Assembly (NCBI GenBank): GCA_031316115.1
Contig: JALDRC010000003.1
Coordinates: 310,001-374,000, forward strand
From: Nitrososphaeraceae archaeon
Lineage (GTDB): Archaea; Thermoproteota; Nitrososphaeria; Nitrososphaerales; Nitrososphaeraceae
Length of the DNA stretch: 64,000 nt
Direction: 5' to 3'
Both the position numbers and the translations under genes were made by a program. Position 1 is the stretch's first letter, and the number at the start of each line of letters is the position of its first letter. The notes under the pieces were generated by a model that did not search any database, was not told the DNA's origin, and saw only the letters and a list, made by a program, of their open reading frames with translations. Positions 1 through 64,000 of this stretch are shown here, piece after piece.

Positions 1-640
1 TGAAAACTATCATTAAATATATTGTTGAAAATGTTAAAAGAAATTTTTTATTAAAGGACTTGTCTTCTGTTTCGTTTCTGCTAAGCCAGGTTATTAGACA
101 AACATACGAGAACTCCGAAATAATGATGATTGGTATCTTTGAGTCGATTAATTGAAGATCAAACATTGAAAATGAAAATGAAGTACTAGATCCTAATAAA
201 ATATTTAGACTCCTTATCGCACCCATATTAGGAGGACCTGAGATACGTTCCTTTGAATATGAATTGTATATAAAAATCAAAATTAACATTGTGATAGTTA
301 TTAGTAGTCCTGTCAGACTAGTATAAAGTGATAAGAATAAAGAAGATAAAAAGCAAGAAATGGATATATACAGAGCGTTTCTTTTGGGTATTATATTGGA
401 AGGGAGTGGTCTTGAAGGCCTTTCTTTTTTGTCTTTTGTAATGTCAAAATAATCATTTAATACTACTCCTCCAATGTACAATAAAATAGAAACAATTAAC
501 AATATTGATAAATCGAGATAATCAGTATCTTGTATATCAGTAAATAAAAAATATCCTAATATTATATTAGGTATTGTTGTGAAAATATTTGGAAATCTTA
601 TCAGCGTCAAGTAATTTAGTATGGTATTAAAATTACTCAT
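1..640 (-). CDS. UbiA-family prenyltransferase (partial, C-terminus outside window)
   Basis: An open frame starts with ATG at 638-640 and runs leftward off the window without a stop (about 213 codons). Around residues 62-81 it reads NDYFDITKDKKERPSRPLPS, the Asp-rich motif that binds Mg2+ and the prenyl diphosphate in UbiA-type enzymes. Several hydrophobic segments fit a polytopic membrane protein, and a second motif around residue 133 (YSKE) matches the family's second conserved region. UbiA members transfer isoprenoid chains to aromatic acceptors, haem, or glycerol-phosphate lipids (archaeal DGGGP synthase). The sequence does not say which, and EboC-like enzymes are also possible. It is the only strong gene in the first kilobase. 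The family call is firm; the substrate is unknown. Confidence 0.8.
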   Translation of the reverse strand, partial: MSNFNTILNYLTLIRFPNIFTTIPNIILGYFLFTDIQDTDYLDLSILLIVSILLYIGGVVLNDYFDITKDKKERPSRPLPSNIIPKRNALYISISCFLSSLFLSLYTSLTGLLITITMLILIFIYNSYSKERISGPPNMGAIRSLNILLGSSTSFSFSMFDLQLIDSKIPIIIISEFSYVCLITWLSRNETEDKSFNKKFLLTFSTIYLMIVF

Positions 641-786
641 TAAGTGCACCAGAGAAGTTGGATCTCAAAATCCTTTAGTAGATTATTATTGTATCGCTTA
701 TCTATATCTGTAGATCTGGAAATCAAGAATTTCTGAAATAAGATCACAGATCTATTTTAAATTTTACGGATATTTCACGAATGAAT

Positions 787-1185
787 CTATGAATGATTTA
801 AAGCATAAATATTATTACTAATGTCTTTTATATTCAATATTTTCTTTGCAGTAGATCGTCGCTTATGACGTAATGGATATCTACAACATGGACATCTATT
901 TCCCTCGCATTTTATATAGATAGTACATTGCGAACATCTTTTAAAGTTTTGATCATATAGAGAATATTTTCCACCTCTCTTATTTTTAAATCTGCTACAT
1001 AGTCCCTTACAGCTCAATGACGAATTTTTTGAAAAGAGATTAATATCTAGTAAGTTTACATTGCAATAACTTGTACTGGATTTCTTTGAAAAAATAAAAA
1101 TGCTCTTTAATTTTTTATACGCTATTATAGGTACTATAAACAAGTTCTTCCAAATTATTAAGTCAAGTGTCTTGTTAGATGTCAT
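787..1185 (-). CDS. small zinc-ribbon protein whose start lies in an inverted repeat
   Basis: 132 residues. The C-terminal half has paired cysteines (CKGLCSRFKNK, then CSQC, then CPCC) followed by a basic tail (RYPLRHKRR), which fits a double zinc-ribbon. I recall similar small Cys-rich proteins as common in Nitrososphaerales; function unknown. The N-terminal about 75 residues are low-complexity and contain no motif I recognise. The start codon (1183-1185) and the first nine codons lie inside an IS630-type terminal repeat (1159-1188), so the original start was probably replaced or cut off by an insertion and this ORF may be a 5'-truncated gene. A real downstream start could be a later codon. 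The Cys-rich domain is well supported; the N-terminus and expression are not. Confidence 0.5.
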   Translation of the reverse strand: MTSNKTLDLIIWKNLFIVPIIAYKKLKSIFIFSKKSSTSYCNVNLLDINLFSKNSSLSCKGLCSRFKNKRGGKYSLYDQNFKRCSQCTIYIKCEGNRCPCCRYPLRHKRRSTAKKILNIKDISNNIYALNHS

Positions 1186-1188
1186 ATC
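1159..1188. repeat. left terminal inverted repeat, IS630-like
   Basis: Reading rightward it begins TAAGTCAAGTGTC and ends ATGTCATATC. The reverse complement of 3829-3858 matches it at about 24 of 30 positions, including 12 of the outer 13 and 9 of the inner 10. The outer TA fits the TA target of IS630/Tc1 elements. The outer part also resembles both ends of the IS630 copy at 15731-16885. Confidence 0.6.
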
Positions 1189-1326
1189 ATTTAATTAAAA
1201 TCAATAAATTTTTGAATATCGCGCCATGAGGTTTAGGAGGTGGTGTTATGTCATTTGTGATGACACCTGACTTTTAATAATTCGATTCAAACTATGCTAT
1301 ATCAATTAGATATGGAAAGTAGGAGA

Positions 1327-1961
1327 TATTTCATCTTATACTAATCAGATTCAAAGTCTTTTCAGTTTTATATCTTTTAGAATTTTCATAGGTTTCAATC
1401 CTATATTAGTCAGATTCAAAGCCTCATCCTAGCAATCATGACTTTCCTATCCCAGCCAGGTTTCAATCCTATATTAGTCAGATTCAAAGTCTGATTCTGG
1501 GTGTTCATGATTGCCTTGGCTGATTCTGTTTCAATCCTATATTAGTCAGATTCAAAGTTTGCAGAGTAGAGACAAGAACGGTGAAAAAATCACTTTTCAA
1601 TCCTATATTAGTCAGATTCAAAGATAGTTGGAGAGCAGCAACTTTCCAAGACAATTTAGTTTCAATCCTATATTAGTCAGATTCAAAGAGAGTATTTGAT
1701 TGCAGGATGAATCAAAGACCTACCAGTTTCAATCCTATATTAGTCAGATTCAAAGACAGAATAGAAAACTTACAGATAGTCACTGAAGAAGAGCAGTTTC
1801 AATCCTATATTAGTCAGATTCAAAGATAGACGAAGTTACTGATCAGGAAATAACTGAATTAGAAAGTTTCAATCCTATATTAGTCAGATTCAAAGATGAT
1901 CAATTCATTCTAGAAGTGTATAACGACAAACGTTTCAATCCTATATTAGTCAGATTCAAAG
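1327..1961 (-). CRISPR. CRISPR array, 9 good repeats plus 1 degenerate, 9 spacers
   Basis: A 30-base repeat recurs at 1392, 1460, 1528, 1594, 1659, 1726, 1796, 1866 and 1932 (start positions). Spacers are 35, 38, 38, 36, 35, 37, 40, 40 and 36 bases. The copy at 1594 differs only in its first base. The copy at 1327-1356 has 7 mismatches and is the decayed trailer end. Read on the minus strand the repeat begins CTTTGAATCTGACTAATA and ends GGATTGAAAC, the usual ATTGAAAC crRNA 5' tag. Both clues put the leader on the right and transcription leftward. The repeat type fits archaeal type I or III systems. No cas gene lies anywhere in the window, so Cas proteins must come from elsewhere or the array is an orphan. 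Confidence 0.97.
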
Positions 1962-2200
1962 CAAGAATAATTAAAGAATTTGTATGATTTTATATTATGT
2001 AGATAACTATAATCTTCAGTTTTCAATAACATTCCATACATAAACCCCTGTAATTTATGATAATTCAATCTATCTACAATTTGATCACTTAATGATTTCA
2101 GGGTAATTAGGATTCGCATATATTCTGATTTCATAAAATATTGTATTTATTGTTATATTTTGTGATAATACATATTCTGGTATTTCTTACCTATCTAGCT
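1962..2200 (-). promoter_or_regulatory. probable CRISPR leader
   Basis: This AT-rich, gene-free stretch abuts the intact end of the array (last repeat 1932-1961), opposite the degenerate repeat. That is where the leader and promoter should lie for leftward transcription. Poly-A/T tracts and TATA-like segments occur around 2140-2160. Assigned by position, not by a recognised leader motif. Confidence 0.5.
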
Positions 2201-2398
2201 AACCTGTCATAATTAAAAGAAATGAAGCAGCATACTCATAGTATATTAGTAATTAGAAAAAATATTACGAATCATGGATCAGAACTGAAAGAGTTTTACT
2301 TGGTATTAATGTTCTGATTACTGACTTAAAGTAATTGGAATATTAAAAATTTTGTTGGACATAATTTTTGCATTATTATACGATTATTCCAAACCCAA

Positions 2399-2608
2399 TT
2401 ATCTTTTATCGTCGAATTGAACAAACGCCTGTAATGCCAGATACAATTTTTCTACCTTTTTGCTCTTTGATCTAGTATACAATCATTCCAGAATCTTCCA
2501 TAAGAGTAGATCTCTCCTTTCTTCCCAAAGTTTTTTGGCAGATCAAATTAGAGTTTCATATAGATCTTTTTGTATTTTGTCTGGAAATATGAGCAATCTT
2601 TTTCTCCA
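2399..2608 (-). pseudogene. decayed reading frame, family not recognised
   Basis: One minus-strand frame reads coherent protein-like sequence interrupted by stops: RKRLLIFPDKIQKDLYETLI, then SAKKLWEERRDLLLWKILE, then LYTRSKSKKVEKLYLALQAF ending near FDDKR. Two internal TGA codons and a TAA break it. The composition (charged, helical, Trp-containing) is that of a former protein rather than random AT-rich DNA. I do not recognise the family. It lies between the CRISPR leader and the transposase remnant and may be part of the same mobile unit. Confidence 0.35.
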
Positions 2609-2711
2609 TCATAATTGAATACACATGCAGACCGTTTCATACCATACTCCATGTTTTTAAAGTTACAACAACTTTTTCATGTTTTTCTGCAGATACATTT
2701 TGAGATATCAG

Positions 2712-3790
2712 TCAATTGTCATGATGAATGTCATTATTCCATCTTCCAAATCTCTTATCAAGATATTCTGATATTGCATCTTTTGTTCTTCTATGTTGGC
2801 ATAGAATCTGTTTGCGTATACATCTGATTTTATCTTCTGATTTAATTATCTTTCATTTGGATTGAGGTATAGTGCCTTCTTTGGAAGATGTATTATAGTA
2901 ATCGTCTTTTTGTGAATTTAAATATTCTCTGGTGATATTACTTATGTGTAATGATACATTATCCCATACAAGTGCAATTCTTTTCCAATCGTTTTGCTTT
3001 ACATACATCTTGATATTTTCTAGATGGTGTATAGTATTGGCAGAATTTGATCTGTCATAGAAATCATACAGTAGATTCTGTTCAGGCCTAAATATGGATA
3101 TGTACATAGAAAATCTCTTTCTACTACCATTATGTCTTATTTTTTGTTGTTCACCTTCAAAACTTATCAACTTTCTTATACATGGTTTCTGTGTTACTAT
3201 TGTTTCATCTCTATATACAAGCATCACTCTTTTTTTTGTGGGCTGATGCTACCTTTTTGTAATTTTGTACCTTTAGCTTTCCTTCGTTATAATCAGCTAC
3301 GTGTTCAAGTTCCGGTTTGGGTTTTTTGCATACAATATCCATATATTTTAGTATCCTTTGAAGGTGTCTGAAACTGATTGGAATGTCAAGTACTTTTGTA
3401 AGGCACTTTGCAAGTGATCTTAAACTCCATGTGTTTCCGATGTAACCAAAAATATGGGGATCGTTAAAAATTACAGAAAGTATAAGCTCTCGATCCTCAT
3501 CTCTTATACGGGATTTTGTGCTTCCTAGTTACTTTATCTCCAATCCTTTTGTTCCTGTTTGAAGATATGCTGATATCTATCTTTGTACTGTTCTTGTACT
3601 AACACCATGTTCTTTTGCAATGTCTTCAAAAGTTCTAATATTGCTTTTCTGGATTACTGCCAATAACCTGAGATAAAGTTTCATGTCTGAAGTATTTTTC
3701 ATCAATGATTTTAGAATATTCTTCTGTGCTGTAGTGAGGTTGAGTTTAGAAAGATAATAATTACAATTATAGTATTCTGGATATCTTAAG
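2712..3790 (-). pseudogene. IS630-family transposase, broken
   Basis: Reading leftward from about 3790 there is a helix-turn-helix segment (FEDIAKEHGVSTRTVQR), stopped by TAG. A second in-frame stop (TAA) follows after GTKGLEIK. The central region (RIRDEDRELILSVIFNDPH, then KPKPELEHVADYNEGK) leads to a frameshift in a run of A's near 3230. The DDE core then reads MLVYRDETIV and IALVWDNVSLHIS. A further frameshift is needed to reach LPKKALYLNPNER, which carries the catalytic Glu, and the tail ends near VYANRFYANIEEQKDAISEY. With at least two nonsense codons and two or three frameshifts it cannot make an active transposase. It would belong with the inverted repeat at 3829-3858. Confidence 0.85.
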
Positions 3791-3828
3791 CTTTACCTAT
3801 TCAAGAATTTATACCTATGAGTTAAAAA

Positions 3829-3858
3829 GATATGACACCATATGAGGCACTTGACTTA
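3829..3858. repeat. right terminal inverted repeat, IS630-like
   Basis: On the plus strand it ends GGCACTTGACTTA. Its reverse complement pairs with 1159-1188 at about 24 of 30 positions. Its outer 20 bases also resemble the right end of the second IS630 copy (16866-16885). Like the left repeat, it contains an outward-facing ATG (3832), which produces a spurious short ORF reading out of the element. Confidence 0.6.
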
Positions 3859-4093
3859 GATGCAATCAATAAAATTATAGATGTTAAAACTATTATTTTA
3901 ATACCTATCATATTGCAAACTTACCTTTCTGATATACGCGCGAAAAATAATAATTCGTTACATTCATCATCCTTTCATAAATCCTGCAATAAAGGCAAAT
4001 CTACGTATTCTAGTTGGTGATTGAAACCTATAATATGAACACTATTTCCTTCAGATTATTTTTTATTAATCTTCCATCGAACCAAAGAATCTA

Positions 4094-4198
4094 TGGAGGA
4101 GGTGGGATTTGAACCCACGAACCCCTAAAGGACGGGATGACTCATTTATTCCAATGATCTTGAGTCCTGCGCGTTTGACCTGGCTTCGCGACTCCTCC
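4094..4198 (-). tRNA. tRNA-Leu(CAA) with a 20-base intron
   Basis: The minus strand folds as acceptor GGAGGAG/CTCCTCC, D arm GCG/CGC, anticodon stem CAGGA with loop CTCAAGA (anticodon CAA), a long class II variable arm, and T arm GTGGG-TTCAAAT-CCCAC with discriminator A. The mature length is 85 bases, usual for Leu. A 20-base intron (4139-4158) interrupts the loop after position 37. Its last six bases (TGAGTC) pair with GACTCA in the exon, as expected for an archaeal bulge-helix-bulge splice site. With the intron removed the 3' anticodon strand is TCCCG, giving one A-C mismatch against CAGGA. The 3' CCA is not encoded. Confidence 0.93.
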
Positions 4199-4896
4199 TA
4201 CCTACTATAGATAAATGCATTTTAGCTAGATATTTAGACTTATCATCTAGATATCAAATAATCGATTTATGAGGGAATTAGGGAATAGTATAAGTTATGA
4301 CCAATTTCATTATTGGTAAATTTCTATCACAAACAGGATAATAATATATCGAAATTAATTATAAAATTGATTGATTTCTAGAATTTATAAATTTTATTAT
4401 TTTCTTAATTCTACTGTAATCTATATTATAGCTGTATGTTTTTTTTTGATATAAAACTTCGGATCTTTATTCACCCATAACTTCCGATTTCGATTGTTCT
4501 TGTATGTCTTTATTGTAGATCTTCAAAAGAGATTGATATAAATTTTACAATGAGGTTAGACCTGTTTACAGTAATCTCCCAATTTTAGACATATTTATCC
4601 AAATAAAATTTTTTATAGGTCTCATTTTTCGTTAGTAATAATAAGATTTTTGCGTGTTAACCCTTATCTTTTTTTGAATTCAGGTTATTATTTTTCTAGT
4701 TTTAGAGAATATAAAAAGGTATCAGATCAATTTTTATTAAATTATTTATTTTTAAAAATACAAAGAAAAAGTCAATTAGAGAGTAATTATTCTTTTATAT
4801 TTCATAAATTAAAAAGAAAGAAATAATCAATATTAGCAGAAAATTCAATCATTTTATTAACAGAATATAATAAATTTAGCTATAAATAAACTGATT
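4199..4896. other. non-coding gap
   Basis: Very AT-rich. It holds the tRNA promoter region on the right flank of the tRNA, and near 4863-4873 a TATA-like stretch (ATATAATAAA) about 25-30 bases before the metH1 start. No protein-like frame or RNA fold was seen otherwise. Confidence 0.5.
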
Positions 4897-5853
4897 ATGT
4901 TACATATGTCAGAATCTTTTCTTGAGGCAATTCATAATAGAATAATCCTTTTTGATGGTGCAATGGGTACAGAAATACAAAAATTGAATCTACATCCTCA
5001 AGATTTTCCAAAAAATCATGACGGTTTCAATGATGGTTTAGTTTTAAGCAAACCTGAATGCATCAAACAGATTCATAGAAATTATTTAAACGCAGGTGCT
5101 GATTGTATAGAAACTAACACATTTGGTAGTAGTAAATTAAAATTAGATGAATATGGTTTTGGAAAACAGACAGTTGCCTTAAATAAACAAGCAACTAGCA
5201 TAGCAAGAGATGTATGTAATGAATTTACTGATAGGCCTAGATATGTGATTGGCTCAATTGGTCCTTCTGGATTTTTACCAAGCTCAAATGATCCAGATCT
5301 AGGACAGAAACCACTAGAGGAAATTATAGGATCTTTCCAATTGCAAGTAGAAGGTTTGATTGTTGGTGGGGTAGATGCTCTTTTAATAGAAACAAGTCAA
5401 GATATTTTAGAAGTAAAGTTGGTAATAGAATCGTGTAAGAGAACAATGTCAACACTAGGACTAAAAGTTCCTATTATTGCCAATGTTACTTTAGATCAGT
5501 ATGGAAAGATGTTGCTAGGAACAAATGTCCAATCCGCTTTTACTACTGTCAGTGATATGGGTATAGACGTATTCGGTTTAAATTGTTCAACAGGTCCTGA
5601 TGAAATGACTCCTAGTGTAAGCTGGTTAAATGAACAAGATAATTTGCCAATATTGGTAATTCCCAATGCAGGTATGCCATATAATGATGCAGGCAAAGCA
5701 ATATACAAGATGACACCTGATGAGTTAGCTATTAAACTTGAGAATTTTATAGTTAAATTCCAAAAAATCAAAATTATAGGTGGTTGTTGTGGTACAACAC
5801 CTGACCATATTGCTAAATTGCGTAAAATGCTAGATCAATATCAAAAAAAATAA
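4897..5853 (+). CDS. metH: methionine synthase, homocysteine-binding module (MetH N-terminal half)
   Basis: 318 residues forming the S-methyltransferase (Pfam S-methyl_trans) barrel. It starts with the signature LFDGAMGTEIQ, continues with ETNTFGS, and ends with the zinc ligands in GLNCSTGP and IGGCCGTTP (one Cys plus a Cys pair). This module activates homocysteine for methylation by the corrinoid protein. It is encoded separately from the folate/cobalamin modules, which begin 122 bases downstream on the same strand (5976-8492), so the two genes together make a split cobalamin-dependent methionine synthase. An in-frame ATG at 4906 is an alternative start. The TATA-like stretch near 4863-4873 favours 4897 as a leaderless start, while TATAAATAA at 4881-4889 would suit 4906. 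A stand-alone homocysteine methyltransferase (BHMT/MmuM type) is less likely given the neighbour. Confidence 0.93.
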   Translation: MLHMSESFLEAIHNRIILFDGAMGTEIQKLNLHPQDFPKNHDGFNDGLVLSKPECIKQIHRNYLNAGADCIETNTFGSSKLKLDEYGFGKQTVALNKQATSIARDVCNEFTDRPRYVIGSIGPSGFLPSSNDPDLGQKPLEEIIGSFQLQVEGLIVGGVDALLIETSQDILEVKLVIESCKRTMSTLGLKVPIIANVTLDQYGKMLLGTNVQSAFTTVSDMGIDVFGLNCSTGPDEMTPSVSWLNEQDNLPILVIPNAGMPYNDAGKAIYKMTPDELAIKLENFIVKFQKIKIIGGCCGTTPDHIAKLRKMLDQYQKK

Positions 5854-5975
5854 ATCTATAATCAAACTCAAACCTTTAAATGAATTTATCATATGAGATT
5901 AATACTAACAAAAATCGTTTTAATCTATTATATTTTACTTGGTTATAATAGAACAATAGTAAGGGATGAAAAAAT

Positions 5976-8492
5976 TTGGGAAAAATACCACGAATAAGCT
6001 CTGCATTAAAAGCAGTGGATCTACAACAAGATCCACCTCCTCTAATTATAGGAGAACGTGTTAATAGTCAAGGCTCTAGAAAAGCTAAAGAAATGGTCTT
6101 AAACGACGATTTTGAAGGTCTAATCAATTTAGCTAGAAAACAAAGTGAAGATGGAGCTCATTGTCTGGATATCTGTGTAGCTACAACTGAACGTTCAGAC
6201 GAAAAAGAATTTATGCGTAAACTGGTTAAAAGGTTAAGCTTAGAAATAGAGGCGCCATTAGTTATTGATTCTACCGATCCTTCTGTGATAGAAACAGCGA
6301 TTAAACAAATTCCAGGAAGACCAATAATAAATTCAATAAACCTAGAAGGAGATGGGAAAAAGTTTCACCAAATAGCACCGATAATGGTTAGGTATGGAGT
6401 TCCAGCTATTGCCATGTGTATCGGGCCCAATGGAATGGCAAAAACTCCAGATGAGAAACTGGAAACTGCCAAACTTTTGTTTGAAACTGGAAAAACTTAT
6501 GGATTAAAACCTTGGCAATTTATTTTTGATGTATTAACTTTTACTTTGGCTACTGGACAAGAAGAATTTCTTGATTCTGCAAAAAATACCTTGGAAGGTA
6601 TTAAATTAGTAAAAAAAAATCTTCCAGGTTGTTATACTACATTAGGATTAAGCAATGTTAGCTTCGGGCTACCGATTTATGCAAGGAAAATAATAAATTC
6701 CGTATTTTTATATCATGCGCTAAAATCTGGATTAGATTCTGTTATAATAAATCCTAAGGATATTATCGCATATCCTGATATTTCCCTTAAGGAGAGGAAA
6801 CTTGCAGAAAACCTTATCTTTAATCTTACCAACGACGCATTATCTGAATTAATATCGTATTTTGAAAATAAAACAGAAACAAACAGTGCAGACATAAACA
6901 CTACAAAATTAGATGTTGATCCTCAATGGACGTTCAATAAAAAATGTTATTATAGAATAGTTAACAGACTGAAAGAAGGTATCGAGTTAGACGTTATTGG
7001 ATCTATAAAAGACAACATAATTAGTGATATTAAGGAAAATACAATCCATATTACTCATGAAAATGTATTTGAAATGGTCTCAAAGCAAAATGTTCATGAT
7101 GCTGCAGTTAAGACGCTAAACCTTACTCTTCTTCCTGCTATGAAAGAAGTTGGTGATAAATTTGGAGCTGGAGAAATAATTTTACCCTTTGTTCTTAAAT
7201 CTGCTGAATGTATGAAGGCGGCAGTTGCAGAGCTAGAGAAATATCTTATAAAACAAAAAGATGTATCAAAAGGAAAAATAGTATTATGCACTGTATATGG
7301 TGACGTTCATGATATCGGAAAGAATCTTGTGAAAACTATCTTGACTAACAATGGATATTCAGTATATGATCTTGGAAAACAAGTTCCATTACAAACAATC
7401 GTAAATAAAATACAGGAAGTGAATGCAGATGCAGTTGGACTTTCTGCATTATTGGTTTCTACTTCTAAACAAATGCAAATATTTGTAGATTATGCTAGAG
7501 AGCATAATATACAAATACCTGTAATGTGTGGCGGAGCTGCAATAAACAGTAATTATATTAACAGAATAGCAAAAAGTACTAAAATTTATGAACCAGGAGT
7601 ATTTTATTGTAAGACCGCTTTTGATGGATTAAATGTTATGAATAATCTTATGTCTGAATCTAGATATGATTTTATAAAAAATTGGAGAAAAAAATTAGAA
7701 TATTGGACCGAATCAAAAGCATATATTGCAAAAACTCAAGTATTACAACATAGTGGTATAAAACCAGTAGAACCCCCTAGACCTCCTCATATTAATAAAA
7801 CAGTTAGACTTTACGAAGATGATATTGATCTAAATCAAATATGGGAATTCATAAACAAGAAATCACTTTTTGTTCTTTCCTGGAGTTTTCGTGGAAAAGG
7901 TGGAAAAGCATTAACTAATGAATCAGAAAAATTATTTGAAGAATGGAAAAGAAGGGTGATTCATGAAAATCTATTTTCCCCAAGAGTAGTTTATGGATAT
8001 TTCAAATGCCATAACAGAGATAACAAACTTGTTGTAGAGTCTGCTGCTGGAGAAGTGATTTTTGATTTTCCACGTTCTACAAAGAATAAATTCTTATGCT
8101 TAACTGATTATTTTGGTAAAGATGATATTGTAGCATTTCAGGCCGTAACGGTTGGGAGCAAGACTTCCGATATCCTAGAAAAATGGAATGCAGAAAACCT
8201 TTATACTGATGCATATTTCTTGCATGGACTAGCAGTTGAAACAGCAGAAGCTCTAGCAGAATGGGTAAATAGCTTGATTCGTAAGGATCTAAAACTTAAG
8301 AATAACAGAGGTCTTAGATATAGCTGGGGCTATCCAAGCTGTCCTGATATTTCTCAACATAAATTAGTTTGGAAGATATTGGATCCAGTCCAGTCTGGAA
8401 TGACTCTTACAGAATCAGGGCAAATAGTTCCTGACCATTCTACAGCTGCAATCGTTGTTCACCATCCTGAAGCAGAATACTTTCTACTGTAA
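5976..8492 (+). CDS. metH: methionine synthase, pterin-, cobalamin- and AdoMet-binding modules (MetH C-terminal part)
   Basis: 838 residues with three modules in order. The pterin-binding barrel covers about 20-290 (LIIGERVNSQGSRKAKE, LVIDSTDPSVIETAI). The cap plus B12-binding Rossmann domain covers about 350-560, with the lower-ligand motif DVHDIG (Asp443, His445, Gly448). A C-terminal reactivation domain ends with RYSWGYPSCPD, typical of the MetH AdoMet-binding domain. It transfers the methyl group of a methyl-tetrahydropterin through cobalamin to homocysteine held by the neighbouring module. Keeping the reactivation domain implies repair of oxidised cob(II)alamin by AdoMet and a flavodoxin-like donor. 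Translation appears to start at TTG (5976), because no in-frame ATG lies near the conserved N-terminus. It probably shares regulation with the upstream gene. Confidence 0.95.
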   Translation: MGKIPRISSALKAVDLQQDPPPLIIGERVNSQGSRKAKEMVLNDDFEGLINLARKQSEDGAHCLDICVATTERSDEKEFMRKLVKRLSLEIEAPLVIDSTDPSVIETAIKQIPGRPIINSINLEGDGKKFHQIAPIMVRYGVPAIAMCIGPNGMAKTPDEKLETAKLLFETGKTYGLKPWQFIFDVLTFTLATGQEEFLDSAKNTLEGIKLVKKNLPGCYTTLGLSNVSFGLPIYARKIINSVFLYHALKSGLDSVIINPKDIIAYPDISLKERKLAENLIFNLTNDALSELISYFENKTETNSADINTTKLDVDPQWTFNKKCYYRIVNRLKEGIELDVIGSIKDNIISDIKENTIHITHENVFEMVSKQNVHDAAVKTLNLTLLPAMKEVGDKFGAGEIILPFVLKSAECMKAAVAELEKYLIKQKDVSKGKIVLCTVYGDVHDIGKNLVKTILTNNGYSVYDLGKQVPLQTIVNKIQEVNADAVGLSALLVSTSKQMQIFVDYAREHNIQIPVMCGGAAINSNYINRIAKSTKIYEPGVFYCKTAFDGLNVMNNLMSESRYDFIKNWRKKLEYWTESKAYIAKTQVLQHSGIKPVEPPRPPHINKTVRLYEDDIDLNQIWEFINKKSLFVLSWSFRGKGGKALTNESEKLFEEWKRRVIHENLFSPRVVYGYFKCHNRDNKLVVESAAGEVIFDFPRSTKNKFLCLTDYFGKDDIVAFQAVTVGSKTSDILEKWNAENLYTDAYFLHGLAVETAEALAEWVNSLIRKDLKLKNNRGLRYSWGYPSCPDISQHKLVWKILDPVQSGMTLTESGQIVPDHSTAAIVVHHPEAEYFLL

Positions 8493-8582
8493 ATAATAAT
8501 TCTTATTTTTGATCAGGTGCATCTCAATATCGGAGTAAAATAATTTATAAAATAATAATAATAATCATTGCATTATCAGATA

Positions 8583-8909
8583 ATGTCAATATGTGATTTT
8601 GTATTTGCTTGCTCTATTGATGATTCCCCTGCCTATTTTACATATGATAATTTCGATAATATGATCATTATTAAATCAAAAAGTAGTTGCATGCATGGAT
8701 TGGATGATTTTAGTCAAATAGAACCTTATATGGGAACTTTAGTATCTCATGAATCAATTCATGTAGTAATAAAAAAATACCAAGGGTCATCAGTTTCAGA
8801 AAAACTAGATGATTTAGAATTAATAGTCAAAAGAGGAGAACAGGCTTTTCAGATAACAATAAACAATTTTGCATTTGCCACTGATACCTCAGGATTAGTA
8901 CTAGTCTAA
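8583..8909 (+). CDS. small HExxH-containing protein, putative zincin
   Basis: 108 residues from ATG 8583. An earlier TTG at 8568 is possible, but a TATA-like AATTTATAAAA at 8542-8552 sits about 30-40 bases before this ATG, which fits a leaderless start. The middle contains LVSHESIHVVI, an HExxH pattern seen in zinc metalloproteins, followed by acidic residues (KLDDLE) that could supply a third ligand. Catalytic activity is inference; the protein is very short for a protease and has no signal peptide. It lies between metH and the convergent trpA with 11 bases to the trpA stop. Function unknown. Confidence 0.6.
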   Translation: MSICDFVFACSIDDSPAYFTYDNFDNMIIIKSKSSCMHGLDDFSQIEPYMGTLVSHESIHVVIKKYQGSSVSEKLDDLELIVKRGEQAFQITINNFAFATDTSGLVLV

Positions 8910-8920
8910 TACTTTTTGGT

Positions 8921-9760
8921 TTATGATCTCTTCTTATTTTCCCGACAAGCAAGTTTCAAATCTAATATGTAATTGCTCAATAATGCCAGTGAAGTTTTTT
9001 TAGTTTTAGTTTCTTGGATTTTTCTTATTATAGCACTTCCTACAATAACTGCATCTGCTCCTGCGTCGATCATGTTCTTCACGTGTTCTGGTTGACTTAT
9101 TCCAAAACCCGCAGCGATAGGAATTTTACCTTTTGTTAACTTTCTAACTTTTCTTATAAAGGCAAATGTATATTTGTGAAATTTCTGCCTTTCTCCAGTG
9201 ATACCGAAGACAGAAACGGCATATAGAAAACCACTACAATGTTCAATAATCATTTTAAGCCTTAACTCACTAGTGTTGGGAGAGACCAAGAAGATAGTGG
9301 ACATTTCATTTTTCTTGGCTGCATTGACGTATTCTAATGATTCTTCAATCGAAACATCTGGTAATATAAAACCATCAATCCCTTTTTTCTTTGCATCTCT
9401 TGAGAAATTGTCATATCCTCTCCTGAATAAAATATTAGAATATGTCATTATAAGCAATGGTATTTCAGGATGTTTTACTCTAATTCTTTCGGATAATTCT
9501 AAACATTGTTGAGGTGTGATACCAAGGGTTAAAGAGCTATGTAATGCTTCCTGTATGGTTTTTCCGTCTGCAATGGGATCTGAAAAAGGAATTCCTATTT
9601 CTATCATGTCTGCACCAGACTCAATTAATGTATCAATAATCTTTTCTGATGTTTTTATGTCTGGATAACCTGCTACAACATAACATATTAGAGCTTTTTC
9701 TCTTTTATTTTTTAATTCTCTGAATTTTTTATCAATTCTATTTAAATTGTTAGGTTTCAT
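8921..9760 (-). CDS. trpA: tryptophan synthase alpha chain
   Basis: 279 residues, a normal length. It cleaves indole-3-glycerol phosphate to indole and glyceraldehyde 3-phosphate and passes indole to TrpB. The catalytic acids are present: Glu54 in DMIEIGIPFSDP and Asp65 in PIADG, with the same spacing as E49/D60 in the Salmonella enzyme. The phosphate-binding loops (FGIT, AGFGIS, GADAVIVGSAI) follow in order. It is the last gene of a trpC-trpB-trpA group read leftward, starting 11 bases after the trpB stop, so the two are co-transcribed. The C-terminus (about 20 residues after ALLSNY) is basic and variable. Confidence 0.97.
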   Translation of the reverse strand: MKPNNLNRIDKKFRELKNKREKALICYVVAGYPDIKTSEKIIDTLIESGADMIEIGIPFSDPIADGKTIQEALHSSLTLGITPQQCLELSERIRVKHPEIPLLIMTYSNILFRRGYDNFSRDAKKKGIDGFILPDVSIEESLEYVNAAKKNEMSTIFLVSPNTSELRLKMIIEHCSGFLYAVSVFGITGERQKFHKYTFAFIRKVRKLTKGKIPIAAGFGISQPEHVKNMIDAGADAVIVGSAIIRKIQETKTKKTSLALLSNYILDLKLACRENKKRS

Positions 9761-9771
9761 ATGAACAACAC

Positions 9772-10959
9772 TTATTTTACAATATGTCTTTGAACTATTT
9801 CTACGTCCTTATCTCCTCTACCAGATAAAGTAATAACGATATTATCTTTCGGGTTCATTTTTTTTGCTAATTTCATCCCATAACTAACAGCATGAGCAGA
9901 TTCTAATGCAGGAATTATTCCTTCGTATTTAGAAAGGATCTTGAATGCTTTTATTGCTTCTTCATCATTACATGGTTTGTAAATTACTCTCTTTTTCTCC
10001 TTCAAAAAAGAGTGTTCAGGCCCCACGCCTGGATAGTCTAATCCCGCTGATATACTATGTGTCTCCATTATTTGTCCTACTTTGTCTTGCATTAGATAAG
10101 TTAGCATACCATGAAGTATACCTATTGATCCTGTTACTAAAGTTGCAGAATGTTTTCCAGATCTGATTCCTGAACCTCCAGCCTCTATACCATACAATGA
10201 TACCTCATTATCTTCAATAAAAGGATAGAATGAACCAATAGCATTACTACCTCCACCTACACATGCGACAATTGCTGTAGGTAATCCATTAAATTTTTCA
10301 ATGCTCTGTTGCTTTATTTCTCGTCCTATTACACTTTGAAAATCTCTAACAATCATTGGATAGGGATGGGGTCCTACCACGGAGCCAATTACATAATATG
10401 TCTTTTTTACGTTAGCAATCCAATCTCGTAATGCTTCATTAATTGCATCTTTCAATGTTTGTGAACCTGATGTTACTGTATGGACTTTTGCTCCTAACAA
10501 TCTCATTCTAAAAACATTAAGTTTCTGTCTTTCCACATCTTTTGATCCCATATAGATCTCACAATTTAGTCCAAAAACGGATGATGCTAAGGCGGTACCT
10601 ACCCCGTGTTGTCCAGCACCTGTTTCTGCTATTATTCTCTTTTTGCCCATCCTTTTTGCCAGTAAACATTGTCCAATAGTGTTATTTGTCTTATGAGCAC
10701 CACCATGTAACAGGTCCTCTCTTTTGAGGTGAATCTTTGCTCCTCCTACATATTTAGTTAAATTATGCGCAAAGTATAATGGAGTAGGTCTACCTGCATA
10801 ATCTCTCAAATAACCCGATAATTCCTGTTTAAAATCAGGATCTTTACTATATATTGTATATGACTTTTCCAACTCTTCTATAGCAGGAATTAAAGTTTCT
10901 GGAATAAATCTTCCTCCAAATTTTCCAAATTTGCCTTTTTCAGGAAAATTATATATCAT
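9772..10959 (-). CDS. trpB: tryptophan synthase beta chain (TrpB1 type)
   Basis: 395 residues, the usual length. It is the PLP-dependent enzyme that condenses indole with serine. The PLP lysine is Lys90 in [11 protein letters not shown]; the glycine-rich cofactor phosphate loop is [16 protein letters not shown] and the alpha-interacting N-terminus ([14 protein letters not shown]) are present. These features mark the TrpB1 form that partners TrpA rather than the stand-alone TrpB2. It is the middle gene of the trp group, 81 bases after trpC and 11 bases before trpA. No sign of damage. Confidence 0.97.
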
Positions 10960-11040
10960 TTAGCTACACTTTTAATAAATTTACAGTAAAATATGAATTA
11001 ATATATTGAAATGAGCATGAATCGAGCGGATAGAAAAAAC

Positions 11041-11877
11041 TCAATTTAGACTATTAACTAGTTCTTTTACTTTCAATTCAATATTTTTATTGTTTTCCAT
11101 TATACTAGTACCTATTAAAAAGGCATCTGCTCCTGCATTTTTTAGATGCCTGATTTGTTCTATTTTTTCTATACCACTTTCACTTACTATCAATTTTCTA
11201 CCCTTATCGTTTTTGGCCAGTAACTTCTCTGTAATTTTTAAATCAATTTTTAGGGTATCTAGATTACGATTATTAATTCCTACTAGATCCTTCTTTTCAC
11301 TCTTAAAATCCAATATTTCTTTAAACTCATCTTCTGAATGGACTTCATATAAAATGTTCAATCCCTTATTGTGTGAATACTCTGAAAATTTTTCTATACT
11401 TCCTTCTGCTAAATCTTTATCAAAAATAGTCTTTATTAACAATATATAATCAGCGCCTATTTTTTTGGCACAATCTATTTGATTTTCGCTTACAATAATA
11501 TCTTTCATCAACATTGGGATGGATACATTCTCTCTAATGGTTACAAAATTATCTATAGATCCATTGAAAAGATATTTTTGCGTTAATACTGAAATTCCTA
11601 CCGCCCCCCCTTTTACCATTTGTTTAGTTGTGTCTATTAAATCCATTTTCTCATTACTGACTATCTGTCCTTTTGAAGGTGATGCCAATTTCACCTCTGT
11701 TATAATAGGAATTTTTCTTATTCTATTCATAGCATATATATCATTTGTTAAATCCAATGTGTCATGAGATCTATCAAAATTCAAATCGTACAATCCTTCA
11801 TCTATCGATCTAAAAGAGTTTTCAGCTAATTTTCTCAAGATATTTCTTTCATTATTTATCTTAAAAAAATGACTCAT
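11041..11877 (-). CDS. trpC: indole-3-glycerol phosphate synthase
   Basis: 278 residues forming a (beta/alpha)8 barrel that closes CdRP to indole-3-glycerol phosphate, the substrate for TrpA. Recognisable parts are EVKLASPSKG (Glu61, Lys63, Lys69), LMKDIIV with the catalytic-site Lys, VGINNRNLDT, VSESGI and the final phosphate loop GADAFLIGTSI. It is the first gene of the leftward trp group. A TATA-like TTAATATAAAG (reverse strand, about 11890-11900) lies 20-30 bases before the ATG, suggesting a leaderless transcript. The genes for the earlier steps (trpE, G, D, F) are not in the window. Confidence 0.96.
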   Translation of the reverse strand: MSHFFKINNERNILRKLAENSFRSIDEGLYDLNFDRSHDTLDLTNDIYAMNRIRKIPIITEVKLASPSKGQIVSNEKMDLIDTTKQMVKGGAVGISVLTQKYLFNGSIDNFVTIRENVSIPMLMKDIIVSENQIDCAKKIGADYILLIKTIFDKDLAEGSIEKFSEYSHNKGLNILYEVHSEDEFKEILDFKSEKKDLVGINNRNLDTLKIDLKITEKLLAKNDKGRKLIVSESGIEKIEQIRHLKNAGADAFLIGTSIMENNKNIELKVKELVNSLN

Positions 11878-11889
11878 TCTTTTATATCC

Positions 11890-11902
11890 ACTTTATATTA
11901 AT
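11890..11902 (-). promoter_or_regulatory. TATA box of the trpCBA transcript
   Basis: The reverse strand reads TTAATATAAAG 20-30 bases before the trpC ATG. The 134-base gap to egtB on the other strand is a divergent promoter region. Confidence 0.45.
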
Positions 11903-12011
11903 CACTTGATTGATGTTATATTCATTGTGAAAATTAATTAATTACAACTAAATTTTTTTTAGATGGAATCAAAAAGCAAAACTTAATTATTTTTTAGGTA
12001 TATTCATTATT

Positions 12012-13346
12012 ATGACGAAGGTAGTAAATAAAAACATATCAATACTTCTTTCTGAATTTATCGAAGTCAGAAAGTTAACTGAAAATCTATTTAAATCTTT
12101 AAATGCAGAAGATGCCGTCATTCAATCTGATCCGTTTGGAAGTCCTCCGAATTGGCATATTTCACATGTTACCTGGTTCTTTCACCAAATACTAAGAAAA
12201 TATGGGAAAGACATATCTATTGATAAAATAAATCTTAACTATCTAAATTCATATTACCAGAAATTTGAAAAAATTTTACCAAAAAATGAACGTGGAAAAT
12301 TTCCACGACCTACCATCTCAGAAAGTCTCCTATATAGAGAAACCGTTGATAAGAACATACTTACATTTTTGGAAGAAATAGACGACCTAAATCCAATGTT
12401 ATCAGAGATAATTTATGACATCCAATTGGGCAATCAACATGAAATGCAACATCAAGAATTAATGGTTTATGATTTTCAAAATTATTTTGAAAGATTTCCA
12501 GATCCCTATGATAACTATAAACCTTTTAAAATACATGGATCTAGTGAGTTTGTCTCAAAAGGAAATATCGAAGAAATGATATCGATTCCTGGTGGGATTT
12601 ATAATCTAGGATTTTCTGGAGATGCATTTTCATATGATAATGAATTACCAGAACACAAAGTATATTTATATCCCTATAAAATAGACGCTACTCCAGTTTC
12701 AAATGGAGATTTCATGAAATTTATTGATGATGGAGGTTATAAAAATTATAAATTTTGGTTGTCAGACGGCTGGGATTTAGTCCAAGAGTTTAAATGGGAA
12801 GCACCTCTATATTGGTCTAAAAGAGACGGGATCTGGATAAAAAAAGATTTTTTTGGTTTAAATCCTATACAACTTGAAGAGCCCGTCATCAACGTAAGCT
12901 ACTATGAAGCAGATGCATACGCAAAATGGGCGCGGAAAAGATTGCCAACAGAAGCAGAGTGGGAGAAAGCGGCTAGTTGGAATGAAGACTCGAACAGAAA
13001 ATCATTGTATCCTTGGGGAGATTATCCTCCAACATCAGAAAATTCAAATCTACTTGACTCCTTTCTGTGGAAACCATCAATCTGTGGTTCTTATGAAAAT
13101 GGAAGGAGTTTTTATGGATGTTATCAAATGATCGGTGATGTATGGGAATGGACATGTTCTGAATATTCGCTGTATCCAGGTTTTAAATCAAAGTTTTCAG
13201 AATATACTGATAAATGGGCTATTAATCAGAAGGTTTTAAGAGGTGGATCTTTTGCAACGCCAAAAAATCAAATTAGAAATAGTTATAGGAATTATTTTAA
13301 ACCTCATGAAAGAATATTGTTTGCCGGATTTCGATGTGTAAAATAA
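12012..13346 (+). CDS. egtB: hercynine oxygenase EgtB (ergothioneine biosynthesis)
   Basis: 444 residues. An N-terminal DinB-like four-helix domain is followed by an FGE-sulfatase/C-type-lectin-like domain. The non-haem iron triad fits His52 (WHISHV), His143 and His147 (HEMQHQE), with the same HxxxH arrangement as characterised EgtB. The C-terminal domain shows GGIYNLGFSG, RLPTEAEWEKAA, YPWGD, GDVWEWTCSEY and LRGGSF. EgtB joins hercynine to cysteine or gamma-glutamyl-cysteine with O2 to form the sulfoxide. Its partner egtD lies convergently with an 8-base gap. No egtA, egtC or C-S lyase gene lies nearby. OvoA is less likely because there is no fused methyltransferase and an egtD is adjacent. 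Confidence 0.9.
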   Translation: MTKVVNKNISILLSEFIEVRKLTENLFKSLNAEDAVIQSDPFGSPPNWHISHVTWFFHQILRKYGKDISIDKINLNYLNSYYQKFEKILPKNERGKFPRPTISESLLYRETVDKNILTFLEEIDDLNPMLSEIIYDIQLGNQHEMQHQELMVYDFQNYFERFPDPYDNYKPFKIHGSSEFVSKGNIEEMISIPGGIYNLGFSGDAFSYDNELPEHKVYLYPYKIDATPVSNGDFMKFIDDGGYKNYKFWLSDGWDLVQEFKWEAPLYWSKRDGIWIKKDFFGLNPIQLEEPVINVSYYEADAYAKWARKRLPTEAEWEKAASWNEDSNRKSLYPWGDYPPTSENSNLLDSFLWKPSICGSYENGRSFYGCYQMIGDVWEWTCSEYSLYPGFKSKFSEYTDKWAINQKVLRGGSFATPKNQIRNSYRNYFKPHERILFAGFRCVK

Positions 13347-13354
13347 TAGCGTTT

Positions 13355-14356
13355 CTAACTTGGAGATAATAAAGATAAACTAAACCAATTATTGTCATCG
13401 ACAAAATGTTTTTGGATTGAAAAGTTACTATTCTTAGCTAAATAGTCGATATCTTCTAGTTTATATTTGTATGAATTTTCTGTGTGAATAGTTTCATCTT
13501 TTTGAAAATTAAATGTTTGATTGATTTTTCTTATATGGATACTTTGTTTAACTAGAGATACTAAATGCATTTCGATTCTCTTCTTGTCTTCATTAAAGAA
13601 AGCAAGATGTTTAAATAAATCTAAATTGAATTCTCCTCCTAAATCTCTATTGATTCTATTAAGCACATTCAAATTGAATCTAGATGTTATTCCTTCGCTG
13701 TCATTATAAGCTGATTCCAAAATTTCTTTTTTCTTTACTAGATCAAATCCTATTAATAAAAAATCATTATGATTTAATCCTGTTCGAATAGTTTTTAAAA
13801 AAAATATGGCATCATTGGGTTCTAAGTTTCCCAGGCTTGAACCGAAAAATAAAATTAATTTACTATCTTGTTTATAATTATTCAAATTAATGTATTCCTT
13901 AGCCCTTCTTATTCCGTCAAAATAATCTGATGCTATAGGATAAATGGTTATTTGTGGTAAATCATTATATAGTTTTTTTGTACTATTAAATAACATCTCT
14001 TGAGATACATCAATCGGAAAATATTGCAGTTTATTATCTTGCCTATCAAGGAAATACTTTAGAATAATTTTAGTTTTTTTTGAACTCCCGCTACCCAGTT
14101 CAATAATGGACACATTTTTGTCAACAAAATAGTTCATAAGCTCACTGATATTTTTTAAAATAATCTTATATTCAATCCTTGTTACGTAATATTCAGGTTG
14201 AAGACAAATCTGTTCAAAAAGTTCTGAACCTTTCTTATCATAAAAATACTTTGGATTAATAAATTTTTTCTCTCTTTGAAATCCAAATATTAGATCTCTA
14301 CCAAACTCATTCAGATTTTTCTGACAAATATCATGTTCAGCCAAATAATAAACCAA
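13355..14356 (-). CDS. egtD: L-histidine N-alpha-methyltransferase EgtD
   Basis: 333 residues of the Methyltransf_33 (DUF2260) family, close to the usual 320-330. It trimethylates histidine to hercynine using AdoMet. The family start (FINPKYFYDKKGSELFEQIC, then PEYYVTRIE) is intact. The AdoMet loop is ELGSGS at residues 86-91, followed by FPIDVS, LILFFGSSLGNLEP and GFDLVKK; the C-terminal part (RIEMHLVS, ETIHTENSYKY) forms the histidine pocket. It converges on egtB, so the two are not one transcript although they act consecutively. The pair implies that this organism makes ergothioneine, a thiol antioxidant. Confidence 0.93.
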   Translation of the reverse strand: MVYYLAEHDICQKNLNEFGRDLIFGFQREKKFINPKYFYDKKGSELFEQICLQPEYYVTRIEYKIILKNISELMNYFVDKNVSIIELGSGSSKKTKIILKYFLDRQDNKLQYFPIDVSQEMLFNSTKKLYNDLPQITIYPIASDYFDGIRRAKEYINLNNYKQDSKLILFFGSSLGNLEPNDAIFFLKTIRTGLNHNDFLLIGFDLVKKKEILESAYNDSEGITSRFNLNVLNRINRDLGGEFNLDLFKHLAFFNEDKKRIEMHLVSLVKQSIHIRKINQTFNFQKDETIHTENSYKYKLEDIDYLAKNSNFSIQKHFVDDNNWFSLSLLSPS

Positions 14357-14959
14357 ATAGATCTTATAATTATTAAATTCTTTGAAAATAATAATAATCT
14401 ATTTCTTTTCTTTTTAGTTTATATTAAAATTTGTATTGAATATCAATATCCCTTGTAAAAACCAGGGATTATACCTTACCATCTTCAGTATGAAAGGAAT
14501 TTTGACTGAATTATTATCGAGTAGAGATACTACTACATTTCAAAAAAAAAAGTGTATGTAGATTGTGAATCCCAATTTAATTGCTGGTACATAATATTAC
14601 ATTGGTTCTGTACTTCCCGTCTATTATTTATCTTAAAATATATAACCATGTGAATTAATTGACTACCTAACTTAGATTGCTTTTCTAATTGTATCTAGGG
14701 TATCAGCGAGTTACTGCATAATAGGTAATTGTTAGAAAAAAGACAGATGAAATGAAAGAAATATACTTTAAACTAGTAATATATTCATTCTAAGGATAGA
14801 TATCAACCAAAACTAAGCGGATATCGATCTAAATATAGATTTATTGGTACTGAAAACTTTATTGTTAGTAATCATGAGAATGCTATTACTTCTCAATCTA
14901 CTGAAATCTAGTCAGTGATATAATTTAATAATAGTATTTTTTCTTCAAACAAATAATTA
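14357..14959. other. gene-poor gap with a short coding remnant
   Basis: The egtD promoter side lies at the left. At about 14790-14910 on the plus strand a start-less frame reads YQPKLSGYRSKYRFIGTENF and on to STEI before a TAG. This looks like a fragment of a lost gene of unknown family. Confidence 0.3.
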
Positions 14960-15250
14960 TTCTACATATATAATAACATGTTATTCAATCGTATCTTTAG
15001 CCCAGTTTCTAGTTCTTTGATAATGTACCTCTTTGATAATAAAATGTTCTCCCAGCAAAAGTTTTAAACATGAAAAGAATGTTTATTCAATAATCAATCT
15101 CTGTCCAACGTCTTCCAGTTTCTTATTATCTGTTATATCTTATACTATGCATCAGAGATTACTATTCATTACTGCTCTGCATTTCTTGGTTCTATTACTA
15201 ACATTCTTTCTAATAGACATAACAAGCTCCAATATACAATGTTTCGAATA
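14960..15250 (-). pseudogene. possible DDE transposase C-terminal remnant
   Basis: Minus-strand pieces read MSIRKNVSNRTKKCRAVMN and, in a shifted frame, TFFSCLKLLLGEHFIIKEV. The second resembles the C-terminal FSSIKR-GEH segment of IS5/IS4-type transposases. Stops and frameshifts break it throughout. The family assignment is tentative. Confidence 0.3.
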
Positions 15251-15272
15251 AATTTAAACTAGTTGTACTACC

Positions 15273-15503
15273 CTATGATTTATCTGCATATGATTTTCTA
15301 AAGTTATTAAGTTTAGAAATGTCATTTATAATGAGTATAAACTTCTTGCTGGTATAAGATGTCCATTTTACTTTATCTAAATTAAAATATTTGTTTTGAT
15401 TAAGCAGTAAATTCAATATACAATCAGATAGACTGTGTGTTCTCATCCCATTTATCTGTAATGCAAGTACCTTTCTTTTATGTAGTAAGAAGACAAACAT
15501 CAA
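15273..15503 (-). CDS. hypothetical small protein, doubtful
   Basis: 76 residues without a recognised motif. From MRTHSLSDCILNLLLNQNKY onward it looks protein-like and ends basic (KLNNFRKSYADKS). The N-terminus (MMFVFLLHKRKV) is hydrophobic, and there is no convincing promoter. It lies between transposase debris and an IS630 copy, so it may be another remnant. Confidence 0.25.
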   Translation of the reverse strand: MMFVFLLHKRKVLALQINGMRTHSLSDCILNLLLNQNKYFNLDKVKWTSYTSKKFILIINDISKLNNFRKSYADKS

Positions 15504-15730
15504 TTATTAGGAGTATTGATTCATAGTTCATGGTGTCCGTGTGAGTATTTTTCTTTAATTAGTACACATTTTCTTGCCATGTCTTATCAATAGAGCAAAA
15601 TGTATTTCATTTATTCTTATGTTATTATGCAAATCCTGCTCTTACAATTCCTCATATACTTATCTATTTGAAATAGAAAATACGACTTTCAAAAAGGTCA
15701 GAAATTTTAGATAATTATGAACTGGTGTGC

Positions 15731-16885
15731 TAAGTCAAGTATCATAATTTAGGCCAACTACCAATATGTCTAAGATACTGTCTCACAGTACATAATAGAT
15801 AATCTTCTGTTTCATAGTTGTAATTGGCACATACGTCTTTCTTGAGATTTCTGTTTACTTTTGTTTCAACTGGATTTAGGTATGGTGAACGTGTTGGTAG
15901 AAATATTACAGTTAACCAACATGATTGGTTTTCCTTAAATCTTTTAGTTTTTTTACTATGATGAAATGATGCATTATCTATTACAAGTATGAATCTCTTG
16001 ATGTTTCTTTTTATTACATATCTTTTGATGCTTTTTAGATGGTTTATAAAATCAATACTATTTCTTGTTTTGCTTGTTGTAAATTTGATTCTGTTACAAG
16101 GATAAAGAAGTGTAATAAATGTATTAATCTTATTTTTAGTTCCTTTATGTTTTATTTTTTGTTGTTCTTCTCTTTTCATGTATGTTTTTGTAATGTATGG
16201 TCTTGTGTACAACCATGTTTCATCTTCAAATCCCAGTAGAATATTTTTTTAAAAGAGCAGATGACACTTTCTTGTATCCATCTATTTTCTTTTTCTTTTC
16301 CTCATAATCTGTACCTTTTTCCAGTTCAAGTTTTGGTCTTTTACATACAATACCTAAATCATTAATTATTCTCCATGTCTGCATTGGACTAACATTCATT
16401 TCTAATGAAGATGAAAGATATGCAGCTAAAAGTCTGATACTTCAAGTATTCTTTTGATAACCAAATGTTTTTGGAGACTTGTTTAATACTATATCTTTTA
16501 CCATCTCTTTATTTTTGTCTGTAGAGATTACTGGTTTTCTTCCTGCATTCACTCTTTTGCTTCTTATACCATCTAATCTATATTTTCTATAATTGTTAAT
16601 CCAATCATACACATTACGATAATTTACACCAACATTTCTGGCTATAGTTCTATATGGTATTCCTTCCATCTTTTGCTTTACTGCAGATGCTCTTCTGTAT
16701 TCTTCTTTGTCTTTAGTATTCTTCATAAATACAAGTAGATCCTTTTTCTGTGAATTTGATAATTTGAGAACATAATTTTTAGCCATAAGTTAATCTAAAC
16801 ATACTACTACTAAGCTAAAGCTCCTTCTATCAAATAATATGAATAATAATGATTCATGTTGATGAAATATGAGATACTTGACTTA
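15731..16885 (-). mobile_element. IS630-family insertion sequence, inactive copy
   Basis: The ends are the perfect 13-base inverted repeats TAAGTCAAGTATC (15731-15743) and its complement (16873-16885), each bounded by the TA dinucleotide that IS630/Tc1 elements target. The length of about 1.15 kb is normal. The single transposase frame inside (15742-16786) is broken. The same family left the remnant near 2.7-3.9 kb. Confidence 0.85.
15742..16786 (-). pseudogene. IS630 transposase with one stop and one frameshift
   Basis: From ATG 16786 the frame encodes a winged-helix/HTH DNA-binding half (YRTIARNVGVNYRNVYDW, ending KTFGYQKNT). It is stopped by TGA at 16442-16444, where a tryptophan codon would be expected. 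The same frame continues with SIRLLAAYLSSSLEMNVSP and KRPKLELEKGTDYEEKKKK, then needs a one-base shift in a run of seven A's near 16250 to enter the DDE half. That half keeps all three acids: GFEDETWLY, FILVIDNASFHHS and SPYLNPVETKVN. The element is recently disabled, since the catalytic residues and both ends survive. Confidence 0.88.
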
Positions 16886-17358
16886 ACAGTATTTTTGGTC
16901 ATCTTTACTAATATTTTAGGTTGCGATTTAATAAATCTAATATTCATATTGATATGATTATGTTCTATTATACTGAAATTCATATCATGCATACAAATTT
17001 ATTTTAAAGACTCTGAAAATAATGTGATGTCATGAGAATAATGATAAACACTAATTTTAAATCTATAAATAATTAAAAATCAGGATTATTAAAATTATCC
17101 AGGTGAATGTATGAAAATACTTGTAACTGACTATTATTAGAAATGATATTACTAATGTATTCTTTTTTAATATGATCTCATGATAGAGAAAAATGAGGTC
17201 GAAAAATACCCAATTAAAAAATAGGTGAAATAATCAAATGAATACGAAATGTATCCATGATGAACTTCTGGAAAAAGACCAAGTATAGCTTAAAAAAGGA
17301 ATGTTCTAGGATATACTAATAACAGTGTAACGTTAAAAGATATAGAGGTAATTAATTG
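16886..17358. other. non-coding gap
   Basis: The stretch between the IS630 end and the cyclase gene. It contains only very short frames (for example MNTKCIHDELLEKDQV at about 17238). A possible ribosome-binding sequence GAGGT lies at 17345-17349, about nine bases before the cyclase ATG. Confidence 0.4.
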
Positions 17359-18246
17359 ATGTTGATTGATACCGAATCTATTCTTGATTTCAAGTCCATC
17401 TTAGATAAAAGAAGGTATGAAGAACAGATGATAGACGGACAGTCTGGTTTTTATGATAATGTAGAACTGGTGTTTATCCCTGAAAATGTTTTTATTAATC
17501 TTTTTAATAACATTCGGCCCAGACACAAGATATCAAATATAGAAATTGATCTTATGATTCAGAACAGTCGGAAGAGAGTATTGAAAACTATTAAAGATGT
17601 ATATCCCAATAGCAAGGATTCTTATGCGCAAATCTTTTTATCTTATTTATCTCGTAAATTTCTTCTGGAGAATAAAAATCAAACTAGAGAGATGGTTATT
17701 TTGTACATCGATTTGGTGGGATCCACAGCATTGACCGCTATATTGAGTCCTGAAGAGCTTTCTATGATCATCAGGATTTTTTGCCAAGAGATTTCTATTT
17801 GTATATCAAGATATTTTGGTTACGTATTAAAATACGCTGGAGATGCAGTTATAGGTTATTTTCCGCAACAACAACAATTATCTAAAATGGATCTATATGA
17901 ACACACATTAAAATGTGCATTTTATATGCAGAAATTGTTGGATGAATCTATTAATGAAGTCCTTTTTTTAAATGGGTATCCTAAGTTAAAAAGTAGAATA
18001 GCTATAGATGTTGGTGAAAATCAAATAGTAGTTTTAGGATCAGAACCCGATCTATTAGGACATGTCATTAGCAGAGCAGCTAAGATAATGAGCAAAGCAC
18101 CACCAAATAATATTGTACTAGGAGATAATATTTTCAAAAACATAGGTGACATTAGTAAAGAAAAATTTCCGAATCAAGACAAATTCATATTGTTTGAAAC
18201 AGGAGAGATGTATTCTATTCATATATCAAATAAAAGGAAAGAGTAG
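17359..18246 (+). CDS. class III adenylate/guanylate cyclase-domain protein
   Basis: 295 residues from ATG 17359, with a possible ribosome-binding site GAGGT just upstream. The C-terminal two thirds is a cyclase homology domain. The first metal Asp is Asp118 in VILYIDLVGST and the second is Asp162 in KYAGDAVIGYF. The region SRIAIDVGE and the late helix GHVISRAAKIM (with the transition-state Arg) follow. It should make cAMP or cGMP from the NTP in the cytoplasm; the position usually occupied by Asn before SRAAK is His or Ile here, so activity is likely but not certain. The N-terminal about 105 residues are a family-specific region with no known sensor motif. The next gene, 46 bases downstream, is a GvpD/KaiC-like ATPase, suggesting a shared signalling role. 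Confidence 0.85.
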   Translation: MLIDTESILDFKSILDKRRYEEQMIDGQSGFYDNVELVFIPENVFINLFNNIRPRHKISNIEIDLMIQNSRKRVLKTIKDVYPNSKDSYAQIFLSYLSRKFLLENKNQTREMVILYIDLVGSTALTAILSPEELSMIIRIFCQEISICISRYFGYVLKYAGDAVIGYFPQQQQLSKMDLYEHTLKCAFYMQKLLDESINEVLFLNGYPKLKSRIAIDVGENQIVVLGSEPDLLGHVISRAAKIMSKAPPNNIVLGDNIFKNIGDISKEKFPNQDKFILFETGEMYSIHISNKRKE

Positions 18247-18292
18247 TTTCAATATATTAAAGTTTTATAACTTTCTGGATTAAGTTATTCAT

Positions 18293-19735
18293 ATGGATAT
18301 GGTGGAGCGAGATCCAGGACTTGCGGATATTCATACTTTTATATGGAATGAAAATAAATCGTTATTGATTAGAGGCAAATCTGGAACTGGTAGAGCTACT
18401 TTAGCTTTGGAAATAGCCAAGGATCATCTAAGCAAGTTTGAGGTCATATTCATATCTAGGAATGTCTCTTTAAATAATATTTATGCAAGATTTCCTTGGA
18501 CGAAAGAATTTTTAAAATCGTATAATATTGTGTCTATTAATACTAACCCTGATTTTATGTTATCTGAATCTTCTGTTATCCTAAATAGCATAATGAACAC
18601 CCTATCTAACAGAATTCAAAAAATTGAAGATCCGTTTATATCTCTAAAGGAAAAACCAAGACCATTTGTTATATTGGAAATTTGGGATAACATAATAAAG
18701 GAACTTGATAGTATGGATATCATACGAACACAAAAAATCTTATCATCGCTAATAGATAAAAATGGAGGTTTCATAATATTTTTGTCTGAAGATATGGATA
18801 ATACAGATATAGATAATTTATCCGATGGGATCATTAATCTTGATCAATCTTTTTATAAATCTTATCGACTTAGAGAAATGCAAATATTTAAACTGAAAGG
18901 AACTGGAATAAATCGGTCTAAAATAGCTTTTACGTTAACAAAGGGACGTTTTAGAACATTTTCACCTCTATCACATAAAATAAATTTTGATAATACAAAT
19001 AATTTTGTTTTTTTCCCCCATAAAGATAGAACATTTTCTACTGGCAACCAGAGACTAGACCATAAATTAAAAGGTGGATTTAAAAAAGGAAGTATAATCT
19101 CAGTTGAGATTGAAGAAGAGGTAGATAGATTTGTGTTTGTACCAATTTTTGTTCCACTTGTGTTAAATTTTATTTGCCAAAGATATGGAGCGTTAGTAAT
19201 TTCTGCTTGGGATCAACCTACGTCTGCAGTAACGAGATACATTTCTCCATTTGTTAGTAAAGAACTTCTCAACACCTTTTTCAGAATAATAGGTAGAGAA
19301 GACGATGTGAAAAACGATGTTGTTTATGAAAGGCCACCATATATCATTCCAGGGATAGAGAGTAGCTTTCTTAAGAATTTTACGTTATGGGAAAAACAAT
19401 ATCAAGAATTAAGAACCAAAAGTGATGGATGTTTAGTTACTGTTGATCTTAGTTTTGTAGAATTACAGTATCAAGCTGAACTCTTGGACATTCAAAAAGC
19501 TATTATTAACTTTTCCAGTAAAATACGATCAAATAACGACTTGCTTGTAATGGTTTCTCGACCATCCTATAAATCACTGGATGTAATGAAAAGTGTTAGT
19601 GATATTCATTTAAGATTTTTTGAATTTAACGATGCTGTAATGTTAGCATCTATTAAACCTCAGTTTTTTTTATATAACATTCAAACAGATCAAAATGCAG
19701 GATATCCTAGATCTAATCTTTTAGATAGTTCATAA
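18293..19735 (+). CDS. GvpD/KaiC-like RecA-fold ATPase with altered P-loop
   Basis: 480 residues. The N-terminal RecA-like domain has a Walker-A-like loop at 28-36 reading GKSGTGRAT. The invariant lysine of GxxGxGK[ST] is Arg34 and the next residue is Ala. A Walker-B-like strand (RPFVILEIWDNI) is near residue 125. The segment YRLREMQIFKLKGTGINRSK resembles the motif seen in GvpD (a gas-vesicle regulator) and KaiC-like proteins. A second half (from about 245, GNQRLDHKLKGGFKKGSII) looks like a degenerate second RecA domain without a P-loop. No gas-vesicle genes are nearby, so a general signalling or regulatory role is more likely. It is probably co-transcribed with the cyclase just upstream. 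Confidence 0.75.
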   Translation: MDMVERDPGLADIHTFIWNENKSLLIRGKSGTGRATLALEIAKDHLSKFEVIFISRNVSLNNIYARFPWTKEFLKSYNIVSINTNPDFMLSESSVILNSIMNTLSNRIQKIEDPFISLKEKPRPFVILEIWDNIIKELDSMDIIRTQKILSSLIDKNGGFIIFLSEDMDNTDIDNLSDGIINLDQSFYKSYRLREMQIFKLKGTGINRSKIAFTLTKGRFRTFSPLSHKINFDNTNNFVFFPHKDRTFSTGNQRLDHKLKGGFKKGSIISVEIEEEVDRFVFVPIFVPLVLNFICQRYGALVISAWDQPTSAVTRYISPFVSKELLNTFFRIIGREDDVKNDVVYERPPYIIPGIESSFLKNFTLWEKQYQELRTKSDGCLVTVDLSFVELQYQAELLDIQKAIINFSSKIRSNNDLLVMVSRPSYKSLDVMKSVSDIHLRFFEFNDAVMLASIKPQFFLYNIQTDQNAGYPRSNLLDSS

Positions 19736-19881
19736 TAAAACTTTTTTTTTATTTTTTTGAATTATTTGGGTAATTCGAAAATTATTATGTAATGTAAATT
19801 TTTTAATGATAGATACAGGAACAGAAATTACAAGGAATTTGTGATTTATTGAAATTTTTAGATTCCATTGTCTAAAATATT

Positions 19882-20982
19882 TTACTCTGTAATTATTTCG
19901 TATACTTCTGTAATGTGAGGAAATGATTTTTTTATATCCATATCCTCATTGGTAATAGGAATGGAAATTGTTTCATAATTGTCTTGAATTTTTTGCTTTA
20001 CTTCTTTGGATATAATAATTTGATTGTTATCTGCTTTTCCTTCTAATCTACTTGCATAGTTCACTGTTTTTCCAATAATAGTGACCTGAGATCTAGTTCC
20101 AGTATCAATCAAACCAAATAAAACTTCTCCAGTATGTATGCCGCACTTCAAATTTATGTCTATATTTTTGTGATTAAAATCCCTATCCCATATTCCAACC
20201 CATTTATTTTTTATATTTTCAAACGATTTTCTTAAATCGATTGCTGAATTAATTGCTTGAAATACTCCAGAGTTAGGAGAATTGTTTTCGAACCCAAAAT
20301 AAGACAAAATACCATCACCTATGAACTTATCAACAATACCTGAATTATCATGAATTATTTTAGTTGCAAGATCGAAGTATTCTCTTAGAAAACCTATGAC
20401 TGTAACTGGTTCCCTCTCTAATTTATTACAAAGAGTAGAAAATCCATGTATATCCCAAAAAACGATAGTTAAATTTTTACTTTGTAATAGATAGAAATTT
20501 GGATTTTTAAGACTTGAGTAAATTTTTGGATCCAGAAATCTTTGTAATGTTATGTGATTAGGTTCTACGTCTTGAAAAATTGTTTCTCCGCTATTTGGAA
20601 CTGAAATATTAATAGAGGTTGTATTTATTGCATTAGTAAGACTAAAATCTTCTCTCTGTATAGTTTTGTAAACAACTTTATCTTTATTTTGTAACATTAT
20701 TATAGTTCCTTGTTCATTTGGGTGTAGTGAACATCTATAATCGATCCTAGGAAAAAAAGTCTCGAAATTTTTGGTTAAGGATTGAAGTGGATCTAAAAGT
20801 CCAATTTCAGCTCCATAAGGAACTATTTCTCGATCAAAAATAAGATTATGTTGCTTATGATCCACATTTAACCATCTAATTGACTCTCCAACAAATATCT
20901 GTACAAATCTGGGATTAAAGTATTTTTTACCAGGATGATCTAAAAAGTGTGGAATAATAATTGTAGTTAAATTTGCAATCAT
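19882..20982 (-). CDS. cupredoxin-class III cyclase fusion protein
   Basis: 366 residues. Residues 20-100 look like a plastocyanin-like fold: VGESIRWLNVDHKQHN with His42/His45, and YRCSLHPNEQGTIIM with Cys84 and His87. The axial ligand is unclear (Gln91 or Met96, since the usual Met spacing is absent). Residues 168-345 are a cyclase domain with metal Asp177 (VFWDIHGFS) and Asp213 (FIGDGILSYF), then KCGIHTGEV and VNYASRLEG. No signal peptide or clear membrane segment is seen, so the copper-type domain may act in the cytoplasm as a sensor of copper or redox state that controls cyclic-nucleotide output. That role is inference. It converges on the GvpD-like gene. Confidence 0.85.
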   Translation of the reverse strand: MIANLTTIIIPHFLDHPGKKYFNPRFVQIFVGESIRWLNVDHKQHNLIFDREIVPYGAEIGLLDPLQSLTKNFETFFPRIDYRCSLHPNEQGTIIMLQNKDKVVYKTIQREDFSLTNAINTTSINISVPNSGETIFQDVEPNHITLQRFLDPKIYSSLKNPNFYLLQSKNLTIVFWDIHGFSTLCNKLEREPVTVIGFLREYFDLATKIIHDNSGIVDKFIGDGILSYFGFENNSPNSGVFQAINSAIDLRKSFENIKNKWVGIWDRDFNHKNIDINLKCGIHTGEVLFGLIDTGTRSQVTIIGKTVNYASRLEGKADNNQIIISKEVKQKIQDNYETISIPITNEDMDIKKSFPHITEVYEIITE

Positions 20983-21333
20983 ATATCAAATTAATTAGCA
21001 AAGTTAATAACCATTACGTCTTAATTCGAGTTTATCCTGTATTGTTTATTGGCACTAAAGATAATAAGAATTTTAATGATAACTAAATAATAAAACATAC
21101 TTATAGCAGCATTTGATTAAGTTTGAATAATACCTGAGTTGTTTGTATTAATTTGATAATATTTCAGATCTAAAAAAGTATATCAAATTGATCATAAATA
21201 TCATTCAGAAATTAAATTAAGGTTGAATGATGTCCTAATTTATAATTTTTTAATCGAAAATAATTTGAATGTTCAAACATTAATTTAATCGTTCAAGCAA
21301 TTATTTTTATATATAATATAGATTTTTGATTCA
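20983..21333. promoter_or_regulatory. divergent intergenic region with a strong TATA box
   Basis: TTTTTATATATAATA at 21304-21318 lies 16-30 bases before the ATG of the exported two-repeat protein, a typical leaderless archaeal promoter. A GTTCAA hexamer occurs twice (about 21272 and 21292). The cyclase fusion gene starts at the other end. Confidence 0.5.
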
Positions 21334-22449
21334 ATGAACAATCTTGTAAAGAAAAAAGATCTCAAGGTTCTAGGTATAGCAACATCGATAGTTCTAGGTA
21401 TGATGCTAGTACTAGCAGGTCCATTAAACATAAAACTTACATATGCAGCACAACAGCAGGTAGAGCACGGTTCAGTATTAAAATTATCATCTGCAAATGT
21501 CCAAATTGACATACCTTTAATCAAAGGATATGTGAATGGAAAAGAAATGTATGTAATAGCAACTGATGCATCTGATAAAGAATCAGCTGATCTCATAACC
21601 AAAATTACAGGTTTTAAAGTAAATGTAGCTCCAGTTCTATCAAAAACACCAGAAGATGTTCTAGGACAGGCTTTTGCATTCACCAATGGAATACAAGGTG
21701 ATGGACCATATGGATTTCAATTAGCAGTTTTAAGTGCCCATCCGGGTGATCAAGGATATACTCCTTTATATCAAGTAAATAGCGTAGAATGGGTAAACCA
21801 GGAGAATGCCAGGGAATTAAAATCTGTAGATGAAATTTTAACAGCTGAACAAAATGGAGAGTTAAAGATAAAAAAAACTATTACTGTTGTAAATAAACCA
21901 GCAGTAAAATGGGATGGCGGAGAGCTGATGGTAAAAGAAGGTGAAATTAATGATGAAACTCCATATGGTGGTGGACAAGTAACAATGATAGATACAGAAA
22001 ACATGGTTGTAACTTTTATAGGACATAGAGGATGGGGTCCAGATGGAAGTACAATATATTATATTGTGACTGACGCAGTTCCTGATATGCCTGCAAACAT
22101 GATGGGAGTAGTACATGCACCTTCAGACGAAAAGCTTGCTAATACTTCAGTAGCGGTAGATTTAACACAATTTACAAATGGAATAAATGGTACTGGACCT
22201 ATGGGATTTCAACCTGGGATAGGACATGCAAATCCTACTGATCAAAATTATAGTCCAATGTGGAGAATACATTTTGCAGAATGGAACAATCCTACTACAG
22301 AAGCAAAATTACTACAAACTGTACTTGACCTAAATAATGCCAAGGATAATGGATTATTGACTATTTCACCAGCAATGGAAGGTAAACATGTTGTTAACTG
22401 TCCATTCTTTGATCAACAAACAGTATTTGAACATATGAGTAAAACCTAA
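21334..22449 (+). CDS. exported protein with two tandem domains (DUF7482-like)
   Basis: 371 residues. The N-terminus is a signal peptide (basic start, hydrophobic LGIATSIVLGMMLVLAGPL, cleavage probably near TYAA). Two related domains follow. The first has KEMYVIATDAS, FTNGIQGDGPYGFQ, HPGDQGYTPLYQVNSVEW; the second repeats TIYYIVTDAV, FTNGINGTGPMGFQ, NPTDQNYSPMWRIHFAEW. The C-terminus has NCPFF. Proteins of this kind are, to my knowledge, exported thaumarchaeal proteins of unknown function. Conserved Trp, Asp and His residues could bind a ligand or metal, but nothing proves it. The strong promoter and lack of operon partners suggest an abundant stand-alone product. Confidence 0.8.
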   Translation: MNNLVKKKDLKVLGIATSIVLGMMLVLAGPLNIKLTYAAQQQVEHGSVLKLSSANVQIDIPLIKGYVNGKEMYVIATDASDKESADLITKITGFKVNVAPVLSKTPEDVLGQAFAFTNGIQGDGPYGFQLAVLSAHPGDQGYTPLYQVNSVEWVNQENARELKSVDEILTAEQNGELKIKKTITVVNKPAVKWDGGELMVKEGEINDETPYGGGQVTMIDTENMVVTFIGHRGWGPDGSTIYYIVTDAVPDMPANMMGVVHAPSDEKLANTSVAVDLTQFTNGINGTGPMGFQPGIGHANPTDQNYSPMWRIHFAEWNNPTTEAKLLQTVLDLNNAKDNGLLTISPAMEGKHVVNCPFFDQQTVFEHMSKT

Positions 22450-23038
22450 TTGATACAAATAGATTAAAACACTCTACTTTTTTATTTTTTGTTAACCTTT
22501 ACAATTAATACTTTGATAGAGATTTATCTATATTAGTCTGAATTTGTAGCTTTTATTATGATTACTAAAAATACACTAGTATTATGTAAAGTAGTAAAAA
22601 AGAAGAAATGACATATAGTTTAGTTAAATATGTGACTTGAGTATTTCTTGACTTAATTAATATTTGTTGAATAAAGTAGATTAAATAATTATAAATGCTA
22701 TCGTTTCATTGTTAGACTTTGATTTTCATATATTTAAGTTGATTCCTTTAGGATTTGATATTTAACAATTGTTCTTTTTTATATCTGCTCCAAAAATTTC
22801 AATTATCAGTTGAGAAATATATAACAATATATAATTGTAGCCTTGTTCAACATTTGTACTACTAAAATTAACTTACCAATTCAAATTGAGGAACAGCAAA
22901 TAACTATAATAATAACAACATGGTTATTAACTTCTAAAGTAATCCTCTTTGTTATAATATTTATTTGTAAGGAAAATTACTTTAAATTCTAGCTTTCTTA
23001 ACAAATAGTCTATTAATAAGTACTAGTTAAATAAGTAT
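22450..23038. other. non-coding gap
   Basis: AT-rich with scattered TATA-like strings. No protein-like frame or RNA fold seen. Confidence 0.4.
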
Positions 23039-23761
23039 GTGAAATTTGTAACTTGGTTTCCCTATTATCAAGATATAAGGAGTAAATTCGGTTATAGCAC
23101 TGAAAAAGATCAAAATTCTGCATATCTGCTCTCTGAAAAGATAAAACGCAAATCATTGGATCCTAATGTATTGAAAAAAAAAATTCAAGGGAAATCGGTA
23201 TTTGTAATAGGTTCAGGTCCTGATTTAAAGGACTATCTTCAGTTTATAAAAAAAAATAGAACTATTCTCAAGATAGTTGCAGATGGTACAGTTAAATTTC
23301 TCATGGAAAATGGGATAACACCTGATGTTGTAGTTACAGACCTAGATGGTGATCCAAAATTTCTGCATAAGGCAGAAAAGTCAGGTGCGATCATGGTTGT
23401 TCATGCACACGGAGATAACATTGAAGAGATTGAAAAGTTAGTTCCTAAATTTAAGAAAGTTTTAGGGACAACCCAAGTAATGCCGGTTACAAATGTTTAT
23501 AATTTTGGTGGATTTACTGACGGAGATCGAGCTGTCTTTCTTGCTGAAGAGTTTGGTGCAAAGGAAATAATTCTGGTCGGAATGACTTTCGGTAATACTG
23601 TAGGGAATTATTCTAAAAGTACTCAAGATATAGACATAAAAAAAGAAAAGTTAAAAATAGCTAAAAAACTCTTACAAACCTTGGCAAAAAACTCACGATC
23701 TGTTCTATACGATACCTCAAAGAAACCCATAACAGGTTTTAAAGAATTTGAACCTACTTAA
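23039..23761 (+). CDS. mptE: archaeal 6-hydroxymethyl-7,8-dihydropterin pyrophosphokinase (MptE)
   Basis: 240 residues of the DUF115/MptE family, unrelated to bacterial FolK. It activates 6-hydroxymethyl-dihydropterin with ATP for folate or methanopterin synthesis, supplying the C1 carrier that the split MetH would use. Key family blocks are SVFVIGSGPDL, KIVADGTVKFL, PDVVVTDLDGDP, VVHAHGDN, NFGGFTDGDRA and LVGMTFG. Translation seems to start at GTG (23039); the overlapping ATG at 23037 is followed directly by TGA in its own frame. The length is normal. It is a single gene with no operon partner. Confidence 0.9.
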   Translation: MKFVTWFPYYQDIRSKFGYSTEKDQNSAYLLSEKIKRKSLDPNVLKKKIQGKSVFVIGSGPDLKDYLQFIKKNRTILKIVADGTVKFLMENGITPDVVVTDLDGDPKFLHKAEKSGAIMVVHAHGDNIEEIEKLVPKFKKVLGTTQVMPVTNVYNFGGFTDGDRAVFLAEEFGAKEIILVGMTFGNTVGNYSKSTQDIDIKKEKLKIAKKLLQTLAKNSRSVLYDTSKKPITGFKEFEPT

Positions 23762-24029
23762 AATATCTTTAAATTTTTAAATATGTTTTGTAAAGGAACT
23801 GACACTAATAAATCTTAGAATAACTTTATTACAATTTGTAACAATTAACCATCTATATCTTTATATTACTTGTGACATTCAACTGGTTTACAATGTAATT
23901 TTATTAGTGTAATTTCTATTGTATTGCACAATATTATTTTGGAATAATTCCTAGGAGATTTAATCAGACAGTAGTAGAATATAGATTGAGTATAATACGA
24001 ATAAACAACTTTATAGTCTTTATTATATT

Positions 24030-24740
24030 ATGAATCAAATGTTAAATTATTCGGAGGAGGATGTAAAAAAAGCAGCAGATTTACGTGAATGGTTGATTAA
24101 AAAAATTTCTGATAAACAAGAAGAGATAGATAAGCTTAGAAACCTTCTTGTTTTGATTGATAATTTATTAAAGCAAGAGAGTTTTAAACCTGCTTCCACT
24201 CTTGAGCGATCTCCCATCCTTTACGATGTTCATAGAAATAATGAGAATTATTTTGTGACAGAAAATAAAAGTGAACTCCCTAGCCTCGAAAAAAGTCAAG
24301 CTTATAAAAATATCAATAATAAGATCCCAAAAGAGGAAAATAAAGAGATCATAAAAGAGAAGAAGAACATTGATTACTCAAATTACGAAACCAAGGAATT
24401 AAAAAGACTTAAGGACAATCTCTTATTAGCTATAGTTAAAGTTTATTTGAATTTCATAGAGATAATTCCGGAAAAAAACATGTCATTTAATATCAATACT
24501 CCTCCATTCAAGTCATTTTTTATTAAAAGAATTATTGAGGGAATGATGAACCAAGATCAAGAGAAAGTACGTAAAAAACAAATAGAAGATACAGAGATGT
24601 TGAAATATGAGATAAAGGAGACGAATGGAATTATAAAGAAAATAGTTATAAGTAACTACCGGGAGAAAGAGAGATTGACAGATATATTCAATACTGTTGC
24701 TTGGGTATTTACTAGAATGTTGGAAAAGTCTAGTGGTTGA
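24030..24740 (+). CDS. conserved-looking coiled-coil protein overlapping guaA
   Basis: 236 residues. An N-terminal helical segment (SEEDVKKAADLREWLIKKIS) leads into a leucine-rich coiled coil, a low-complexity charged linker (about 55-115), and a folded C-terminal domain (KEIKETNGIIKKIV-like, then YREKERLTDIFNTVAWVFTRM). No enzymatic motif. Its TGA stop overlaps the TTG start of guaA by four bases (TTGA), so the two are translationally coupled. A link to GMP synthase or to chromatin or nucleotide metabolism is possible but unproven. The family is not recognised. Confidence 0.7.
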   Translation: MNQMLNYSEEDVKKAADLREWLIKKISDKQEEIDKLRNLLVLIDNLLKQESFKPASTLERSPILYDVHRNNENYFVTENKSELPSLEKSQAYKNINNKIPKEENKEIIKEKKNIDYSNYETKELKRLKDNLLLAIVKVYLNFIEIIPEKNMSFNINTPPFKSFFIKRIIEGMMNQDQEKVRKKQIEDTEMLKYEIKETNGIIKKIVISNYREKERLTDIFNTVAWVFTRMLEKSSG

Positions 24741-26281
24741 ATTCAAGATTGGATAAAATAGTTATATTGGATTTTGGCTCTCAATATAGTCACCTTATAT
24801 GTAGAAGAATCAGGGATTCTAATGTTTTTTGTGAAATATATCCTTATTCCATTTCATCAGATAAATTAAAAAATATTGCACCTAAAGGCATTATTTTTTC
24901 AGGAGGTCCAGCTAGTGTGTACGATCCCAATTCACCTAAACCTGATAAAAAAGTATTTGATTTAGGAATTCCTATTTTAGGTATATGTTACGGACATCAA
25001 TTAATAATCGATAATTTTAAAGGCAAAGTCAAGAAATCCAAAACTAGAGAATATGGCAAAGCCATATTACAGATAGACGATAAGACAGATCTCTTCAAGG
25101 GATTAAACGATAGATTAAATTGTTGGATGAGCCATAGTGATGTAGCAGAGGAAATTCCATCGAACTTTAGAGTTTTGGCACATACAAATAATTCTCTATC
25201 TGCTGCGATAGGAAATCAAGATAAAAATTTCTATGGGTTACAATTTCATCCGGAAGTAATTCACACCGAACATGGTTTAGATATCCTGAAAAATTTTTCT
25301 ATTGGTATCAGTAAAGCTGAACCAAATTGGACACTGGAAAGTTTTATTGGGAATACTATTTCGGAAATAAAAAAAAAGGTAGGAAAAGAAAAAGTTTTGT
25401 GTGCAGTTAGTGGAGGTATAGATTCAACAACAGTAGCCGTCTTGTTGAATCAAGCTATCTCTAATAACTTAGAATGTATTTTTGTTAATCATGGTCTTTT
25501 ACGATACAATGAAGAAAAATCAGTAATGAGTTTATTCAAAAAACTAGATCTAAATGTAAAATATGTGGATGCTTCAGAAAGATTCTTGCAGAAACTGATT
25601 GGCATAATTGACCCTGAAGAAAAAAGGAAGATAATAGGAAATGAATTTATTAATGTTTTTATGGAGGAGGTAGAGAAGGAAGGTAACCAATTTCAATGGC
25701 TGGCACAAGGAACTCTTTATCCTGATGTAATAGAAAGTGGTATTTCAATGGGTCCAGCATCTGTTATAAAAACACATCATAATGTTGGAGGGTTACCTGA
25801 AGTTCTTAATCTCAAAGTTCTAGAACCACTTAGGTATCTTTACAAGGATGAAGTGAAGCGAGTTGCAAAAATGCTAGATATTCCTGACGACGTCATTGCC
25901 CGACATCCATTTCCAGGTCCAGGCCTTGCAGTTAGGATCATCGGCGAAGTAAATGAGGATAAAATAAGAATTGCAAAATATGCTAGTGAAATTGTAGAAC
26001 AAGAGTTAAAAAATGCAGGTATTTATGACTCCGTTTGGCAGGCTTATGCAGCGGTTGGAGATGATAAAGCAGTAGCTGTAATAGGAGATGAGAGACTTTA
26101 TGGCTATATCGTTATTATCAGAGTAGTGAATTCTAAAGATGCTATGACTGCAGATTGGACAAAACTACCACACGAATTGTTAGAAAAAATTAGTAATAAG
26201 ATTACTAATGAAGTTGAAGGTGTTGCATGGGTAACGTATGCAATATCCAGCAAACCACCTGCAACAATAGAACCACAGTAA
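24737..26281 (+). CDS. guaA: GMP synthase (glutamine-hydrolysing), full length
   Basis: 514 residues uniting both halves in one chain. An N-terminal class I glutamine amidotransferase carries the triad Cys84 (LGICYGHQL), His171 and Glu173 (FHPEVIHTEHG). It is followed by an ATP pyrophosphatase with the PP-loop SGGIDS at 225-230 and a C-terminal dimerisation domain ending KPPATIE. It converts XMP to GMP. Many archaea split these halves into two genes; this one is fused like the bacterial enzyme. The start is TTG at 24737, overlapping the upstream stop; no ATG precedes the conserved KIVILDFGSQYSH. Confidence 0.97.
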   Translation: MNSRLDKIVILDFGSQYSHLICRRIRDSNVFCEIYPYSISSDKLKNIAPKGIIFSGGPASVYDPNSPKPDKKVFDLGIPILGICYGHQLIIDNFKGKVKKSKTREYGKAILQIDDKTDLFKGLNDRLNCWMSHSDVAEEIPSNFRVLAHTNNSLSAAIGNQDKNFYGLQFHPEVIHTEHGLDILKNFSIGISKAEPNWTLESFIGNTISEIKKKVGKEKVLCAVSGGIDSTTVAVLLNQAISNNLECIFVNHGLLRYNEEKSVMSLFKKLDLNVKYVDASERFLQKLIGIIDPEEKRKIIGNEFINVFMEEVEKEGNQFQWLAQGTLYPDVIESGISMGPASVIKTHHNVGGLPEVLNLKVLEPLRYLYKDEVKRVAKMLDIPDDVIARHPFPGPGLAVRIIGEVNEDKIRIAKYASEIVEQELKNAGIYDSVWQAYAAVGDDKAVAVIGDERLYGYIVIIRVVNSKDAMTADWTKLPHELLEKISNKITNEVEGVAWVTYAISSKPPATIEPQ

Positions 26282-26941
26282 ATATGATTGTATTTTTAAA
26301 ATATTTAGATTTTAAGGAGACTTAAAATGATTTAAATATATAGACATTTTTAAAAACAATAACTTATAATCATTAAGTGTTTTAATATATAATTAACTTA
26401 TTACTGAGTATAATTAAATGTTTTTTATACCCTTGACTTATTAAATTCTATCTTAATAGTAACTATATCTATTTGCTATGATATTAGATAATAATATACT
26501 ACTCAGTATATTATTACGTATTTAATTTAGTATACATAAAAGAAAAAAGTTGTGATGTTTTCCAAGTTAAATAGTTATGAAGATTGGAGATTACCAATTT
26601 AGTTTTTAGATATTTATTAAAATAGTATATAATTTTTCAATTGAATGGCCGATCTTGAGTACAAATCATTTTGATTCTTGGTGTAAAGATACATTAAATA
26701 TGTCTTAGATAAAGTAACGGTCTTTCCAGAATAAAGTTCAAGTTTTAAATTAAATATAATTTTTACTGTTTTAGAGAACAAGTTCTTTGAGATTATTCAG
26801 TTTTGATAACAAAATATTTTGATTGGTTTACACAAAGTATGAAAAAATGATAGTAACAATTATGCGAACATTATATTAATGTGTCCATTTGTCGAAAAGC
26901 AAATAAATTGCGAATATACTAATTTACAACATTGGAACGAA
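26282..26941. other. non-coding gap after guaA
   Basis: Strongly AT-rich with no protein-like frame. T-rich runs just after the guaA stop could end transcription. Confidence 0.35.
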
Positions 26942-27145
26942 TTAGTAAGATAAACCATAGAGATTATCTTTAGTTAGTATTATTTCATCTCCTATATTGA
27001 CTAGAAATTGCTGTCTAATTTTTATATTATTCATATAATTTTTCCAAAGGTGAAGGTAATCTATCTTTAAAGGGAAAAAATTGAATCTTTAGATTGCATA
27101 TTCCTATATTGGTGTAAACTATGTCACTGCCATATTCGAATACAC
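26942..27145 (-). pseudogene. decayed reading frame, family not recognised
   Basis: The minus strand reads VFEYGSDIVYTNIGICNLKI and continues FFPFKDRLPSPLEKLYE, then stops. The adjacent frame takes over with MNNIKIRQQFLVNIGDEIIL and TKDNLYGLSY before a stop. One frameshift would join them into about 70 residues. The composition is protein-like; the family is unknown. Confidence 0.35.
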
Positions 27146-27590
27146 TACATCTAATCAAATTCATGGTAAATCATGTGTCTAATTAACTGTATATTTGAAT
27201 CTTTGATTATTGAAATGATTAAATTCAGAAGCATATTAAAAATATAGTTTTTTGAATTAGAAATAATGTTATCTATAATGAATGCTGAGACTCTTTTGCT
27301 GTTGTAAATCAGTAATAAATCAAATCAGTAGTTGAATCCCAGATCTAGAATGACAAAATTTTGTTTCGGTTTTGAAAAGATTCTACATTATTTAGATATA
27401 ATTATGAAACTAAGCTAGCACAAATTCAAAAAAGAATCTAGTGTACATCGAGAATTTCTGTTTTTTTCAAATAATCTAATGCGATATATTAGAATTACAC
27501 CATTTAAAGCTAATGTCTATTTCGCTAATAGAAAAGTTATGGATTCGCTTTATTAATATAAATCCAGATATAATAAAGAGAAAGTAACGA
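27146..27590. other. non-coding gap
   Basis: AT-rich region before the DUF389 gene. No recognisable element. Confidence 0.35.
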
Positions 27591-28718
27591 ATGAAATTAC
27601 CTTTTGAAAAACAAAAGCCTGACACTTACAATACTGACAAAGACGAACAAAAAGAGAAAAAAGACCAAAACAAGAATGAACAATTGCATACAAAAATAGA
27701 AAAGATAGAAATTACTGTGTATCCAAATCAAAGAGAAGATGTTGAAAAGATATTACATGAATTTGATATTCACTATATAAAAATTGCAGCAGAAACATAC
27801 GAAACAAATTGCTACCACTATACGATATTTTCACCTTCATATCTTACTTCTGAATTGATGAATAAATTGTCTAGTATGATTGATACCAAACAGAGAATAC
27901 ATGTTATCGCACAAAACAAGATAGAATCATCTATTTCAGATTATTTCATGAATCTTTTCCAATCTTATCGCAAGACAGATAATGGAAGTATTAAACATAT
28001 TGAACCTATTGAGCGAATTATTTCCAAAACAGATGATTTTCTTGCACATAAAAATGATGTATATATAATGGTTCTAATAGCCACAATAGCTTCGTTTGTG
28101 GGATTGATTCAAAATGAGGTTGCAATAATTATAGGAGGAATGTTAATCTCCCCCCTAATAGGCCCTATCTCTTCGTTTTCTCTTAACTCAGTACTGGGAA
28201 GAAGGAAACAACTAATAGATTCCATTAGATTTATTGCTAAAACCATCATTTCAGCAATACTAATCGCCTCAGCTGTTTCCTTTATCTTTTCTTTTTTCAT
28301 AACTATTGAAATGACTCCAGAAATTTCTTCAAGGGCACAAGTAAACCCACTATTCATTATTTTTGCTATATTACTCGGTATTGCAGGTGGTTTAGCATTA
28401 GTGACATCATTTGCAGAATCTATGACCGGGGTTGCAATTGCTGTTGCATTAGTTCCACCTGCTGCAGTTGTAGGCATAGGGTTGGGAACCTTTTCATTCG
28501 AAATAGCACTCTTTTCTTTTTTAAATTTACTTGCTAATCTTTTAGGGATTGTAATTGGATTTATGGTTACATTTTTGATAAAAAAGATTTCTCCTCGAAA
28601 ATATCAGGAAAAGAAAATTGCGGAAAATGTTTTAAAAAAAAATATTATTTTAATCATCGGCTTGGCATTATTAGTAGGCTTAATAGAAATATTTCTTATT
28701 TATCTCAAAATAATCTAA
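27591..28718 (+). CDS. DUF389 membrane protein (TIGR00341-like)
   Basis: 375 residues. A charged N-terminus (about 1-35, many Lys/Glu/Gln) precedes a cytoplasmic domain of about 100 residues, then six or seven membrane segments. The family core is clear: ASFVGLIQNEVAIIIGGMLI, SPLIGPI, GIAGGLALVTSF and ALVPPAAVVGIGLG. DUF389 proteins are widespread and uncharacterised, with conserved glycines and prolines suggesting transport or channel-like function. A single gene with no partner in either direction. Confidence 0.88.
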   Translation: MKLPFEKQKPDTYNTDKDEQKEKKDQNKNEQLHTKIEKIEITVYPNQREDVEKILHEFDIHYIKIAAETYETNCYHYTIFSPSYLTSELMNKLSSMIDTKQRIHVIAQNKIESSISDYFMNLFQSYRKTDNGSIKHIEPIERIISKTDDFLAHKNDVYIMVLIATIASFVGLIQNEVAIIIGGMLISPLIGPISSFSLNSVLGRRKQLIDSIRFIAKTIISAILIASAVSFIFSFFITIEMTPEISSRAQVNPLFIIFAILLGIAGGLALVTSFAESMTGVAIAVALVPPAAVVGIGLGTFSFEIALFSFLNLLANLLGIVIGFMVTFLIKKISPRKYQEKKIAENVLKKNIILIIGLALLVGLIEIFLIYLKII

Positions 28719-29329
28719 ATCAGCCAAAGTGAAAATGTATTTCTTTCCATTTTTTAACAATAAAATATTTTATATTAGATTTATACATATCACTGTGGAA
28801 GTCAAAACATATTACTGATTTATGTTGAAAAGTGTCAGGTAAGAAATGAATGTAAAAGAATTTCATCAGATCCTTTGTTTTCTTTACATTATATAATAAC
28901 ACATAGAATTAATGTTATGGATTTATTCTTCTGATTTGAATATAGAGATATAAATATTTTGGTTAATTAAATCAAATATATTTTGGAAATTATTATAAAT
29001 AGAATTTGGCAATAGATACTTGTTAGTTTTATGTATACTATAAAGAAGATATGAATTCTTTAATTGGAGAATCTTTTCAATTAAATCGATAAATAAATAT
29101 ATTTTGTTCTGAATATTAAGATTGAAGTTGAAGAAATATGCTACAGCTGCCTAGAATATTTCTTGAATTGATTTTTAATAATATTATAACATTGTATTTT
29201 ACAAATATTTTGTCTATAATTATAGACATATCAATTTAATTTTCTAGAGAACTGGTTGAAATATTTGTTTTCATTTGCTTTTTGATAGATATGAATTAGA
29301 AAATTGAATGTTGCCACTATATGAATATA
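28719..29329. other. non-coding gap between convergent genes
   Basis: AT-rich. A 60-codon minus-strand frame at 28720-28902 overlaps the DUF389 end and lacks coding character. Nothing else seen. Confidence 0.4.
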
Positions 29330-30157
29330 TCATCCATACATTGACTTTTGCTCGGGTGGTAATTGTTCTCTCTGTTCCTGAATTGCTTTCATTATTTTAT
29401 CTAATTGTTTTCTTATTATAATTCCTTGTTTTTTGAGTTGAGTTGGATCAATTTTCAAATTCTCCGTAGTTGTTAGTTTATCAAAGGACTCTATTAATAA
29501 CGCAGCACCTTCAGGATCGGCTAATCCAGTTGGTGCTGGAACAAGAATTGCAGTACATGAAATACCATAGGATAAACACGAGGATAATAATCCTCCTGCA
29601 AGCCCTCCAATATAGGCAGTATAATTATAGTTTGTAGAGTTTTCTATCGCATTCCGGTCAAGGTTACTGTTTTTTTCGAACTTACTTATTTGATTCTTAC
29701 TATATTTTCGATCTTTGTCTATTCCTTCACGATGAAGACCATCATCATGAAGTATAATGGTCTTTCTTCCCTCTTTTAACATACCATTTAGCGGAATGCT
29801 ATCTAAAACTATAACTTCTTTTACATTATTTTCTTTTGACCATCTGATTAATGTATCCATTACTATATGAATACCGTTTATTAATATTGGAGCCTCACAT
29901 ACCATCACGAAAATATTTTTCTCTTTATTAGCGTATATTCTAAAAGGATGTCTTAACTTGCCCCCAATATAGATAACACCTGGAGTAATGTAATCTGATT
30001 CAAGGCATGCAATTTGATGCATGTTCAAATAATCTATGATAAAGCTTGTACTTATAGATCCGACTAACCCAGGGCCAGGAAATCCTGCGATTAGTGTTGG
30101 TTTAAAGGATTTATATTTTTTTAATGTTCGTATTTCACTAATATAGGTTCTATTCAT
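29330..30157 (-). CDS. PAC2-family proteasome assembly chaperone with C-terminal HbYX motif
   Basis: 275 residues of the PAC2 family. The family start AGFPGPGLVGSISTSFIIDY is followed by CLESDYITPGVIYIGG, VIVLDSIPLNG and GGLAGGLLSSCLSYGI. The chain ends SMYG, that is Met-Tyr-Gly at the extreme C-terminus, matching the hydrophobic-Tyr-X motif by which archaeal PbaA/PbaB-type chaperones and activators dock into pockets of the 20S proteasome alpha ring. The preceding KIMKAIQEQREQLPPEQ is a likely helical arm. It probably assists proteasome assembly or caps the 20S. The gene stands alone. Confidence 0.88.
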   Translation of the reverse strand: MNRTYISEIRTLKKYKSFKPTLIAGFPGPGLVGSISTSFIIDYLNMHQIACLESDYITPGVIYIGGKLRHPFRIYANKEKNIFVMVCEAPILINGIHIVMDTLIRWSKENNVKEVIVLDSIPLNGMLKEGRKTIILHDDGLHREGIDKDRKYSKNQISKFEKNSNLDRNAIENSTNYNYTAYIGGLAGGLLSSCLSYGISCTAILVPAPTGLADPEGAALLIESFDKLTTTENLKIDPTQLKKQGIIIRKQLDKIMKAIQEQREQLPPEQKSMYG

Positions 30158-30525
30158 ATTATCTTATTCTCCCTAATTATCAATATCATTACCGGTCAAG
30201 ACTTATATTTTTAATTATATTAAATTTTTTATATTTCATTAATATTATCCTCCAAAACAGCACAAAGTTATAATTATGATTCATAACAAATAGGTACATT
30301 TTATCATATGGGCAAAATTTTCTGAAACAGTATTTATTTTCTTTTTATTAATCAATACGAATTTTCTTGTTAGCCAGCTCTGCTAAGACAAGATAATATT
30401 CATCTTTAAACAAAACTTATTCTTATTATTTGCTTTAGTATATTTATACATAAAACAAAAAATCGCATACATTTCTGTAAATGAAATTGGTTACACTCTT
30501 ATTTTTCATACATGGATATTAGTCA
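30158..30525. other. non-coding gap
   Basis: PAC2 promoter region (right side of the gene) and then AT-rich sequence up to the IS6-like remnant. Nothing recognisable. Confidence 0.35.
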
Positions 30526-31040
30526 TCAAAAATCTCTATTTTGCGTCTCAAATAGTAGTAAACTCTTTCCATCAAACTTTTCTCTGGAATAATGGATATA
30601 GTATTTTAATCCAATTATGTTACAGGTTTTATCATACCACTTTCCTCCGTCTGTATATATAGCATGATTTCCATGCCTCGATAAAAGAGATCTGGTAAAT
30701 TTTTTAGCGATAATCATGTTTCCACGTTAGGAGATATAGATTCCAAGCATGATACTGTGGATTGGCTCAATAGAGAACGATAACTAAAAATGCTAATTTC
30801 ATATCCAAATAATTGTTTTATCTATAATAAAATCATTTACTATTTTCCTTTTGTAGATCTGTCACGAACCAAACCTTTGTATCCAGTTTCTAACAAAAAC
30901 ACAACTTCTCATACCTTAATAGTACTATTAACTTTGTTATTTCTTAAACTTAGACCAAAAATGTAGAGATGAAGAGATACAGTGCAACATAGGTAGAAGT
31001 TCTATTCCTTTAAATTTAATTTTCATATGATAAATAGAAT
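30526..31040 (-). pseudogene. IS6/IS240-like transposase remnant
   Basis: The frame at 30526-30717 reads IAKKFTRSLLSRHGNHAIYT and DGGKWYDKTCNIIGLKYYIH, matching the DDE core of the intact copy at 42015-42674 (AEKFIRSLVSRYGKHTIYTD). The homology continues rightward at DNA level to about 31040 (compare 42380-42700), with stops and frameshifts. The C-terminal part is also corrupted. Clearly a dead copy. Confidence 0.8.
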
Positions 31041-31500
31041 ATTCTTAGCTATAGATTTCGCGGCGTAAATTAAGAGTATTTTATTCACTTAATGTTTATC
31101 AAATATCTTATTTTATCCTCTGTTGAATGAAATATTTATTAGAAACTACAGTATTACTGCATAAACTCAAAATTCTTTTTAACAAATAGAAGAGTACAAT
31201 ATGGAATGTAAAAGATAGATGTTAGATTACTATAATTCTACTCCTATTACTCTATTCGATAGACATATTTTAGATCATACTATCGATTTAGTCTATTACT
31301 TTATATCTTATGGTTTCATTCTATTTATTCACCGAGAGACTTGATTGAGTATGAACTATAATTACTTGAGATATAAAAATAATATCAAATTAGCTAAATA
31401 GATTCCAATGACTTGAATCTCCAATGCTTTGAGAACGAGTTGTTTAATTACTGTTATCTCATTTAAAAAATAAACATAAAAAATAGGAAGTTATTGGAAT
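31041..31500. other. non-coding gap
   Basis: AT-rich; possibly the outer end of the IS6-like remnant at the left. No gene seen. Confidence 0.35.
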
Positions 31501-31614
31501 TCAGTTGTTCACTGGTTCTTTTTCTGTTGGTTTTTGATGGTCGTCAACATTACCAGAGTTTTCTTCTTTCTCTTTACTTTTTTTCTTCTTTTTAAATATA
31601 GAAAATAGGCCCAT
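31501..31614 (-). CDS. very small basic protein (37 aa)
   Basis: ATG at 31612-31614 opens a 37-codon frame: MGLFSIFKKKKKSKEKEENS, then GNVDDHQKPTEKEPVNN and TGA. A short hydrophobic/aromatic N-terminus followed by a lysine run and a disordered acidic tail is a pattern I have seen in small archaeal proteins. Neighbouring DNA is non-coding, so this codon structure stands out. Could be a membrane- or nucleic-acid-binding peptide; function unknown. Confidence 0.45.
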   Translation of the reverse strand: MGLFSIFKKKKKSKEKEENSGNVDDHQKPTEKEPVNN

Positions 31615-32099
31615 AATAGTATATTACATGCACATACAAATAAAGACATCTAATAAATCAGAATCTAAAAGACAAAATACAGAATTTTCTAGAGGAAAAT
31701 TTAGTAATTTAATGAATAAGAATTATTGTATAGCTCTTTAATTTTGGTGGATTTAAATTATATAATTTTATTAAATAATACAAAAAAGGGATACAACTTT
31801 AATAAAAAAAATTAAAGTCAAAACAAAAAAAATAATAAATTTTAATTAAATGCGAATCTACCAAATTCATATTGAACGGAGAATATAACATAAAATATTC
31901 AATATTCCGTTAAACATTTACTGACTCCATTAAATATCTCAATCTAAAAATAGCATTATTAAAAATATAAGTGGGTTGATAGAGATTTTATAGTGCTTTT
32001 AATTTAATATTATTGTTCCTCCCTTTTTGAATACAATTGTGTTTCTGATTTGCATGATGTAATTAATTTAGTTTTAGTCAAATGTATACATGTTATAGA
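31615..32099. other. non-coding gap
   Basis: The region upstream of the 37-residue ORF, rich in A/T runs. No gene or fold recognised. Confidence 0.35.
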
Positions 32100-32320
32100 T
32101 TGCAAGAGTTATTTCTCATTATTTTATTAAAGGGATAGTAATCATCGATACTTCATTTGTTCCTTGAATCATTGCATAGCTCCTTGATTAGGATTTTTAT
32201 CGAGATGAATGTAATCTAGTGTTGAATGTAAAAATTTCTCTTCCTGTTGATAACCAGTACCTCCAGAAATATATACAGTAGGTTTTCCAGAATTATATGA
32301 GAAAGCTAATAAAATTTTTT
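32100..32320 (-). pseudogene. second IS6/IS240-like transposase fragment
   Basis: The minus strand reads KPTVYISGGTGYQQEEKFLH and later LDKNPNQGAMQ, a stop, then FKEQMKY. A shifted frame gives SIDDYYP. These align with the YTDGGTWY, ERxxQxxKxR and ESFDDYY segments of the intact copy at 42015. Too short and broken to function. It lies just left of the IS5/IS4-like element. Confidence 0.55.
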
Positions 32321-32492
32321 ATAAAATTTTTGTTCCAACCTTTTCCTTCTTCATATAGGAGTGTTCCTAGTACATACTTATGGATATATTGAATATAGAC
32401 CTAAAATAAAAAATAATAGTCTCAACCTGAAATATAGTTTAAAGTACGAGGAAGGATTATAAATTCTGTTTCTATTGTCAATTTGTAATTAA

Positions 32493-33667
32493 TTGAGGAT
32501 GGGTCATAATTTATTTAACAAATATAGTAATATTTGCATTATAGTATCATCAAGTTTTACGTTCCTAGCATGTATTTGATTGCCATAGGATTATCTCTAT
32601 AGGTCTTACAGTTGTAGTATACAAGTATTTGGTATAGTAAAACTGATAGTAACACTGTTGCATAACTCTTAGAATATCCTCTGACAGGTAATGGATCTAT
32701 CCTGAATGCATTTTTGATATGTCCTATCAACGGTTCAATTGATATTCCTCTCAAAGAATAAATAACCTGTCCAATATTGGATTCATAGAATTCTATCAGT
32801 TTTATCCTTTCCTCTGGTGTATTTTTATATCTTTGTATAGGACACACCAATTGAAATCCCATATCTGTACTTAGATCATACAGTTCATGATCATCATATC
32901 CAGGATCTGCAGACATGTATGATATTCTTCTAATAATTGTAAATGGAAGACTTGCTGTCAATATACTGTACATCTGGTTATCAGGTATCTTAGCAGTTGT
33001 AAAATCCGCTGCCAATGGTACTACAATGGAACCAATAGTACTTGATATCAAATGCAGTTTCTATCCAAATATCCATCCCTTTGTATGACTGAATCCCCAT
33101 CTTGCATCAGTATCAATACCAGAACGTGGTACTACTCCTTGTTCCATAGAGGATTTATGCCAGACATAACCTTTGGCTTTCATAAGAGTACTATCTGTTG
33201 AAAGAACAGATGGATCAATTATTTTATCATGAACAAAAAGTTCACCCATTATACTAATTCTGTTTTTAATATCTCTAGATATCGTAGCAAGACGTCTATC
33301 AAATGTTCTTTTGTTTGGTATTCTTGATAATCCACATCTTTTCATTACCTTTTTGTTATACCATAGATCCATTGCAAGATATTCATGTAATGCTCTGTTA
33401 GAATCTAGTCGGAACCATATACGTACTATAAAGCATCTCAGAATAACAGTAGGAGAATACACATATGGTCTTCCAGGCCGTGGTTTATTCTTATTATTAT
33501 GTGGCCATCTAATCAAACCAATCAAATACAAAATGCTAATTAGAATGGATGTAGATCTATTTTGTACCGCTAGTTTGTTGGTTTGTATATTGTTTCACTA
33601 AAACATCGTACACTAATAAACTAGCTTTATTCGTTATGAAAATAGAATAATTATGACCCAGCCTCAA
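32493..33667 (-). mobile_element. IS5/IS4-like insertion sequence with 19-base terminal repeats
   Basis: The left end TTGAGGATGGGTCATAATT (32493-32511) and the reverse complement of the right end (33649-33667, TTGAGGCTGGGTCATAATT) match at 18 of 19 bases. They enclose one transposase frame (32557-33531) broken by a single stop. Total about 1.18 kb. Nearly identical ends suggest a fairly recent insertion. No convincing target duplication was seen. Confidence 0.85.
32557..33531 (-). pseudogene. DDE transposase (IS5/IS4-like) with one nonsense codon
   Basis: Two frames in the same phase are separated only by TAG at 33061-33063, between KGWIFG and KLHLISSTIG, where GYKLH would be expected (Tyr to stop). 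The upstream half has the DNA-binding region and the first Asp (VLSTDSTLMKAKGYVW). The downstream half has the second Asp (SYMSADPGYDDHELY) and the Glu (RGISIEPLIGHIK). All catalytic residues survive. The start codon is unclear; TTG at 33531 is the most downstream choice, and the frame is open to about 33596. Confidence 0.85.
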
Positions 33668-33935
33668 ATAATTCAAATCTTTAGTTGAATATAATCCCGA
33701 AGATCATATACCTTTTTTTGGTTACTACGTAGTTTAAACTCCTTAAATCTATTCTATTCTGATATCAGATTCAAATACTATAAAAAGAATACAATACAAG
33801 AGTAAAGATGTTCTATTTCTTCCAAGTCGTATCAATATATATTGTTAGAAAACAACATTTACATCTTCAGCTCTTCTGGTTAATCACCAACACTTTGTTC
33901 TATGTTAGACATATAAAGAAAGCTCAATATAGATC

Positions 33936-34568
33936 TTAATTTAATAGATTAAAATTTATTTTTTTGAATTTTTCGATATCATATTTATTATAAAATAGAT
34001 ATACATTTGTTTTAAGATTATGTTTAAACTTTGCAGAACATGCAAGATCAATAAATTTGCCAAATCTAATATTTTTCATATTTTTGTAAACATCGCTACT
34101 ACATAGTATATAACCTCCTTTAGCATAATCTACAATTCTATGAGCTAGTATAACATCAGATCCCCAGTAAGCTATTTGTCCATCTATTTGTTTTACTGGT
34201 TTACTAATACCACATGAAATGCCGGTATTTACTATAATTGTTTTTGAGTCAATTTCATCTTCGCTATAATTTTTGTTATTTCTTATCTTTGTGTTATGTT
34301 GTGTTAAGTATTTTTGAAGAACTAGAGAAAATTTTAATGCATCTTCTCCTTTATTGAAAATAATGAAATACCCATCTCCTGTTGAATTTATGTATAGTAT
34401 TTTATTTATCCCCAATATTTCTGAGTTTGACTTTAAAATTTTATCTACACAAAGTCTCAATTTTTCTAATTTCTCAATTTGAATATCCAATGGAACATTC
34501 TCAGAAGAAGAATCTTCTAGATCAAGAACAAGATAATAGTAATAATATAATTTTTTTTTAGATATCAT
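33936..34568 (-). CDS. class III cyclase-like domain protein, minimal
   Basis: 210 residues consisting of little more than a cyclase homology domain. Metal Asp candidates are Asp16/Asp19 (LVLDLEDSS) and Asp65 (NSTGDGYFIIF). Further blocks are VNTGISCGISK and GSDVILAHRIVDYAKGGYIL, with the conserved Arg and a Cys-containing strand. The unusual YYYYY start (residues 8-12) and short N-terminus set it apart from the other two cyclase-domain proteins here. It could be an enzyme or a catalytically weak regulator. Single gene, no partner. Confidence 0.7.
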   Translation of the reverse strand: MISKKKLYYYYYLVLDLEDSSSENVPLDIQIEKLEKLRLCVDKILKSNSEILGINKILYINSTGDGYFIIFNKGEDALKFSLVLQKYLTQHNTKIRNNKNYSEDEIDSKTIIVNTGISCGISKPVKQIDGQIAYWGSDVILAHRIVDYAKGGYILCSSDVYKNMKNIRFGKFIDLACSAKFKHNLKTNVYLFYNKYDIEKFKKINFNLLN

Positions 34569-34889
34569 TGAATGTAGTTTTAATATAAGACTATATTTTT
34601 CTTATTATTAAGCAAATAAATGCTTGAAATGAAAATATAGTTAACATATGCGAGTTCAAGCAATTTAGTTTTTATGCAATTTAGCATTTTAAGATTAACC
34701 TTTCCTCTTTTCCTGAGCTTATTTTACAATATATCAATGTAGGTTTAATTGGCCAATTGCAAATTTAATATGGTATAATATCAATATTACTTTTTTATTG
34801 AAAGTTTTATTAAATACTTGTAATGTTTGTATGTACCTGGTTATTATTTGCTTATGATTATTTTACCAAATTCTTGAGTTTATCGATAA
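34569..34889. other. non-coding gap
   Basis: Promoter side of the cyclase-like gene and the tail of the alcohol dehydrogenase gene. No other element seen. Confidence 0.35.
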
Positions 34890-35936
34890 CTAGCATTTGA
34901 GGGAACTTAAATCGATTACAAATCTATAGCGAACATCACTATTTATTATACGTTCATAGGCCTCGTTGATTTTTTGAATTGAAATGAGTTCAACATCGCA
35001 TTCTATCTTATGTTTACTACAAAAATCAAGCATTTGTTGTGTTTCCAAAATACCACCAATTAAGGAACCTGTGAGATTTCTTCTAGCACTTATCAATGTA
35101 TAAGGACTAATGTGAGAGTCTTTTTCTGGAATTCCTACGATAACCATCGTTCCATCAAGTTTTAGAAGATTCAGATATTCATTTAAATCAACATTAGCTG
35201 AAATTGTGTTTATCATAATATCGAAATATCCTTCTAGTTTTTCAAAAGTTTTGGGATCCGATGATGAATAAAAATAATCAGCACCCATCTTCATTGAATC
35301 TTTTTGTTTTTTATGGGAATGGCTTAATACTGACACCTCTGCACCAAGTGCGTGTGCTATTTTAACACCAATATGACCTAAGCCACCAAGACCTATAATC
35401 CCTATTTTTTTTCCTGGGCCGGCGTTCCATTTCATAAGAGGAGAGTAGAGAGTTATTCCAGCACAAAGAAGAGGAGCAGCATTTTCTGGTTTAAGATTTT
35501 CTGGCATATGAAGAACATAGTTTTCGTCAACTATGATTTTATTGGAATATCCTCCTTGAGTAATGGTTTTCCCATCTTTTTCTATCCCATTATATGTAGT
35601 AAGAAGTGAACTACAATATTGCTCAAGTCCTTTCTTGCAGGTATCACAATTACGACATGAGTCGACAAAACATCCTACTCCTACTTGATTACCAACTTTG
35701 AATTGTGTAACTTTCGAACCTACTTTTGAAACAACACCGACTATTTCATGACCCGGAACCATTGGATAATTCGAGCGTCCCCACTCATTTTTCACTTGAT
35801 GAATATCTGTATGACAAATTCCACAATAATTAATATCGATCATTACATCATAATCAAGTAAATTCCTCCTTTCAAAAGAAAAAGGAGATAGAGGAGAAGA
35901 AGCATTATGAGCCGCATAACCTTTAACTTCAATCAT
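34890..35936 (-). CDS. zinc-dependent alcohol dehydrogenase / aldehyde reductase (CAD-YahK type)
   Basis: 348 residues from ATG 35936 (a TTG six codons earlier is weaker). Catalytic-zinc ligands are present: Cys in NYCGICHTDIH, His-Glu in PGHEIVG and a Cys in LLCAGITLYSPL. The structural-zinc cluster has the standard CxxCxxCx7C spacing (CRNCDTCKKGLEQYC). The Rossmann dinucleotide site is GIIGLGGLGHIGVK, and the following SHSHKKQ suggests NADP(H). This group (cinnamyl-alcohol dehydrogenase-like, YahK) reduces aldehydes, probably detoxifying them. Intact, with no operon partners. Confidence 0.92.
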   Translation of the reverse strand: MIEVKGYAAHNASSPLSPFSFERRNLLDYDVMIDINYCGICHTDIHQVKNEWGRSNYPMVPGHEIVGVVSKVGSKVTQFKVGNQVGVGCFVDSCRNCDTCKKGLEQYCSSLLTTYNGIEKDGKTITQGGYSNKIIVDENYVLHMPENLKPENAAPLLCAGITLYSPLMKWNAGPGKKIGIIGLGGLGHIGVKIAHALGAEVSVLSHSHKKQKDSMKMGADYFYSSSDPKTFEKLEGYFDIMINTISANVDLNEYLNLLKLDGTMVIVGIPEKDSHISPYTLISARRNLTGSLIGGILETQQMLDFCSKHKIECDVELISIQKINEAYERIINSDVRYRFVIDLSSLKC

Positions 35937-36185
35937 AAATCCTAAGGTTATCAAAAAGGTAGTTATGAACTTAACGCATTTTTTATTGTAGCCGACTTCA
36001 TGAAAATCTTAAATTTATTTGAAATTTATCGAATTGTTTATAATTATTACATTCAAATCTAAATTTTGATTTGGATTTTTATTATCTATTGGCAATAATT
36101 TCGTTCGTAGTTTTTCCTCCTATAACCTTTAATTTTTCAGGTATAGTAAAAATTAAAATATTGCATTATTGGTGATAGACATATC

Positions 36186-36740
36186 TCATTGTGAAGTTAT
36201 TTGAAAATTGTTTAGAATATTTTTATATGCATCCAAATATTTTGTCAACTCATCTAACGTGGATGTAAACGAAAGTTTATACAATTTACTTCCTTCTTTA
36301 ATATAGACATCATATTTTAGTATATCCTCTGCTGGTCCACCTATCGAGGTCAATTTTGAAAGGTAAATGTGTTGAAATGCATCTTTATCATCCACTGTTG
36401 TTTGATTTATCTCTACTAGGCGATAATCGTTAGATACACTTTTCGTTTCGTTTTGTTCTTTAGTAAAGTTTTCCAGGGAGGGAACTCCTGGACCAATAGT
36501 CGAAACATCAATTGATATTTCAGGAAGTCTAATACATGGTAAAGTGGTACATTCAGTTATAGATTTAGTATATAAGTTAGATCCTTCTGCATTCCACTCT
36601 GCAGGGTATTGAAATTTTACTCCTAAACTATTGTCTTCAAAAGTTGAAGTTTCTGATTGTGAAAAAACATGATCCGTGTCAGAGCTCAGTGAGATAAATA
36701 AAATAGCAATAATAGCTATGAGATAATTCTTTTGCAACAT
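36186..36740 (-). CDS. exported PsbP-like protein
   Basis: 184 residues from ATG 36740 (a longer start at 36803 is possible). MLQKNYLIAIIAILFISLSS is a signal peptide. The mature part opens with EDNSLGVKFQYPAEW, typical of PsbP/DUF1795-like domains, and contains a Cys pair (ECTTLPC). Asn-rich glycosylation-type sites (NFTKE, NQTT) fit a surface-exposed archaeal protein. Function unknown. It stands alone between the dehydrogenase and a long gene-poor gap. Confidence 0.7.
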   Translation of the reverse strand: MLQKNYLIAIIAILFISLSSDTDHVFSQSETSTFEDNSLGVKFQYPAEWNAEGSNLYTKSITECTTLPCIRLPEISIDVSTIGPGVPSLENFTKEQNETKSVSNDYRLVEINQTTVDDKDAFQHIYLSKLTSIGGPAEDILKYDVYIKEGSKLYKLSFTSTLDELTKYLDAYKNILNNFQITSQ

Positions 36741-36803
36741 ACATAGTAATTCAAAGTGTTTATTATTAATTTTGTTAATTTTTAATCCTTTAAATTTATT
36801 CAC

Positions 36804-37741
36804 AAATTAAAATTGTAAATTATTCCATTCTATTAACTTTTGTATGAATATAAACTATCTAAAAATAATGAATATTGAAAAAAATATATAAAATATAAGT
36901 TTCGTATTATTAAAATACGCTGTGACTCTTATTTATCAATTTTATTGCAAATAACAATAAATATCATGTAATAAATTTAAATAGTAGTTACTCTCTTTTG
37001 AGGAGAAATTAATCTTCTAGCACATATATTTTATAACTTACAATAAAAAGTAAATCCTAGTCGGAATAAAAAAGGTTTTAAGATTTATTTCACTTGTAAA
37101 AATCCAATAAGCTGTTAGATTGCATAATAGAATAAAATTAGCTACATAACAAATTTCTTACCTCTGGTTTTTGTGATATTGTTTGTTTGGCGCAACTTGC
37201 CTAATTCTACAATTTGGTTGAAAAATCAATGCATATCCTAAATCTAATTGCTATATTCATTAATCCACATGATCGTCTTTATGAATAATTTTTAATAATA
37301 GAAATTTTTGATATACTGGTTTCCTATATGTTTAAAAATAAATGCGTTTTTACAATGTAAATTGGATATGCAACTTATATACTAGGGATAATATTAATGG
37401 GGTCGTATATGCTAATAGCAATTAATCTTGGAAATTGCTCCAAAAAAGATACTTATCCATAGAAAACCAACTAAATCTTAGTCAGGAACTAGGATCGTTT
37501 ATAACCTAAATAGTAATAAAGTTAGCTACGTTAACAAAAAGCGTCCAATAGTGTATATACAAAAGAAAGAATGTATATTTATTTTATAGAATAATTGATG
37601 CAACAAAAATTCGACTTATGACTTGATAAATATAAAATTAGATGTTTTATACTCAAAAATTCCCTTCTACAGGTCTATATTATAGAAATGTTGACTTTAA
37701 TGTTTTAGAATTAAACAATAACAAATATGTTAAATAATATC
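36804..37741. other. gene-poor gap
   Basis: About 940 bases without a convincing frame. AT-rich; no repeats or RNA folds recognised. Confidence 0.35.
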
Positions 37742-37928
37742 GAAAAGATCGACGCAAACTTTATGAGGCATTTGGGCAAATAGCGATTGGTATAATGGAG
37801 TACTTTTCTAACCATAAGGGGATATGTATTTCTATTACGCCCTGGTTGGCGAATGTTTGTTGGCTAGACATCCATTCATGAAAGTTGATATTGAAAGATT
37901 GATTAAATTTTTAGATAGAATAAGATAA
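37742..37928 (+). pseudogene. decayed gene fragment
   Basis: One plus-strand frame reads KDRRKLYEAFGQIAIGIMEY, then FSNHKG. After a frame change near 37820 it continues MYFYYALVGECLLARHPFMK and VDIERLIKFLDRIR to a TAA. Together this is about 55 protein-like residues with no start codon and a frameshift. The family is not recognised. Confidence 0.4.
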
Positions 37929-38029
37929 TTTAAAAAATTAAATTTTGACTACTATCAAAATATAAAATATTAAATTCATTTAAATTTAGTACATTACAAT
38001 TTATATGTTTTTCTTGATACTAACATTAT

Positions 38030-38503
38030 ATGAAGATACTCAATGCAGGGCCTGTTTTTACCAAGCCAATGAGTGAAGATGAAGCAATAAATTTTCTTGC
38101 CAGTGGACGAAGAATTATATATCTCGGAACAATTGATGAAAGAAAAGAACCCAATATACATCCCACCTGGTTTTATTTTGATCCTAATGTAAGGAAATTT
38201 TATATAGAGACTTCTAAATCTTCTAAAAAAAGGGAAAATTTGAATAATAGTAAAATAATATATTTTTGTATTGATGAATCTAATCTTCCATATAAAGGAG
38301 TGCGTGGAAAAGGAAGAATAACAATTAAAGAAGATCTAGATTTTATTATTTCGATCTCTGAAAAAAATTTGCTGAAATATTTAGGGAGTCTAGATCATCC
38401 AATGGCTAAGGGTTTATTAGATAATGCAAAAAAAGGAAATTCAGTAGTAATTGAGATAACACCATTATATTTATCAACTTGGGATGATAGTAAAATTAAT
38501 TGA
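38030..38503 (+). CDS. PNPOx-like FMN-binding protein
   Basis: 157 residues of the split-beta-barrel flavin family (pyridoxamine 5'-phosphate oxidase-like). Recognisable are the start SEDEAINFLASGRRIIYLGT, PNIHPTWFYFDP, the flavin-binding block FYIETSKSSKKRENL and YKGVRGKGRITI. Such small proteins bind FMN, F420 or haem and act as reductases or regulators; which cofactor this one uses cannot be read off. ATG start. Single gene, followed 340 bases later by another flavin protein. Confidence 0.8.
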   Translation: MKILNAGPVFTKPMSEDEAINFLASGRRIIYLGTIDERKEPNIHPTWFYFDPNVRKFYIETSKSSKKRENLNNSKIIYFCIDESNLPYKGVRGKGRITIKEDLDFIISISEKNLLKYLGSLDHPMAKGLLDNAKKGNSVVIEITPLYLSTWDDSKIN

Positions 38504-38840
38504 TTCGATAGTGAGGTCATCTTTATTTGCCTGTGTAAATACAAAAAAGATAAATAGAACAGTATTATCTAGCCTAAAAATATGGTTAATATCAATTTTT
38601 GAAAGATTTATTTAATCTAATCTTATAATTTTTATATCAACATAGCAATTTTTAGTTCAAATATAGATAAAAAATATGAATAAACTACTTTTTAAAAAAG
38701 CAAAGATAGAATAAATATATGAAAATTTTATTTCTTAGCATTTTCAGTGTTAGGCTACTAACGGTTTGGATCTACTATGCTAATTAAATTTTTTAAAACA
38801 AAGCAGAAATTATTTATGACTCTTCTAAAAGTAATGCTAC
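38504..38840. other. non-coding gap
   Basis: Promoter region of the next flavin protein. AT-rich, nothing else seen. Confidence 0.35.
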
Positions 38841-39401
38841 ATGGAGTTACCGTGGAATGATCCTAGAACGAATAAATTTGCCACTACTATTGGATTGATA
38901 ACATCAAATGGACCACATGGTTCCAATATAATGTCATGTGAATGGACACATCATCTTTCATACAATCCTGGATTAATCGCTGTTTCAGTAGGTCCAAACA
39001 AGGCTACCGTTGATAACATCAGACAATCAAAAGAATTTGGAATCAATTTGTGTGCAGTAGACCAATCTATATTGTCTAGCATAGCAGGCGGCTATAGCGG
39101 GAGTAGTTATGATAAAATAGGAGCATTACGTGAATTAGGATTTCAATTTTATCATGGTACAAAAATCAATACATTAATGGTAAAGGGAGCTTCTCTTAAT
39201 ATTGAATGTAATCTATTTCAGGAAACTAGTTTCGGGGATCATATTATGTTTATTGGAGAAGTTCTAGATGCAATAAATAATCCAGAAAAACCCTCTTTAA
39301 TTTACCATGATGGAAAGTATTGGTCTCTAAACGCTTTAGTAAAACCTAGTAAAGAAGAACGTGAGCAAATGCGTGAAGTGTTGGAAAGATACAAAAAATG
39401 A
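38841..39401 (+). CDS. flavin reductase-like FMN-binding protein
   Basis: 186 residues of the flavin reductase/FlaRed family (PF01613 type). The usual blocks are TTIGLITSNGPHGSNIMSCE, NPGLIAVSVGPNKATVDNIR, KEFGINLCAVDQ and, near the end, FIGEVLDAINNPEKPSLIYH. They bind FMN and pass hydride from NAD(P)H to flavin, often feeding a monooxygenase; no monooxygenase is nearby. The ATG lies directly in the family's conserved N-terminus. Confidence 0.85.
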   Translation: MELPWNDPRTNKFATTIGLITSNGPHGSNIMSCEWTHHLSYNPGLIAVSVGPNKATVDNIRQSKEFGINLCAVDQSILSSIAGGYSGSSYDKIGALRELGFQFYHGTKINTLMVKGASLNIECNLFQETSFGDHIMFIGEVLDAINNPEKPSLIYHDGKYWSLNALVKPSKEEREQMREVLERYKK

Positions 39402-40036
39402 ATGTAAGAATTTAATTTTTACTTTCACCTGATTAATATAGTGAATACCTGATAATTTTCTGATGTTTTCTTTTCATTTTTTCAAAAAATACTGAAGATA
39501 CTAAAGTTCTATCTAAAATATAATCAACAATTTATGTTTGAGTTCTGGGACAATAAAGGCAAGTTAATAGGGTAAAATGATGTGAAGATACACTGTATTA
39601 CTTACACATTATCTATACATTTTTAATTCAAACCTGTTGTAATTATTTGATATATTATTAATATTACACATAGAAAGAGTAAATCTATTGATAAATAAAA
39701 AATAATAAATTACATCTCTATTTAATCAATATATTATAATAACCAAAAGTTTCTATTCTGTATCCCAAATTCTGATTTATATGATTTCTATCATACTTTT
39801 ATGCAATGGTAAGTGCAATAATGTTTTAATCAAATTACATTATGCAAGTTATCATCCAATGTGATTCCATCAGTTTAAATTATATGTTTGGCATATTTTT
39901 TAATTAATAAATTTATATGTTTTATTATATTAGACATAGTCATCTCTTTTGATACAGATTCCTAACAATGAACTATGTACCTTTTCAATATATAACGATA
40001 ATCATTTTTACTAGTTTCCTATCCGGATGATGGTTT
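39402..40036. other. non-coding gap
   Basis: AT-rich, gene-free; ends in transposase debris. Confidence 0.35.
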
Positions 40037-40260
40037 TGGCTATAACAAAAGCAGTTACTATTTTTCGTAATTGTATATGGAACCAAAGAAATTGCTGGTT
40101 CTATTCTAAACAAACAAATAGTCTCTCTTCTTATCAATAATTGTAGTTAATGCTTTAGATGTATTACGTAAACTTTAATCAATCATAGATAACTATAATA
40201 CAGTACAATATAATTTAATATTCTTTTTTCTAAAATTTTATTTTATCCCATCATAAATAG
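40037..40260 (-). pseudogene. third IS6/IS240-like transposase remnant
   Basis: DNA similarity to the N-terminal coding part of the copy at 42015-42674 is visible: ATGCTTTAGATGTATTACGT (near 40151) against the same string with one change near 42570, and ACAAAAGCAGTTACTATTTT near 40045 against the matching stretch near 42463. All frames are broken. A heavily decayed fragment. Confidence 0.55.
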
Positions 40261-40410
40261 TTCAGTCTAAGCTACATCTATTAGTGGTTATTTGAACACA
40301 ACTACATCATGTATTGATAGAGTACGTCAGAGAAGATTATTTAACAGGATATGATGCTATTTCTAAAATTGTTTTCACTTAATAATTTTTTAATACATTA
40401 AAGATATTAT

Positions 40411-41358
40411 TTATTTAATATAATCAAGAAGAGTAACAGCTCTCGAGTTTTCGTTAGTTAGATCATGATTTGTTTTATAAATCAGGTTAGGAAATCTATA
40501 TTGTAGAGATCTTTTTCTACATTCATTTTTGACTAAATCTAAAATATTGTAACTGTATTCATTATCAACTAGTAAACTATTTTTTGTTATTGTAAAATCA
40601 TTAATATTGTAAATCTGCATGTATTGTTTTATGACATCTTCTTTATGTAATGTATGTAAAATGAATTGAACTCTTTTCCAAATATCAGATCTTAGTCTTA
40701 ATATCCCACTACTTACATATCCGACACCGTTTGCAGCAGCGTAATCCAATATTTTTTCCAAATTATATTTTGAATCTGTTATAAAAGGCATAATCGGATC
40801 GATATTGATGGCACAATTAACTCCTCCCTTAGCAAATCTTTTAATCACTTTAAAAATAGAATTAGAATTAGGTGTACCTGGTTCAATAATTCTTTTTACA
40901 ATATCATCACAAGTTGTTATCGACCACACAATAAAGCAATTATTACTATACTGTTTATGTAACTCGAAATCTCTCTCAATTATTGTAGATTTTGTGAAGA
41001 TATAATATGGAACTCCAAACTTTTGTAAAAGCTTTACACATTCTCTAGTTATTCCGTACTTTATTTCTGCAGGTTGATAAGCATCAGTTGCTGATGAAAT
41101 CATCACTGGACAAGAAATCTTTTTTGCTTTTTTGAGTTCATTATATAATAAATTTGCTGCATTTATCTTTGTATAAATATGATCATAAAATTCTGGTGAC
41201 CATTGATATGTGGCATAACAATACCCGCATCTATGATGACATCCTTGATATGGATTTATAGTCAAACCTTTCTTTCCGTATACAAGAAAATTACGAAGAA
41301 GGGATTTTCCTTCTTTAAATGAAATTATTGGTGTAGATCTTTTATACCATGAACCCAT
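40411..41358 (-). CDS. SplB-like radical SAM protein
   Basis: 315 residues. The radical SAM [4Fe-4S] motif CxxxCxxC is Cys40, Cys44 and Cys47 in PYQGCHHRCGYC. Downstream blocks such as PVMISSATDAYQPAE, YIFTKSTIIERDFEL and VWSITTCDDIVKRIIEPGTP match the SplB/Rv2578c group (annotated as DNA-repair photolyase-like or uncharacterised radical SAM). Spore photolyase activity is unlikely in an archaeon, so the substrate is unknown. ATG start; a lone gene with no associated carrier protein. Confidence 0.85.
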   Translation of the reverse strand: MGSWYKRSTPIISFKEGKSLLRNFLVYGKKGLTINPYQGCHHRCGYCYATYQWSPEFYDHIYTKINAANLLYNELKKAKKISCPVMISSATDAYQPAEIKYGITRECVKLLQKFGVPYYIFTKSTIIERDFELHKQYSNNCFIVWSITTCDDIVKRIIEPGTPNSNSIFKVIKRFAKGGVNCAINIDPIMPFITDSKYNLEKILDYAAANGVGYVSSGILRLRSDIWKRVQFILHTLHKEDVIKQYMQIYNINDFTITKNSLLVDNEYSYNILDLVKNECRKRSLQYRFPNLIYKTNHDLTNENSRAVTLLDYIK

Positions 41359-41530
41359 GTGGAATGTAATTCTATATAATAATTAAAGTATGCAATACTC
41401 TCAGAGAAGGGAGAGAGATACAAGAATTAGATCATATAATTCTAAAATAGTTAAATGGATTCATAAAAATTAACTTTGATTGTTTCTAAATAAGATTATC
41501 TTAAATATAAGAATTTTATATATCTATACT

Positions 41531-41707
41531 ATGACTAAGAGTTTTGGGTGTCAAGATGTAGGCGTTGATTGTAATTGGACTACTACAGCAGATTCAGAAG
41601 AGGAAATGATGGAAAAGATTAAAGAACATGCAAAAAATCATCATGGATTTTCTGAAATTCCTAGTGATCTAGCTGAAAAAATTAAAAATGCCATAAAAGA
41701 TAGATAG
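41531..41707 (+). CDS. DUF1059 small protein
   Basis: 58 residues from ATG 41531 (an upstream in-frame extension exists but the conserved part begins here). The whole protein is one DUF1059 domain: SFGCQDVGVDCNWTTTADSE, EEMMEKIKEHAKNHHGF. Two conserved Cys and His residues could bind metal. These short proteins are common in archaea and actinobacteria and remain uncharacterised. Confidence 0.85.
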   Translation: MTKSFGCQDVGVDCNWTTTADSEEEMMEKIKEHAKNHHGFSEIPSDLAEKIKNAIKDR

Positions 41708-42007
41708 ATCTTCTATTCTTTAATTATTTTACCAAAAAAAACTTTTTCTCTCTTTTTCAATACGGATTACAAAAAATACTACTTTTTCTTTATTCCCTTA
41801 ATTTCCCTATAAAAAAGAAAACAAATTATGATATGTGATTTGGTATATAAAGAGATTTGTAAAAGTTTTATAAAAATTATATTATTGTCGTGAACTTGGA
41901 AGACATTCAGTTTTTGAATAAAAATATCCTGTATCAAAAGTAATCCAGATTTTTGCATCTCTATAAGAAAACCAAACTAACGATTAAATATATTATAAAG
42001 AATTAGC

Positions 42008-42728
42008 GGCTGTGTTAATTTAAGATAATATCCATCTCCTTTAATAAAAAATCATGACTATTATTCGCTATAGTATCATTATACATAGAAACAAAGAATT
42101 GTATCCATTTATATACATGAAATAGGTTACATTCTGTTATTCTACACGTATAGTAATCATCAAAACTTTCTATTCTATATTTCAAAAACTGGTTTACTCT
42201 TTCCATCAAACTTTTCTCTATTGAAGAATGCAGATAGTGTTTTAATCCAATTATGTTACTCGCTTCCTCATACCATGTACCACCATCAGTATAGATAGTA
42301 TGTTTACCGTATCTGGATACAAGAGATCTGATGAATTTTTCAGCTACCAGCATGTTTCTTTCTTCGGAGAGATAGATTCCAAGCGCATAATTGTGAACTG
42401 GTTCTATGCAAAACCATAACCAATAATGCTGGTTACCAATCTGAATAATTGTTTCATCTATAATAAAAGCAGTTAGTCTTTTTCTTTTGTATATTTGACA
42501 AGAACCAAATCTTTGTATCAAATTCCAAACAGAAACATAACTTCTCTTTTCATCTCTAAATATTACTAATGCTTTAGATGTACTACGTAAACTTAAACCA
42601 AGAAAGTACAGATAAATAGAATACATTACAGTATAGTTATATGTTCTATTTCTTTCAAATTTGATTTTATTCATATCATATTTAGAATATTCTTAGATAT
42701 AGCTTTTACTGCTTAAGTTAACAGAACC
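42008..42728 (-). mobile_element. IS6/IS240-like insertion sequence, apparently intact
   Basis: About 720 bases with one transposase frame and imperfect terminal repeats. The left end GGCTGTGTTAATTTAAG (42008-42024) matches the reverse complement of 42712-42728 at 14 of 17 positions. This is the only unbroken copy of a family that also left fragments near 30.5, 32.1 and 40.0 kb. No 8-base target duplication was seen. Confidence 0.75.
42015..42674 (-). CDS. IS6/IS240-like transposase
   Basis: 219 residues with the DDE_Tnp_IS240 fold. The acids fit Asp in TAFIIDETIIQIGN, Asp in HTIYTDGGTWYEEA and Glu in SLMERVNQFLKYRIESFDDY. An N-terminal HTH-like region (SLRSTSKALVIFRDEKRS) precedes it. Unbroken, with its start directly inside the right terminal repeat region, so it could still be active and may have produced the dead copies in this window. 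Confidence 0.85.
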   Translation of the reverse strand: MNKIKFERNRTYNYTVMYSIYLYFLGLSLRSTSKALVIFRDEKRSYVSVWNLIQRFGSCQIYKRKRLTAFIIDETIIQIGNQHYWLWFCIEPVHNYALGIYLSEERNMLVAEKFIRSLVSRYGKHTIYTDGGTWYEEASNIIGLKHYLHSSIEKSLMERVNQFLKYRIESFDDYYTCRITECNLFHVYKWIQFFVSMYNDTIANNSHDFLLKEMDIILN

Positions 42729-43264
42729 ATACACATTACTATAAAAATGATAAAATGTTTAAGAGTGTATGCATGTTTAGGGATTTCTTCTGAGGACATG
42801 GATTATTGTACTAACATGATTTTTGGATTATAATGATTAGTTTGTTATTAAACATAAAAACCTACCTTTTATTTTCAATCGAAGTAAATGTTGGAAACGT
42901 TATATAAATATAAAATGTAATTATTAGATCTCTTCAAAAACCATCTATAACCTATCTTACAGGATCTTGTTTATCTAACAATTTTTCTTTTCCTCATCTA
43001 GACTATGATCGTGATATGTATACTATTTGGATGATTTCTTGTCTTTTATTTGGATTTACATGTTTTATCAAGATACATAATATGGTTCTTATTATTTTTT
43101 GGTTATGATTTGAATGATGGTCTTTCTTTTGTTAACAAAATTATCATTTGTATTTAGTCAAAAATTTTGATTATATACTAAGGGTATAAAATGAGATGAA
43201 AACCATAATTATATGTCAAACGATGCATGTAGGATCTTACTTCTATCTTCAGGATCTTGTCTAG
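42729..43264. other. gene-poor gap
   Basis: AT-rich, with broken protein-like snippets on the minus strand (for example MIILLTKERPSFKS near 43130). No intact gene. Confidence 0.3.
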
Positions 43265-43471
43265 TCATCGTATCTCCCTAGAGTTGATTTGATGGAGATT
43301 ATATTGTGATTGACAATCGTATTTGATTCCTATCTTCTTTTCATATGATTTTAGTAATCCTGATCCATAATTCATTAAATATTTCTGGTTATTTCCATTC
43401 CTGAGATCTTCTTTGGCAGTTTGAACCTGAACAATATTCTCTGCATAACATTTTACATTAGTCCCTTGTCC
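43265..43471 (-). pseudogene. start-less protein fragment
   Basis: A 68-codon minus-strand frame with no start codon reads VKCYAENIVQVQTAKEDLRN, then NQKYLMNYGSGLLKSYEKKI and ends NLHQINSREIR. The composition is clearly protein-like. Upstream stops remove any start, so this is the middle of a lost gene. Family not recognised. Confidence 0.4.
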
Positions 43472-43816
43472 TCATGACAAATACTATTTAGTCGAATAAT
43501 TTTCTATTTGAAAGAATTATACTAGCGTTTGAAATCTGTTATCTTATTAAGTAATATATTTTTAATTTCAACGCATAAATCATAAAGATTATGAATAATT
43601 GTAAAAATTTTTATCATTTAACTTCTTTGGTTATTATCAGAAATTCACTAGCTATATTAAGTATTTTTGGGATTTGTTCTAGGTACAACGATTTCGTATT
43701 AATTGAATACTATCTAGAGTGTACATATGAGGAAAAAATAGTGTTATTTGGTCAAGACCTGTAATTCTAAATATCGATCTAAAACAAATAAATATTATAT
43801 TTAACAGATAATTTCA
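43472..43816. other. non-coding gap
   Basis: Promoter region of the dienelactone hydrolase; AT-rich, nothing else seen. Confidence 0.35.
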
Positions 43817-44716
43817 ATGAAAAAAATTACATTCTTGGTGGTTATTGTCTCTATCATAATTATTATAAATTCATTAACTCTGCCCTTGAATAATTTTTAT
43901 CTATTAGTCGAAGGTGAGGAACAATCAATCTCTACTAGTAGTTCAATAAATATTACAGATCTTTTAAAAGTGAATAATAAAAATTCTAACATTCAATTAG
44001 AAAATAAAACGATTACTTATTTTGAAAATGCATCTGGTTACCTCGTGTATCCTACATCTGCCTCATATATGCCAACTGAAAATAACAATACCTCTAGCAA
44101 TAATAAATTGCCAGCAATAGTAATGATTCATGAATGGTGGGGTCTTAATGATAATATAAAAAATATGGCAAACCTTCTTGCTAAACAAGGGTACGTTGTA
44201 TTAGCAGTAGATTTGTTTAATGAAGTTGCTACTAGTCCAGAACGGGCTTCAGAGCTAACCAAGGCTATCAGAGATAATCCGGACAATGCAATATCCAATC
44301 TAAAATCTGCAGTCCAATATCTAAAATCATTACCCAACGTTAATCCAGATAAAATTGCTTCATTGGGTTGGTGTTTTGGAGGACAACAATCTTTACAACT
44401 GGCATTAAATAGCGAAGAAAATCCGTTAGCGGCTACAGTTATTTACTATGGTAGCCTGGTAACAGACCCAGAACTAATTTCCAAGATAAAATGGCCAATC
44501 TTGGGAATATTTGGAAGTCAAGATAAGTCCATCCCAGTAGATACAGTTAACCAATTTAAAGAGGTATTGAATGCAAAGGGAGTTCCAAATGAAATTCATA
44601 TTTATGAAGGAGTTGGACATGCTTTTGCAAATCCATCTGGAGATAATTATGCACCAGATGAAACTCGAGATGCATGGGAAAAAACTATCACCTTTCTAAA
44701 TAAATACCTAGGTTAG
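43817..44716 (+). CDS. exported dienelactone hydrolase-family protein
   Basis: 299 residues. A hydrophobic N-terminus (FLVVIVSIIIIINSLTL) acts as signal or anchor, so the enzyme works outside the membrane. The alpha/beta hydrolase triad is Cys186 (GWCFGG), Asp236 (SQDKSIP) and His268 (GVGHAFANP), the Cys-Asp-His set of dienelactone hydrolases; the oxyanion region is HEWWGLN. A linker rich in Asn/Ser (about 30-95) carries several Asn-glycosylation-type sites. Natural substrate unknown; ester or lactone hydrolysis is inferred. A single gene. Confidence 0.9.
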   Translation: MKKITFLVVIVSIIIIINSLTLPLNNFYLLVEGEEQSISTSSSINITDLLKVNNKNSNIQLENKTITYFENASGYLVYPTSASYMPTENNNTSSNNKLPAIVMIHEWWGLNDNIKNMANLLAKQGYVVLAVDLFNEVATSPERASELTKAIRDNPDNAISNLKSAVQYLKSLPNVNPDKIASLGWCFGGQQSLQLALNSEENPLAATVIYYGSLVTDPELISKIKWPILGIFGSQDKSIPVDTVNQFKEVLNAKGVPNEIHIYEGVGHAFANPSGDNYAPDETRDAWEKTITFLNKYLG

Positions 44717-45610
44717 AGAATTTTACATTTTTTTTATTTGTAATGAGAATTTCTAAACCTAGTTGGTTCATAAATTAATTTAGTAATATTTTTTATTTAT
44801 AAAATATTTCTCCTTTAATCGTTGATAGTTTACAAAAAATATGATTTACAATAATTGAATAATCATTTTAGATGTTTCTAATTTATATTTGAAATAAATA
44901 TCATAATAAATAATTGACTAATGAATAAGAATGATAGTTTATACCAAGATTTATTTTAATATATATTCTATAATTATTTCTTTTAATTTAATGATGTGAA
45001 TTTAACAAATTACAATAAAAAACATAAAAAAATTAAGCAACGATATCATTATGCAACTAACAAGGTTGAAAATATTTTTAATTTAAAAAAACATTTTAAT
45101 TGGACGTTTCAATCAATATTTCCAATAGTTAATAAGGTAAATTGAGAAATATTGCTGGGGAAATGAATTAAAACTTCTAATAATTCTACAATCATTTACA
45201 CATAGATATTATATATAATGCTATAAAGTCTGATTATTTTTCTTTACGTATAGTAATATATTTTCAATTAACGCCTGTTCTGGTTAATATAATGTTTTGT
45301 CACAATGCATTTACTAAATTATTTATATACCTACCTATCCGCTATGCATGGGAGGATATTTAGTACATATTATTGATATTTTTAAATTATATTCCAGTTT
45401 CATTTTTTGTTCTCTTAAAATTTTTATGTAACAACCAGCAAGAGATTACCCGCTATTTTAAGATTTTTTTCTATTTCTAATTATTAGATAGATAGCTATT
45501 AGCTGATTTCCAAATAGAATCCAAAATGATTAAACAGAATTAGAAGCGAAACAACTCTATCAAAATAACGATATATCCAATTGCAAAAAAGGAAATGGGT
45601 TGTATGTTGA
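44717..45610. other. gene-poor gap
   Basis: Very AT-rich with no readable frame. The stretch after 45541 leads into a broken gene fragment. Confidence 0.35.
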
Positions 45611-45790
45611 TTGACTTTTAACGACAAAACGTATCAAATCTCTGTAAATAGAAATACTAAGCATCGATTTGACTCTGATGATGGATTAAATAAATGGTTA
45701 CCACTAACAATTCCACAACCATAACTCTCTAAACAAGATATTATAAAGTATTTAAAACCCAAAATCCAGTTATACCTTGATAGAATCTAA
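45611..45790 (+). pseudogene. small gene with one in-frame stop
   Basis: From TTG 45611 the frame reads LTFNDKTYQISVNRNTKHRF, then DSDDGLNKWLPLTIPQP, TAA, and continues in the same frame LSKQDIIKYLKPKIQLYLDR to a second TAA. About 58 protein-like residues with one premature stop. The upstream sequence suggests further frame breaks. I do not recognise the family; the alternating hydrophobic pattern and WLPL motif suggest a small folded domain. Confidence 0.4.
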
Positions 45791-46105
45791 ACGATTTTTA
45801 ATTCATTTTATTTTATGAATTTATACAATTATAAATCTATTACGCTAGTGACATTAATAGATTTATAAAATAAAACACACTTTAGTATAGGATTTCTAAA
45901 ATTTTTATAAATACTACCAACAACTATTATTATGGCTTTATATAGTATTACTAATTTTATTGTTGGAATATGTTTATTCATACTCTTTTACTAATCATAC
46001 ATATCAATAGATATTTTAAAATACATCCTGTTCTCATATTAATCTACAATATTTGAACAATAACCATTTCTTTTTAAAAGAAAGGAAGAGGGGAAAGCTG
46101 ATCAG
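45791..46105. other. non-coding gap
   Basis: Promoter region of the next gene, with a GAGGGG stretch about ten bases before its ATG that may serve as ribosome-binding site. Confidence 0.35.
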
Positions 46106-46423
46106 ATGTCAATAGGTGCACCTAAGACCCAGATATATTCCAATGATTCTGATATCAGAAATAACTTATTGGAAGAAGGAATGAAATATTACAGTCATTG
46201 GCTTTCTGTTGAAGAAGGAAGTTTTAATGAATCTGACATAAAATTAGAACTTTTATTAAAAGAGGTAGATTACGAGAATAATAAATTGAGAATACATGAC
46301 AACTTGCAGAACCAAGATATTGAAGTCATCATTAATAATGGTTCTCCTGTCTGCATAACATGCAAAACAGATGATTGTTCTCATGTGGGCTTTGCGATAG
46401 GTGTACAATTCAAAATAAACTAA
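46106..46423 (+). CDS. small cysteine-containing conserved-type protein
   Basis: 105 residues. The C-terminus has VCITCKTDDCSHVGFAIG, a C-x2-C-x4-C-x-H arrangement that could bind zinc and is reminiscent of SWIM-like fingers. The N-terminal half is acidic and helical (LLEEGMKYYSHWLSVEEGSF). A possible ribosome-binding sequence (GAGGGGAAA) precedes the ATG. Function unknown; a nucleic-acid-binding role is only a guess. It converges with the next small ORF, 27 bases away. Confidence 0.7.
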   Translation: MSIGAPKTQIYSNDSDIRNNLLEEGMKYYSHWLSVEEGSFNESDIKLELLLKEVDYENNKLRIHDNLQNQDIEVIINNGSPVCITCKTDDCSHVGFAIGVQFKIN

Positions 46424-46450
46424 TTATAAAGAAAAAAAGGATATGAATTC

Positions 46451-46681
46451 TCATTCAGTTATTTCGATTTTCTTTTTATTATTATCCACACGATAGTTAT
46501 TACTACTACTATCTAAATCTTCATTGTTAACCAAACCATTTTTTTTGATAAACTTCAAGAGATCAGTATGATCTTCAATATTATAATAATTTCTCATTTT
46601 AGATAAAGTATCATCATCATAAAAATTTGGTTTTTTAATATTTTTCTTCAATTTTTCTTCTTTCATACTTTTTTTTAACAA
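46451..46681 (-). CDS. small hypothetical protein
   Basis: 76 residues, lysine-rich at the N-terminus (MLKKSMKEEKLKKNIKK), then a helical segment DTLSKMRNYYNIEDHTDLLK and a disordered Asn/Ser tail. ATG start; an alternative Met at residue 6. No motif recognised. The coding character is moderate. It might be a real small regulator or RNA-binding protein. Confidence 0.45.
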   Translation of the reverse strand: MLKKSMKEEKLKKNIKKPNFYDDDTLSKMRNYYNIEDHTDLLKFIKKNGLVNNEDLDSSSNNYRVDNNKKKIEITE

Positions 46682-47399
46682 ACATAATACTTAAAATTTT
46701 GGTAGCATAATACTGAAAAAATCAAGTCATAAGATATGATATTGATAATATACAACAAACGGTTTGTTAGGATTTCTAGATATAGTAATACTAACTGGAC
46801 CAAGATTCTAATGAATTAATAAAAAACCATCTTTGTATAAATTACGATTTGACATTTTTTTAACCGTCTATTACATTATAAAAAAATGTGATGTGGCAAA
46901 TAGATATTGCGCCTAATGTTCAGGTCGTATGATCCTACGGTAATCCAAACTACCTCGGAAAAACAGCACTAAATGATATTACAATACAGTTCTAATCAAC
47001 CATTATTTTCATTATTATAATTATATTACTTTTGTTTTAATAAATATGATAATCAGGTACCCATAACTAGCAAAATAGGAATACGAATTTAGATATTAAT
47101 AAATACAGAAAACCAAAACCCTACAAGCTTTTAAAATAATGATTTGTTTTCGATCGAGTCTTTATGGAAATAATAACTAAAGTAATTGTGAAAAAAAATA
47201 CGAATTACAATTATTTATCTCGATAGCGAAATACTTAAGTTATTTTTTGTTCATTAAAACAAGCTATTATTGATTCAGTATACAAATACTATTTCACTCA
47301 ACTAAATAAAAGGCAATTTGATGAATTGATCTTTTAATTAGTCTTATTATCTCAATACAATTATAAATAATGAGTTATCTGTGTGTTTAAAAAATGAAA
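46682..47399. other. gene-poor gap
   Basis: AT-rich, no readable frame. Its right end holds the 3' side of the winged-helix gene. Confidence 0.35.
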
Positions 47400-47660
47400 T
47401 TAAGAATTTTCGACAGGAATTTGTAATAATTCTCCCATTTCGTTATGCATATGAAGAAAGTTCAATCCTTTTTCAGTTGTCTTGAACTCTAGAGTTCCAT
47501 CTAAATATTCTATGAGATCGTTTTCAATCAAAACTGAAAGATACTCCTTTAATTGTGCATAACTTAGGTAAGCTTTATACATAATTTTTGTTTTAGTTGC
47601 TCCTCCATTTGCAGCTTCTAAAATATTGCCTACTATTTCTGTCCTACTTCTATATTTCAT
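47400..47660 (-). CDS. winged helix-turn-helix protein (HTH_45/ArnR1-like)
   Basis: 86 residues. RTEIVGNILEAANGGATKTK, IMYKAYLSYAQLKEYLSVLI and the wing IEYLDGTLEFKTTEKGLNFL make a complete winged-helix domain like those of archaeal ArnR1-type regulators. No membrane anchor or ligand domain, so probably a small DNA-binding regulator. A TATA-like stretch lies upstream. Target genes unknown. Confidence 0.8.
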   Translation of the reverse strand: MKYRSRTEIVGNILEAANGGATKTKIMYKAYLSYAQLKEYLSVLIENDLIEYLDGTLEFKTTEKGLNFLHMHNEMGELLQIPVENS

Positions 47661-48625
47661 ATATATTATCTAGATGATTCTCCTATTTTAATATAATGTC
47701 AAGAGTGAAAATAAGAAAATTTGATCTACAATGAAGTGTTATGATAGTAGTGGATCTATTGTCTTTACAGAACAGGACTTTGCTATATATTATTCCAAGG
47801 AAATCTGGAAAAAAACAATGCGTATCCTACATTCAGCTGTTGTTAGAAATATAATATAATTTCTTTAATAAGAAAATCATAATTTCAATACTCAAACATG
47901 ATCTTCACCATATAGGCAAGCAGTTACTCTATAATTGTTAACCGAATTGTTGGGTCATTTGGAATTTTTCCTGTATACAATCGTTCATGTCTCGATTTTT
48001 GCAAAACCTATAATAGAGAAGGTTTGTTAAATTTATGAGGCAGTATTAACTAATATACGTTATTATGATATTTTCTTTTACCTTTGATTATTGTTGTTTC
48101 TTGTGATTTCGATCTTATTGTTTTGAATTTGAACCTAGATAATATTTTATGATTTCCTATAAGAATTACAATCTAGTAAATTAAAACAACTTTTATTTAA
48201 AATCTAATTGTTTGTGTTATGTAATATCCGCTAGTATGTCATATTTTAATAGTATTATTTTTGTAAATAGTATCTAAAAACTATATAATAAAATAGGACA
48301 TCATTGAAGATTTAGAGTCAGGTAAACATATATTTTATAACTTAAATATTTGTTGATATTCCAATTAAAAGTAAAATGTTGGAAAAGCAAAATTTCTATT
48401 AGGAATTCAAGTTCAAATGAGCATATGCAAAAAAGACCATCTGGTGAGAGTTTGAATCCAGAATGACTATCAGATCTTTTAATATAGTTGTAATAACAAC
48501 CAATCCAATTTAGTTTCTATGCATTACTAAAAAATATTGTGTATTCTTGTTTGTCATAAAGATGCTGTTTAAAAAAATGGACTTATTTATTAAAGTGTTT
48601 AGATATCTATTCATGTATAATAGTA
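47661..48625. other. gap with one tiny frame
   Basis: Apart from a 42-codon plus-strand frame at 47731-47859, no coding or RNA signal was found. The right end is the promoter side of the pyruvate-kinase-like gene. Confidence 0.35.
47731..47859 (+). CDS. very small ORF (42 aa), doubtful
   Basis: ATG to TAA reads MKCYDSSGSIVFTEQDFAIY, then YSKEIWKKTMRILHSAVVRN and two Ile. Protein-like composition, which is unusual in the surrounding AT-rich DNA. No promoter motif, homologue or ribosome-binding site recognised. Could be a small protein or a fragment. Confidence 0.25.
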   Translation: MKCYDSSGSIVFTEQDFAIYYSKEIWKKTMRILHSAVVRNII

Positions 48626-50653
48626 TTGATTTCAACTAGTAAACAAAGTAATGAGACTGATATTAAGCCTATTTTACTTAATAAAAAACAGAGACGTTTG
48701 GGTAATGATCTTTACGATCTATATATTAACATAATAAAAGATGCTGAAAAATTAAAAAAATACTATGGATTAAGTGATAATAGTTTTCAGGATGATAATA
48801 GCAGTCGTGATAATCTTTTTTGTTATCTAGCATTAAGAAAAAGAAACATAGAAGAGATTCAACAACGATTGACCGAAGATGGACTTTCTTCCTTGGGAAC
48901 ATTGGAAGGTTATGTGCTATCTAGTTTAGAACAAATCTTGAAGCATTTTGGTTATTCTGCAAATTCCAATACATCCCTAAAAAAGATAGGTCTGAAAGAT
49001 TCTAAAAATTTAATTTCAAATCGTAGCAAGTCACTGCTTGGAATCCCACGTGATGGGAGATTAACAAGTATTATGGTTACTATTGATATTGATCTTGCAA
49101 ATCAACCACAATTACTAGAAAAGCTGCTAAAGAACGGAATGGATATTGCAAGAATAAATTGTGCTTTTGGATCAGTAAAAGAATGGAAAATTATCATAAA
49201 AGCTATCAGAGATTCAGAAAAGCGATTATCTGAAAAAGGAGAATATAATGGTAGATGCAGGGTATTTATGGATTTGGCCGGACCCAAAATAAGAATAGAA
49301 AAAATATGTTTGCCTGTCGATCCCATACAAATTCATGTTCCAAAGGATAGCTTTGGCAAATCTGTTAGATTAATAGAGGGATTTTTAGATAGTCAAGCAA
49401 AATATACTGAAAAGATGAATTTACCAGGTACATCTAACTTTATAGTTTCTATATCGAATGGAAAAGAAGAATTTGACGATCTGGAGATAGGAGAAAGGTT
49501 ATTTTTCTATGATTCATCGTGCAGGTTTCACACAATGACTGTTCTAGAGAAAATTAGTCAAAGCAGAATTCGTGTAGGTGTAGGAGATACAATCTATCTC
49601 GATGAGGGAATAGCCTTACAAAGAGAGAAGTATTTCAAAGATTTCCAAAAAATAGAATGCGAAAGGAACCAAAGTGGATTTTCTCATATAACAGGGATTC
49701 GTAATGCAATACAAACTGGTCCTATAAGACCGAATACTTCTGAACTGGAAGTTAAGGCAGGAGACAGAATATTATTGATAAACAAACAAACGTTTAAAGA
49801 TAATTCTGTCCTTTTGGGTAATGCTATTCCAAGGATTAGCTGTAGTATACCAGAAATTTTTAGTAAGATTGAACCAGGTCACAGAATATTTATAGATGAT
49901 GGAAAAATAGGTGCAAGAGTGTTATCAGTCAAAAATGATTATCTTGAATTAGAAATCCTATATCCGTCGCATACTCCTGGAAAAATTAAGTCAAATAAAG
50001 GGTTAAATTTTCCAGATTCAAATTTAGAAATATCTGCTATAACACCTCAGGATATTGAGAATTTAAAATTTATAGTCAAAAATGCTGCTGCAGTAAGTAT
50101 TTCTTTTACTCATTCTCCTGATGAAATAAAAACCTTGTACGAGGAGGTACAAAGGCTAGGATATCCAAATTTTGGAATAATAGCAAAGATAGAAACACGT
50201 AATGGTGTACATAATTTAGGAAGAATTCTTTCAGCTGGTCTGACTCTGCCAAAATTTGGAGTGTTAATTGCTAGAGGAGATCTAGCCATAGAAACTGGTT
50301 TTGAAAAACTATCGTTAATTCAAGAAGACATATTATGTTTATGTGAGGCATCCCATATTCCAGTTATATTAGCTACACAAATTCTTGAGACATTAGCTGA
50401 AAGCGGTCTGCCAACTAGAGCTGAAATTACTGATGCTGCAAGAGCACAAAGGGCAGAGTGTGTGATGTTACATAAAGGCAAATTCATAATTGAGGCTATA
50501 AAAATTCTGTCATTATTATTAAAAACAGAACAGATTCATCACAGCAAGAAACGTCAGATATTTAGGGAATTTACATGGCAGTATGGAATGTTTGATGTTA
50601 ATGACAATAGTGATAAAAATCATACACATAATTCTGATGAAATTAAAATTTAA
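48626..50653 (+). CDS. pyruvate kinase-like protein with extended N-terminus and enlarged middle domain
   Basis: 675 residues against about 470-500 for ordinary pyruvate kinase. The first about 140 residues are an extra helical domain of unknown type. The TIM-barrel blocks follow: GMDIARINCAFGS (173-185), VFMDLAGPKIR (223-233), IIAKIETRNGV (528-538, catalytic Lys530 and Glu532), LIARGDLAIETG (Asp562) and ATQILETL with PTRAEITDAA. The segment between 233 and 474, normally about 100 residues, has about 240 and seems to hold two similar sub-blocks (EIGERLFFYDSS-, EPGHRIFIDDGK-). The usual C-terminal allosteric domain is absent and the ETA signature is changed to MLHKGKF. Starts at TTG. Catalysis is plausible but unproven. 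Confidence 0.8.
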   Translation: MISTSKQSNETDIKPILLNKKQRRLGNDLYDLYINIIKDAEKLKKYYGLSDNSFQDDNSSRDNLFCYLALRKRNIEEIQQRLTEDGLSSLGTLEGYVLSSLEQILKHFGYSANSNTSLKKIGLKDSKNLISNRSKSLLGIPRDGRLTSIMVTIDIDLANQPQLLEKLLKNGMDIARINCAFGSVKEWKIIIKAIRDSEKRLSEKGEYNGRCRVFMDLAGPKIRIEKICLPVDPIQIHVPKDSFGKSVRLIEGFLDSQAKYTEKMNLPGTSNFIVSISNGKEEFDDLEIGERLFFYDSSCRFHTMTVLEKISQSRIRVGVGDTIYLDEGIALQREKYFKDFQKIECERNQSGFSHITGIRNAIQTGPIRPNTSELEVKAGDRILLINKQTFKDNSVLLGNAIPRISCSIPEIFSKIEPGHRIFIDDGKIGARVLSVKNDYLELEILYPSHTPGKIKSNKGLNFPDSNLEISAITPQDIENLKFIVKNAAAVSISFTHSPDEIKTLYEEVQRLGYPNFGIIAKIETRNGVHNLGRILSAGLTLPKFGVLIARGDLAIETGFEKLSLIQEDILCLCEASHIPVILATQILETLAESGLPTRAEITDAARAQRAECVMLHKGKFIIEAIKILSLLLKTEQIHHSKKRQIFREFTWQYGMFDVNDNSDKNHTHNSDEIKI

Positions 50654-51016
50654 GTATTAAATTTAAATTAGTTAAGGATATAATTTTGGATAAATATTAC
50701 ATAGAGTCATCTAAATTTACATATAAGATACTAAAACGATGTCATTATGAAAGTAGAATTTAGAGACTAATTAATAAAATAGATCGATAATTATTATTTA
50801 TATTGACATATTTTTCTCAAATCTTTTTAACTTGTGCTTTTATAGGATTGAACTAGACAAATTTCAATTTTTTAAAATACTTCTATACCAGTAAAAAATG
50901 GAAAATACTTCTAATATAAGAGAGTACTGATAACTTTGCTTTATTAAAATAATATTTCTTTTTCTATGATCTTAATTCAATTGCTTATGTTATTTTTTGA
51001 ATGATATGTACAGACT
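50654..51016. other. non-coding gap
   Basis: Between convergent genes; AT-rich with T-runs that may end transcription from the left. No other element. Confidence 0.35.
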
Positions 51017-51409
51017 TTATTTACGTCCCTTAATAGATTTTGTAATATTTTTATGTTTTTTATTCCAATGTTCTAAGAAACAAGAAATTAAAATATCAAA
51101 ATGATTTGCACTAACATCATCTTTTTTTGCAATACGAGCGAATTCTCTCCCAAACTTGATGCAACTCCAACAACCTATGAAAGGTATAAGGGGAGCAATA
51201 TAATATCCTGCTTGTTTTCCAGTATATCCCCATGCTTCTCCTACCACACAATACTTGGAGTCAGTAGCGAGTATCTTCTTATCTGTTTTATCAAGACCTG
51301 TTCTAATTTTCTTTGACCAGAATGGACAGATATCTTCAAATTTTAAATTTGCTTCAAAACCTGATCCATAACAATATTTATTTAAAGGAAAAAAATCCGG
51401 TTTATTCAT
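51017..51409 (-). CDS. hypothetical cysteine-containing protein
   Basis: 130 residues. Conserved-looking blocks are YCYGSGFEANLKFEDICPFW, KYCVVGEAWGYTGKQAGYYI and PFIGCWSCIKFGREFARIA. The CWSC pair resembles a thioredoxin-like or metal-binding CxxC, and the mid-section PLIPFIG is hydrophobic. The C-terminus is basic. Family not recognised. Promoter side on the right. Confidence 0.6.
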   Translation of the reverse strand: MNKPDFFPLNKYCYGSGFEANLKFEDICPFWSKKIRTGLDKTDKKILATDSKYCVVGEAWGYTGKQAGYYIAPLIPFIGCWSCIKFGREFARIAKKDDVSANHFDILISCFLEHWNKKHKNITKSIKGRK

Positions 51410-51803
51410 AATAATTCTATTAGGAATGTTACTTTATTTCTATGTTCTCTTTTTATAAGTTTTAATACCCAAATAAGAATAACAAATCCAGCGGCTATTT
51501 GCTTCTATCTTCTTAAATCATTCTGATGGAAAGTCATATTGTTGTCCATTTGTTGTTTTTTTTAAATGTATGTAATTATATAAACGAGATTCATATTTAA
51601 ATTAATTTAGGATTTTAGTTTTTATTTAAATAATCAATCTAACATTATAAAGATTTTAACTTATTTAATTCTAATTTTGATCAGCTTTCTAGTGATTTTA
51701 AGTTTAATCTAGTAGAAATTTCAATTAGGTTAAATCCTTTTACCTTATAATGTGAATTATTTCAAAAATTTCTTTAAATACCAACGATATTGTTTTAAAG
51801 TAG
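51410..51803. other. divergent promoter gap
   Basis: Separates the Cys-containing protein (leftward) from the MDR oxidoreductase (rightward). AT-rich; no operator-like palindrome seen. Confidence 0.35.
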
Positions 51804-52853
51804 ATGAAGGCAGCGGTATTTCATGAGAATAATGAAGATCCACGAAAAGTAGTAAAAATAGAAGAAATTGAAATACCCAAAATCAAGCATAATCAGGTTC
51901 TTATCAAAGTCGAAGCATCATCTTATAATCACGACGATCTTTGGGGGATCTGGGGAAGACCAATCAAGGTTCCTCTACCGCATATTTCTGGTAGTGACAT
52001 TTCAGGAATTGTTGTAGATGTTGGAGAAAATGTTGTAGATATCAAAGAAGGAGACAGAGTAGTAGGACATCCTAATCTAACTTGTAGGATTTGTGTGGAA
52101 TGTACTTCTGGAAGAGAATATGATTGCCGTCAAAGAAAAATTTGGGGTTTTCAAACCGGTCCATTGTGGGGAGGGTTTGCTCAATATACATATTTACCAG
52201 AGGTCAATGTTATAAAAATTCCAGATAATCTATCTTTTCAGGATGCAGCTGCTATTTCCATGGTTGGTTTAACTTCTTGGCATATGTTGGTTACTAGAGC
52301 TAATATTCAACCAGGAGAAACTGTACTAATCATGGGTGGAAGTAGTGGTATTGGAATCGCTGGAATTCAAATTGCCAAATTATTTAATTGTAATGTAATC
52401 GCAACAGCAGGTAATAAAGAAAAAATGGACAAATGCCTCAAATTAGGTGCTGACCATGTTATCAACCACAGAGAACCAGATTGGTACAAGAAAGTAAAAG
52501 GAATAGCAGGAAGACAAGGATTAGATATAATTTTTGAACATATAGGAAAATCTGTCTTTGCGGAAGAACTTGGGCTTTTAAAAATGGGAGGTACTTTGGT
52601 ATCTACTGGTGCAACGACAGGTTATGAGACAAAATTAGACCTGAGATATCTTTTCTTTAGAGGACTAAACATAATTGGAGCTACTCAAGGTAGTCGTTCA
52701 GCATTAGAAGAGGTAATTAAATGGACAAGTAAAGGTAAAATTAAAGCTATCATTGATTCTGTTTATCCTTTTGAAAATATGGTAATGGGGCATGTAAAAA
52801 TGATGGAATCACAATTATTTGGGAAACTGATTACTACTCCACAAAAATTATGA
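51804..52853 (+). CDS. medium-chain dehydrogenase/reductase lacking the usual catalytic-zinc Cys
   Basis: 349 residues of the MDR superfamily. The structural-zinc cysteines keep the standard CxxCxxCx7C spacing (TCRICVECTSGREYDC). At the catalytic site, where an alcohol dehydrogenase has Cys, the sequence is ASSYNHDDLWG, and the HE pair reads PHISGSD. It therefore probably works without catalytic zinc, like quinone or enoyl reductases. The Rossmann site is VLIMGGSSGIGIAGIQ. Possible substrates include quinones or unsaturated thioesters. Intact and single. Confidence 0.85.
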   Translation: MKAAVFHENNEDPRKVVKIEEIEIPKIKHNQVLIKVEASSYNHDDLWGIWGRPIKVPLPHISGSDISGIVVDVGENVVDIKEGDRVVGHPNLTCRICVECTSGREYDCRQRKIWGFQTGPLWGGFAQYTYLPEVNVIKIPDNLSFQDAAAISMVGLTSWHMLVTRANIQPGETVLIMGGSSGIGIAGIQIAKLFNCNVIATAGNKEKMDKCLKLGADHVINHREPDWYKKVKGIAGRQGLDIIFEHIGKSVFAEELGLLKMGGTLVSTGATTGYETKLDLRYLFFRGLNIIGATQGSRSALEEVIKWTSKGKIKAIIDSVYPFENMVMGHVKMMESQLFGKLITTPQKL

Positions 52854-53108
52854 TTTAAAATTAGTTACTCATTATAAATCAAGTTATGAACAGAGTATAA
52901 TAGTGGATGTAATTTATTGTTATATTTTGTTCTATCTTGAATTTCAGTAGATTTGTAAAATTTTAATATAAATTACAGTATAACAGAATTGTTTTTAATT
53001 TTTTCGTAAATTTAGAATCTATATTCTATTTTACTTTTAGATAATTGAAATTTAAAACAAATTAGACATTTTATTATTTATTTTTCGGCGTTTTTGATAC
53101 TAATAATG

Positions 53109-53122
53109 ACTGACCGGTCAGT
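53109..53122. promoter_or_regulatory. perfect 14-base palindrome, probable TetR operator
   Basis: ACTGACCGGTCAGT reads the same on both strands. It sits just upstream of the TATA box CTATATATAT (53126-53135) and covers the BRE position of the promoter for the membrane protein whose downstream neighbour is a TetR regulator. TGACCGGTCA-type cores are typical TetR/AcrR operators. Binding by the neighbour is inference. Confidence 0.75.
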
Positions 53123-53125
53123 TAT

Positions 53126-53135
53126 CTATATATAT
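53126..53135 (+). promoter_or_regulatory. TATA box of the membrane-protein/tetR operon
   Basis: CTATATATAT lies 22-31 bases before ATG 53157, the right distance for a leaderless archaeal transcript. This is why the start is placed at 53157 rather than at the earlier TTG (53094), which would lie upstream of the operator. Confidence 0.6.
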
Positions 53136-53156
53136 GAGGTGAAGTATATAATAAGT

Positions 53157-54356
53157 ATGAAAACTACTTCAATAGAACCTAAAAAGATCAGTTCTAGTGA
53201 AACAAATATTTTCATGATATTGTTGATGATAGGAACAACAGGTTCGTTATTGCAAATTTCTGGAGGTAATTGGGATATTACGTCACATCTAATGCAGACA
53301 CCTGAAAGCTTCTTTACTTATTCCCATCTATTGCTTTATTCAGGAATAGGTTTATTGGTTCTTACTACGGGATTTTCTTTTATCCTTTATTTGAAGAAAA
53401 CAACAATAAGGAAAAATCGTATCTTCTTAACTTGTCTGAAATTGTTTATCATAGGTTCTTTAATGTGTATTATAGCCGGTCCATCTGATTACTTATGGCA
53501 TGAAGCCTTTGGCGTGGATGGGTTATTGAGTCCGACTCACTTTTTATTAATTACTGGAATGTTTATAAATTCTCTTAGTGTTGTTATAGGACTACTATTT
53601 GGTAATTTTGATAAAAAAATAGAAGTTTTAAGAAAATTGGTGTTGTTATTTTCATTGGCTGGATTATGGCTATCAATAATAGGTTATGTATATTTATTTA
53701 CATTACCTTTTTCCAATGGAGAAAATTTTAATTTCAATCCCGATTCTAATATTGCTGCATTATTGGTAACAATAACGATTCCATTAATTAATTCAGCTAT
53801 CTTCTTTACTTCATCGATGACAATTGGGAAATTTGGTGCAGGTACTTTTGTAACCTCTATTGTATTAATAATAAATACGGTTACCAATATAATTCCTACA
53901 GAAAATTTGTTAACTACAAGTTTATGGTGGTATTTACCTATAGGAATTTTACCTGCTCTGTTAGCAGATATCTTTATTTATTATTACAAAAAATATAAAA
54001 GTATAGAAAATAAAACATTAATGTTAATGTTAGTAGGAATATTAATTGGTAGTAGTTTTTATTTATTTAATTTCCCGAAAATAGTTTGGGTATATGCAAT
54101 TCCTTTAAACATGGAAACGTTAGTCAATAATTCATCAGAATTATTAATGTCTGAATTATATCAAAACTTTATTGCTACGCTGTCATTAACCGCTATTATT
54201 TCTATAATTCCAGGAGCAGTTATGGGTATGATAGGAATATTTATAGCAAAATCGATGATATCGAAAATCGGAATTTATCAAACATCCGCCCCAGTTATGC
54301 CCGTTATTGTTTCAAAAAAACCAACATATAAACAATATAACATAAAAAAAAGATAG
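53157..54356 (+). CDS. polytopic membrane protein controlled by adjacent TetR regulator
   Basis: 399 residues from ATG 53157, with about ten membrane segments. Two conserved-looking spots, GGNWDITSHLMQTPESFF with YSHLLLYSGIG, and DYLWHEAFGVDGLLSPTHFL, repeat a W-D-x3-H or W-H pattern followed by H-L, suggesting an internal duplication and possible metal- or ligand-binding histidines within the membrane. No transporter motif known to me. It is the first gene of a two-gene operon (3-base gap to tetR) under a clear operator. TetR control often goes with export of, or resistance to, small hydrophobic compounds, but the function here is unknown. Confidence 0.75.
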   Translation: MKTTSIEPKKISSSETNIFMILLMIGTTGSLLQISGGNWDITSHLMQTPESFFTYSHLLLYSGIGLLVLTTGFSFILYLKKTTIRKNRIFLTCLKLFIIGSLMCIIAGPSDYLWHEAFGVDGLLSPTHFLLITGMFINSLSVVIGLLFGNFDKKIEVLRKLVLLFSLAGLWLSIIGYVYLFTLPFSNGENFNFNPDSNIAALLVTITIPLINSAIFFTSSMTIGKFGAGTFVTSIVLIINTVTNIIPTENLLTTSLWWYLPIGILPALLADIFIYYYKKYKSIENKTLMLMLVGILIGSSFYLFNFPKIVWVYAIPLNMETLVNNSSELLMSELYQNFIATLSLTAIISIIPGAVMGMIGIFIAKSMISKIGIYQTSAPVMPVIVSKKPTYKQYNIKKR

Positions 54357-54359
54357 AGA

Positions 54360-54935
54360 ATGTGTCCAAAAATCACAGAAAGTCATAGACATGATTTGAG
54401 ACAAAGATTAATAGATATAGCTTTAACTAGTTTTTCAAAATATGGATATGATAAAACAAGGATGGAAGATATCGCAACTACTGCAGATGTAGCCAAAGGA
54501 ACATTATATTTGTATTTCAAAAATAAAGAAGATTTGTTTACAGCAATTTCAGAGAGAAATATAGAAAAACTAAAAAATCATTTTATCACTATATTTAATA
54601 ATAAGGAGGAACTTATATCAGGACTTGAAACCTTCTATAAACAATTTAAGAATCCAGATAATAAAGTTTTTTTTGAAATAGTAGCAGAATCATCAAGAAA
54701 CTCCAAATTAAGACAATTACTTTATGAACATAGAAAAAAAATAATTGAAATGATAATCAAATATGTTGACTTACAAAAAAGTAAAGGTTTTCTTAAAAAG
54801 GATTTACAATCAAAGACTATTGCATATATCTTAGTAGCACAATACGACGGTCTAAGGATTAATCGTATTTTAGGAATGAATGATGAAGAAAACAACAGAG
54901 TTTGGATTGAATTAATAAAAAAATTGTTTTACTAA
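54360..54935 (+). CDS. TetR/AcrR-family transcriptional repressor
   Basis: 191 residues. The N-terminal HTH is classical: LIDIALTSFSKYGYDKTRME, DIATTADVAKGTLYLYFKN, KEDLFTAI. The C-terminal half is the variable ligand-binding domain. ATG at 54360 follows the stop of the membrane-protein gene by three bases, so it is co-transcribed and probably represses its own operon through the palindrome at 53109-53122. The inducer is unknown. Confidence 0.93.
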   Translation: MCPKITESHRHDLRQRLIDIALTSFSKYGYDKTRMEDIATTADVAKGTLYLYFKNKEDLFTAISERNIEKLKNHFITIFNNKEELISGLETFYKQFKNPDNKVFFEIVAESSRNSKLRQLLYEHRKKIIEMIIKYVDLQKSKGFLKKDLQSKTIAYILVAQYDGLRINRILGMNDEENNRVWIELIKKLFY

Positions 54936-55272
54936 AAAGAGCATAAAAGATATTATCCTTAATTTGACTATCCTTAATAACAGGATAACTTGCATATGAT
55001 ATAACTAAATTTTAGGCAGGATTCTAAAAATCTTCAACTTTTAAACAATTGTCATATAATATAGATCTTTTCTAATTCATTTTGATAATATGGAATTTTT
55101 TAGTTTTGATCTTAAGATAATTGTATGATTATATATATGATATTTTATTCAAACATGCCAAATAAAAATTGAAATAATAACGTTTTTCCATAAGACAAGC
55201 TTGCCGAGCTTTGTAATTTGATAGAATATATACATACTATATTTATATACTGATAAAATTATAGATAGATTA
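54936..55272. other. non-coding gap
   Basis: Promoter side of the exported cupredoxin gene. No operator-like palindrome or fold recognised. Confidence 0.35.
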
Positions 55273-56115
55273 TTGAAGATATTTTTATCTTTGTTTTTAG
55301 CGATATTATTAGTTAATATATTTTACTTGAATTCCTCCTTTGAAGAACTTTCAGAGGAATCTGTTCCACTTTCTCAAGAATTATTACCATCTTATGTTAT
55401 AGAGATAACCACTGGTTCTGGTGGTAATTATAAATTTCAACATTTTTATCCTCTTAATATTGCTGTTCCAATTGGAACAACAGTAGCGTGGTTTAATGAT
55501 GATCCTGAATCAGTACATACTGCAACAAGCGGAACACCTGGATCTTCTGACTCAGGAAGTTTGTTCAATTCAGGACTTATACCTTATGCTGGATCTATGC
55601 AATATACTTTTGGTAAACCAGGATTAGTTCCTTATCATTGTGAGGTTCATCCATGGATGGTAGGTTCTGTTTATGTGAGTGATAAGGTAAAAGATGGGAA
55701 TAACATAATACTAAAATCTGGATCTGATATGGGATCAGATAGTACTTCATATGATTGGATGTTTAATACTACGAGAAATGATCGTCTATTATTGTCGTTT
55801 GACCCAGTTTCTTTCGCTGTAGAAAAAAGTATCCCCTTAACCTATAATATTACTATGTATGATGATCAAAAGAAAATATTTTCCCAACCGTTTGTTTCTC
55901 TTGGAGATGATCTACAATTAGAACTTGTTGCAAGTAATCTTGATGATATTTTGGTTTATGGTCCTGATTATAGCGATTCTAGAATAGGTGCGTATCATAT
56001 TAGAAGTAGCTTGCCTGAGGGAGAATATAAAATCATAGCTGAAATTACATCATATGGTTCTAACTTGACTCAATCTAAAATCGCAGATGAATTCAAAGGT
56101 ATCATTACTTCTTAA
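55273..56115 (+). CDS. exported cupredoxin (plastocyanin/azurin-like) protein
   Basis: 280 residues. The signal sequence is MKIFLSLFLAILLVNIFYLN. The type 1 copper ligands are His82 (SVHTATSG), Cys123, His126 and Met129 (YHCEVHPWM), a normal blue-copper arrangement. A C-terminal domain of about 130 residues (from SYDWMFNTT) looks like a beta-sandwich of unknown role. Ammonia oxidisers use such proteins as soluble or membrane-facing electron carriers. Translation seems to start at TTG. Intact and single. Confidence 0.9.
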   Translation: MKIFLSLFLAILLVNIFYLNSSFEELSEESVPLSQELLPSYVIEITTGSGGNYKFQHFYPLNIAVPIGTTVAWFNDDPESVHTATSGTPGSSDSGSLFNSGLIPYAGSMQYTFGKPGLVPYHCEVHPWMVGSVYVSDKVKDGNNIILKSGSDMGSDSTSYDWMFNTTRNDRLLLSFDPVSFAVEKSIPLTYNITMYDDQKKIFSQPFVSLGDDLQLELVASNLDDILVYGPDYSDSRIGAYHIRSSLPEGEYKIIAEITSYGSNLTQSKIADEFKGIITS

Positions 56116-56883
56116 TTGATAGGAATTAACAAGAATACTACTGATTTAGATTTTTATTTTAAATAACAATATTAGGCATTTCTATTATTTGTCATAATTA
56201 TGATATATCTTTGTGTTCAAATCAAAACTTTTCTAGATGATTTTATCCTCTATAAAGTTCAAAAACATTATGATACCTACTAGCAATTATTCCGAAAACA
56301 CATATATATCTGTCGAAAAGTCACATATTCCAAATATAATTTATTAATGTAATTCATTTTAAGATAAATATAAAAATTACAACCAATAATGTTAAAACTT
56401 CAAATACGATTTTACATTATATTTAATTTAATTTAAAATATACATATCATAAAAATTTGATTCATCTAAATATTATATTAAAATTAGTTGTAAAAAGGAT
56501 ATATATCTAGAAAGTTTGAATTCTTCTATTAATAAATGAAATTTTGCATCATAACTTGAAATAACAATTTAATTCTTTTCTAAACTAGAGATTGTAAAAT
56601 ATTTTGTTTATACTTTGGATAAATTTGGGTACTGACATAATCTTTTAGATAAGATTATATATTTTCAAAGAATATATATTAGCTAACTAATTTATTAATA
56701 CATTAAAAGAACTATAAAATACTCCAATAAGACAATCTATAAAATTTGTTGAATTATATGAATTGGCAGATATAATAGTTTATTGACAGCATATTTTTTG
56801 TTAATAGAGCACAAATACAATCAGATTTTATGACTGCAAAAAATAAGTAAAATTAATTACGTATATACCTTTTTTTATAATAT
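56116..56883. other. gene-poor gap
   Basis: Very AT-rich; nothing recognisable until the short broken frame at 56884. Confidence 0.35.
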
Positions 56884-57024
56884 CTAGTGAATCGCAAAAT
56901 GAGGGTTTATGCTTCCCTCTTCTGAACTATAGATTCTTTTTTTTGTTTTTCTAGTCAACTCATCAAATGATTTATAAAACTTGTTATTCTTCAACAATCG
57001 ATTTCATTTGAATATGTTGGTCAT
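56884..57024 (-). pseudogene. short broken frame
   Basis: From ATG 57024 it reads MTNIFK, TGA, then NRLLKNNKFYKSFDELTRKT and RIYSSEEGSINPHFAIH to a stop. The break falls where Trp would give NIFKWNR. Possibly the end of a transposase-type protein; too short to be sure. Confidence 0.3.
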
Positions 57025-57042
57025 ATCACTACTATAGCCATT

Positions 57043-57633
57043 TTAGGATATCCCTTTCCATTTATATAGAGAAATTGGTTCATCTATCAAAACATATCCA
57101 TGCGCTTTGATTAATTTTTCTACCGTCTCCTCGTCATAGTTTAGATTATGTCTATGATCCATACAGAATAATGATAAGTTTTTGTCAACTTCTTTTCCAA
57201 GGGCTTCTTCAGTATCCAAAACTTCCTTTTTCAGTACTTTTCTCATCAACCATGTGTCATCTTCAAAAGCATATCTTGTGCTTTTGTCATCATTTTTTAC
57301 TGACATTGCTCTTGTGACTTTTTCTACTGCCTTTTCAAGAAAGACAGACTTGTGTGTATTATAAAAATCTGGGTATAGTATGTTTTTGATTTGCTTTATT
57401 TCTGTAGGTTCTATTGAAAAAAGACCGCTTGATTCACCTCTGTACTGTTGTTCGAAGAATTCAGAAATCATACGATTCTTGCTTTCTTCACTTTCCCAAA
57501 GGAAGATAACATGTTCGCCACCTTCCATGTTTTGTACAAACTTTATTATCTCTTCTATTTTTTCTGATATTTTTACAAATCCATTTTGTTCAAGGCTTGC
57601 AAAGATATTCATTGTTTTTATTTGATTACTCAT
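57043..57633 (-). CDS. MEDS/DcmR-like sensory-domain protein
   Basis: 196 residues from ATG 57633 (a Met five codons earlier lies inside a palindrome). EGGEHVIFLWESEESKNRMI and the end SLFCMDHRHNLNYDEETVEK with LIKAHGYVLID follow the pattern of MEDS domains, sensory modules of methylotroph/methanogen DcmR-type proteins. No separate DNA-binding domain was seen. It probably senses a small molecule, or binds a partner, in the cytoplasm. Two identical palindromes flank its TATA box, so its transcription is likely under tight control. The MEDS assignment is moderate. Confidence 0.55.
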   Translation of the reverse strand: MSNQIKTMNIFASLEQNGFVKISEKIEEIIKFVQNMEGGEHVIFLWESEESKNRMISEFFEQQYRGESSGLFSIEPTEIKQIKNILYPDFYNTHKSVFLEKAVEKVTRAMSVKNDDKSTRYAFEDDTWLMRKVLKKEVLDTEEALGKEVDKNLSLFCMDHRHNLNYDEETVEKLIKAHGYVLIDEPISLYKWKGIS

Positions 57634-57640
57634 ACCAAAT

Positions 57641-57654
57641 GATATCATGATATC
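57641..57654. promoter_or_regulatory. palindrome, proximal operator of the MEDS-like gene
   Basis: GATATCATGATATC, a perfect 14-base palindrome between the TATA box and the gene start (about 8-21 bases before ATG 57633). A bound protein here would block transcription initiation. Confidence 0.6.
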
Positions 57655-57655
57655 G

Positions 57656-57665
57656 TTATATAAAT
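57656..57665 (-). promoter_or_regulatory. TATA box of the MEDS-like gene
   Basis: The reverse strand reads TTTATATAAC, 23-32 bases before ATG 57633 and between the two palindromes. This favours 57633 as the leaderless start. Confidence 0.5.
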
Positions 57666-57677
57666 GTAATGTTTATC

Positions 57678-57691
57678 GATATCATGATATC
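57678..57691. promoter_or_regulatory. identical second palindrome, distal operator
   Basis: The same GATATCATGATATC, 23 bases beyond the first copy (37 bases start to start), on the far side of the TATA box. Confidence 0.6.
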
Positions 57692-57952
57692 AATGCTAAT
57701 AAAAGTATAGATAGGTGGTTAAGTAAAAATAGAACATATAATCTAATAATCGTAATCTGATTAATTTGCTTTAGATTTAATAAATAGAAAATCAGAGTTC
57801 AATTCAAGTAAAATTCAGTACCTGAATAATATAAAATAAAACTATCTTAAAAAATAAATTCTAGAATAAAAAATAGAAATTATATACAAATTTTTTATAC
57901 GTGTACTTGACAGATCAGAAAATATTAATCTGGTATTTACGGTTAAAATGAG

Positions 57953-59035
57953 TTATGGTTTGATTTCATATACGATATTTATAGGAGTATCTACAGCTCT
58001 TTTAAAATATGTAAAACCACTTTTCTTTACAACGTCTCTAATTTTGTCTTCACCTGCTTGCGCACCTAGAGCAGGACCATTAAATGCTAACGAATTAGGT
58101 ACACATATTAATGTTGAGGCAGCATAATATGTCTTCGAAATTGGATTTATATTTTCTTCAAGTTTATTTTGTGCATATGGTTCAACCACCATGCAAACAC
58201 CATCTTCTTTATTGATTACATTTAATACATGAGCCAAAGCACCTTGAGGATCTCCCATATCATGAAGACAGTCAAAGAATGTTATAAAATCATAATTAGT
58301 TCCTGGAAATTCTGTTGCTGATGCTGTTTGGAATTTAACATTATTTAAATTCTCTTGTTTTGCAAGATTATTTGCCTTTTCAACTGATGTTTTATCAAAA
58401 TCAAATCCTATAAAATTGGAGTTTGGAAAAGCTTTTGCCATAAACACAGTACTAAATCCAAACCCACATCCAACGTCTGCCACATTTATTCCATCCTTAA
58501 GTCTTTGTAGAATTTTTCCATTATCTATTGATGGAATCCATACATCTAATAAGCTTCCTATATATCCAGATTTAAAGAATTCTGCCCATCCTTCAGCCAT
58601 ACAAGGATGGTGTTCCATCCATGAAAAAGTTTTTTCATTTTTGAACATTTTTACAAATTCTTCCTCGTCTTTAAAATAAGATTTTATTGCCTTAAATGCA
58701 CCTTGTATGTACACAGGGCTATTAGAATTGGATAAGGCTAGAGCATGTTCAGGGGGTAAGTAATATTTTTCTGTGGAAGGGTTATATTCTATATATCCAC
58801 TTGCTACTTGATTTGCTAACCATTCTTTAACCAATCTTGCATTGGTTCCTGTCGTGGTAGCAAGTTGTTGAACATTAAGATATTTGTTTTCTTGAGCCAT
58901 CGCTTTATATAAACCGAGTCTTTCTCCTAGAATAACTAGCATAGCCGTAGAGCTAGCAGCTATATCATTTACAGCTTTATTAATAAATTCTTGTAATTTT
59001 GTTTTATTAATAGAGCTACTTGGTTCTTGATTCAT
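57953..59035 (-). CDS. class I methyltransferase with N-terminal winged-helix domain (Rv2258c-like)
   Basis: 360 residues. An N-terminal winged-helix/dimerisation domain (LGERLGLYKAMAQENKYL, TGTNARLVKEWLANQVASGY) precedes the AdoMet fold with motif I VADVGCGFGFST, then FIGFDFDKTSVEKAN and FDCLHDMGDPQGAL. It matches the Rv2258c-type group of small-molecule methyltransferases. The substrate is unknown. A related gene is at 61615-62673. Starts at ATG 59035; no neighbours in an operon. Confidence 0.88.
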   Translation of the reverse strand: MNQEPSSSINKTKLQEFINKAVNDIAASSTAMLVILGERLGLYKAMAQENKYLNVQQLATTTGTNARLVKEWLANQVASGYIEYNPSTEKYYLPPEHALALSNSNSPVYIQGAFKAIKSYFKDEEEFVKMFKNEKTFSWMEHHPCMAEGWAEFFKSGYIGSLLDVWIPSIDNGKILQRLKDGINVADVGCGFGFSTVFMAKAFPNSNFIGFDFDKTSVEKANNLAKQENLNNVKFQTASATEFPGTNYDFITFFDCLHDMGDPQGALAHVLNVINKEDGVCMVVEPYAQNKLEENINPISKTYYAASTLICVPNSLAFNGPALGAQAGEDKIRDVVKKSGFTYFKRAVDTPINIVYEIKP

Positions 59036-59799
59036 TAGGTATTAGATTAATATGATCGATTTAAGCTTTATTATACTAAGATAATGGACCATAAACATTT
59101 TCTTACAAAACGATTGATTATTAAAATATATGGTAGATCTATATTCTTTGAAAAATACTAAATTTTGATGTTAAGATTTATTCTTTATAAAATAAATAGT
59201 TTTTAAAGATGAATTTAACATGTTCATAAGGTTAAACTAGAATATATGCAATCCAAGAATAAATATAAGATAAAAACAAATAATTTATTTATCATTATAA
59301 TCATAAAATCGCAGTTATCATATCTATTAAATTTTGAAAAATATCTTTGTAATAAAAAATCAAGATTTGTATTCCTATTACGTCAAGTGCTATCTTAACA
59401 GATCTACAAATCATTATACCGTATAGGATATCGTGAACACCTGTCTCTATCTGTCTGGTGCTAGATGGTTACAATTCTCCGTTCAAAAGTACCAAGTATT
59501 TCCATTTTCTTTTTGTTAGTAGTTGATTTGTTACTACTTTAGGTTTGAATCCTTATCTTATATAGACACCGGTAAAGGTCTTGGAATTGTATATGCAAAT
59601 ACTTGGAATCTATATTGGATAATTGAAATGAATAATCCTCTATATTATAGAATCACTTGTGACATTCAAGTTATGATCTTGCATTTTGTAAATTATAGAA
59701 AGTAGTATTGCTAAATTAAGGACTAACTAGAGTATTTTCTTAAGAAAAAATGTTACTTATAGTTACCATATGACTAGGCATTATTTAACTTATGGTTAG
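59036..59799. other. gene-poor gap
   Basis: The promoter of the methyltransferase lies at the left. A short plus-strand frame at 59523-59705 has no domain or start signal and is not called. Confidence 0.35.
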
Positions 59800-60725
59800 T
59801 TAAAACTCTATAAAGAGTGCATTCTTCATGTAATTCTTTACAATACATGTTTTGTCTGCGTTGGTTTTTATAGTAGTCATGCTGCAATCATTTCCGTTTT
59901 CATCTTCATATTCAAAACATATATCAAAATCAAACAATACTTCGTCATTGTTTGACGAGCCACTACCTTTTAGAGATCCACCACCTGCAAATCCATCATT
60001 AACACAGCTTAATTCTACATCTGCATCTTCAACTAGTTGGTTTATCCCGCTTTGATGTTTGATCTCATTAATAGTATAAATGCCTAGTTCTAGATTTGGA
60101 ATTGTTGTTCCCTGCTGTGATCTTGTAATTGGTGGAACCAGTCTGTTCCCCTGATCTAAAACTTCTATATCAAAAAGATTCTCTGGCAATGCCTGACAGA
60201 ATAATGTATTGCTTATGGTATGAACATCACAAAATCCATTCTTGAGAATTACTATCCAAATCTTGGCAATTCATACTAATACTGGTTCCTTCATCACAAC
60301 CAAAGATCTCTTTCTTTACCGTTAATGAACCTGTTTGTGGTTCTACTTGACCGTTATTATTGATATTTGTACAAGTTACGATATTTCTATTAATATTATT
60401 CAATCCATCTCCATAATAGTTTCCCGACCATTGATCCTGGGAAGATGTGGGATCATTTTCTCCTATCATTCCAGTAGGCATATTCCCTTGTAGAGTCGGA
60501 GCAGGATTATCTACACCATTTATTATCATATTGCTACACTTGTTGTTTTGAATAATTGAGTAATTTCTTGTGGTATTTATCATATGGATCTTCTGTATAG
60601 TATTCTTGTTGTTCAGAGTAGTATGTTTGAGCAAAAGACGTTATAGGAAGAGTTGTAGAAATAGTTATGGCAATTAACACTAGTACCAAAAATAGAGTAT
60701 TATTTTTGGATAGATTCGTATTCAA
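59800..60725 (-). pseudogene. exported surface protein broken by two frameshifts
   Basis: Three frames follow one another. A signal peptide (LFLVLVLIAITISTTLPITS, FAQTYYSEQQ) ends at 60534. The middle part (CSNMIINGVDNPAPTLQGNM, then GSLTVKKEIFGCDEG and SISMNCQDLDS) ends at 60227. The C-terminal part (ENLFDIEVLDQGNRLVPPIT, LGIYTINEIKH, CFEYEDENGNDCSMTTI, TCIVKNYM) ends at 59800. Shifts near 60560 and 60235 would join them into one about 300-residue Cys-rich protein. The repeated CxD, TVKK and YTINE motifs look like the exported proteins with prealbumin/SpaA-like domains that I recall in Nitrososphaerales. Probably dead, unless the frameshifts are programmed. Confidence 0.75.
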
Positions 60726-61026
60726 TATTAAAACTAATCTTGTAAAATATATCTCATGTACGAATAACTGTTCAATACGTTTTGAATATAATGTATTTGT
60801 ATACTTTTTTTAGCAAATAATACTAATTCGATCTTTAGAGGAGATTATTTTTTAGTTTAAAACTACAAAAAAGTAAAAGAATAAAAAAATAGATAATATT
60901 ATGCATAAAGTCTATGAAAAGTATTTTGGATTTCAAATTCATTGTCATACTTTAAAATTATGTATAATCAGACAATGGATTAGGTGAAGATGTAGTAAAA
61001 TCTGATTTTATGGAATCGGATTTCTT
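60726..61026. other. non-coding gap
   Basis: Promoter region of the broken surface protein; AT-rich and featureless. Confidence 0.35.
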
Positions 61027-61340
61027 TTAATGATTAAAATTGAAATTCAGATATATATTCTGTAGATTCGTATCAAAGTTGATTCTGTCAAACAATCCAT
61101 TTCTATCATCATTTTGTCCATTATTTCCATGAAGTTGTTGTGCTTCTACGTCTTTTGTCATCCCTTTGGGATATTGTTTATGTATATTCCATTTATATTG
61201 AGGTTAAAAATAACACATTTAATTTCTTGGATAATCGTACATGGTTCTGCTAGTGAGTTAGAAATAGACATTGATATTGTTCCTGCTTAGAGTACTACTG
61301 CTAACAAGAACATTGATCCTAATTTGGCTTTTGTAGTCAT
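61027..61340 (-). pseudogene. second broken exported protein
   Basis: From ATG 61340 it reads MTTKAKLGSMFLLAVVL, TAA, then AGTISMSISNSLAEPCTIIQ: a signal peptide interrupted by a stop in its hydrophobic core. A later frame gives KGMTKDVEAQQLHGNNGQND and ends NLQNIYLNFNFNH. With the stop and at least one frameshift the gene is dead. It lies next to the broken surface protein at 59800-60725. Confidence 0.6.
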
Positions 61341-61614
61341 TAATCTTTTAATTTTTATAAAATATATTACACGAGCAACATTGTATATTTCATGGCCATA
61401 GTTCAGGATTATGATATTTTAAGTAATTGGAAAATATCAGATAGTTAGAAGGTTATTTTATAATAAATATAGATATTTTGAATAGTTACAAAACCAATTA
61501 ATCTATTTTATAAAATTATAAAATTGTAAACAAACTATTTTTTATTTATTTTATATTTTTTTAGTTAATTAAAAAGATAATTATCCAAATCAATTTTTAA
61601 GTACAAGTTTTCTG

Positions 61615-62673
61615 TTATGGTGACAACATGTAGAATCTCCATATAAAATGATCTATTGGTAAGATATCAATTTTGGAAAATCCTGCTTCTTTTGCATATC
61701 TTTTAAATGTTGAAGGAGTCATAGCTGCTCCGGTAGCAGCAGAATTTGAATAAGCCATTGATTGTGGAAGGCAAAGTAATACACTAAAATTATAATAAAG
61801 TTTACCTGCAAAGTCATTTTTTTCCTCGAGTTTTTCGTTCATTTTGACATCTGCAACTAATACAACACCTCGAGAAGATAACATTTCTTTGATTTTTCTT
61901 AGCGATTCTATTGGATACGGCATATCATGAATCGATTCAAAAGTCATTACTAAATCATATTTACCATCAATTACAAAATTTTCAATTGTGAGTGGATATA
62001 ATGATATTCTATCAGATAAATCAGCTTCAGAAATATTTCGACTGGCATTTTCTATTGAATTATTATCTGGATCAACACCGTCTATCTTAACTAGAGGAAA
62101 ATTTTTAGCTATTGAAATGCTCGCCCATCCATCTCCGCATCCTACATCGAGGACATGTCCTCCCTCTGACTGAAGTTTTTCTTGTAGATCTGGAATAGAA
62201 GCTATCCATTTTACAACATCGTTTTCAAACATTGGTCTATTTCCTTCTCCTTGTGCGACTATCAGATTGGAACCATAATCAGAATATGGAACACCTTCAC
62301 CTGTTTGGAATGCCTTTATCAGCTTATTTATAACTGAGGCGAAACTAGGAATCCAATAAACGAATGGAATTGTATATGCGATATTAGTTTGATCGCAAAA
62401 TACTACTGCATGTTCTTCTGGGAGAGTAAATCTATTTGTTGGAGGATCATATTCTAAATAACCATTAACTGTCATGCACTCTAACCATTCCCTCAAATAA
62501 CGCTCAGAATAGTTAGTCCGGTTTGCCAATTCTTCAGGAGTAACAGGACCATTTTCATGTAATGATTTAAATAAATTTAGTTTGTGCCCTAGGTATAATA
62601 CAAGACACATCATGGCTGAATTCGTTTCAGTAAGAATCCGTTCTGAGATCTGATTGATTTTATCTTGATCCAT
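61615..62673 (-). CDS. class I methyltransferase, paralogue of the 57953 gene
   Basis: 352 residues with the same layout as 57953-59035. A winged-helix N-terminus (LGHKLNLFKSLHENGPVTPE, ERYLREWLECMTVNGYLEYD) is followed by the AdoMet loop HVLDVGCGDGWASIS, then IDGVDPDNNSIENASRN and FESIHDMPYPIESLRK. The two proteins share this architecture but diverge well beyond recent duplication. It probably methylates a different small molecule. ATG start 62673; a single gene. Confidence 0.88.
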   Translation of the reverse strand: MDQDKINQISERILTETNSAMMCLVLYLGHKLNLFKSLHENGPVTPEELANRTNYSERYLREWLECMTVNGYLEYDPPTNRFTLPEEHAVVFCDQTNIAYTIPFVYWIPSFASVINKLIKAFQTGEGVPYSDYGSNLIVAQGEGNRPMFENDVVKWIASIPDLQEKLQSEGGHVLDVGCGDGWASISIAKNFPLVKIDGVDPDNNSIENASRNISEADLSDRISLYPLTIENFVIDGKYDLVMTFESIHDMPYPIESLRKIKEMLSSRGVVLVADVKMNEKLEEKNDFAGKLYYNFSVLLCLPQSMAYSNSAATGAAMTPSTFKRYAKEAGFSKIDILPIDHFIWRFYMLSP

Positions 62674-63200
62674 TTAAAATTCCTATTTGATAACAAGGAA
62701 ATAAATGTATTATTATCTATTTCTGTTAGACAATAACACCTGAATTATTAAAATATATACATGAGATAACTGCACTATAATGATAAATGATTTAATTTAA
62801 GGATCTCTTGACAATCAAGAATATTTATCCTAAATATAATCAAGAATTAAAACGATAATATTTTTTATTATATACATTTGTTATTGCTACTAATACATCA
62901 TGGAGTGCCTGAGTTTTGAATAAAGTTATTATTTTGATAGATATAATATATATCTATTTATGTTTCAAAGTTTATTAAAATAATAATTTAGTAAATAATA
63001 TATCCAAACCAAATCTATACGATATAAACACAGGATTTATTTTGTGTAATGTAAATACCAACTATTTATTATGAGATAATACAAATAAACCTATAAACAT
63101 TGTGTTCTAAATGGTAATTCTAAATATGTCATATTTTCGCAGATCTGCTAATTCTTAAGTCTTTTCATGACGAGGAAAAATGTTTATGATATTGGTTTTA
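62674..63200. other. non-coding gap
   Basis: The promoter of the methyltransferase lies at the left. Very AT-rich until a locally GC-richer structured block begins near 63200. Confidence 0.35.
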
Positions 63201-63266
63201 GTGGTTCTGATGTATCAATGACCAACTAACGGTCTTACCATTGAGACAGACTGTATTGGTAACCAC
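63201..63266. ncRNA. candidate structured RNA, unassigned
   Basis: A less AT-rich block in AT-rich DNA. The outer stem GTGGTT (63201-63206) pairs with AACCAC (63261-63266). Inside, CAATG (63216-63220) pairs with CATTG (63239-63243) and ACC with GGT around a seven-base loop. No match to tRNA, C/D or H/ACA architecture was evident, and the strand is uncertain. Could be a small RNA or part of a terminator or attenuator. Confidence 0.3.
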
Positions 63267-63533
63267 CTCTTGATTTAAAAATATAGATCGTTATACTTCA
63301 AATAAAATATTGATTGAAAGAAAAAAGATATAATTAAAAAGAAAACCAAAGTTTTCTGATCAATATCAATCTTATAATGACAACATCGAAACTCATTTAC
63401 ATGATCTATAGATTTAGATATAACAAAATATTTATTTTGAGGATTCAGAAAACAGTATAATTCTTTTCAGAATATGGAATGACAAACCTAAAATTCGCAT
63501 ATCCTCAGTTTTGATATTATTTCTTATTACTTA

Positions 63534-64000
63534 CTACTTTTTATCTATTAAATCATCAGAGTTTTTTTTAAAAAGTTGATTGTATAAATATAAATATTCA
63601 TCTTGTTTTCTTTCAATTTCCAATAATTTATTCATGACTTCTTTTTTAAAAAAAATTAGATTTTCTTTTTCTTTTTTTCTTTCAATACCCTCAATTTTAT
63701 TCTTATAATAGTTATTTGTAATAGTTGCTAACAAAATAGCGATAATTGAAATTCCAAAACCCATATACAACATAGCTACTGCTCTTCCTATGTTTGTGAC
63801 CGGAACAATGTCTCCATATCCTACAGTAGTAACAGTAGCAATGCACCATCATAAGGCATCTTCTAAAGATTTGATCTGAGAATCTGGGTGTTTGTGCTCT
63901 AGAGAAAACATCAAAAAAGTTCCCACCAGTATTATTGTTACAGACATCAAAACTAGTTTCACTATTACATTCATATATATGAAATCTATTGGGGATATTT
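63534..64000 (-). pseudogene. potassium channel with an in-frame stop (partial)
   Basis: The frame enters from the right edge (IYMNVIVKLVLMSVTIILVG, a first membrane helix), runs to EDAL, then TGA at 63849-63851 where Trp is expected before WCIATVTTVGYGDIVPVTN, the K+ selectivity filter (TVGYGD). It continues through the second helix (YMGFGISIIAILLATITNNY) and a coiled-coil tail rich in Lys/Glu to a stop at 63534. Apart from the single TGA it is a normal two-helix (or longer) ion-channel domain. It could be a recent nonsense mutation, or a sequencing error. Confidence 0.8.

Follow-up and report, generated by a model that had tools for sequence, protein, structure and literature searches.

The window, i.e. 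the whole 64,000-nucleotide stretch of Nitrososphaeraceae DNA that was analysed, encodes a protein in which a cupredoxin domain is joined to a class III nucleotidyl cyclase, and on balance the evidence favors a reading in which the synthesis of cyclic AMP (cAMP) is gated from a Cys-His2-Glu site in the cytosol whose metal is probably copper. The gene is an ORF on the minus strand (19882-20982) that starts with ATG and encodes 366 aa, with the plastocyanin-fold domain at the N-terminus and the cyclase at the C-terminus. The fusion had been proposed by a first-pass annotation made from the sequence alone, and Pfam searches, alignments to proteins in the PDB, a family profile and structure prediction all bear it out. 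The protein is divided as follows.

20692..20982, minus strand: cupredoxin (plastocyanin-fold) domain, residues 1-97, without a signal peptide (AF2, Foldseek, profile match).
20560..20691, minus strand: low-confidence linker, residues 98-141 (pLDDT <50 for residues 102-149).
19882..20559, minus strand: alphaN segment (LxRxLDPxxxxxL) and class III nucleotidyl cyclase, residues 142-366, with the stop codon (PF00211, Foldseek).

The full-length AlphaFold2 (AF2) model (17 sequences) had an overall pLDDT of 76, with a confident cyclase and a linker that was disordered between residues 102 and 149. When the N-terminal domain was modeled alone, AF2 predicted an eight-stranded Greek-key barrel with a pLDDT of 89.5, for which Foldseek returned 5fc9 (Nmar_1307, the purple cupredoxin of Nitrosopumilus maritimus) as the first match (TM 0.80), with amicyanins and plastocyanins next (prob 1.00). 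Sequence comparisons gave the same relatives: phmmer aligned residues 18-96 with amicyanins in the PDB, and the family profile of the domain found 5fc9 as its best sequence match (E 8.5e-13). Pfam Copper-bind (PF00127) matched residues 21-59 of the window protein at 19.6 bits against a cut-off of 21.2 (E 0.0013), the genome search with PF00127 placed the window copy at the cut-off (21.2 bits), and the homologue L009 scored above it (E 4.6e-7). In the predicted domain His45 opens a strand, Cys84 ends strand seven (the next-to-last), and His87 and Glu90 lie in and just past the loop preceding strand eight.

Known cupredoxins serve as electron carriers and are exported. The first 60 residues of the window protein contained no export-type hydrophobic stretch, the best 17-residue mean being 0.83, whereas nearly all complete secreted cupredoxins start with a strongly hydrophobic segment and reach about 1.1-2.8, in agreement with the earlier statement that there is no export signal. 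The hydrophobic leader is absent from the cyclase-linked cupredoxins as a group, in contrast to the exported group, and the cupredoxin tree likewise set the linked cupredoxins apart from the exported or secreted ones (99/96).

Alignment of the homologues identified four putative metal ligands in this domain.

20848..20850, minus strand: His45, first putative metal ligand, aligned with His53 of amicyanin; invariant in all fused and split homologues.
20731..20733, minus strand: Cys84, putative metal ligand; invariant in fused and split homologues.
20722..20724, minus strand: His87, putative metal ligand; invariant in fused and split homologues.
20713..20715, minus strand: Glu90, in the axial position otherwise held by Met (CxxHPxE, not CxxHPxM); every fused homologue has Glu.

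The first-pass annotation had named His42/45, Cys84 and His87 as ligands and had made its proposal depend on their proximity in the fold and their conservation. Both checks went in favor of the proposal: the cupredoxin model places His45, Cys84 and His87 at the strand and loop sites given above, and all three are kept in every relative aligned, although the relatives share only 26-36% identity with the window copy in this domain. His42, however, varies (T, S, D, M, N, K or Y in relatives) and was rejected as a ligand, which leaves His45 alone as the first one. Glu90, which sits three residues past His87, was missing from the original list; with it, the four columns of putative ligands belong to a set of just ten that are invariant out of the 104 in the alignment.

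The axial place distinguished the cyclase-linked domains from the others. It was occupied by Met in 64/64 unlinked cupredoxins (distinct domains sampled across the family), in all ten other readable cupredoxins of the window genome, and in the exported cupredoxin encoded at 55273-56115 of the window. In contrast, it was occupied by Glu in 23 of the 27 cyclase-linked cupredoxins (21 high-scoring sequences and two long forms). In the remaining four, all of the split type, a Glu was near but displaced: in L039 it lies one place earlier, at H+2, and L043, L044 and L047 carry an inserted stretch holding a Met and then a Glu, which makes the axial residue ambiguous there. As Glu replaces Met at this place, the site is probably not an ordinary blue-copper electron carrier. 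A carboxylate in the axial place is expected to reduce the potential and can alter which metal is preferred (cf. axial azurin mutants).

The exchange of Met for Glu could also be a switch away from copper, i.e. the site could hold zinc or another divalent metal and either sense that metal or only stabilise the fold. Cys-His2-Glu is a normal ligand set for zinc, which is more available than copper in the cytosol, and the axial change goes together with the cytosolic form; with little free copper in the cytosol, the site could be occupied by another metal. However, apart from the axial residue, fold, WxN....H motif and CxxHP loop are all of the copper-carrier type, and the host organisms are copper-dependent. 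We consider a zinc site unlikely, while ranking it first among the alternatives.

The second alternative keeps copper but changes the stimulus: nitric oxide (NO) would bind or react at the Cys-His2-Glu copper and switch the cyclase, which would make the protein a haem-free, copper-based counterpart of the soluble guanylate cyclase of animals. The ligands of nitrosocyanin are likewise one Cys, two His and one Glu, although its Glu is drawn from a different position in the sequence; nitrosocyanin was absent from the best 50 fold matches of the domain model. The closest solved structure by both sequence and fold, 5fc9, also lacks the axial Met (CSFHPWR), and according to Hosseinzadeh et al. 2016 (as cited in PMC6790972) this purple cupredoxin oxidises NO to nitrite. 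NO itself is described as a key intermediate of ammonia oxidation in ammonia-oxidising archaea (PMC6308003). On the other hand, the match to 5fc9 could reflect the common ancestry of archaeal cupredoxins, 5fc9 has Arg and not Glu at this position, a carboxylate may close the site instead of opening it, and NO is also made by ammonia oxidisers that lack this protein. An NO sensor thus ranks second among the alternatives, also as an unlikely one, and it is rather doubtful that ammonia-oxidising archaea monitor an intermediate of their own energy metabolism through a Cys-His2-Glu copper centre.

The C-terminal half was assigned with larger scores. Pfam Guanylate_cyc (PF00211) matched residues 167-333 (E 4.7e-19, 69.1 bits against a cut-off of 21.9), phmmer aligned residues 169-335 with the adenylyl cyclase CyaC in the PDB (E 1.8e-22), and Foldseek matched the predicted cyclase to CyaB (3r5g, E 9.9e-18, TM 0.89) and also to CyaC. 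All six class III catalytic residues were present (D177, K219, D223, T301, N308 and R312), and the two metal Asp residues noted from the sequence at the outset correspond to D177 and D223.

20452..20454, minus strand: Asp177, cyclase metal Asp 1 (catalytic-residue alignment).
20314..20328, minus strand: Lys219 (purine pocket) to Asp223 (metal Asp 2), DKFIGDG motif (catalytic-residue alignment).
20080..20082, minus strand: Thr301, which pairs with Lys219 as an ATP-type purine pair like that of CyaC (PDB and residue alignments).
20047..20061, minus strand: Asn308 and Arg312, transition-state residues (catalytic-residue alignment).

cAMP is the likelier product because Lys/Thr is the ATP-type pair of CyaC; the residues of the purine pocket thus suggest that the cyclase makes cAMP from ATP.

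Three further observations concern related cyclases. The Nitrosocosmicus fusion L035 (7307-8377) has Gly in place of the second metal Asp and Ser in place of the purine Thr, and may therefore be non-catalytic. A protein from a Coatesbacteria MAG (L069, 5551-6660) has a response-regulator receiver domain at the N-terminal place ahead of a cyclase from the same clade, which shows that input domains can occupy this place. Four paralogous cyclases of one genome (L103 3397-4020, L104 3665-4798, and L105 3445-4620 and 10909-12054) carry a vicinal-cysteine motif, K-C-C-[VI]-G-F-I-D-L-V-N-S-T, at the catalytic Asp, which could be a thiol or metal switch.

We determined the distribution of the architecture at several taxonomic levels. 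Among 400 genomes of the order (best five candidates from each), full-length relatives, with ∼40% identity over residues 8-364, were found solely in the window's family; those named are Nitrososphaeraceae MAGs and Candidatus Nitrosocosmicus. No fusion beyond the family was found in a phylum sample of 398 genomes (again the best five candidates from each). In the contig search a single-protein query gave no match and an alignment query gave matches. The plasmid search returned matches on rhizobial and other plasmids, mostly to the cyclase half, with none above 30% identity among the matches listed.

Within the family, 18 of 70 genomes contain the set, either fused or as two adjacent genes; it occurs in four genera (g1, g2, g5 and g7) and in 11 of the 12 genomes of genus g5. 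Fusions of full length come from four of the family's genera. In the split form, a cupredoxin ORF of 131-138 aa immediately precedes a cyclase gene of the same clade, the gap being -61 to +24 bases. That the two domains are fused in some genomes and adjacent in others links cupredoxin and cyclase independently and is a classical sign of joint function. Several cyclases of the clade have no adjoining cupredoxin. The split pairs form a single group in both domain trees, in which many branches are long and poorly supported, leaving the order of fusion and fission unsettled.

When the domain profile was run over the 70 family genomes, the standard-form cyclase-linked cupredoxins all reached E 1.6e-31 or lower, with a sharp break before the next match at 4e-19; the matches examined below this gap were exported cupredoxins, save for the long forms. 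These (L037 6838-8553 and L038 1456-3174, 571-572 aa) consist of an N-terminal extension, the cupredoxin, the cyclase and an extra C-terminal domain. Their cupredoxin loop, CKLHPWEKG, resembles the exported HPWM loop with Met changed to Glu, a sequence likeness that hints at derivation of the cyclase-linked cupredoxin from the exported HPWM type. L148 (3688-4263) is a truncated fusion of 191 aa that retains the cupredoxin only and has an integrase-like ORF downstream. A supposed large further family of ∼560-aa cupredoxin-cyclase proteins in genus g2, proposed from ORF lengths, was discarded for the five members examined, all of which proved to be exported, with a Met-type cupredoxin at the C-terminus and no match to a cyclase.

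Across ten sequences from genus g5, the cupredoxin had a dN/dS of 0.06 and the cyclase one of 0.068; these absolute values are rough because dS is near 1. Purifying selection is strong on both domains. It is conceivable that the cupredoxin is kept metal-free as a protein-interaction or dimerisation module, as some domains are retained for their binding surfaces alone, but this is improbable, since the core ligands are invariant at such low domain identity and four ligand columns among the ten invariant ones would be unexpected without a metal. That the fusion is a product of chance or mis-assembly, or that the gene is in decay, might be argued only from the window domain's own Pfam score just below the cut-off. 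These readings are ruled out by dN/dS values of about 0.06 and by the homologue set, in which fusions of the same order recur in many genomes and independent assemblies.

In the favored reading, that of a cytosolic metal centre controlling a cyclase, a metal ion, most likely copper, would be held by Cys84, His45, His87 and Glu90 of the N-terminal domain. Binding or loss of the metal, or a change in its redox state, would shift the cupredoxin domain, and this shift would travel along the linker and through the LxRxLDP segment, which is conserved, to the homodimeric class III cyclase, which would convert ATP to cAMP. From the conserved residues and predicted structures we infer that the protein probably binds a metal, that this metal is probably copper, that cAMP is probably the product and that the metal site probably controls the cyclase; what the protein senses would then probably be copper or redox state.

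On the output side, the window genome (G000) has 11 class III cyclase places. No protein matching Pfam cNMP_binding was found in it at E 0.001, using a search that was positive in 10 of 14 control genomes. In genus g5 (L056-L064) the gene order is conserved: the fusion is followed after 55-75 bases by an MFS transporter gene, and then by genes for a small protein with a hydrophobic N-terminus and no family match, a thiamine-binding-like protein and a glyoxalase-like protein. A conserved operon around the window copy was sought and rejected, as its neighbors are not common to the other loci.

The window holds other genes of related type. A gene for a second class III cyclase, which starts with TTG and matches Pfam weakly, lies 46 bases ahead of a gene for a KaiC/GvpD-like ATPase of 480 aa (17356-19735, plus strand); these two genes are convergent with the fusion gene and are possibly another signalling pair. 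A third cyclase-like ORF of 210 aa (33936-34568, minus strand; Pfam place 34062-34451) has a degenerate look. Transposase-like fragments were recognised by eye from the translations at 15742-16212, 16442-16786 and 33061-33531.

The first-pass annotation knew of no described example of this fusion, and our search of the open-access literature, with most subscription papers outside its scope, likewise found no description of a cupredoxin-cyclase architecture. A cytosolic cupredoxin with an altered axial ligand, wired to a second-messenger enzyme, would constitute a new class of metal-centre sensor. The hosts are ammonia-oxidising archaea of soils, which live by the chemistry of copper and NO and are drivers of nitrification there. 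In a genome with 11 class III cyclases and no classical cyclic-nucleotide receptor domain, the fusion also offers a concrete way into an unexplored field.

Each half of the protein has well-studied relatives. The N-terminal domain has the fold and the HN and CxxHP motifs of plastocyanin and amicyanin (PF00127, blue type 1), but these are exported electron carriers with an axial Met, whereas the window protein has no leader, is predicted to be cytosolic, carries Glu at the axial place and is fused to an ATP-using enzyme. Its nearest solved relative by profile and fold, 5fc9, has the same His, Cys and His ligands and also lacks the axial Met, but is a stand-alone cupredoxin with no cyclase and has Arg where the fusion has Glu. 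Nitrosocyanin of Nitrosomonas europaea has been described as the sole well-characterised red, type 2 cupredoxin (PMC4059628). It resembles the putative site in its residue types but is also without a cyclase. The C-terminal domain has the catalytic fold and all six catalytic residues of CyaB (3r5g) and CyaC (1wc0/1wc1), whose regulatory domains differ from that of the window protein. The arrangement as a whole is closest to that of photoactivated adenylyl cyclases (BLUF) and soluble guanylate cyclase (H-NOX), in which an N-terminal cofactor domain controls a C-terminal class III cyclase, as proposed here; the cofactor in those proteins is a flavin or a haem, whereas here it would be a putative mononuclear cupredoxin site. 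The coupling of a sensor to a class III cyclase is already known; so far as the literature search reached, the novelty lies in the sensor, a cytosolic cupredoxin with an axial Glu.
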